From assembly GCA_020720425.1 (NCBI GenBank), contig DYOP01000014.1, positions 1 to 34,081 of the forward strand: a stretch of 34,081 nt of DNA. The letters run 5' to 3'. Made by a program: the position numbers and the translations under genes. Each line of letters opens with the position of its first letter. Position 1 is the stretch's first letter. The notes beneath the pieces were generated by a model, which saw only the letters and a list, made by a program, of their open reading frames with translations, was not told where the DNA came from and did not search any database. Source of the DNA: Bdellovibrio sp. Lineage in GTDB: Bacteria; Bdellovibrionota; Bdellovibrionia; Bdellovibrionales; Bdellovibrionaceae. Of the stretch, positions 1 to 34,081 are shown piece after piece.

Positions 1-242
1 CCTTGAATGTTACCACCAGAGCACGTAGCCAATAATTGAGTGTAGGCTTGGTCCACGTAATTTGTATTCCCAACAAAACCCATAACTACAAACTGCTCAG
101 CCCTTGCCTTGACGAGCTCTCCTTGGCTATATTGCCTGTAGGTCGGAGAAAAATCACTTACATGGGCCATATGCAAACTATGGGTGCAGCCCCCAAAAAA
201 TAGCATTATCAAACTTAAAAAAATAATTTTATTAATTTGCAT
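1..242 (-). CDS. Small lipoprotein, C-terminus cut by window edge
   Basis: The minus-strand frame opens with ATG at 240-242 and runs off the left edge. It starts MQINKIIFLSLIMLFFGGCT, a lipoprotein signal peptide with Cys at residue 19. A stretch near residue 62 (YVDQAYTQLLATCSGGNIQG) matches the layout of a conserved block in the next two genes: hydrophobic helix, then Cys, then Gly-rich turn. The start is 2 nt after the stop of the upstream gene, so it is probably translationally coupled and third in a three-gene lipoprotein cluster. No function is recognised. Export and lipidation are inferred from the signal peptide. Confidence 0.75.
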   Translation of the reverse strand, partial: MQINKIIFLSLIMLFFGGCTHSLHMAHVSDFSPTYRQYSQGELVKARAEQFVVMGFVGNTNYVDQAYTQLLATCSGGNIQ

Positions 243-244
243 TG

Positions 245-628
245 CTATTGCTCACTTTTAGCATTTAACAAGGCCTCTGTCGCGATCTTCGCATCAGAGG
301 TTTTATTGTTCAAACTATCCTTAACAGAAACACAAAATCCTGAAGCCGTAATTTGCTTTTTCCAGACAAAATACAAAAAGTAATTGATATTTTCGTCTTT
401 GGTTAAAAGTCCCGTTACCTGCCCATTAGGGCATTGTTTTTTTAAATCCTCAACTGCATCATCGACAAAATCATTATCAAAATTAAACCCTAAAAAAATA
501 ATTTTACTTTTTTCTGTTCGAACTTTTTTATTTCGCTCAGAGGGAATAGGGGTTAGCGAGACGCTATTAATAGAAGCACAACTGGATAAAAATAAAAAAA
601 CCGCCGAGCAAAAAATTGAACTTTTCAT
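245..628 (-). CDS. Small lipoprotein of the tandem paralogous trio
   Basis: This is a 127-aa protein with a type II signal peptide (MKSSIFCSAVFLFLSSCAS, Cys17 in LSSC), so it is probably anchored in the cell envelope. The C-terminal half contains DDAVEDLKKQCPNGQVTGLL followed about 30 residues later by TASGFCV. The upstream gene has the same pattern: helix, CP-x-G-x-VTGL, then a second Cys in a short strand. The two conserved Cys could form a disulfide. The ATG is 1 nt beyond the stop of the upstream gene. No family name is assigned; related small envelope proteins exist but I cannot place this one. Confidence 0.8.
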   Translation of the reverse strand: MKSSIFCSAVFLFLSSCASINSVSLTPIPSERNKKVRTEKSKIIFLGFNFDNDFVDDAVEDLKKQCPNGQVTGLLTKDENINYFLYFVWKKQITASGFCVSVKDSLNNKTSDAKIATEALLNAKSEQ

Positions 629-629
629 G

Positions 630-1058
630 TTAACTTCCCTTTTTAATTAAACAATATCCAGTTACCCTAACGATCTCACCCGAAATCACGGGATATTTTC
701 TGGTCTCTCGGACTGACATAAGCCCCGTTACCATGCCCGAAGGGCATTTTTCGTAGATAATCTGAATTAAGTTTTTTGCATAATCTTTTACGTAAACAGG
801 GTTTCCTGTTATTGGACCCATTTGAAATAAACTAATAAACGTAGCTATATTTTCTGCATCTTTAGATCCCTCTGCGCTTAAAAACGCCTTTGACAAAGCT
901 TTTGCCTCACCCAAATTGATGCCCATTTCATTTACTTTAATGTCGAAAGGCTTTTGCACATAATCGGGATGACTCGTAACCTCCCCAAGCTGCACATGAT
1001 GAAGCTGAGCACAAGAGAAGAAAAACAATAATAATATTGCGCTTATAAATTTTTTCAT
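630..1058 (-). CDS. Small lipoprotein, first gene of the tandem trio
   Basis: This 142-aa protein begins MKKFISAILLLFFFSCAQ, a lipoprotein signal with Cys16. Its C-terminal block (NLIQIIYEKCPSGMVTGLMS, then RVTGYCLIK) aligns by eye with the block in the downstream gene, so the two are likely ancient tandem duplicates. It is the promoter-proximal member, separated by about 200 bp from a divergent plus-strand lipoprotein gene. Function is unknown. Envelope location is inferred from the lipobox. Confidence 0.8.
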   Translation of the reverse strand: MKKFISAILLLFFFSCAQLHHVQLGEVTSHPDYVQKPFDIKVNEMGINLGEAKALSKAFLSAEGSKDAENIATFISLFQMGPITGNPVYVKDYAKNLIQIIYEKCPSGMVTGLMSVRETRKYPVISGEIVRVTGYCLIKKGS

Positions 1059-1094
1059 TACTGAAGTCTAAAAATAAAAAAATAAAACGTCAAC

Positions 1095-1149
1095 GTCACA
1101 AACATCAAAAATGTGACCCGCTATTTTCTACCATGACCTGCTGTGACCC
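1095..1149. promoter_or_regulatory. Direct repeats of TGTGACCC in a divergent intergenic region
   Basis: TGTGACCC occurs at 1112-1119 and again at 1142-1149, exactly 30 bp apart, in the region separating the leftward lipoprotein trio from the rightward barrel lipoprotein. GTCACA at 1095-1100 forms an inverted repeat with TGTGAC at 1112-1117. The three-turn spacing suits a regulator binding one DNA face. No regulator is identified, and chance is possible. Confidence 0.25.
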
Positions 1150-1259
1150 ATTGCAAAGCGCGCAGAAAGCACTATTTATATATAACCACTTCAAATACGA
1201 TATATTACAGCCTGTCTTCAAATAAGAAATCGAATTTTAAAATAGAGGGGAAGCGATTT

Positions 1260-1862
1260 ATGAAAAAAGTTTTGGCATTATTTAGCCTGGAGCTAGTTTT
1301 TTTATCAAGCTGTGCGATTGGGCCACTTGTTAGTCATGAAACGGCAAGGACTGTTGGTAAGTCTAATCACGAGCTTATCGGTGGTTACGGAGATGCCGGT
1401 TACGCATTTAAATGGAACTATGGTTTAAACGATAATTTAGACTTTGGCTTACATTTGGAAAGCCTAAGCATTGGCCTGAGAGCTAAATATGCTTTTATAA
1501 ACAATAAAGAAGGCTGGTCATTTGCAACAGCGCTTGGGACAGGATCATCACTGGGCGGCAGTCATTACTATGGTGATATTGTAGGAAGTTATTTAGTTGG
1601 ATCATGGGAGCCCTATGGAACAATCAGATTAGTTCATGTAACAACCGACCCCCTTGAACTGAAAGACACTGACACAGGTCAAATCAATTTTGTAGTTGCT
1701 TCTAGTGAATATAACTATGGGCAATTTATGATCGGCACAAGGTACTGGCTTAATCAAAATTGGCTATTATCTGTCGAAGCCTCTTCTTTGTTTACCGGTT
1801 CATCAGATTTTAACATCAGCAAGGGCATAATTGCAGGAGCCGCCTTAGGCTATAGATATTAG
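1260..1862 (+). CDS. Putative outer-membrane barrel lipoprotein
   Basis: This 200-aa protein starts at ATG 1260, preceded by GAGGGG about 10 nt upstream. The frame is open back to 1143, but that extension has no export signal, whereas MKKVLALFSLELVFLSSC is a normal lipoprotein signal with Cys18. The mature part is rich in alternating polar/aromatic strands with short Gly/Asn turns (for example NYGLNDNLDFGLHLESLSIGL) and ends in an aromatic residue (ALGYRY). This suggests a small beta-barrel or barrel-like fold. It is divergent from the lipoprotein trio and convergent with the 739-aa gene. No specific function is recognised. Confidence 0.75.
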   Translation: MKKVLALFSLELVFLSSCAIGPLVSHETARTVGKSNHELIGGYGDAGYAFKWNYGLNDNLDFGLHLESLSIGLRAKYAFINNKEGWSFATALGTGSSLGGSHYYGDIVGSYLVGSWEPYGTIRLVHVTTDPLELKDTDTGQINFVVASSEYNYGQFMIGTRYWLNQNWLLSVEASSLFTGSSDFNISKGIIAGAALGYRY

Positions 1863-1900
1863 GATATAAATTTTCGTCTCTAAAAATATTTTTTCGATAT

Positions 1901-4120
1901 TTAAAATTTGGGTGAAACTACTAAAGTCTCACCCTGATCAGCGCTAATAACTTGGGTCCAAAGGGCTAAAGAGGCATCATTTAAATTTTCTTCTTCTTGC
2001 TTGGCCACAACCATATCCATTCGGCCTGGGGTAACACCAAAAATCAAAAACCCTCCGCCCGCCACAGGCCTAAGAACCCTTTCTCCATTTTGATCAAAAT
2101 ATAATATTTCATATTTCTCATCCTGAAAAGCTAAAGAAACAGCTGCTACTGACTCTTGATAAAAGCCAATAAGAGTGGCCGAATCATCAGAGGCATTAAC
2201 CCTTTCAACTTGCTTAATATAATCAAGCCATTGCTTTTTAATAAGTGGCACAAAAATTTGATTTTGTTTTTTACTAAAAATATAAGTGGCCGTAAGATAA
2301 CCCTCAAGATCGGGGATAGCGGTAACATAAGACGCACTCGAGCTAGGGGTGACCATCTGTAAAGCGTGGCCATTAACCAATGTTTCAAATTCTATTTGCT
2401 GATGACTTAAAAGAGCGGCCTGTTTAGAGCCATCAAATGCATCAAAAACAAAAAGCTCTTGGGGTAGTAAGTTTTTTTGAATTTCAAAATTAACACTCGA
2501 TGAAATGTCTTTTTGAACATAGACATTGGTAACACCAATGGTTTGCCCTAAAGCATGAGCTTTTAGCGAATGCATACCCTCACTCAATCCTAAAATAATA
2601 AAATATCCATTAGCCAGGGTTCCCTGAGCATTTGCATTGGGCATAAAAGAATCATCTAAATAATAAACTTCTGCCCCCGATATATTTGATTCAATTTCAA
2701 TTTTTATACCCTCTTGAGATTTTTTTTGGTAACGAACCTGTCCTAATACCAGGGTTTTGATTGTTTTTAATTTTTCATCTTTGTCTTGATCCTGATAAAA
2801 AAGTGTAAATAAAGCTTGTGCATAATCTTCAGGAATTTGGGTTAACTCCATTTGTTCTTGACCAGAAATAACCGAAACAAGGGGTAAGTGACCTTCTGAC
2901 TCGAAATAAAAAACAGATTCAGATTGGGGATTTATATCAGAAATCACATTTCGGGCCAACAGGCCTGATCTTAATCCTTCATCTATGTTACCCGTAGCTT
3001 CGGTATCAGAAAAGGGAACAACCGCAACGGAGGCAGGTTTTTTTTTGCTATTTTCATTTTTTGAAACAAGTTCTTTTTGTCTTTTTGCATAACTGGAATT
3101 ATTTATATTACGTTCATTACTTTTACCGCTCACACGACTGGCATTGGCATTACTATAACCACGTCTATTATCTCCCCTATTTTGATGATTTATAGGAGCC
3201 GCAGGATAAAGTGATTTTACCGAAACCGTTGTTTGGTTCGGAAATATAGGAATTGTCATCCCCTCTCCGCCACCCCAAGGTATTGAGCCCTGGGCCACAG
3301 TCCTTCCTTCTTGGTCATGAACTTTTGCTACAATTTGACCGGCCCCATAGGGAACATCAACTGAGTAACCCGCCTGATCCCATCCAACGCTGACTTGGCC
3401 TAAACGTCTTTGATTTGACTTTTCATCTTGCCAATACACTTCGATATTTCGATCAGGCCCAAGAGCTGCGCCCTGCTTAAGCTCCAAAAATCCTTGTGAC
3501 TTATAATTTGCTTGTACAGGAGATTTCGAATTTTGAGACGGCAATGCTTTTAATGTTTGATTTCCATCATTTTGTGTATAGTGATTATTTGATTTATTAT
3601 TTTCTGCTCTTTTAAAAACCTGATCTCTAGACAAAACGGTATCACTTAAAGGTAAAAGATTATCATCAATAGGCAATAATTTTTTTGGCAAGGAGTTATC
3701 ATCTAATGATGACAACTTTATAGTGGGGATTAAATAATTAAATGAGCTATCTTTTGGTTTTTGAAAACCTAAAAGCATTTGATTTAAATCAACAACCCCC
3801 TGTTGATATTTGTTCGTCAAACCAGACTCTAAACGATCCATGTTACTCGGGCTATTTAAACTAATAGAACGAGTTAATCCCTGAGCGCTTAAGGTATCGC
3901 CGCTTTTTGCGTTTGAAATACCGCTTTCACTCGTCTCGGCATTTGAATGACTACTATTTTCGGTAAACACTTTTTGGGCTACTCGTGCGGGCGTCAGCCT
4001 TTTAAAATGAATTTTAACTGTTTTATCAAGACGAATGATCGGAGTATCATGAACCCGATAACAGGCCAGTAAAATAATAAAAAAACCAAGTAGGCTATAC
4101 TTTTGATGGGGGCTAAACAT
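1901..4120 (-). CDS. Large exported protein with duplicated beta domains
   Basis: This 739-aa protein has an N-terminal hydrophobic segment (residues 8-19) ending LLAC, so it is probably a lipoprotein with Cys20. Residues 45-210 are Ser/Asn-rich and look disordered. Residues about 215-290 look like a beta-sandwich (IEVYWQDEK, GQVSVGWDQAGYSVDVPYGAG). Two later segments resemble each other, ANGYFIILGLSEGMHSLKA and AGGGFLIFGVTPGRMDMVVA, and suggest a duplicated Ig-like or PEGA-like module. The gene lies 13 bp after the 139-aa lipoprotein at the end of the dap unit. No family is recognised. Its position behind dap and tal genes probably reflects cotranscription only. Confidence 0.75.
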   Translation of the reverse strand: MFSPHQKYSLLGFFIILLACYRVHDTPIIRLDKTVKIHFKRLTPARVAQKVFTENSSHSNAETSESGISNAKSGDTLSAQGLTRSISLNSPSNMDRLESGLTNKYQQGVVDLNQMLLGFQKPKDSSFNYLIPTIKLSSLDDNSLPKKLLPIDDNLLPLSDTVLSRDQVFKRAENNKSNNHYTQNDGNQTLKALPSQNSKSPVQANYKSQGFLELKQGAALGPDRNIEVYWQDEKSNQRRLGQVSVGWDQAGYSVDVPYGAGQIVAKVHDQEGRTVAQGSIPWGGGEGMTIPIFPNQTTVSVKSLYPAAPINHQNRGDNRRGYSNANASRVSGKSNERNINNSSYAKRQKELVSKNENSKKKPASVAVVPFSDTEATGNIDEGLRSGLLARNVISDINPQSESVFYFESEGHLPLVSVISGQEQMELTQIPEDYAQALFTLFYQDQDKDEKLKTIKTLVLGQVRYQKKSQEGIKIEIESNISGAEVYYLDDSFMPNANAQGTLANGYFIILGLSEGMHSLKAHALGQTIGVTNVYVQKDISSSVNFEIQKNLLPQELFVFDAFDGSKQAALLSHQQIEFETLVNGHALQMVTPSSSASYVTAIPDLEGYLTATYIFSKKQNQIFVPLIKKQWLDYIKQVERVNASDDSATLIGFYQESVAAVSLAFQDEKYEILYFDQNGERVLRPVAGGGFLIFGVTPGRMDMVVAKQEEENLNDASLALWTQVISADQGETLVVSPKF

Positions 4121-4133
4121 ACTTATAGGTTAA

Positions 4134-4553
4134 TTAGAAGGCTCTGAACGAGTCAACCGCGTTACGCTGCTCTCGACTTTTGGAAAGGTCTAGCTCAAGA
4201 TCTTTAGCAATTTGCTCAGCCATATCATCGTCTTCGCCATCATCTATATAATCAGGCCCATCTTTGATTTGAACAAATACCTGAACTAAGACAGAGTAAG
4301 GGCGACGAGTGCCAAGCACAGTAAACCTTGCATATAATCTTTCTTTTGAGGTCGTTGGATCAAAACTTTTACTTGGCTTTCTTGAAAAAAACTTAGTTTC
4401 GAATTGACGACGAGTTTCGCCAACGGTTCGAACTTCTCCTGAGATATTAACAATACTTGCTCTTATTTCGTCTAATGGCTGAGTAACAGGATCAACTTTG
4501 ACCCCCATCACACAGCCCGAAAAAAATAAGCTAATCAGTAACCTGAAAATCAC
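4134..4553 (-). CDS. Small lipoprotein coupled to transaldolase gene
   Basis: This 139-aa protein starts with GTG at 4551-4553, which overlaps the TGA of the transaldolase gene (GTGA, 4550-4553), so coupled translation is likely. The N-terminus [17 protein letters not shown] is a short lipoprotein signal with Cys14. The rest is soluble, with a predicted strand-rich centre ([22 protein letters not shown]) and an acidic stretch ([10 protein letters not shown]) near residue 105. It is followed 13 bp later by the 739-aa exported protein, and the two may act together at the envelope. Function is unknown. Confidence 0.8.
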
Positions 4554-5194
4554 TTATTTGATTTTTTATAATCAGTTAAAAATTGTTCTAACCCTTTATC
4601 TGTTAGGGGATGCTGGCATAGTTGCTGCATCACCTTATAAGGTATTGTTGAAATATGTGCCCCCATCAGCGCCCCTGTTAAAACATGCTGAGGCGAGCGA
4701 ATGCTGGCCACAAGCACTTCGGTAGAAAAACCATAATTATCATAAATTTGAATAATTTGCTCAATTAACCCCATCCCCTCATGACCAATATCATCAAGCC
4801 TTCCTACAAATGGCGAAACCATGGTAGCGCCTGCCTTTGCAGCAAGCAAAGCCTGAAGAGGCGAAAAACACAGAGTAACATTAGTTTTAATTTTTTCAGC
4901 TGTTAACTTTTTTACCGCTACAAGCCCCTCTTCGGTTAGAGGAATTTTAACAACAACATTGTCGGCAATTTTTGCAATTTCTAAACCCTCTTTATACATC
5001 CCCATAGCATCAAGTGCGATCACCTCTGCTGATACGGGACCTGATATAATTTTAGTGATTTCTTTAATGAGTTCGGGCTGTGAACGACCCGTTTTAGCAA
5101 CCAAAGAAGGATTTGTGGTAACACCATCTACCCAGCCACGTTCATGAGCTTTTTTGATTTCTTCGATGTCTGCTGTGTCGATAAAAAATTTCAT
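4550..5194 (-). CDS. tal: Transaldolase, small TalC/MipB-type
   Basis: This 214-aa protein matches the short transaldolase / fructose-6-phosphate aldolase family. It shows the N-terminal [20 protein letters not shown], the GVTTNPSL motif (residues 24-31) and the Schiff-base lysine Lys83 in [11 protein letters not shown]. The family transfers or cleaves dihydroxyacetone units in the non-oxidative pentose phosphate pathway. Whether it is a transaldolase or an F6P aldolase cannot be settled by eye. The ATG abuts the dapB stop with no gap, so it belongs to the dap unit. A ribulose-phosphate epimerase elsewhere in the window belongs to the same pathway. Confidence 0.92.
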
Positions 5195-5932
5195 TTATGC
5201 TTCCCCCTTTGAAAGTTTATCATTTATGTAGTCATCTATTTTATAAACACCCTTTGGCTTAGCCACAAGCCATTCTGCAACTTTAACAGCCCCCGTCGCA
5301 AATAATTGTCGGCTCATAGCTCGATGCTCTAAAATAAGCATTTCATCTTGCCCCATAGCTAAAACCCTGTGATCCCCAAATACCCCGCCCCCTCTAATCG
5401 AAACAGGAAAAGGGATGAGGCCTTTTTTATCACTTGGTAACTGGGCACTCAAAGCATCTTGCAAAAGTTTAGCCGTCCCGGATGGGGCATCTTTTTTTTG
5501 GTTATGGTGAATTTCTTCGATTTGAAAATCAAACTCCTCCGAAAAATGAGCCAATTGCGAGACCAGTTGTTTTAAAATAGCAATCCCCAAACTAAAATTA
5601 GGACTCCAAAAACAAGGAACACTTTGGCCAAGTTCAAATAATAAATCAAAAGACAAATCTGAGTAACCTGTTACCCCCGAAACAAGAGGCTTACGATACT
5701 CTTTAACCGCCTCAATGACATGAGGTAAGGCTTGGGGCAAAGAAAAATCAAAAATAATATCAGCATTTTTAATTAGCTCGTCACGCCAAGATGATCCCAC
5801 ATGAGCGTAGCCCTCTAGGGTAACATTTTCTCGAGAGCTAAAACCCCAGTAACTGCTGTGCCCCCTTTTTTGAGACGCTATAGCTATTTCTTTTCCCATC
5901 TTTCCGGAAGCGCCAAAAACTGCTATTTTCAT
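5195..5932 (-). CDS. dapB: 4-hydroxy-tetrahydrodipicolinate reductase
   Basis: This 245-aa protein has the family's NAD(P)-binding loop at the N-terminus (GASGKMG, residues 7-13) and the signature EIHHNQKKDAPSGTA (about residues 140-154) with catalytic His and substrate-binding Lys. It reduces the dapA product in lysine and diaminopimelate synthesis. The ATG overlaps the dapA stop in an ATGA tetranucleotide (5929-5932). Length is slightly short of the common 265-270 aa but no motif is missing. Confidence 0.96.
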   Translation of the reverse strand: MKIAVFGASGKMGKEIAIASQKRGHSSYWGFSSRENVTLEGYAHVGSSWRDELIKNADIIFDFSLPQALPHVIEAVKEYRKPLVSGVTGYSDLSFDLLFELGQSVPCFWSPNFSLGIAILKQLVSQLAHFSEEFDFQIEEIHHNQKKDAPSGTAKLLQDALSAQLPSDKKGLIPFPVSIRGGGVFGDHRVLAMGQDEMLILEHRAMSRQLFATGAVKVAEWLVAKPKGVYKIDDYINDKLSKGEA

Positions 5933-6771
5933 TTGATTAAGCCTTCAAGGGCCAATGCCTCTTTTAGTTTTTGAACCACAAGGGGACTTGCTTCGACTAA
6001 AGGCAATCGGCACTCGGGAGATTGAATTTGCCCCATCAAATAAAGCGCCATTTTTACAGGGATCGGATTGGCCTCAAGATAAATGGATTTAATTAAAGGC
6101 AAATGGGCTTTGATCTGACCACTCGAAAAAGCTTGGGGCAAAAGATGAGAAGCGACTGAAATAATTCCCTGCCCTCCGACTTTTAAAAACTCCTCATAAC
6201 TCTCATCATCTCCTGATAACAACTCTAAACTTTGGTGACATTGTTTAAAAATTTGCTCGGCAAAATCAATTTTACCACTGGCCTCTTTGATCGCAACAAT
6301 TTGAGGATGCTCTGATAATTTTTTAATTGTTTCAATTTCTAAACTCACAACCGTACGCCCTGGAACATTATATAATATATTGGGAACATGAGTCGCATCG
6401 GCTACCGCCTTAAAATGCTCGAGCAAACCCCTTTGAGGAGGCTTGTTATAATAAGGTGTTACCACTAAAAGGCCCTCGGCCCCCCAGGCTTGGGCCTTTT
6501 GAGCCGCTTGTATGGTTGTGCGGGTATTGTTTGTACCCACGCCCACGATCAATGGCACTTGGGGGCCTGCCGTTTGCCTAACGAAAAAAAATATTTTCTC
6601 AACTTCATCAGGCTCTAAAGTTGGGCTTTCGGCCGTTGTTCCATTAACAACAAACCCCCGCACTCCCCGTTCAATTTGAAATAAGACAAGACGTTTTAAA
6701 GATTCAAAATCAACTTCCTGATTTTTAAAAGGCGTTACCAATGCCGTAAATACACCATTAAAATAGCTCAT
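5929..6771 (-). CDS. dapA: 4-hydroxy-tetrahydrodipicolinate synthase
   Basis: This 280-aa TIM-barrel aldolase condenses pyruvate with aspartate semialdehyde. The motifs are intact: GTTAES near residues 44-49, Tyr134 and Arg139 in YNVPGRT, and the Schiff-base Lys162 in IVAIKEASG. It overlaps dapF by ATGA at 6768-6771 and dapB by ATGA at 5929-5932, so the three proteins are probably made from one message. The order dapF-dapA-dapB places three lysine/DAP steps together. dapD, dapL and lysA are not in the window. Confidence 0.97.
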   Translation of the reverse strand: MSYFNGVFTALVTPFKNQEVDFESLKRLVLFQIERGVRGFVVNGTTAESPTLEPDEVEKIFFFVRQTAGPQVPLIVGVGTNNTRTTIQAAQKAQAWGAEGLLVVTPYYNKPPQRGLLEHFKAVADATHVPNILYNVPGRTVVSLEIETIKKLSEHPQIVAIKEASGKIDFAEQIFKQCHQSLELLSGDDESYEEFLKVGGQGIISVASHLLPQAFSSGQIKAHLPLIKSIYLEANPIPVKMALYLMGQIQSPECRLPLVEASPLVVQKLKEALALEGLIK

Positions 6772-7589
6772 ACCTCAACCTCCATAGAAAAATCATGCGT
6801 TACCATACCCTTAAGCTCAATTCGGGTATCATCAATAAATTTAACCTCAAGCTGTCCCCCAGGCATAAAAATAGTGTGCACCAAAAGCTCAGGACTTATT
6901 TGCTTAGACCACAGGGCTGCCGCAACCGCCCCTGTGCCACAAGACAGAGTAAAATCTTCAACCCCTCTTTCAAAGGTAACAGCTTCTAGCTCACCGGGGG
7001 CTTTATGCTCGACAAAGGTAACATTAGAGCCTTCCATTGAAATTTCTTTATCATGTCTTAAATGCTTTGCAAGCTCGTAGTCAGGATCACTTTCGACAAC
7101 CACATGAGGCACGCCCGTATTTAAAAAATCAAATTCAATCGAAATTTGATTCCAGCTTAGCACTTGATCCCACTTACCCCCAAGATGACCTAAATCCCAA
7201 GATGCGCTGGGCGCTTGATCCTTTTTGCTTTGTAAATCAACATTTCCGATTTGCGTTTTTAATTTAATTTTATTTTGATTATAAAATTTTTCAAAAAAAA
7301 GGGCCACGGCCCTTGCTGCGTTTCCGCACATATCAGCGGGTGACCCATCAGAATTATAAAAATCCCAACTTGCTTCTAAAGGCTCTTCTGATTTTAATTT
7401 ATTTTTTTGGTCTAAATTATTTTTTAAGTATGAAATAAAAATAAACCCATCGGTCTGAAATCCCACTATATTTTGACACAGATTTTTAACAAGATTTGGT
7501 CTTTCGATTTTTTCAAAAGGAAAGTCATTCAAATCTAAAATAAAAAATGTGTTACCTGTTGAAGTCCAGCGAGTTAAATGAATATTCAT
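6768..7589 (-). CDS. dapF: Diaminopimelate epimerase
   Basis: This 273-aa protein has both catalytic cysteines of the family: Cys88 in NSDGSPADMCGNAARA and Cys217 in LSCGTGAVA. It converts LL- to meso-diaminopimelate for peptidoglycan and lysine. The start ATG overlaps the stop of a 50-aa lipoprotein gene in an ATGA, the arrangement often seen for lptM-dapF pairs. A Lys-rich loop around residues 55-72 is longer than in many homologues. Confidence 0.96.
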   Translation of the reverse strand: MNIHLTRWTSTGNTFFILDLNDFPFEKIERPNLVKNLCQNIVGFQTDGFIFISYLKNNLDQKNKLKSEEPLEASWDFYNSDGSPADMCGNAARAVALFFEKFYNQNKIKLKTQIGNVDLQSKKDQAPSASWDLGHLGGKWDQVLSWNQISIEFDFLNTGVPHVVVESDPDYELAKHLRHDKEISMEGSNVTFVEHKAPGELEAVTFERGVEDFTLSCGTGAVAAALWSKQISPELLVHTIFMPGGQLEVKFIDDTRIELKGMVTHDFSMEVEV

Positions 7590-7738
7590 TCGTGTTCACC
7601 TTTTTGAATGGGCGCAATTTGAGGACTCCCCGTACCGATAAATGCGGGCTCTTGGGGCGGCTGAGGCTCTCCTCGCACACCACAACTTAAAGTAATAAAT
7701 CCCCCTATTAAAAGTAACAAGACCTGAGCCACTCTCAT
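7586..7738 (-). CDS. LptM-like small lipoprotein upstream of dapF
   Basis: This 50-aa ORF starts with ATG at 7736-7738 and is preceded by AGGAG 8 nt upstream. It encodes MRVAQVLLLLIGGFITLSCG, a lipoprotein signal with Cys19. The short mature tail starts CGVRGEPQPPQEPAFIGTG and is Pro-rich. Its stop overlaps the dapF start (ATGA). In proteobacteria the YifL/LptM family is a roughly 50-70 aa lipoprotein encoded just before dapF; it has a CGxxGxxxxP-like mature start and helps LptD mature. The match in length, motif and position supports the call, but sequence identity is low, so LptM function is inference. Confidence 0.75.
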   Translation of the reverse strand: MRVAQVLLLLIGGFITLSCGVRGEPQPPQEPAFIGTGSPQIAPIQKGEHE

Positions 7739-7766
7739 GATTTTTCTCCTCGCACCTGCTCACTAG

Positions 7767-7794
7767 TTTATAATTGCAAATCATTTCTAAGCAA
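7767..7794 (-). promoter_or_regulatory. Sigma70-like promoter for the lptM-dapFAB unit
   Basis: Read on the minus strand, TTGCTT (7789-7794) and TATAAA (7767-7772) are separated by 16 bp. They lie about 30 bp before the SD and start of the LptM-like gene. They sit in the 73-bp gap after lipB, so the dap unit can be read independently of lipB. Confidence 0.5.
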
Positions 7795-7811
7795 ATACAA
7801 ATGATCTTCTT

Positions 7812-8504
7812 TTAAGTAGGACTATTTGTAAGACAAAGGCGAGCCCTAATTGCCTCAGCTATCTGGGATTTAAGCTTAACCATGAGTTGATCCCGATCCT
7901 TTTGCCCAACCCCAACCAAAGCCTCTAGGCTAATCATAATCTGCGGTTCATACCCACAGGGCCTAAGTCCCTGAAAAGCCAAGGGATCTTGAAAAACATT
8001 TAATGCCATACCATGAAAAGTAATCCAGTGGCGAACCCCTACCCCCAGTGAGGCAATTTTACGCCCTTCAATCCAAACCCCTGTATCTTCGAGCGAGGCG
8101 CTGGGAGCTTTTTGAGAACCACTTGTTACCAATTTTCCATAGGCTTTGATATCGTATAAAGCTAAGACATCAATCATAGCTCTCTCTAAGGATCTCATAT
8201 ACCAGCCAATATCTTGTTTTGTTTTTAATTCTGAATGTTTTAAATTATAGATGGGGTATATAACTAATTGCGAGGGACCATGATAGGTCGCCCGCCCTCC
8301 CCGATTGACCTCTATGGTTTTACCGGCCCATCCACATAAATCAGAGGGTGCTGTTTTACGGCCCAAAGTAACAACCTCTGGATGAGAACAAAAAACTAAA
8401 AACCCAGGGCTTTGTTCATGATACACTTGCTCCACTAGCTCTAACTGCCTAGCGTAAGCCTGTTCATAATCAATAAGACCCCAGTCGATGATGGTTAAAC
8501 ACAT
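7812..8504 (-). CDS. lipB: Lipoyl(octanoyl) transferase LipB
   Basis: This is a 230-aa protein. The hallmark TLGRKTAP, then EVNRGGRATYHGPSQLVIYP, then the catalytic Lys region (RKIASLGVGVRHWITFHGMA) and the catalytic Cys in RPCGYEP are all present. It moves octanoate from acyl carrier protein to lipoyl domains of 2-oxoacid dehydrogenases, which ties it to lpdA in this window. The frame is open to a TTG at 8514-8516, but ATG at 8502-8504 fits the family start better. Neither start has a strong SD. Confidence 0.95.
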   Translation of the reverse strand: MCLTIIDWGLIDYEQAYARQLELVEQVYHEQSPGFLVFCSHPEVVTLGRKTAPSDLCGWAGKTIEVNRGGRATYHGPSQLVIYPIYNLKHSELKTKQDIGWYMRSLERAMIDVLALYDIKAYGKLVTSGSQKAPSASLEDTGVWIEGRKIASLGVGVRHWITFHGMALNVFQDPLAFQGLRPCGYEPQIMISLEALVGVGQKDRDQLMVKLKSQIAEAIRARLCLTNSPT

Positions 8505-8540
8505 TTTTATATCCAATTAAAACCGTTACCGTGGCTATCT

Positions 8541-8627
8541 CTTTACTTTGCTTTGCCTTGCCTTGCCTTGCTTTATTTTACTCTAATTTAATTTAATTTA
8601 ATTTTATCTATTCTATTCATTCTATTT
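8541..8627. repeat. Degenerate pentanucleotide tandem array
   Basis: About 17 consecutive 5-bp units keep an unbroken period through changing sequence: CTTTA/CTTTG units, then three CCTTG units, then three ATTTA units, then ATCTA/TTCTA variants. The array fills the lipB-aspC gap and overlaps the aminotransferase stop codon (8622-8624). It looks like a microsatellite that spread and then drifted. Confidence 0.85.
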
Positions 8628-9830
8628 AAGCTGACTTAAAAACGTTTTTATACGTCTAACACCCTCGATTAACTCTTGCTCTTGGGCAACAAAGCTCATT
8701 CTTAAGTATCCCTCAACTCCAAACTCTTTACCCGCAACCGTGGCGACTAAAGCCTGCTCAAGTAAAGCCTCAGAAAGTATCACGGTATCACTCATAAGTA
8801 ACCCCTCTGATGTTTTGCGGCCAAGATATCGATTTACATCTAAGAAAAAGTAAAATGCGCCATCGGGCTCTATATAATTTAATTTTATATCACCTTCGGC
8901 AAAAGCTATTTTTACTTTTTCAGCACGCTCTTTAAGTAACACTTTGGCCTGGCTTAGTTCTTCTTTATAATTTTTTAAAACCCCCAAAAGGGCCATCTGA
9001 GCCAAAGAATTGGGGTTTGAAGTTGTTTGACTTAGAAAATCAGACAAGGCCTGAGTTAAAGGCCGAGGAGCCATAGACCACCCAATACGCCAGCCCGTCA
9101 TAGAAAACGATTTTGATGCGGCATTAACAGCCACGGTTCGCTCTTTAAGCTCGGGAGCTACATGTAAAATATGGGGGGCCACCTCTTGATGATCCAAAGT
9201 CAGACGATTATAAACATCATCCGATACAACCCAAATTTGAGGATAAGCTTTTAGCATTTGGGCGATATCACTTAACTCTTGAGCTGTATAACTAACCCCT
9301 GTCGGGTTACTCGGGCTACAAAGCAATAAAATTTTAGTCTTAGGGGTTATCAATTTTTTAATGTCGCTAGCTAATGCCTTAAAGCGATTTTCAGCTTTAG
9401 AAATAACCGGAACCGGCACACCGCCAGATAATTCAATCATCGTTGGGTAACTGACCCAATAGGGCGACGGAATCAAAACTTCATCACCTGGATTAAGTAA
9501 CATCTGAAAGGCGCCAAATAAAATATACTTAGCCCCTGCCCCCACTGCTACTTCTTGGGCGCTGACTTCAATATTAAGCTCTTGGCTAGCAAAAATAGCT
9601 AATTCATTTTTTAATGCTGGGATACCACTGGCGGGAGTATATTTAGTAAAATTATCTTCAATAGCCTTAATACCCGCCTTTTTAGCCTCTAAAAAAGTGG
9701 GCCAGTCAGGCTCACCCACAGTCAGATTGATCACCTTATGACCTTGAGCCTTTAACTGTTGAGCTTTTGCAGACATTTTTAAAGTAGCACTTGGTTTTAA
9801 ATATTGGGTTTTTTGAGCTAAATTTATCAT
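8622..9830 (-). CDS. Class I pyridoxal-phosphate aminotransferase (aspartate type)
   Basis: This 402-aa fold-type I aminotransferase has GEPDWPTF (39-46), GAGAKYILFGAF, the SNPTG motif with Asn175, the PLP lysine Lys240 in ASKSFSMTGWRIGW, and YLRMSF near the C-terminus with the carboxylate-binding Arg. The sequence is close to the AspB type (Bacillus/Thermus aspartate aminotransferase) rather than E. coli AspC. Aspartate/2-oxoglutarate transamination is the likely reaction, but related enzymes accept prephenate or other amino acids. It has no neighbour-based pathway clue. The stop lies inside a pentanucleotide array. Confidence 0.9.
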   Translation of the reverse strand: MINLAQKTQYLKPSATLKMSAKAQQLKAQGHKVINLTVGEPDWPTFLEAKKAGIKAIEDNFTKYTPASGIPALKNELAIFASQELNIEVSAQEVAVGAGAKYILFGAFQMLLNPGDEVLIPSPYWVSYPTMIELSGGVPVPVISKAENRFKALASDIKKLITPKTKILLLCSPSNPTGVSYTAQELSDIAQMLKAYPQIWVVSDDVYNRLTLDHQEVAPHILHVAPELKERTVAVNAASKSFSMTGWRIGWSMAPRPLTQALSDFLSQTTSNPNSLAQMALLGVLKNYKEELSQAKVLLKERAEKVKIAFAEGDIKLNYIEPDGAFYFFLDVNRYLGRKTSEGLLMSDTVILSEALLEQALVATVAGKEFGVEGYLRMSFVAQEQELIEGVRRIKTFLSQLK

Positions 9831-9870
9831 AGATAAATAGGCTTACTGAGGGTTTAACTTTGGTCAATTT

Positions 9871-9909
9871 AAAAAATTGAGGCGGCAACCCATAGGTAAC
9901 CGCCTCAAT
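9871..9909 (-). terminator. Rho-independent terminator after the secreted-protein gene
   Basis: On the minus strand, ATTGAGGCGG (9900-9909) pairs perfectly with CCGCCTCAAT (9876-9885), with a 14-nt loop followed directly by a T run. It lies 55 bp after the stop of the 9965-10594 gene and before the aminotransferase. The loop carries one GGTAAC/GTTACC motif. Confidence 0.85.
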
Positions 9910-9964
9910 CTCAAACATAAATTATAAACGTAACGATTAGCTTAAAATTCCTAAAACTGAAAGC

Positions 9965-10594
9965 TTACTGAAGAACTATTTCAATTGAACATTCACAAGT
10001 TGTTCGTCCGTCATCAGAAACATTTTCACATGTTTTAACGGCATCAACCAAACCTTCTACTTTTTCACAAAGCATAACTTCAGCCACAAATGAACTGATT
10101 TTTGCATATGGAATTACATAGGGTGCAAAAAAGGCAGGGGCCACCATTGTGTAACTTGGTAAATAAGTTTTTGTAATGGTCGCATTTTTTAAAACTGAGT
10201 TGTAAGCAATCTCTACATTTGCTTCGTTATCAATATAAAACTTAAAAGTTTTTGTTGAGGGACTTAACTGTTTATACTCTCCTTGAGCGGTTTCGACGGT
10301 CTCCTCAGAAACATTGAGCCTAAGACTGGCTTCTGGCAATAGTGTGTATTGGTTTAACACAAGCGAATTTCCAGCAGGGTCTTTAACCAATCCTTTTGCA
10401 AACAGAGCTGAATATGCACCATAAGCGCCCCCTTGAGCAAACAACTTAACCTGTACAAGTGCGGGTGACGAATTAACATTTTCGCAGGTCTTATACCAAG
10501 CAGGAACTGTTACCAGGGTTTTTGAAGGGCAAGTATCTTGAGCCTGAGCTGTTAAAGCTAAACTTAACGTAACTAATGATAAAACTAATTTCAT
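9965..10594 (-). CDS. Secreted Cys-containing protein of unknown function
   Basis: This 209-aa protein has a Sec signal peptide, MKLVLSLVTLSLALTAQAQD, with probable cleavage after AQA (residue 18). The mature protein has Cys near residues 22 and 36 and a Cys cluster at the end (CEKVEGLVDAVKTCENVSDD, then TTCECSIEIVLQ), consistent with disulfides in the periplasm or outside the cell. A strong SD (AAGGAGG) precedes the ATG, and a clear terminator follows, so it is a single-gene unit that is probably well translated. No family is recognised. Confidence 0.8.
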   Translation of the reverse strand: MKLVLSLVTLSLALTAQAQDTCPSKTLVTVPAWYKTCENVNSSPALVQVKLFAQGGAYGAYSALFAKGLVKDPAGNSLVLNQYTLLPEASLRLNVSEETVETAQGEYKQLSPSTKTFKFYIDNEANVEIAYNSVLKNATITKTYLPSYTMVAPAFFAPYVIPYAKISSFVAEVMLCEKVEGLVDAVKTCENVSDDGRTTCECSIEIVLQ

Positions 10595-10971
10595 ATAACC
10601 TCCTTAATGGTTGGCCCATGTCTTCACACAGATGCTTAAGCCTAAGCAAGTTAGATTTATGTTATGAAAAATATACCCCCTTTTTGACTGCGTTAAAAAT
10701 TGCTATTAACCCTCCAATGCCTCTAAAAGTATTAAATTCATTTAATTTAACTTAAGTGGGCTATGCGCTAATGAAGCCTACTCCATAAAAGTCGACGAAA
10801 TAGGGAGCCTAACCAATGATGACTTCAAAGGGTTTACAACGAACAGCCCTCAAACAAGAACTCACTCATTTTGATTATATCGGCACACACAAGGATCATC
10901 ATTTTTTTTCTTTGCCAATATCACCTAAGTCTTTTTAAAATTAAAAAAACACCAGAAAGAAGTCTGCCCGA
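10595..10971. other. Intergenic region between divergent genes
   Basis: This 377-bp gap separates the leftward secreted protein from the rightward zinc-ribbon protein. It holds the AAGGAGG of the former, an inverted repeat GCTTAAGCCTAAGC at 10633-10646, a TTGACT sequence at 10684-10689 without a convincing -10, and a possible 40-aa ORF (10816-10938). Nothing else is recognised. Confidence 0.6.
10816..10938 (+). CDS. Possible 40-aa ORF, uncertain
   Basis: An ATG at 10816 with GGGAG 8 nt upstream opens a 40-codon frame (MMTSKGLQRTALKQELTHFD, ending SLPISPKSF). It lies 33 bp before the zinc-ribbon membrane protein on the same strand. It is hydrophilic with several His residues and has no export signal. 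Only the SD spacing and placement support it; chance is possible. Confidence 0.3.
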   Translation: MMTSKGLQRTALKQELTHFDYIGTHKDHHFFSLPISPKSF

Positions 10972-11370
10972 ATGAAAATTTCCTTTTATTTTGACGAAAA
11001 ATCCCCTCAAGAAATTGATCTTCCTGTGAAAACTCTAAATTCAAAACAACGTCTAAAACATAGCTTTAAGGTTTTTGGATATTTTTTGGGAGCCGCAATA
11101 GTATCAGTCTTTATTCCCATCTTGCATTTTATATTAGTTCCGACCCTTATTATTTTAGCTTTTATTTTTTCTATTAAAAAATTCAAACAGATTGGAAGCC
11201 TTGATATAAGCCAATTTAAATGCCCCAACTGTGAACATTTTTTTAATGATAAAACAATCCCAATCCACGCCAGTAACACAACATTGTCTGTTTACTGCTT
11301 TAATTGCCGCAAAAATATTTTATTTGTAATAAATGAAACCTCTTTAAACGCCGCCACCACTACCAATTGA
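10972..11370 (+). CDS. Two-helix membrane protein with C-terminal zinc ribbon
   Basis: This 132-aa protein has two adjacent transmembrane helices (about residues 34-52 and 54-69: GYFLGAAIVSVFIPIL and LVPTLIILAFIFSI). It then has a soluble domain with CPNC near residue 83 and CFNC near residue 110, the spacing of a four-Cys zinc ribbon. The N-terminus is short and cytosolic in the likely topology, so the ribbon also faces the cytosol. It ends 8 bp before the convergent coaD stop. Function is not recognised. Confidence 0.75.
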   Translation: MKISFYFDEKSPQEIDLPVKTLNSKQRLKHSFKVFGYFLGAAIVSVFIPILHFILVPTLIILAFIFSIKKFKQIGSLDISQFKCPNCEHFFNDKTIPIHASNTTLSVYCFNCRKNILFVINETSLNAATTTN

Positions 11371-11378
11371 ATGCGCTA

Positions 11379-11852
11379 TTAAGTGGGGTTACCAAAGTAA
11401 TCACTGACACATGGGGGGACCCAGGGTTTGATATCTTGATTATGTTTTAAAAGCTCTTTAATCCCTCTTGAGCTGACAAATCTTAAATCGGGCCGAGTCA
11501 TTAAGCAAAGGGTTTCGATATCAGGAGCCAAGTTGTGATTATGCCAATCCATAGATTGTTCATATTCAAAATCGGTTATAATCCGAAGTCCACGAATAAG
11601 ACAGTCAATTTGATTTTGTTTAGCATATTGGGCGATAAGCCCTGTGGTAGATGAGATAATAAGCTGAGAAGAAATATCTTGGGTCGCATGAGCGATCAGG
11701 TTTTTTCTTATCTCCACAGAAAGTAGGGGGGATTTTTCTGTGGAGTCAGCAACAACGATATGCAGCTCGGTAAATAACCGACTCGCTCGTTTAATAATAT
11801 CTAAATGACCATTATGAAGAGGGTCAAAACTTCCGGCAAATAGGGCTCTCAT
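11379..11852 (-). CDS. coaD: Phosphopantetheine adenylyltransferase
   Basis: This 157-aa nucleotidyltransferase carries out the fourth step of coenzyme A synthesis. It has the GSFDPLHNGH motif (residues 7-16), the RGLR/DFEYE segment, and a C-terminal VSSRGIKELLKH in place of the common ISSS-x-x-KE motif. The start overlaps the stop of the 75-aa gene in ATGA (11849-11852). The usual ISSS Ser residues are partly replaced by VSSR, a modest deviation. Length is normal. Confidence 0.95.
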   Translation of the reverse strand: MRALFAGSFDPLHNGHLDIIKRASRLFTELHIVVADSTEKSPLLSVEIRKNLIAHATQDISSQLIISSTTGLIAQYAKQNQIDCLIRGLRIITDFEYEQSMDWHNHNLAPDIETLCLMTRPDLRFVSSRGIKELLKHNQDIKPWVPPCVSDYFGNPT

Positions 11853-12076
11853 TTAATAACAGACAATAACACATGCTTTTGATTCTGCAATCCTAAGTTT
11901 TTATTTTTTGTTTTTAGAGGCTGCTCATTTAAAACAACAGCCATAATCATTTCTTTATTATTTTGAAGCCTTATTTTTTCGTCTTCTGGACTTAGCCAAA
12001 GTAAATCCTTGGACCATTTTTTAAGTTTAAGTGCCAGTTCGCTTTCAAGTTCTTCAGATATTAATGTATCACTCAC
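11849..12076 (-). CDS. 75-aa protein between ECF sigma factor and coaD
   Basis: The start is GTG at 12074-12076, with AAGGAGG shortly upstream. The product is short, charged and without export signal or membrane segment: MSDTLISEELESELALKLKK, then LSPEDEKIRLQNNKEMIMAV. It overlaps coaD by ATGA. Position directly after a sigma factor would suit a regulator of it, but there is no zinc-binding HxxxCxxC motif or membrane helix of common anti-sigma factors. Function is unknown. Confidence 0.7.
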   Translation of the reverse strand: MSDTLISEELESELALKLKKWSKDLLWLSPEDEKIRLQNNKEMIMAVVLNEQPLKTKNKNLGLQNQKHVLLSVIK

Positions 12077-12086
12077 GATTGCCTCC

Positions 12087-12155
12087 TTATGGCCGTTGTT
12101 TGGGGCCGCCTCTGGCCCTGTTGTTGTTTTTTATCTTCTTTTTTGAATGGGCCAC
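12087..12155 (-). CDS. Possible 22-aa basic peptide coupled to the sigma gene
   Basis: GTG at 12153-12155 shares its first G with the sigma-factor stop (TAGTG). The frame encodes VAHSKKKIKNNNRARGGPKQ plus RP and ends in TAA inside the SD of the 75-aa gene. It is very basic. There is no SD of its own, so it would depend on reinitiation after the sigma factor. This could be a chance frame in a 78-bp gap. Confidence 0.25.
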   Translation of the reverse strand: MAHSKKKIKNNNRARGGPKQRP

Positions 12156-12781
12156 TAAGCCATTTCATCAAGAAAAGATAAATGCTGATCTCTGTCTGGT
12201 AACATAAACTCTGAATCATCCCATGATTTAGCTTCTTCTGGCCTACTTAAACCTTCAAGTAGGGTTTTTAATTTTTGAATTCCATGTCTGAAATTAGCCT
12301 TTGCCGTATCGTAAGGGCAGTTCATTATTTGCGAAACTTCGTCAAAACTTAAATCTTCGTACACCCTAAGTGTTACCGCCATTTTTTGACGAGGCGGTAA
12401 CTGTTCGATGGCCTGCTGAATAATAAGGGCTCTTTGCCTATTATATATTTTCAGATCTCCACCAAAGGGAATGGCCATGGTCGAACCCTCTTCGAGAGGG
12501 GCGTGATTTTTAAGCCTTAATGAATTTCTTAAGGTGTTCATAAAAATTTGATATAACCAACTTTTAAACGAAGACCTCCCCTCGAAACGATCTAATTTTT
12601 TAAACACTTTTATAAAAGTGTCTTGTAAAATGTCATCGACACGGGCTGAATTAGATAAAAGCCTCATCCCAAGACGAAATAGATTTTTTTGATACTTTTC
12701 GACAATGATTGCAAAAGCGACCACTTCACCTCCGAGTATGCGCGCAATCACTTCTTGATCTGCATCAAACTCATTACGCAT
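12155..12781 (-). CDS. ECF-type RNA polymerase sigma factor
   Basis: This 208-aa sigma-70 family protein has region 2 at about residues 20-90 (DDILQDTFIKVFKKLDRFEG, then FKSWLYQIFMNTLRN) and region 4 at about 120-175 (LPPRQKMAVTLRVYEDLSFD, EVSQIMNCPYDTAKANFRHG). It has no region 1 or 3, typical of ECF sigmas. The start is ATG after AAAGGAGGG. A roughly 30-residue acidic tail extends past region 4. No classical anti-sigma gene adjoins it, so its control is unclear. Confidence 0.92.
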   Translation of the reverse strand: MRNEFDADQEVIARILGGEVVAFAIIVEKYQKNLFRLGMRLLSNSARVDDILQDTFIKVFKKLDRFEGRSSFKSWLYQIFMNTLRNSLRLKNHAPLEEGSTMAIPFGGDLKIYNRQRALIIQQAIEQLPPRQKMAVTLRVYEDLSFDEVSQIMNCPYDTAKANFRHGIQKLKTLLEGLSRPEEAKSWDDSEFMLPDRDQHLSFLDEMA

Positions 12782-12897
12782 ATGACCCTCCTTTTAAGAA
12801 AATGGTTAGTTAAGTTACTCCATCTTCTTACATTCCTTAAAGGCAAGGCTAAAGCCATAAAGAGAGGTCAAAATGTCTTTGGTTTTTAAGTTTAAAC

Positions 12898-13716
12898 TTA
12901 GATTTTAATTTGTACCGGCCGGGGAAGATAGAACACCCCTGTGGGTGTTACTTTTAGCGTGACCACTTTGCAAATAACCCCATGATTGATCGCCATTTTT
13001 AATGTTTTAGCATAATCTAAATCAATATCTGAAGCTGCCGAAAAAACGCTGCAGTCGGTCCTTTGAATCACAAACAAAATCATGGCTTCATAACCTAAAT
13101 CTTTAAGAGCCATTAGCTCTTCTAAGTGCTTTTTGCCTCTGACCGTTTGAGCGTCAGGAAAAAAAGCAACAAAATCTTGATTCTCGGTGTCAAATCGCCC
13201 CAAGGTCACATTTTTGATTTCTATAAATAATTTTTTGTTTTCTTTTAATTCAATAAGGGCATCAAGACGCGTTTTATCATTAATTTTAACCTCAGCCCTA
13301 AATGAAAGCCCTCTTTGGGCCCAATCACTAATAAGTTGCTGATTATAAATTTGTGTTATTGCTTTTAAAGGAACGGAGGTATCAACACCAACCCATTGAC
13401 CCTCTACCTCGAGGGCCAAAAGAGTCCATTTTAATTTTCTATCTGGATTTTGACTAGGCAGTATCAATGCCCTTGCATTTGGACTGAGCACGCTTTTTAG
13501 CGAACCCGTATTAGGAACATGGGCCGTTACGATTTCGCCATTAAGCTCGATGTCTGCAAAAAATCTTTTATATCTAGACTTAAAAATTCCTATTTGAGGG
13601 GAAACGGGCCATTTAAAAAGTAACTGATCAAGCGCTTGATCAAGTGCTTGATCAGGCACTTTCTCTGATCCCCCACGACTTGATGATCCTGCACTTTTTA
13701 CATCATCTGTTACCAC
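12898..13716 (-). CDS. sfsA: SfsA family nuclease-like protein with N-terminal extension
   Basis: This 272-aa protein is longer than the usual 230-240 aa. The family motifs are present: [20 protein letters not shown], then [12 protein letters not shown], then [16 protein letters not shown]. SfsA proteins are linked to sugar fermentation control and have a PD-(D/E)XK-like fold; the cellular role is poorly known. The first 35 or so residues are an extra Ser/Gly/Asp/Gln-rich segment with three near-identical DQAL-type units encoded by 12-bp repeats (13625-13660). The GTG start lies in the last 7 bp of hutU. Confidence 0.88.
13625..13660. repeat. Three 12-bp tandem units in sfsA
   Basis: Units at 13625-13636, 13637-13648 and 13649-13660 share TGATCAAGCGCT with a few changes. 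They encode repeated DQAL in frame. They lie in the N-terminal extension that is absent from typical SfsA, so a local duplication probably lengthened it. Confidence 0.85.
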
Positions 13717-15353
13717 AAAGTTTTTACGCCTCTTTCTTTGGCCACATTTTGTGCTAACTCATATCCTGCATCAGCATGGCGAATGACTCCCATAGCTGGG
13801 TCTGCGGTTAAAACCCGCTCTAACCTTTGAGCGGCCTCATCAGAGCCATCGGCCACAATCACCTGCCCCGCATGCTGACTAAAACCCATGCCGACTCCTC
13901 CCCCATGATGAAAGCTAACCCAAGTGGCCCCACAAGCGGTATTAACTAAGGCATTTAAAAGTGGCCAATCACTGACGGCGTCTGATCCATCTTTCATAGC
14001 TTCTGTTTCGCGGTTTGGACTTGCCACGCTCCCGCTGTCTAAATGGTCACGGCCAATAACAATTGGCGCACTAACTTTTTTTTGAGCCACAAGCTGATTA
14101 AATAAAAGTCCCGCTTTTGCTCTTTCTCCATACTCAAGCCAGCAAATACGAGCAGGAAGCCCTTGAAATTTAATTTTTTCTTGAGCCATTTTTATCCATT
14201 GAATCATTTCTTTTTTGTAAGGGAAAAGCTCCATTAATGCCTGATCGGTAACATAAATATCTTGTGGGTTACCACTCAGTGCGACCCACCTAAAAGGCCC
14301 CGCACCCTTACAAAAAAGTGGCCTTATGTATTGAGGCACAAACCCCGGAAACGAAAAGGCCTGAGTTACTCCATGATCTAAAGCATGGGCCCTAATATTG
14401 TTACCATAATCAAAGGCAACGGCTCCTCGATTTTTCATTTCAAGCATACCTTGAACATGAGTGGCCATACTTTGATAGACCGCTTGCAAATAGGCTTTAG
14501 AATCAGCACTTCGCAAGTGGGCTGCCGCCTCAAGAGTAAAGCCCGAAGGGATATAACCATTAAGGGGGTCATGGGCTGAAGTTTGATCGGTCACCATATC
14601 GGGAGTAAAGCCCTTTTGAATAAGCTGCCAAATAACCTGAGACATGTTACCCAAAAGAGCAATCGATTTGGCTGTTTTTTGTTTTTTATAGTTTTGAATT
14701 TTTAATAAAGCATCATCAATATCCGCAGCCAACTCATCAACGTAACCTGTTTGTAATCTTTTTTCTATTCGGCTGGGATCAATTTCAACAGCTAAAACTA
14801 TGGCCCCAGCAAAAACGCCGGCTAAAGGCTGAGCTCCACCCATACCGCCCAAACCAGCGGTTAAAATAACTCGTCCTTGAAGGTTACCACCAAAATGTTG
14901 GCGACCGGCTTCGACAAAAGTTTCGTAAGTGCCCTGAACAATCCCTTGGCTACCAATATAAATCCACGAGCCAGCCGTCATTTGCCCATACATCATAAGG
15001 CCTTTTTTATCTAACTCATGAAAGTGTTCCCAAGTCGCCCATTTAGGGACTAAATTAGAATTGGCAATCAACACCCTAGGAGCGTCTTTGTGAGTGCGAA
15101 TGACCCCTACGGGCTTTCCGCTTTGGATCAGAAGAGTTTCATCTGAGTTTAAAACTTTAAGAGTTTCTAATATTTTATCAAAGCTTTCCCAATTTCGAGC
15201 GGCCTTACCTATACCGCCATAAACAACTAAGCTGTCGGGGTGCTCGGCCACATCGGGATCAAGATTGTTTTGGATCATTCGAAAGGCCGCTTCTTGTAGC
15301 CAGCCCTTACAACTTAATTGAGTTCCCCTGGGGGCTCGTATTTCACGTTTCAC
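13710..15353 (-). CDS. hutU: Urocanate hydratase
   Basis: This 547-aa protein is normal for the family. It has the N-terminal [36 protein letters not shown], the NAD-binding [13 protein letters not shown] (about 167-179), [16 protein letters not shown], the Cys-containing [11 protein letters not shown] and the C-terminal [16 protein letters not shown]. It converts urocanate to imidazolone propionate in histidine degradation. It starts with GTG after GAGGT, 13 bp behind hutH. hutI and hutG/F are not in the window, so the rest of the pathway must lie elsewhere or be absent. Confidence 0.97.
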
Positions 15354-15366
15354 TTTTTACCTCACT

Positions 15367-16932
15367 CTAATCATTTAAAACGATAAGTTTATCTAGAAAT
15401 TCACCCATTTGGCCCGAATCAATCATTTGATAAATTTTTTGAGTATCTTCTCCAAAAGCCCTATCTACTGGGGCAAAGGGAACCTGCTGGCGAATCAGTT
15501 TGTAAAGCTCCTCAATAGGCGCAGACGGCTTAAGAGGCTTTAATAAATCAAGGGCCTGACAGGCCGAGAGTAACTCATTTGATAAAATGTAGATTACATT
15601 ATTAACGACCTGACCAAACTTGCGAGCGGCAATGGTACCCATGCTAACATGATCTTCTTTGTCCGCAGAGGTCGGAATACTATCGCAACTGGCCGGGTGA
15701 CAAAGGACCTTGTTTTCGCTGGTGAGGGCTGCGGCAACCACATGAGTTATCATATGTCCTGAGTTAAGACCACCCTGAGGAGCTAAAAAGGCCGGAAGAC
15801 CATCGCTCATAGAGGGATTAACCAGCTTCGAAATTCGCTGTTCAGAAATGCTACCCAAAGACGTTAAGGCAATCGCACAAAAATCCATAGCAAAAGCCAC
15901 AGGCATTCCGTGAAAGTTACCACAAGATAAAATCTTTTCAGCATCGGCAAAAACAAGGGGATTATCTGTTGACGAATTGGCCTCGATCAACAAAGTATTG
16001 AGCGCATTTTTTATGGTATCTTTAACGGCCCCGTGAACTGCGGGCATACATCTTAAAGAATATGCATCTTGCACACGTCCACAGGATTTATGACTTAAAC
16101 CAATTTCAGATGTTTCATTTAAAATAAGCCTCAGATTAGAGGCCGTATTAATCTCGCCTCTGTGTGGCCGAACACTTGATATGAGAGGATCAAAAGCTGA
16201 TCTCGAACCTTTTAAGGCTTCAAGTGTCATGGCGCCAGCCATATCAGCAATTTTTAATAAATCGATGGCCTTTGATAAATAAAGTAGGCCAACCGCTGTC
16301 ATAACCTGACAACCATTAATTAAACTCAGACCCTCTTTAGCTTTTAAAACAAGGGGTTTAATATTCATTGTTTTTAAAACAAGCTCAACCGGCTGCTTAA
16401 CTAAAACCCCGTGTTCGTTTTTGCTCCAACATAGCCCCTCTCCGATCAGGGCTAAAGCAATATGAGCTAAGGGTGCCAAATCTCCTGACGCCCCCACAGA
16501 GCCCTGAGAGGGAACAACCGCAATGATGTCATGATTGATAAATTCAATGATTTTATCAATCACCTCTAAACGAACGCCACTATGCCCTTTGGCTAAAGTT
16601 GAGGCTCTTAAATACATCATAGCCCGAGTCTGCTCATACGAAAAAGGCTCACCCACCCCTGCGGCATGAGAGCGAATCAGATTTGTTTGCAAAGTTTCAA
16701 TTTGGTCATCAGAAATGCGAACCGAAGAAAAAGCCCCAAAGCCTGTGTTTAAGCCATAAATTGGCTCAGCTTTTTGAATTTGTTTTTCAATAAAAGCGCG
16801 GGATTTTAAGATATTTTTTTTTGCCGATTCTGCTAATTCGAGTGTGGCCTTTTGATAAGCCACTTGAAATAGATTTTTAAGTGTTACCGAATCTCCGTTA
16901 ATAATTACATTTTCATTTTTTTTATTATCCAT
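15367..16932 (-). CDS. hutH: Histidine ammonia-lyase
   Basis: This 521-aa enzyme carries the Ala148-Ser149-Gly150 triad that cyclises to the MIO cofactor, in GSVGASGDLAPLAH, and the catalytic Tyr59 region PIYGLNTGFG. It removes ammonia from histidine to give urocanate, the substrate of hutU next door. A glutamine-rich segment near FHGMPVAFAMDFCAIAL is also typical. The upstream 95-bp gap has AT-rich candidate promoter sequence, but no clean -35/-10 pair is claimed. Confidence 0.97.
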   Translation of the reverse strand: MDNKKNENVIINGDSVTLKNLFQVAYQKATLELAESAKKNILKSRAFIEKQIQKAEPIYGLNTGFGAFSSVRISDDQIETLQTNLIRSHAAGVGEPFSYEQTRAMMYLRASTLAKGHSGVRLEVIDKIIEFINHDIIAVVPSQGSVGASGDLAPLAHIALALIGEGLCWSKNEHGVLVKQPVELVLKTMNIKPLVLKAKEGLSLINGCQVMTAVGLLYLSKAIDLLKIADMAGAMTLEALKGSRSAFDPLISSVRPHRGEINTASNLRLILNETSEIGLSHKSCGRVQDAYSLRCMPAVHGAVKDTIKNALNTLLIEANSSTDNPLVFADAEKILSCGNFHGMPVAFAMDFCAIALTSLGSISEQRISKLVNPSMSDGLPAFLAPQGGLNSGHMITHVVAAALTSENKVLCHPASCDSIPTSADKEDHVSMGTIAARKFGQVVNNVIYILSNELLSACQALDLLKPLKPSAPIEELYKLIRQQVPFAPVDRAFGEDTQKIYQMIDSGQMGEFLDKLIVLND

Positions 16933-17027
16933 ATTAAATTTAACCCTTTTAGTAACTCATTTTATTTTACAATTTAAATAGTTAATTGTTTATTTTATAC
17001 AAAAACACACGCAGCCTTGCCCCCAGC

Positions 17028-17669
17028 TCATATCAACCTGAGTTTATCCATGGCTAATTTAGGATTATCTGATTTAAAAATATAAGTTCCCGCAACAAAA
17101 ATATCAGCATTTTTGCACATTAAAACCGTTTGATCATTTATCCCCCCGTCCACTTCAATTAACAAATCTAATTGTCGCTGGGTTTTTTGATTATATAGCC
17201 AGTCAATTTTTTCAACCTGGTCTTGCCTAAAACTCTGCCCTCCAAACCCAGGCTCGACGGTCATCACCAAAACCAAATCAATTTGATCTAAGTAAGGCTC
17301 AATCGCCTGAATCGGGGTAGAGGGCCTTAAACTTAAGCCTGCCTTAGCCCCTAGAGCTTTAATTTCAGATACAACTTGAGAGACTTGGTTAGTCGACTCG
17401 ACATGGATGGTAACAATATCAGCTCCGGCTTTTACAAAAGCCTGTATATATTTTTCTGGCTTTACAATCATCAAGTGCACATCTAAGGGGCAGGTGGCCA
17501 CCTTTTTAGCTGCCGAAACCAGCGGCAAACCAAAGGATATATTAGGAACAAAAACCCCGTCCATCACATCTAAGTGAAGCCAATCTGCTCCCGCCAGCTG
17601 AACCTTTTTAATTTCATCTGACAAATGTAAAAAATCACAGGCTAACAAACTTGGCGAAACTTTTTTCAT
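17028..17669 (-). CDS. rpe: Ribulose-phosphate 3-epimerase
   Basis: This 213-aa TIM-barrel enzyme interconverts ribulose and xylulose 5-phosphate. Metal and catalytic residues are in place: His32 and Asp34 in WLHLDVMDGVFVPN, His65 in LDVHLMI, Asp174 in IEVDGGIN, with the EPGFGGQSF phosphate loop. The start is inside fmt, giving a 35-bp overlap in another frame. The start is well supported by the family N-terminus (KVSPSLLACDF). Confidence 0.96.
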   Translation of the reverse strand: MKKVSPSLLACDFLHLSDEIKKVQLAGADWLHLDVMDGVFVPNISFGLPLVSAAKKVATCPLDVHLMIVKPEKYIQAFVKAGADIVTIHVESTNQVSQVVSEIKALGAKAGLSLRPSTPIQAIEPYLDQIDLVLVMTVEPGFGGQSFRQDQVEKIDWLYNQKTQRQLDLLIEVDGGINDQTVLMCKNADIFVAGTYIFKSDNPKLAMDKLRLI

Positions 17670-18663
17670 TCAATCTCCCGTTGGAATACCAATCCCAAGC
17701 TGACATTTTATTTTTTCCCTCGGGCTGAACCGTTATAAGCTCAAGCCAACCCTGCCCCGTTAGTACGTAAACATTTTTTTGTTTGGCCACAATAAGGCCA
17801 GCCTCTTTAAGCGTATCCTCTTTAGCAAACGCATTTTTATTAAACTCATCATTAAGGCCCATTTCACTTTTAATACTTATATCCATTGTATTAAAATTTA
17901 AGGCTCTTTGGGTTTTGATAATCTTTATTCGCTTTTGCTCAAACACCGTCCAGCAACCAGGACCAAGTAAAAATGCCCTTACTTTATTGTGAATCGCCAA
18001 AGCCGAGCTCGTCCAATCAATTTGAGTTTCGGTTTTTTGAATTTTAGAAGCATAGGTTACCCCATTGCTATCTTGGGGCTGTGGGACTAAGTTACCGCGC
18101 ACATAATCCATTAACTCAATACTTAAAAGCTCCGAACCTTTTTGTGCCAATTCATCATGCAACTTTATAGCATCCCAATCTTCAGGAACTTCAATTTGTC
18201 TTTGGCCTAGCACATCACCGGCATCTAGCTCTTTAACAATTTTCTGCAAAACCACACCCGTTACGCTATCCCCTGCTTCAAGGCTTCGCTGAATAGGCGC
18301 AGCACCTCTCCATTTAGGTAGCAAGGAGGCATGCAAATTTACAGCTCCAAATTGAAATTGATCTATAAATTTTTGAGATAAAATTTGACCATAAGCCACA
18401 ACAATTGCTAGCTCCGCGGTAAGCAGACTTAACTCTGACAAACTTTGAGGGTCATTAATTTTAAGCGGCGTTAAGCAAGTAATCCCCTGAGACTGCGCCC
18501 ACAGCTTAACAGGACAAGAGGTTACTTTTAAATCTCGGCCCTTAGGACGATCAGGCTGGGTAACAACGGCCACAATTTCAAAATGGGGGTCTAAAAATAA
18601 AGACTTTAATTGAGTTAAAGCAAATTCAGGTGTGCCCAAAAAAAGCGTTCGCACACGGCTCAT
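17635..18663 (-). CDS. fmt: Methionyl-tRNA formyltransferase
   Basis: This 342-aa protein has the formyltransferase core: FLGTPEFA near residue 7, VTQPDRPKGR, Asn109 and His111 in NLHASLLPKWRGAAP, and Asp147 in KELDAGDVLG. It formylates initiator Met-tRNA; def next door removes the formyl group from new proteins. A 4-bp ATGA overlap joins def to fmt (18660-18663). A segment near residues 255-285 (NTMDISIKSEMGLNDEFNKN) is longer than usual and looks like a family-variable insertion in the C-terminal domain. Confidence 0.96.
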   Translation of the reverse strand: MSRVRTLFLGTPEFALTQLKSLFLDPHFEIVAVVTQPDRPKGRDLKVTSCPVKLWAQSQGITCLTPLKINDPQSLSELSLLTAELAIVVAYGQILSQKFIDQFQFGAVNLHASLLPKWRGAAPIQRSLEAGDSVTGVVLQKIVKELDAGDVLGQRQIEVPEDWDAIKLHDELAQKGSELLSIELMDYVRGNLVPQPQDSNGVTYASKIQKTETQIDWTSSALAIHNKVRAFLLGPGCWTVFEQKRIKIIKTQRALNFNTMDISIKSEMGLNDEFNKNAFAKEDTLKEAGLIVAKQKNVYVLTGQGWLELITVQPEGKNKMSAWDWYSNGRLNEKSFAKFVSL

Positions 18664-19256
18664 AGGGCCTCTTGATCTTTATCAACTTCTGGTTTTGTGG
18701 GGTATCCCTGCTTTTCGATTTGTTTTTTTATTTTCTGACTTTTTGTAAAACTAATTCGATCTATAAACAAAGTCCCCTCAAGATGGTCCATTTCGTGCTG
18801 AATAACAATGGCAAGTAAGCCATCGGTCTGAATGCGGCGCGTGTTTCCATCAAGATCTTGATACTCAAGCTCGATCCATAAGGCCCTTTTAACTGTTTCG
18901 TAAAATGAGGGGACGCTCAGACAGCCTTCGTCAAAAACAGTGCTTCCTTTTTTAGCAATTATTTTAGGATTAATAACCACAAGTGGCTGCTCAATTTTAA
19001 GCTCAAGGGGGGTTTGAATGGCCTCGCTCTCGTCATCGTCTTTTTTGATATCTCTAGATCTTCGCGGCCTTGAGTCGATAACTAATAAATTAATAAGCTC
19101 TCCCACCTGAGGCGCCGCCAATCCTATGCCCTTAGCGTCATACATGGTCTCAAGCATATCATAAGCCAGGGTTTTTAGCTTCTGGTCAAACTGCTTAATA
19201 GGCTTAGATACTTCTCTTAAACGGGGATCGGGGTAGTGGAGTATAGTTTTTTTCAT
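18660..19256 (-). CDS. def: Peptide deformylase with an acidic insertion
   Basis: This 198-aa protein has all three metalloenzyme motifs: GIGLAAPQ (43-50), EGCLS with metal-binding Cys112, and QHEMDHLEG with His154, Glu155 and His158. It removes the N-formyl group from nascent proteins. Between strands (residues about 63-88) is a charged insertion (RPRRSRDIKKDDDESEAI) not usual for the core enzyme. It is the first gene of def-fmt-rpe. It is divergent from rpmG, with 104 bp between starts. Confidence 0.95.
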   Translation of the reverse strand: MKKTILHYPDPRLREVSKPIKQFDQKLKTLAYDMLETMYDAKGIGLAAPQVGELINLLVIDSRPRRSRDIKKDDDESEAIQTPLELKIEQPLVVINPKIIAKKGSTVFDEGCLSVPSFYETVKRALWIELEYQDLDGNTRRIQTDGLLAIVIQHEMDHLEGTLFIDRISFTKSQKIKKQIEKQGYPTKPEVDKDQEAL

Positions 19257-19307
19257 AAGTCCGAGTATTTTAAACTGTTTTTAGTTAATTCGCACTAAAA
19301 ATTAGGT

Positions 19308-19336
19308 TTGCCCTTTTGCTAGAGATTTGATACTAG
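19308..19336 (+). promoter_or_regulatory. Sigma70-like promoter for rpmG-dcd
   Basis: TTGCCC (19308-19313) and TACTAG (19331-19336) are 17 bp apart and sit 25 bp before the rpmG start. The spacing is ideal; the -35 is good and the -10 moderate. Confidence 0.5.
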
Positions 19337-19360
19337 TTTTTGTTCTACTTGAGGTGCAAT

Positions 19361-19543
19361 ATGGCAAAGAAAAAAACGGCGCGAATTATTATTACTCTTG
19401 AATGTACAGAAGCAAAAGCAGCGGGAAAACCTGTTTCTAGATATACAACGACTAAAAACAGACAAAAAACACCTAGCCGCTTAGAGCTTAAAAAATATAA
19501 TCCCAACCTTCAACGTCACACTATTCACCGCGAAACCAAATAA
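19361..19543 (+). CDS. rpmG: Large-subunit ribosomal protein bL33
   Basis: This 60-aa basic protein has [20 protein letters not shown], then [20 protein letters not shown] and the C-terminal [16 protein letters not shown], as in bL33. The ATG at 19361 follows GAGGTG at a normal distance; the frame is open further left without support. Of the two Cys usually paired at the N-terminal end of zinc-binding bL33, only one remains here (LECTEA, with Ala where the second is expected) and the C-terminal pair is missing, so this is a zinc-free form. dcd follows 5 bp later. Confidence 0.95.
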
Positions 19544-19548
19544 TCGCT

Positions 19549-20082
19549 GTGATTTTAACTGACGGAGAAATTTTAAATAGTATTGAAAAAGGCGAAATAA
19601 AAATTTCGCCTTTTTTGCGTTCTGCTTTAGGTTCAAATTCGTATGATGTTCACCTAGGCAAAACTTTAGCTACTTACAATGACGCCGTTTTGGACGCCAA
19701 AAATCATAATCAAATAACTTATTTCGAAATTCCAGAAGATGGCTTTGTACTTGAACCTTCGCAGTTTTATTTAGGAGTAACACTTGAATATACCGAAACT
19801 TGGAAGCATGTCCCCTTTTTAGAGGGCAAAAGCTCTGTGGGCCGCTTAGGCATTGATATACATGCCACTGCGGGCAAAGGTGATGTTGGTTTTTGTAATC
19901 ATTGGACACTCGAAATTTCGGTCAAAAAACCAGTTCGCATTTATGCCGAAATGCCCATTGGACAGCTTATCTATTTTAAAACAGAAGGGCCCTTGATAAA
20001 TTCTTATCATGCCAAGGCCTCAGCCAAATATAATGCAATTACTCCGTTCCCAGTAGAATCTATGATGTTTAAAAATTTTTAA
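19549..20082 (+). CDS. dcd: dCTP deaminase
   Basis: This 177-aa trimeric deaminase makes dUTP from dCTP. It has the N-terminal ILTDGEIL, the catalytic segment EGKSSVGRLGI (Ser and Arg) and the conserved Glu in WTLEISV. The segment AGKGDVGFCNHW differs from the E. coli type but is known in other bacterial dCTP deaminases. It starts with GTG 5 bp after rpmG and has no SD of its own, so it is probably read with rpmG. It ends 42 bp before the first 98-bp element. Confidence 0.94.
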   Translation: MILTDGEILNSIEKGEIKISPFLRSALGSNSYDVHLGKTLATYNDAVLDAKNHNQITYFEIPEDGFVLEPSQFYLGVTLEYTETWKHVPFLEGKSSVGRLGIDIHATAGKGDVGFCNHWTLEISVKKPVRIYAEMPIGQLIYFKTEGPLINSYHAKASAKYNAITPFPVESMMFKNF

Positions 20083-20124
20083 GTTTTAAAATAATAAGCC
20101 TAAAAATAAACTGCATTTAAAAAT

Positions 20125-20222
20125 CCAGCATATGCACATGACGACCCTAAAAGTCGTGAAGCCCAATGCAGTGATCTTGATCTCAAATATACCGGTGAAG
20201 GGTAATCAAGTGGATATGCTGG
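20125..20222 (+). repeat. 98-bp imperfect palindromic element, copy 1
   Basis: The ends CCAGCATATGCACATGA (20125) and TCAAGTGGATATGCTGG (to 20222) pair in 15 of 17 positions. Inside, ACGAC pairs with GTCGT around a 7-nt loop, and GATC-TT-GATC forms a second small hairpin, so the single strand can form a multi-branched fold. It is matched along its whole length by copy 2 (25088-25185, opposite strand). It lies 3' of dcd. No transposase or known family is recognised. Confidence 0.85.
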
Positions 20223-20365
20223 TTAAAAATAAAATTCTAAATTTGACTTTAGTGATAGAACTCTTTCATCGGGAGCCCGAGTAACTCGCACCCCGAGAGA
20301 GGAGATGGCTATTTAATAATATCAATAAAGTCTAGCAGATAATCTTCTATTGAATAGAAAGGCCG

Positions 20366-23300
20366 TCAAAAACTCTGAGCCTCTTTTTCGGGATCTTCTT
20401 GGGGATCTTCTTCGCTTTCATCTTCATCAGGTTTTCCATCTTTTTTGCTACCCGAACTCATAATATCAGCAATGGCCGATAGAACTTCGCTAAACCCAAT
20501 CCTTGATAAGTTAATCTCCCATTCATCTTCTTTAGATTGCCAATCCAAAAATTCAATTGTTTCTAAAATTCCAGAGGGTAATTTTTTATTAACTAAAAGA
20601 TACGAGTAACCCCCGCGCAAAAAACTCTCGCCATCAACTCCTTTGGGAGCAAACTTTTTTAAAGTAGCTCTAAATACCGGGTAAGCTTCCATCGCCTCAA
20701 CTGTATTTAACTGGTTGTCATTATCGTGATCAAATCTAAACATTATAGCCTCGATGTACTGAAGAAGGTGCGGCACCAAAGAGTAATCGTCCTCACTCAC
20801 CCAAGGCCCCTTATCCTTCCAGCCGGTGGCTTTTAAGACAGAAAAAATAACTGGCAAAAAAGAGATGTCATCTAATTTCGAATACACCCGATAAGCATTG
20901 GGCATTTCAAGCAACACAGTTGAAAGATGCTCTTTATTTTTTTTGGCCCAACACTCCTTATCAACATAAACTTTTGCTTTTTTATCAGTTTTAATTGGAC
21001 ACTCTGACCTTAACGACGAACTAAAGGCCGCATGCCTTAAAACACCTGACCACATATATTGAGCAATTTGTATTGCCTCAGTAAAGTTTAATAGACTGTC
21101 ACCGTTAGAGCTTGGCAAAAACAAATTAGCTTCTAAAAATCTGTTTTTTGCAAAATCAATATCTTTTGGATTTAGCAATCCCATGGACTCAAATATTGGG
21201 GTTGCATCTTTATATAAACGAGTTACCTGATTTTCGGTCATTTGACAGCAGTCTTGATTTAACGAATACACTTGCATGATAGGCCTAAGCAGGGCTCTCC
21301 AAATGTTTTGATTTTGTAAATCGACAAATGCAAATTTGGCCTTTTTACCTTGATCAAATACCAATAACCCAGAGGTATCTGATTTTAATATATAACTTGG
21401 TTTTACCCATAAATCAGATAACTCGGCTTTTAAAGTTTTAGATGATATTTGACCTAAGCTAACTTTAATTTTTTTAGGCGTTAAATCCTGAGGATTAAGA
21501 CTTAGTATCCAATCATTAATAGATTTAAAGTCACCCCATATTTCATTTAATTTTCGAACATGAGCCATTTCTAGCCCCTGTACCGGTATCTTTTTTTTAT
21601 GATTTTCAATGGGCCACAAAACTTTTTCTAATAAAAGTGTGACCGATTTTTTTAGCTCTTCTGGTCCAAATGATCCCATGTCTATCAGCTGCGAAAAATA
21701 AGCCGCATCTATTAATTTATTAATTTGAATAAAAGATAACTTGCCCTGACTGTTGTCAATTAACTGGCTTAAACGATTTGATAGTTTTTTAAACATTAAA
21801 TCATGCTCTTGGGTGCCCAGCCTCCAAGTGGCGGCTTTTTGAAAACGATAAAAATAATGTAAATAATCAGCAAAGGCTCCAGAGAAAAACTTTAAAGCCG
21901 TATGCCAGTCTTTTTTATTTAATACAGGGCTTGATTTACCAGCTGCGATCTGCAGAGCCTCAATAATAAAGGGTAACTTTTGCTTAAACTGATTGAGCGC
22001 TGAACGCTCTTTAAGTTCCAAATTAACAGACAAGCTGATCTCGTCAAATAAAACATAAAGGTTTTCTAAATCATACTCGGACTCAAAAATACCACCCATT
22101 TCTTGACCCAATTGCTCTAGATCTAAAGCCGCTTTTGCTAATTGCTCTTGCTCCTGAGAACTTAGCGGATATGCTGTTACCCAAGTCAAAAAATAAATAT
22201 CAGAATACTGATACAATTTATCACTTAAAGTAGATAAGAGCTTAAGTTTATCTCTTCCGCGCTCAAACTCATTGCTTGCAATGGATGTATCCTTACCCCC
22301 TAATATCCATTTTTTAACCTTCAAAACTTGTTCAGCCAGCTTGGGCGAAAAGCGAAGCTCCGGAAAAATGGTAACAAGCGATTCAAGGGATTCTTTTAAC
22401 TCCAAAGAAGTTAGCTCTTTATTTGGTTTTTTTGAAAGAGTTTCGGAAAGGTAAGAAAATAAACTGTCTAACGAATCAAATAAAAAAACCATATCATATT
22501 TAGCAAACTCAGACGGAACATTTTTAATAAAATAATAATATCTTAAATATTGAAGGTAGCCACCAGATAAAAGCATGGAAAAGCTTTCCCACTCTTGGCC
22601 ACCCACGTCTTGAGCTTGCCCGCCAATAAGAGTTTTTTTAATTTTTTCAACAAGTGGTAAATATTTTTGTATCTGCTCAAGCAAAGTCCAATTTTTACCG
22701 TAAAGGTTGCCCATCTCTTTCAAAAGAACTATAAGATCAGAGATTTTATATCCTTTTTCGTTTTTCTTGATTTGCCCAGCCATCACGGTAACAAATTTAT
22801 TAAACCCGTTTTGAGCTAAATTAAATTTATTAATTTGCTCAGACACATCTAGTTTTTTATCCATTTTCCAATTTATAGAAATAACTGACATATAGGGTAA
22901 CACATCCAGTGAGGCTTGACGGGCTACGTCTGAATAGCGAATTAGGTCTTTAAGCTCTTGCTTGGTTAAAGAATTAATATCCCCGCCAACAATAAGTTGT
23001 TTAATTTTCATTATTTCCACCCGAAGAGTGGGGGATAAAACTAAACCATCAAAAAAATAATCTTCAAAAAATTTAGCCAACTCATCTGAAGAGTAAACTC
23101 CGTTATTAGTTCCTTTAACTTTTTTATAAAAAAGTTCTAAGCCGTTAGAAAAACATTTCCAAGTGCTATCAATTTGACTTGGCTCTGCTGTTCCATTCAT
23201 AAACCCTGACATAACAGGGAGAACATTGTTTAAACATTTTGGCTCAAAATCAAGCTTGGCCTGAGGGGCCACCTCTTCAGGAGGAGGTTCAAAAATAGGC

Positions 23301-23377
23301 AAAGAACAGCTTTGAGCAAAAATAACAAGAAGGCTTAATAAAAATTTTATAGCTAAGGAGTAAGTTTTAAAAAACAT
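20366..23377 (-). CDS. 1003-aa lipoprotein of EF-hand-like repeats
   Basis: A lipoprotein signal ends FAQSC (Cys24). One near-canonical EF-hand loop (DHDNDNQLNTVE, 883-894) is followed by a helix. At least six degenerate loops share a GG/N-rich start, a hydrophobic at position 8 and an acid at position 12: 88-99, 130-141, 251-262, 315-326, 359-370 and 479-490. Loops at 130, 251, 359 and 479 recur every 108-121 residues. Each is followed by helices, two of them aromatic-rich (YLQYLRYYYF, YLHYFYRF). The end is a very acidic tail (DEDESEEDPQEDPEKE). Calcium binding is likely for the 883 loop; the others may be structural. It overlaps the upstream barrel gene by 11 bp. No family is recognised. 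Confidence 0.85.
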   Translation of the reverse strand: MFFKTYSLAIKFLLSLLVIFAQSCSLPIFEPPPEEVAPQAKLDFEPKCLNNVLPVMSGFMNGTAEPSQIDSTWKCFSNGLELFYKKVKGTNNGVYSSDELAKFFEDYFFDGLVLSPTLRVEIMKIKQLIVGGDINSLTKQELKDLIRYSDVARQASLDVLPYMSVISINWKMDKKLDVSEQINKFNLAQNGFNKFVTVMAGQIKKNEKGYKISDLIVLLKEMGNLYGKNWTLLEQIQKYLPLVEKIKKTLIGGQAQDVGGQEWESFSMLLSGGYLQYLRYYYFIKNVPSEFAKYDMVFLFDSLDSLFSYLSETLSKKPNKELTSLELKESLESLVTIFPELRFSPKLAEQVLKVKKWILGGKDTSIASNEFERGRDKLKLLSTLSDKLYQYSDIYFLTWVTAYPLSSQEQEQLAKAALDLEQLGQEMGGIFESEYDLENLYVLFDEISLSVNLELKERSALNQFKQKLPFIIEALQIAAGKSSPVLNKKDWHTALKFFSGAFADYLHYFYRFQKAATWRLGTQEHDLMFKKLSNRLSQLIDNSQGKLSFIQINKLIDAAYFSQLIDMGSFGPEELKKSVTLLLEKVLWPIENHKKKIPVQGLEMAHVRKLNEIWGDFKSINDWILSLNPQDLTPKKIKVSLGQISSKTLKAELSDLWVKPSYILKSDTSGLLVFDQGKKAKFAFVDLQNQNIWRALLRPIMQVYSLNQDCCQMTENQVTRLYKDATPIFESMGLLNPKDIDFAKNRFLEANLFLPSSNGDSLLNFTEAIQIAQYMWSGVLRHAAFSSSLRSECPIKTDKKAKVYVDKECWAKKNKEHLSTVLLEMPNAYRVYSKLDDISFLPVIFSVLKATGWKDKGPWVSEDDYSLVPHLLQYIEAIMFRFDHDNDNQLNTVEAMEAYPVFRATLKKFAPKGVDGESFLRGGYSYLLVNKKLPSGILETIEFLDWQSKEDEWEINLSRIGFSEVLSAIADIMSSGSKKDGKPDEDESEEDPQEDPEKEAQSF

Positions 23378-24857
23378 AGCTCACCCCGCCTGACACTCGA
23401 TCGTTGGTCCTAAATTGATTAAAAAATCCGGGGTCTGTATTTGCCCCCGAGATATCATCAACCCCTAAAATATCAGCTGCAACAAAAACCCCTAACTGCT
23501 TGTTAACTTGCAAACTTGAACCAACAGATAATAAAGTACCTTTTTGTTCAAACTCTCTCATCCATAAAAAATGAGAGTGAATAGACTTTCCAAAGAGAGT
23601 ACTTAGCATAGATATTTTTGATTTGAAGGCATGGTTCCACGAAAAACGATAGGGCAATAAACTCCCTCTATTAACCCCTTTTGAGTCTTTGTCCATTGAG
23701 GGCGTGTGATTAATTTGCAAGTAACCTAATTCGTAATTAAAAGTTCTTCCACTTTTTAATGCCCAGCTGTCGTTCCATTTAACCGCCCCGCCAAATATAG
23801 GCTCTGGAGATTGACTAATCCAATCCGAAGCAGGCTCACCATCAGAGTCCAACATGTTTGTGGGCAAGGGGGTTGAGGTTTGATCCCCAAAAAAACTTAA
23901 CGTTAATTTAGCATCACTAAAATGAATCCCTGATTCGATGGTTAGAACATCATGATATGAAATCGAAGGAACCACGGTTACCTCAGCCTGAGAAAAAACA
24001 CTTGAAACAGCTAAGTCGTAGTCATACTTAACTGAAAGCTGATTTAATGGCTTATGAGCTACAGCTAAATTAAACCAGGGACCACGCCCTAATTGCCCAT
24101 GTCGATTGTAACTTATGCTGGCCCCAGCAGATACTTGCTGCACTAAAGCTGCCAATTCGGGCATATCCAGTTTATAATTAAATTGCATTTGCTTGTCTAA
24201 AACAAGGCCCGATGTGACCGGAGTTTTATGCCAGCGAGACTGGGCCACTAAGGCCCCATCTTTTTCGGCAATCTCGGGGCCAAAAGTGGGCATAAATAGG
24301 GGCGAGGCAAAAATAAGCCAGCTCCAAGCCTGACTTTGCTTTGAGCTAAAAAAAGCTCCCACTAAGCCTTGATGAAAAGGGCGCAAAGGATCAATGTTAC
24401 CCAAAGGCTGCCAAAGACCTAGGTTCCAGTCCTCGTCAAACTCGGCCCAATTTGATAGTTTTCGGCCAACATCAAGGTCCCAGTTTTGAAAGCTCTTATG
24501 CCAATAAATCTCCTGAACATAAAAATAAGAAGAATTAATATTAATCGCTGTTGCCCCCGCCAGATTAACTCCCCAGTAACCCCTGGGCCCTGTATTAAAG
24601 GTGCCATTGATTTGGGCTTTAAGATAATCTGTCTTAGATATGGGGGTCCCCTTTAATGGGCTTAAATAACTATGAGTTTCGTACTCTAAAAAACTTGAAA
24701 AATGATGATCACGGGGCGGCTGTTTGTGCTGATCCTGTAGGGAAATGTCAAAATAGACCGAGTTAAGATCTAAATCCTTTGAGGGCTTAGCTAATAAATA
24801 TGATGGCCCCATTACTAAAGTCACCATAAGGCTAAATCTATTTAAAAATCTTTTCAC
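23367..24857 (-). CDS. Outer-membrane beta-barrel protein
   Basis: This 496-aa protein has a Sec signal (MKRFLNRFSLMVTLVMGPSY, ending LLAKPS). The body has many short aromatic/polar alternating strands with Gly/Asn/Asp turns, for example GYWGVNLAGATAININSSYF. It ends RVSGGVSYVF, a classic beta-barrel C-terminal signal with final Phe. Length suits a 14-18 strand barrel. It overlaps the EF-hand lipoprotein by 11 bp, so the two are probably made together and may form a complex at the outer membrane. No specific porin family is recognised. Confidence 0.88.
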   Translation of the reverse strand: MKRFLNRFSLMVTLVMGPSYLLAKPSKDLDLNSVYFDISLQDQHKQPPRDHHFSSFLEYETHSYLSPLKGTPISKTDYLKAQINGTFNTGPRGYWGVNLAGATAININSSYFYVQEIYWHKSFQNWDLDVGRKLSNWAEFDEDWNLGLWQPLGNIDPLRPFHQGLVGAFFSSKQSQAWSWLIFASPLFMPTFGPEIAEKDGALVAQSRWHKTPVTSGLVLDKQMQFNYKLDMPELAALVQQVSAGASISYNRHGQLGRGPWFNLAVAHKPLNQLSVKYDYDLAVSSVFSQAEVTVVPSISYHDVLTIESGIHFSDAKLTLSFFGDQTSTPLPTNMLDSDGEPASDWISQSPEPIFGGAVKWNDSWALKSGRTFNYELGYLQINHTPSMDKDSKGVNRGSLLPYRFSWNHAFKSKISMLSTLFGKSIHSHFLWMREFEQKGTLLSVGSSLQVNKQLGVFVAADILGVDDISGANTDPGFFNQFRTNDRVSGGVSYVF

Positions 24858-25087
24858 AGCTTGATCAAACCCTAGAGTCAGGAAATGGTCAAGCCCCCTG
24901 AATTTAAAGCATTAAACAACTTTAAATGACATTAAGCCTGTAAAAAAAACGTATAAATAATGTCTACATTTTAAACTCAGGTGTTATTTCTTGTTGTTGT
25001 TTCTGAGTGATTATGCCTTTTAACTTGTGAAATCAAGTTTTATACTAAGTTTTATACGCTTTATAAACTAGGGCTATTAAAAATTAA
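24858..25087. other. Regulatory gap upstream of the barrel gene
   Basis: With copy 2 of the 98-bp element and the heptamer array, this fills the 422-bp gap 24858-25279. AAGTTTTATAC is repeated exactly at 25035-25045 and 25047-25057 with a 12-bp period. On the minus strand this gives two TATAAA cores facing the barrel gene, so it may be a doubled -10 region or an operator. The AT-rich DNA between 24858 and 25034 holds no gene that I see. Confidence 0.4.
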
Positions 25088-25185
25088 CCAGCATATGCAC
25101 TTGATTACCCTTCACCGGCATATTTGAGCTCAGGATCACTACATTGGGCTTCACGACTTTTAAGGTCGTCATGTGCATAAGCTTG
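25088..25185 (-). repeat. 98-bp imperfect palindromic element, copy 2
   Basis: On the minus strand this matches copy 1 over its full length, with about ten substitutions. The outer pairing is kept in 14 of 17 positions and the ACGAC/GTCGT hairpin in full; one mismatched pair in copy 1 is a normal G-C pair here. The GATC hairpin of copy 1 becomes TGAGCTCA. It lies about 95 bp 3' of maoC on the same strand, so both copies follow a gene in the same sense. Confidence 0.85.
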
Positions 25186-25200
25186 AAATTAATATCTGTG

Positions 25201-25277
25201 TTCTGTATTCTGTGTTCTATGTTCTATGTTCTATGTTCTATGTTCTATGTTCTATGTTCTATGTTCTGTGTTCTGAG
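25201..25277. repeat. Heptanucleotide tandem array
   Basis: Eleven contiguous 7-bp units occur: TTCTGTA, TTCTGTG, seven identical TTCTATG units, TTCTGTG and TTCTGAG. The array begins 15 bp after the 98-bp element and ends 2 bp before the maoC stop codon. The identical centre with variant edges is typical of replication slippage. Confidence 0.95.
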
Positions 25278-25279
25278 CT

Positions 25280-25699
25280 TTAAACTTTTAATTTTTGAAC
25301 TCCATCTTTTTTCATGATCGTGGCTTCGCCTTTAACACAGATTTCTTGGGTGTCTTTTTTAAGAATATTTGTTTCAACAAGTCCAATTCCGCTTTTATCT
25401 CTAAGATGAGTTACTTTTAATTTAATAACAATATGATCATCAATAAAAACAGGGGCTAAAAACTTTACAGACTGAGCTAAATAAATACCGCCAACCCCTA
25501 AGTTCATAGCCAATGCTCTTGAAATAAAACCCCCTAACAGCATCCCATGAACAATGCGGCGCCCAAAGCGAGTGGTTTTAGCATATTCATCATCAAGATG
25601 AACGGGGTTCTTATCCCCCGTTATCTCGGCATATTGTCTGACCATTTCATCTGTTACCACAAGGTCAATCTCAACCTCATCACCTTCTTTAAAACTCAT
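25280..25699 (-). CDS. MaoC-like (R)-specific enoyl-CoA hydratase
   Basis: This is a 139-aa hot-dog fold protein. The active-site signature is clear: AEITGDKNPVHLDDEYAKTT, with Asp29, Asn31 and His34, then FGRRIVHGMLLGGFIS. It matches PhaJ-type and R-specific enoyl-CoA hydratases that act in fatty acid or polyester metabolism; the substrate cannot be told. AGGAG precedes the ATG. It lies 11 bp after PhoH, so the two genes probably share a message. Confidence 0.92.
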   Translation of the reverse strand: MSFKEGDEVEIDLVVTDEMVRQYAEITGDKNPVHLDDEYAKTTRFGRRIVHGMLLGGFISRALAMNLGVGGIYLAQSVKFLAPVFIDDHIVIKLKVTHLRDKSGIGLVETNILKKDTQEICVKGEATIMKKDGVQKLKV

Positions 25700-25710
25700 T
25701 ATGCGGACTC

Positions 25711-27066
25711 CTATAAAATATTGGCAGCTAGCTCAGCCAGCTCAGATCTTTCACCTTTAGTTAGGGTAACATGACCAGCTATTGGGTAACCTTTAAATTT
25801 TTCAACCGCGTAGGTTAAGCCCGAATTGGCCGAGTCCACATAAGGATTATCTATCTGATAAACATCTCCTGTTAAAATAATTTTAGTGCCTCGGCCTGCG
25901 CGAGTCACAATTGTCTTGATTTCATGAGGAGTTAGGTTTTGAGCCTCATCAACAATTAAATATTGTTTAGGTATGCTTCGGCCCCTAATATAAGTAAGAG
26001 GTTCAATATTAAGCATGCCCTGATTAATAAGTTCTTGTGCTCGTCCCGCAGCTTTTTTATCTGCACCCATTAAAAATTCAACGTTATCAAAAATAGGCTG
26101 CATCCAAGGATTTAGTTTTTGCTCGATGTCACCAGGGAGGTAACCAATATCTCGGCCCATCGGAAATATGGGGCGACTTACAAGTAACCTTTGAAAAACA
26201 CCTTCGTCTAAGGTTTTATGCAAACCCGCAGCTATGGCTAAAAGGGTCTTTCCGGTACCAGCCTTGCCAACTAAAGAAACAAATAAAATTTCGTCATTTA
26301 AAAGACTATCAAGGGCAAAAGACTGCTCAACGTTTCGGGCATGAATCCCCCAAACTCCACTAGTAGAAAGTTCAAGAGGTACAATGGCCTGTTCTTTAGC
26401 AGAAAATCGGCCTAGTGCTGACTGATTAGGGTTGGCCACATTTTTCATGATTAAATACTGATTAGCTAAAAGCTTAGCTTGAGGCACCACAAGGCGTCTT
26501 TGGGCATAGAAATTTTCCATATCTGAGGCCGAAATTTCTAGCTCTAAGTAACCTTCGTACATTTGGTCATTAACGCCGCCCTCGGGTTCGTAATCTTTAG
26601 CTATGATACCAAGCACATCAGCTTTAATTCGCAAATTAATATCTTTAGTAATAAGCTCAACATTGGCTCTTGGGTTTTGCTTTTGCAGAGTCATTGCGGT
26701 TGATAAGATTCGATTATCTGCTTTTTGCGGATCAAGGTCTGTTGGCAAACCTGTAATTGTGTAATCAGCATTAATATAAATAAAAGTATCGCCATGATCT
26801 AAAGGCACACCCGCAGCCAAAGACCCCTTGGCGCGCAAGGTGTCAACAAATCGGCTAAACTGACGAGCATTTCGTCCGTTTTCACCGGGATCTCTTTTAA
26901 AACGATCAACCTCTTCGATAACAGAAATCGGGATATGAACGTCCACAGACTGAAATTTTGTAATCGCCAAAGCATCAAATAAAATAACGTTGGTATCAAC
27001 TACAATTTTTCGACGATTATTTGCTCGCGCATTTGATCCTTCATTTTTAGCCAAAATCCACCCCAC
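25711..27066 (-). CDS. phoH: PIN-PhoH fusion ATPase (PhoH2 type)
   Basis: This is a 451-aa protein. The N-terminal PIN nuclease domain (about 20-150) has acidic residues at VVDTN (Asp24) and TKDINLR (Asp142). The C-terminal PhoH ATPase has Walker A GKAGTGKT (267-274), Walker B LIVDEAQNLTP, and LTGDVYQID. PhoH2 proteins are RNA-unwinding and RNA-cleaving enzymes; some sit beside antitoxins, but none is seen here. The frame opens with GTG at 27064-27066; TTG at 27052-27054, just after GGGGTGG, is an equally good start and would begin MAKNEGSN. Confidence 0.93.
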   Translation of the reverse strand: MGWILAKNEGSNARANNRRKIVVDTNVILFDALAITKFQSVDVHIPISVIEEVDRFKRDPGENGRNARQFSRFVDTLRAKGSLAAGVPLDHGDTFIYINADYTITGLPTDLDPQKADNRILSTAMTLQKQNPRANVELITKDINLRIKADVLGIIAKDYEPEGGVNDQMYEGYLELEISASDMENFYAQRRLVVPQAKLLANQYLIMKNVANPNQSALGRFSAKEQAIVPLELSTSGVWGIHARNVEQSFALDSLLNDEILFVSLVGKAGTGKTLLAIAAGLHKTLDEGVFQRLLVSRPIFPMGRDIGYLPGDIEQKLNPWMQPIFDNVEFLMGADKKAAGRAQELINQGMLNIEPLTYIRGRSIPKQYLIVDEAQNLTPHEIKTIVTRAGRGTKIILTGDVYQIDNPYVDSANSGLTYAVEKFKGYPIAGHVTLTKGERSELAELAANIL

Positions 27067-27116
27067 TTAAAAAGTTAATTAAAAATTCGCCGTTTAAACA
27101 AACTGATTAACTATCT

Positions 27117-27136
27117 GCACTTTTTAGTGCCTTTTT
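27117..27136 (+). terminator. Terminator-like hairpin upstream of phoH
   Basis: GCACT (27117-27121) and AGTGC (27126-27130) pair around TTTT and are followed by CTTTTT on the plus strand. No plus-strand gene precedes it, so it may end an antisense transcript or be a structural element in the phoH leader. The short stem makes this tentative. Confidence 0.3.
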
Positions 27137-27280
27137 AAATGAGACCCTATGCTTAGACCTTTGTCTATATTTTTGTGTGTTGATGATCTGAAATAGCGGG
27201 AATTTACCGCTTAAGCCTAATAGGGCTAAGCTGAGACCAGCCTTATAAACATTTTAGTGTTACCAAATGTGAATTTATTT

Positions 27281-28534
27281 TTAGTTTATTAAAACATTCA
27301 TATTCATAAAAACAGATGGCGAAGCCCCTGATTTAAAGAAGTTATCTGAAGAAATTTCAATTAACTCACAACCAAACATTTTATTTATGTTCGATTGAAC
27401 CGTAATAGGGGCCAGCCGACCAACACATTCACCAAATTCAAAAAGATAACTAAACTCTACAGGCCGAGAGTAATCACCGATATCAGTAAAATCACCCCCC
27501 CATGACATCATCACCACGACACATTGGGGAAGAGACTTTAAAATTTGTTCTGTTGATTTTTCTCCAGGCAAAACTTCAACCCGATTAAAGGCGGCTTTTG
27601 GTGACGATTTAAAGTCGCGAATCCCATTTCCGGTGGGCTGGATTTTATATTTTTTGGCGAGTCGCTGATCGGCAATAACGTTTTTAATAATACCCTTTTC
27701 AATTAACGGAAAATGGCTGTGACTACGAATAAACCCTTCGCCATCAAAAGGGGCAAATACGCCCAAAGAGGGATTCATATTTGAATCGACAAGATTAAAA
27801 CGTTCATCAAAATAAGCCGTTCCTAGCTTTCCCGAAAAAAGTCCTGCATTTTCGTAATAGTTGTTGGCGACTAGGGATGATTTAATTTTTTCAAAGAGCG
27901 ATTCTTCGGCATCATGATGTTGAGCAAATAAAACCGGATAGTCCCCAGGCGGAAGAGTTACTTTTGTATCATATCCATCAAGGATTTTTTTTAAACACTC
28001 AACAGTGTACTCGGGTGTCAGGTTTAAAGTGGCATTCCAAAAATAGCCGTCACCGATTGTTGGCGAGCCATTACGTTTTATACTATACCAGTGCGTACTT
28101 ACAAGATGTGTGGACTGAAGGGAGTTTTTATTTTCATCATTCAAAATCTTTGTTTTTTGATTAACTGAGTAACTCCCCTCTAAAGAAAACCTCTCACGGT
28201 AGGGCTCCAGAACTTTTTCAATTGCTTGTATGCTCTCTTCCCATTTTTCAAAATTAAGAGTCTGAGTTGATTTACAGACAAAAGAGTTGGATTGGAATTC
28301 AGCCAGAGGCATAAAGTCTATAGGAATCCCAGCATCTAAAACAATTTCTGAGTTTTTCACAAAATCATCTGCCAAAATATCACCGAAATAACTAAATGAG
28401 TAACCATAGCCGTCAACAAATTTTCTTAAACCCATTTTTTTAAAAAATGAATTTTTTAGAGATGTGATTTTTCCATTTCGGGTTTTAATTGATTTTATTT
28501 TTTCAATTTCCGTTAATAAATCATATTTTTTCAT
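27281..28534 (-). CDS. tldE: TldE/PmbA-type partner of TldD
   Basis: This 417-aa protein is of the PmbA/TldD superfamily. It lacks the HExxxH zinc motif, as TldE subunits do, and has the C-terminal segment GGDFTDIGDYSRPVEFSYLF typical of the family. TldE forms a dimer with TldD that trims peptides, such as unfolded or modified ones. It is 80 bp downstream of tldD on the same strand. The N-terminus (KKYDLLTEIEKIKSIK) is a weak match, and sequence drift is high. Confidence 0.82.
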   Translation of the reverse strand: MKKYDLLTEIEKIKSIKTRNGKITSLKNSFFKKMGLRKFVDGYGYSFSYFGDILADDFVKNSEIVLDAGIPIDFMPLAEFQSNSFVCKSTQTLNFEKWEESIQAIEKVLEPYRERFSLEGSYSVNQKTKILNDENKNSLQSTHLVSTHWYSIKRNGSPTIGDGYFWNATLNLTPEYTVECLKKILDGYDTKVTLPPGDYPVLFAQHHDAEESLFEKIKSSLVANNYYENAGLFSGKLGTAYFDERFNLVDSNMNPSLGVFAPFDGEGFIRSHSHFPLIEKGIIKNVIADQRLAKKYKIQPTGNGIRDFKSSPKAAFNRVEVLPGEKSTEQILKSLPQCVVVMMSWGGDFTDIGDYSRPVEFSYLFEFGECVGRLAPITVQSNINKMFGCELIEISSDNFFKSGASPSVFMNMNVLIN

Positions 28535-28613
28535 GTCCGAGTATTTCCTATGTTTAATTTAGTTAATTAACCTAGTCGCCAAAAAAATATACTTGAAAGT
28601 TTTTATCTTAAAA

Positions 28614-30203
28614 TTAACTTACTTGCATCTGTGAAACATAAATAGCAGGTCCGCCCATAGCAACAGAAAGTGGTGCCTGCTCACCCTTTCCGCACCCTCC
28701 AAAAGCAGAGCTATGAAGAACAATATTATTTGAAATTCCTTCAATATTTTCTAGAGTCTTAAAAAGCGACCCCGATATAACTGATATTCTAACAGGCTGG
28801 CCTAACTTTCCGTTTTCAATCCGGTAGGCCCTATGGGGGGCAATGGTAAATGTACTTCCGCCGCTTCCTTGCCTGTAGTTATAAATATAAACTCCGGTAT
28901 CACATTTTCTAAGTAGTTCATCAAACGTAAGGTGACCAGGCTCTATATAGGTCGAAGTCATTCGAACGATAGGCTCATATTCAAAATTAATCGAACGCAT
29001 ATTACCCGTAGGCAACTCATTAAAAACCTGGGCTGTTTGCTGCGAATGAAGCCGGCCAACAAGGTAACCATTTTTTATAAGATAACTTTTTTGAGCCAAC
29101 GTCCCTTCGTCATCTATGGGGCAGTAACCCGAAGTATATTCATGAGCCCCGCAATCAACGATTGAAAGTGTTTCGGCACCCACTTTTTTACCAATTTCCC
29201 ACTCCTTAATTGAATCGGGATCTACAAGCAAAAGGTCAGCCTCTGATTTATGACCAAAAGACTCGTGGGTAAATACGCCCGTCACCTGTGAAGACATCAC
29301 AACACCCATTTTTCCGGGGATAATTGTTGGCGCATGAATAAATTTTTGAGCTTCCTTAAAACTTTCAATAAATTCAGCCTGTCGATTAGCTAGGTCTACA
29401 AACTCACTTGCGTAAATGTAGTGACCGTCTTCAAAACGGTCCTCCTGACGGCCACTGGCAAACTCGCTGGGGCTAACTTGATTGCCCGAAGCGCTGCCGC
29501 CAACTCCGCTGGTAACTCCGCTGGTAACCCCGCTGCTAACTCCGCTACTATCGCCGCTTTCTACTAAGCATTCTTCTGCGAGAACAACTCTCAGAACAAT
29601 TCCACCATGGCTAACATCATATTCAAAAAAACTTTCGCTAGAGGACATATATGCTTTTTTCTTTAGGGTGTCTGAATATTCAATTCTATGAGTTTTAAGA
29701 TTAGCTACTGTCGAAAAGACCGACAAGTAACTCTTTGTGAGTTGCATCTTTTGAGTCAAACTAATTCCGTAAAAACCTTTGCCTTGAGGTATTAGTCTTT
29801 CAAAAGGAGGTGAGTCTTTAGGCGACTTAAAAACCTCATCTCCTGGTGGCAATTTATAACTTGTAGCAATTAAATCAGCCAACTCAGTGTCAAGCTGATC
29901 AACCTTTGTGGTAGAAAGAAAATACCAACGACCTCGGTTAAAAACTCGAATGAAAGCGCCCAATGAGGGAAGCTCGTAACACGATGTTGCTTCGGAATTA
30001 ACAAACTCAACCCGAGTTAATAAAGTGAATTCGATTCGAATATCAAAAAAATCGATACCTAAATGATTTATTTGAGGCTGACTTGGATCTGTATCACTTA
30101 GGGATTTATTACTAGGATCTAGGTTGTTTGGTTTAAGTTGGTTTAAGTTGAATTTCATTTTATCAATTTTTTTAAAATAATGACTTAATTTCACCTGTGA
30201 CAT
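28614..30203 (-). CDS. tldD: TldD metallopeptidase with low-complexity insertion
   Basis: Numbered from the GTG at 30231-30233, the zinc site is HESFGH (323-328), preceded by VVMSSQVTGVF. The conserved C-terminal part includes YNYRQGSGGSTFTIAPHRAY and VLHSSAFGGCGKGEQAP. TldD with TldE forms a peptidase. The ATG at 30201-30203 is chosen for AAGAG upstream; ATG at 30156-30158 is also possible. Residues 225-250 are a Ser/Gly/Val/Thr-rich insertion, encoded by 12-bp repeats, not typical of the family. The first roughly 55 residues are Asn/Ser-rich. Confidence 0.9.
   Translation of the reverse strand: MSQVKLSHYFKKIDKMKFNLNQLKPNNLDPSNKSLSDTDPSQPQINHLGIDFFDIRIEFTLLTRVEFVNSEATSCYELPSLGAFIRVFNRGRWYFLSTTKVDQLDTELADLIATSYKLPPGDEVFKSPKDSPPFERLIPQGKGFYGISLTQKMQLTKSYLSVFSTVANLKTHRIEYSDTLKKKAYMSSSESFFEYDVSHGGIVLRVVLAEECLVESGDSSGVSSGVTSGVTSGVGGSASGNQVSPSEFASGRQEDRFEDGHYIYASEFVDLANRQAEFIESFKEAQKFIHAPTIIPGKMGVVMSSQVTGVFTHESFGHKSEADLLLVDPDSIKEWEIGKKVGAETLSIVDCGAHEYTSGYCPIDDEGTLAQKSYLIKNGYLVGRLHSQQTAQVFNELPTGNMRSINFEYEPIVRMTSTYIEPGHLTFDELLRKCDTGVYIYNYRQGSGGSTFTIAPHRAYRIENGKLGQPVRISVISGSLFKTLENIEGISNNIVLHSSAFGGCGKGEQAPLSVAMGGPAIYVSQMQVS
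29484..29558. repeat. 12-bp tandem repeats in tldD
   Basis: About six in-frame 12-bp units of the ACTCCGCTGGTA kind encode SGVT/SGVS/SGVG. The array lies in a loop ahead of the zinc site and has length-variable character. Confidence 0.8.
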
Positions 30204-30407
30204 CCTCTGCTCTTTTAAAATATAGAGTCTCACAAAAGCGTGTATCGTACTAAAAGAAACTTTGGAAACCCATAATGGTGCGCATCGCTATTTTTTAGAG
30301 TGAGCGAGAGGGGGGATGCCAAGGGCTCTCCATTTTTTAGAAGTGGGTGTTTTGTACCAAGTTACTTGGAAGGCTCCAAAAACCCCAAAAAGGTCACATG
30401 GATGCTT

Positions 30408-31001
30408 TTATGATGATAAGTTTGAAACAATACGATCGCCTTTGTCTGTTTTTAAATTTACGGCCACAGTCTTTAAAAATTGAACAAAATAATAAAGAGC
30501 CTCTTGGTTAAGCGTGTCTTGGGCAAACTGCGCCCCCGCTCTAAAAACACCCATGGCTTTATCTGTTACCCCATACATCACATTTAGTTTTAACGGAAAG
30601 TAAGTCTGCCCATTTAAATAAAATCTCATATCAATTGCCTCATCCTTATCAAAAACCCCTTGATATAAATCCATTTCAAAAGCCAGGCCCCCTTCGTCGA
30701 TATTTATAATCTGAACCTGAACGAGTCCTGAGTTGGGTATCACAACATATGAAGCAATAAGATGCTCAAACATAACCCTTTGAGCCTTACGGCGGTCTTG
30801 CGCACCCTGCTCTCTGAGCTTATTGGTAACATCAATCACATTTTCTTCTAAACTAACATCTGAATTAGATTTATCTTGAGCTCGCACTTGATTTGAAATT
30901 TTATTTTGAGAGTAGCCATCGCCCATAAAATTTGAGTTTAATTTAACTGTTTTAGGAAACGGTATTACATTTGATTTTTTGTTCGAATTTTCTGACGACA
31001 T
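30408..31001 (-). CDS. PilZ-domain protein
   Basis: This 197-aa protein starts at ATG 30999-31001, right after GGAGGAG. The frame is open for 24 more codons without a start signal. A disordered N-terminal segment (NKKSNVIPFPKTVKLNSNFM) is followed by PilZ. The c-di-GMP-binding RxxxR-like segment is RRKAQRVMFEH, and the second motif (D/N-x-S-x-x-G type) is NIDEGGLAFEM. The second motif lacks the usual Ser, so c-di-GMP binding is uncertain. It is probably a motility or adhesion effector. Confidence 0.85.
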   Translation of the reverse strand: MSSENSNKKSNVIPFPKTVKLNSNFMGDGYSQNKISNQVRAQDKSNSDVSLEENVIDVTNKLREQGAQDRRKAQRVMFEHLIASYVVIPNSGLVQVQIINIDEGGLAFEMDLYQGVFDKDEAIDMRFYLNGQTYFPLKLNVMYGVTDKAMGVFRAGAQFAQDTLNQEALYYFVQFLKTVAVNLKTDKGDRIVSNLSS

Positions 31002-31199
31002 TTTGCGCTCCTCCGGTAAGGCTAAAAAAGTATGATTTAAAATAAAATCGCTACTCGATTTTAAATCTATCAAACCAATCCTAATTTCAATATCGGGGGC
31101 CTTTTAAAAAACTTAACACGACTTACTGACTGTTTGCAGATGAAGATCAATTGGCCCCAGCGTTTTGTCTCAACTTGAAACAAATTTATTTACTTATAC

Positions 31200-31233
31200 A
31201 ACAATCAATCGTTTTACCTCGTAATTGATTGTT
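31200..31233. promoter_or_regulatory. Perfect inverted repeat, possible operator or hairpin
   Basis: AACAATCAAT (31200-31209) pairs exactly with ATTGATTGTT (31224-31233) with a 14-bp spacer. It lies in a divergent intergenic region, 338 bp before the coiled-coil start. It could be a regulator site for either gene. Confidence 0.35.
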
Positions 31234-31244
31234 ACCAAGGGGCT

Positions 31245-31391
31245 TTGGGCAAATCATCAATCTTATCTGACCCTTGGGTACAAGAAATTAGAAAAAAAAT
31301 CAAACTCATCGTCCCCGGGGTTAATCCAGACGCGTCTGACTTTAAAAAAGTTGTAATTTCTTTTGTTCCGACAAATGCACTCATAATATAA
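31245..31391 (+). CDS. Possible small gene or remnant without ATG
   Basis: A frame with no stop runs from about 31184 to TAA at 31389-31391. Its only plausible start is TTG at 31245, after AAGGGG. The 48 residues read LGKSSILSDPWVQEIRKKIK, then IVPGVNPDASDFKKVVISFV and PTNALII, which looks protein-like. There is no ATG and no recognised homologue, so it may be a remnant of a longer gene or chance. Confidence 0.25.
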   Translation: MGKSSILSDPWVQEIRKKIKLIVPGVNPDASDFKKVVISFVPTNALII

Positions 31392-31570
31392 AATTAGCAT
31401 TCTCCCTCTACCTGTACTAGCTCTGATAATCCTTTTTATGATTTACTATTTAGAGTCTAGACCTACGACGGGTAACCCCTTTTTGATTGGCTTTTTTTTA
31501 ATACCTCCATAGACTTATAGCCAGACATCCACAGACAAAAGGATGGTAACCTAATAAATAAGGTGGCACT

Positions 31571-32515
31571 ATGAGTGACTCTTCAACATTAGACATTGCA
31601 GATCAACTAGCCTTTAAAAAAAGCCCTCCTTTAGTAACGCCCTCATCCGTTACGTCCTTTATATCTAATTCTTCGGCCCCAGCATCAGCTTCCGTCAGCT
31701 CAGCCTCTACCCTTGCATCTCCCCCAGCATCTGCCTTACCCTCTGCTCCCCCCAGGCCCGAGTTTGATTTACAAAAATATCAGGACCAGCTAACTCTAGC
31801 CAAAAACATTATGATGGAAACCTTTCAAACCCCAACCGCCCTGTCTTCTAATGCTAACCCAATTCATTTAGAACTTGATAAAATGTCCGAGTATTTAGCT
31901 AACGAAAGGGCCCATAATAGCAAGCTTAGCGCTGAGCTTTCTAAATCTATGGAATTAAATTTAAAACTTCAGTTTGAAATTGAAGATCTCAGGTCAAAAA
32001 CTAACCAACTTTTAAGAGAAGAAAAAACATATTCAGAAAGCATTAAAGATAAACAAAAAAAAACAGAGCAAGATTTAGAGCTTTTGCAAGCCTTAAATGC
32101 TGATTTAAAATCGGAGCTTTACCGCACAAAACAAGCCTTTCAAGGCGAGTCTGAGGATTTTAAAAAAACTATTGATGACCTCCAAATGCAAGTAACCCAG
32201 CACCAAAAAACAAACGAGTTTTTAGAATCAGCCATTGCAGAGCTTGAATCTGAAAAAGATCAATTAAACCAATCTTTAACCGAGTTAAAAAAACATACCG
32301 ACGAGCAAAGCCAAGTTCTAGGTACCATGTCAGAAATGGCCCAAGAAAAAGTTAAAGAAATTCAATTAGCCCTTCATCAAAAAAGTGCCGAAGCTAGGGA
32401 CTATCAAAGCCATTTGCAACAAGCCCTGACTCAATTAGAAATCTTTAAACAAGAAAACAAAACCTTGCGCGATTATTTTACAAAACTAAGCACTGTTACC
32501 CAAAATTTACTTTAA
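31571..32515 (+). CDS. Coiled-coil protein with Ser/Ala/Pro-rich N-terminus
   Basis: This is a 314-aa protein. AAGGTGG precedes the ATG. Residues about 25-65 are Ser/Ala/Pro low-complexity sequence. From about residue 100 to 305 there is a long heptad pattern rich in Glu, Leu, Lys and Gln (KMSEYLANERAHNSKLSAEL, SEKDQLNQSLTELKKHTDEQ), so a rod-like coiled coil. It has no signal peptide, so it is probably cytosolic. Its last 9 bp overlap the convergent lpdA end. No family is recognised; a scaffold or polarity role is a guess. Confidence 0.8.
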   Translation: MSDSSTLDIADQLAFKKSPPLVTPSSVTSFISNSSAPASASVSSASTLASPPASALPSAPPRPEFDLQKYQDQLTLAKNIMMETFQTPTALSSNANPIHLELDKMSEYLANERAHNSKLSAELSKSMELNLKLQFEIEDLRSKTNQLLREEKTYSESIKDKQKKTEQDLELLQALNADLKSELYRTKQAFQGESEDFKKTIDDLQMQVTQHQKTNEFLESAIAELESEKDQLNQSLTELKKHTDEQSQVLGTMSEMAQEKVKEIQLALHQKSAEARDYQSHLQQALTQLEIFKQENKTLRDYFTKLSTVTQNLL

Positions 32516-33925
32516 AGGCTTTTGAATAATATGAATCGCATGACCCAATGTGGCCTCAGCAGCTTCCATCAAAGTTTCACCCAGGGTTGGGTGGGGGTGG
32601 ATGGTCAAAGCTAAATCTTCGATTCGAGCACCCATTTCGATAGCTAGGGCAGCTTCGCTAATTAAATTTGAAGCTTCAGGGCCAACAATATGAACCCCCA
32701 GTAACACATGGGTTTTTTTATCGGCTATCATTTTAACAAAGCCCTCAGTTTCGATCATCGAAACGGCCCGGCCATTAGCTGCAAACGGAAATTTGCCAAC
32801 CATCACGTCATAGCCCTTTTCTTTAGCTTCGGCTTCGAGCAAACCCGCACCCGCAATTTCAGGCGAAGTAAAGACCACACTAGGAACGGTTTTTACATCG
32901 TAAGCCCTATTGTGACCCGCTATGATTTCGGCAACCATGACCCCCTCGTAAGAGGCTTTATGCGCTAGCATGGGCTGACCGCAAATATCACCAATTGCAA
33001 AAATATGAGAAGCCGTTGTTCGCCGTTGAGCATCGACCTGAATAAAGCCTTTATCGGTAACACGAACGCCCGCAGCTGCAAAGTTCATTTGATCTCCATT
33101 GGGCCTACGACCCACGGTAACTAAAACTTTATCTACTTCGATTTGCTCAGACTTTCCGGCAGCTTCGTATTGAACTAAAATACTTTTACCCATTTTTTTG
33201 AAACTTTTAGCTTTAGCTTCAGACAGTAAGGTAACTCCTGATTTAGTTAAATTTTTAGTCACAACCTGTGAGCATTCAGGCTCAACCACGCCTGCTAAAA
33301 ATTGTTTTCCGGCCTCTAATACAGTAACCTGACTGCCCAGCTTGCTTATAAAGCCAGCGATCTCTAAACCGATATAACCGCCACCAACAACTAAAAACTT
33401 TTTAGGTAACCCTTCAAGCTCTAGGGCTCCGGTTGAAGATAAAATATCTATTTCATCAAAGGCAAATCCAGGGATTTCAATTGGCCGAGAGCCTGTTGCA
33501 ATTATAAAATTTTTAGCACTCACTAATTCTGAAGCTCCATTTTTATTTTTTACTTCAATTTGAGTGGCTGATTTCCAGCTAGCCTCACCCATAATAATGG
33601 TAACTTGGTTACCCTTTAAAAGCTGGCTAACTCCCATAGACATTTTTGTGCAAACGCTTTGTTTCCATTTTTTTAATTGAGGCATATTAAGTTTAACTTC
33701 TGGAATTTCAAAACCCATTTCTTTAGACTCATGCTGGGCCCTATGAAAAAAATGAGCCGCTGTAATCATTGCCTTTGAAGGTATGCAGCCCACATTTAAA
33801 CACACACCACCCAAATACTCGCGCTCGATAACGGCTGTTTTAAGACCTAACTGAGCCGACCTAATTGCCGCCACATAACCACCCGGACCTGCCCCAATAA
33901 CTACAACATCAAATTGATTGGCCAT
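32507..33925 (-). CDS. lpdA: Dihydrolipoyl dehydrogenase (E3)
   Basis: This 472-aa FAD enzyme reoxidises lipoyl domains of 2-oxoacid dehydrogenases. The FAD loop is GAGPGG (11-16); the redox pair is Cys42 and Cys47 in GGVCLNVGCIPSK; the NAD domain has VVGGGYIGLEIAG; and the C-terminal active-site motif is HPHPTLGE. The start is ATG 33923-33925 after AAAGGA. The frame is open upstream, but those 31 residues (Ala/Ile/Val/Thr only) come from the trinucleotide array and are rejected. Together with lipB it points to lipoate-dependent enzymes nearby or elsewhere. Confidence 0.96.
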   Translation of the reverse strand: MANQFDVVVIGAGPGGYVAAIRSAQLGLKTAVIEREYLGGVCLNVGCIPSKAMITAAHFFHRAQHESKEMGFEIPEVKLNMPQLKKWKQSVCTKMSMGVSQLLKGNQVTIIMGEASWKSATQIEVKNKNGASELVSAKNFIIATGSRPIEIPGFAFDEIDILSSTGALELEGLPKKFLVVGGGYIGLEIAGFISKLGSQVTVLEAGKQFLAGVVEPECSQVVTKNLTKSGVTLLSEAKAKSFKKMGKSILVQYEAAGKSEQIEVDKVLVTVGRRPNGDQMNFAAAGVRVTDKGFIQVDAQRRTTASHIFAIGDICGQPMLAHKASYEGVMVAEIIAGHNRAYDVKTVPSVVFTSPEIAGAGLLEAEAKEKGYDVMVGKFPFAANGRAVSMIETEGFVKMIADKKTHVLLGVHIVGPEASNLISEAALAIEMGARIEDLALTIHPHPTLGETLMEAAEATLGHAIHIIQKPLK

Positions 33926-33940
33926 ACTAAAATCCTTTCT

Positions 33941-34076
33941 TGCTACTATTACTATTACTGTCACTATCGCTGTTACCGTTACCGCTGCTATCACTGGTGC
34001 TATTGCTGCTGCTATCACTGCTGCTGTTGCTGCTACAATTATTGATACTCATACGATAACTACTATTACTATTTTA
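33941..34076. repeat. Degenerate trinucleotide array upstream of lpdA
   Basis: About 136 bp of plus-strand triplets mostly ending in T or C (ATT/ACT/GCT/ATC/ACC) hold a constant 3-bp period. Two minus-strand frames stay open across much of it. One is an Ala/Ile/Val extension joined to lpdA. The other (33927-34052) is a 41-codon Ser/Asn/Asp-rich ORF that starts MSINNCSSNSSSDSSS and ends KKGF 1 nt before lpdA. Neither has an SD. Confidence 0.8.
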
Positions 34077-34081
34077 AGGTT

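Follow-up and report, generated by a model that had tools for sequence, protein, structure and literature searches.

Among described mobile elements, the closest counterparts of the 98-bp repeat analysed here are two MITEs, that is, elements shorter than ~600 bp that lack a transposase gene, carry terminal inverted repeats, occur in dispersed copies and are flanked by target-site duplications of fixed length. MITEs of IS1595 origin that make 8-bp duplications have been described before. The one derived from ISHwa6 in Haloquadratum walsbyi is 165 bp long and occurs in seven copies, with 25-bp inverted repeats and 8-bp direct repeats (PMC3852290). An 8-bp duplication is the rule for the IS1595 family (PMC8101967), and AT-rich duplications of this length have been measured for its member ISEc69 (PMC7835479). 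The element described here resembles the ISHwa6 derivative in being small and gene-less, in its copy number, in its terminal repeats of ~25 bp, in its 8-bp duplications and in its putative IS1595 affiliation. It differs in its bacterial rather than archaeal host, in its length of 98 bp and in that its exact parent was not found. With the 113-bp MITEAba12 of Acinetobacter it shares size, structure, AT-rich target sites and a mobilisation in trans that is inferred from shared ends; in contrast, MITEAba12 has 9-bp duplications, and its parent ISAba12, with 16-bp ends, is co-resident (PMC6382973).

The window, a 34,081-bp stretch of a Bdellovibrio sp. genome, contains two inverted copies of the element. 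Both lie exactly where the initial annotation had placed them, and the inverted match that it described is confirmed by an ungapped alignment with 90 of 98 positions identical (91.8%). The pair forms by far the longest inverted repeat within the window, and the match greatly exceeds chance expectation: when copy 1 and its flanks served as query against the genome, copy 2 was recovered at E = 2e-37. The features of the two copies are as follows.

20125 to 20222, + strand: probable MITE, copy 1, 98 bp, one of nine genomic copies
20125 to 20148, + strand: terminal inverted repeat at the left end of copy 1, CCAGCATATGCACATGACGACCCT, set against the opposite repeat and the IS1595 ends of related genomes
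20199 to 20222, - strand: right terminal inverted repeat of copy 1, reading inward CCAGCATATCCACTTGATTACCCT
20117 to 20124, + strand: left 8-bp target-site duplication of copy 1, TTAAAAAT, the same as 20223 to 20230
20223 to 20230, + strand: right 8-bp target-site duplication of copy 1, TTAAAAAT
25088 to 25185, - strand: probable MITE, copy 2, 98 bp, one of nine genomic copies
25081 to 25087, + strand: target-site duplication of copy 2, low-coordinate side, AAATTAA, the same as 25186 to 25192
25186 to 25192, + strand: target-site duplication of copy 2, high-coordinate side, AAATTAA

A search of all 203 contigs of the 2.6-Mb assembly, which the initial annotation had proposed, recovered seven further copies. 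The resulting nine copies are spread over seven contigs (C14:20125 and C14:25088, both in the window; C118:15271, C118:22170, C117:19921, C19:1451, C131:11247, C197:25849 and C97:4964) and are 86-94% identical to the window copy. Copy C97:4964 is interrupted by the contig end, and additional copies may thus be missing in assembly gaps. Full-length copies measure 96-98 bp and contain no transposase gene, and all nine are intergenic. Pairwise divergence amounts to 6-14%, with three to seven substitutions in each copy relative to the consensus, a star-like pattern that fits a single burst some time ago. An open reading frame across the palindrome was dropped because gaps of one or two bases in other copies disrupt the frame. 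Likewise, a short match on C161 (L010) and matches with two mismatches on C94 and C117 of the same genome were judged not to be ends of the element.

The terminal repeats are 24 bp long with three consensus differences, and conform to CCAGCATATGCAC[A/T]TGA[C/T][G/T]ACCCT, from which individual copies deviate at 0-2 positions. The target-site duplications that had been suggested as a check are present: flanking direct repeats match at 8/8 positions in four copies (window copy 1, C118:15271, C117:19921 and C19:1451), at 7/8 in C118:22170 and at 7/7 in window copy 2, which has kept seven of the eight bases expected. In two of the eight testable copies the duplication is poor or ambiguous (6/8 at C197; an AT repeat at C131). 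Flank identity is maximal exactly at a length of 8 (mean 0.80, versus 0.66 at 7 and 0.56 at 9), and of 200,000 trials in which the flank partners were shuffled among copies, 30 reached the observed total. The duplications are 97% A+T. Inverted repeats, 8-bp duplications and AT-rich sites are the marks of transposition.

Judged from its sequence features, the element is very probably a MITE that an IS1595-family transposase has moved, and the window copies are two independent insertions. The mobile-repeat reading that the initial annotation had offered as one option is borne out by the nine copies, the terminal inverted repeats, the 8-bp duplications and the related ends on IS1595 transposons. 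The assignment to this family follows from the 8-bp AT-rich duplication and from an end class found on IS1595 elements whose transposase matches PF12762 and PF12760. BLAST with the 98-bp sequence against 60 related genomes, plasmids and phages gave no match outside the window's genome, and kin were reached only by end-pattern searches, with mismatched ends in 141 genomes of the order and with a generalised pattern in 66 genomes of the family.

The most complete of these relatives is an intact 952-bp IS1595 in genome G029 (L092:111-1062). Its transposase of 291 residues matches the profiles Zn_ribbon_IS1595 (PF12760, E=5e-9), DDE_Tnp_IS1595 (PF12762, E=3e-19) and transpos_IS1595 of NCBIfam (NF033547, E=3e-34). 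Its ends read CCTACCTATGCAC[C/T]TGACGCC, also written CCTACCTATGCAC[C/T]TGACGCCGG, and the sequences flanking it on the two sides do not match. The ends of the 98-bp element are like those of this intact IS at 16 of 22 positions and like those of IS1595 derivatives in G034 and G088 at 16 of the first 18, which places them in the same class without being identical; the motif common to the element and the IS1595 ends is CC..C.TATGCAC.TGAC. The derivative in G034 (C189; L065:1501-1773) is an internally deleted IS1595 of 273 bp with ends CCTGCATATGCACTT[G/A]ACTGG, also written CCTGCATATGCACTT[G/A]ACTGGCCC, and an exact 8-bp duplication, TAAGTATA. At its start, the reading frame resembles the Zn-ribbon of IS1595 transposases, with a PF12760 match (E=4e-5) that falls slightly short of the curated cut-off. 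The frame then switches to an apparent C-terminal transposase piece, so that the element looks like an internal deletion caught half-way between IS and MITE. The one in G088 is a degenerate IS1595 with an end CCTGCATATGCACTTGACTGG and ends of the form CCTGCATATGCACTTGA[C/T]TGG.

Short elements with ends of this class also occur in related genomes. G003 carries a 107-bp palindromic MITE with ends CCAGCTTATGCACATGGCTACC and the duplication TAAATAAA, and G123 a MITE of ~98 bp with ends CCAGCATATGCACATGACTGACC and the duplication TTTATTTA. A further MITE of G003, 106 bp long and with ends CCTACCTATGCACATGACGCC, is present in ~40 nearly identical copies, apparently a recent burst, and shows exact 8-bp duplications in all six copies inspected (L124, L131, L135, L137, L140 and L143). 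The 106-bp MITE and the 107-bp and 98-bp ones (L063, L070) resemble the element of the window in end class (CC[T/A][A/G]CNTATGCACATG), size and 8-bp duplications, but have an unrelated centre. The G003 copies differ furthermore in being nearly identical and in having less AT-rich duplications. A small MITE family, together with related MITEs and deletion derivatives and their IS1595 relatives, is added to a bacterial family for which the literature searched held no earlier MITEs of this kind. The series from intact IS through 273-bp deletion derivative to ~100-bp MITE illustrates how such elements originate; otherwise, this is ordinary mobile DNA.

In mechanistic terms, the element would be a non-autonomous IS1595 derivative that has kept little beyond its two terminal inverted repeats. 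An IS1595-type transposase with Zn-ribbon and DDE domain, acting in trans, would recognise the ends CCAGCATATGCACWTGA and shift the 98-bp DNA into AT-rich intergenic sites, leaving the 8-bp duplications behind. A single IS1595 transposase was found in the window's genome (C110:3466-4182). It shares 92% identity with its G029 counterpart along 239 residues, contains an in-frame TAG and lacks its 3' part. It retains one end, CCTACCTATGCACCTGACGCC, and a lone end of the same type lies at C116:22389. The ends of this relic differ from those of the element at 6 of 22 positions, making it a cousin of the element and not a proven driver. No working transposase or autonomous parent with identical ends was found in the 203 contigs, an IS combining exact CCAGCATATGCAC ends with an IS1595 gene was absent from every genome searched, and no trace of a transposase gene is obvious in the middle 50 bp of the element. 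Since a MITE may persist after its parent is gone, a co-resident parent is not required, and its absence lowers certainty on the parent only. We infer that the element was mobilised in trans by an IS1595 with matching ends that has been lost or was not assembled, and that the family is presumably immobile in this genome today.

Since 8-bp duplications are not exclusive to IS1595, and since no parent with identical ends was found, the element might alternatively have been mobilised by another IS family that makes such duplications, for example ISL3, IS66 or ISAs1, with a fortuitous resemblance of the ends. We consider this unlikely, given that the ends share CC..C.TATGCAC.TGAC with IS1595 and its deletion derivatives in the same bacterial family. 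Moreover, the end motif is rare elsewhere: the exact pattern has two matches in 257 billion bases of GTDB representatives and one in IMG/VR, about chance level, with no second end nearby.

Less probable still is that the palindrome is a structured RNA or a REP-type element selected at gene 3' ends as terminator, RNA stabiliser or regulator; an RNA element had been the other option of the initial annotation. The 17-bp outer stem that it described exists in both window copies, but each contains unpaired differences (G for C in the right arm of copy 1; CAAGCT for CCAGCA in the left arm of copy 2). The folding energy is low for copy 1 (z -3.3), which folds better than shuffles, and unremarkable for copy 2 (z -1.5). 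The further statement that differences leave pairing intact fails across the nine copies. A covariation check over all of them revealed no compensatory change in any of 20 named or 27 predicted pairs, variation in the outer stem mostly leaves simple mismatches, and the inner 4-bp stem is invariant and hence uninformative on compensation. The lack of compensatory pairs gives no support for a selected RNA, in contrast to another hairpin family of the same genome in which compensatory change is abundant (see below). Rfam searches gave no match over the element, only weak spurious ones, and target duplications and transposon-type ends account for the palindrome. REP/BIME sequences are extragenic palindromes of 20-40 bp that are mobilised by RAYT, a Y1 transposase, without target duplication; the present element is 98 bp long and has 8-bp duplications.

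Consistent with an RNA or REP function, every copy sits between genes, seven of them on the 3' side of a gene. The position behind a gene on the gene's own strand, claimed for the window pair, holds there (Pfam matches bear out the identity of the neighbouring genes, dcd and maoC) and for four of the nine copies overall (C14:20125, C14:25088, C118:15271 and C118:22170), but is not general: three copies are in opposite orientation behind the gene (C19, C131 and C197), that on C117 lies between divergent genes, which argues against such a function, and that on C97 is upstream of a gene at the contig end. Copies close behind stop codons follow dcd, a ttcA-like gene and the gene before C118:22170. 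There is a slim chance that such copies have been domesticated for regulation and retained to terminate transcription in both directions or to stabilise mRNA 3' ends. Adjoining copy 2, before the maoC-like gene, a microsatellite of 7-bp units (TCTATGT, ~11 copies) occupies window positions 25195-25274.

The inverted arrangement of the window copies around positions 20366-24857 had also suggested that they are the ends of a composite transposon carrying the lipoprotein genes, which the flanks refute. A composite transposon has a single target duplication outside its pair of ends, whereas here a separate duplication encloses each window copy and the outer flanks of the pair disagree (TTAAAAAT and AAATTAAT, the 8-mers farthest out, are identical at 4/8 positions), indicating separate insertions; in addition, the remaining copies of the element are solitary. 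Thus, the lipoprotein genes are not carried by the copies, and the convergence of the copies around them is incidental. For the two large genes in this interval, of 1003 and 496 aa, Pfam gave no match at E 0.01. Finally, a merely local duplication, as the distance of only 5 kb between the window copies might suggest, is refuted by the seven copies on other contigs.

Outside the window, the same genome harbours a second repeat family at 53 places, with a conserved core of ~48 nt, CTCA[A/T]GCGC..GC[A/T]TGCAGAGGCCAKGGATGGCCGTG, also given as GCAGAGGCCAKGGATGGCCGTG (for example L170 at C161:9994-10104, L171, L174, L176 and L177). Its arms of at least 26 bp vary in sequence between copies and are complementary within most copies. 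Pairing over 26 bp is 100% in 9 to 10 of 23 copies and 96% in four more, and the mean pairing of ungapped arms is 0.77 within copies versus 0.60 across copies. Many pairs switch among A-T, T-A, G-C and C-G, which constitutes abundant compensatory change. The family has no Rfam match and, with one weak place in 39 relatives, essentially no counterpart there; it is possibly a structured RNA or a REP-like hairpin. This second family is more striking than the 98-bp MITE and probably of greater worth. Furthermore, an identical direct repeat of at least 170 bp is present at C117:6740 and C117:10619, its two units separated by 3.9 kb (L043 and L044).
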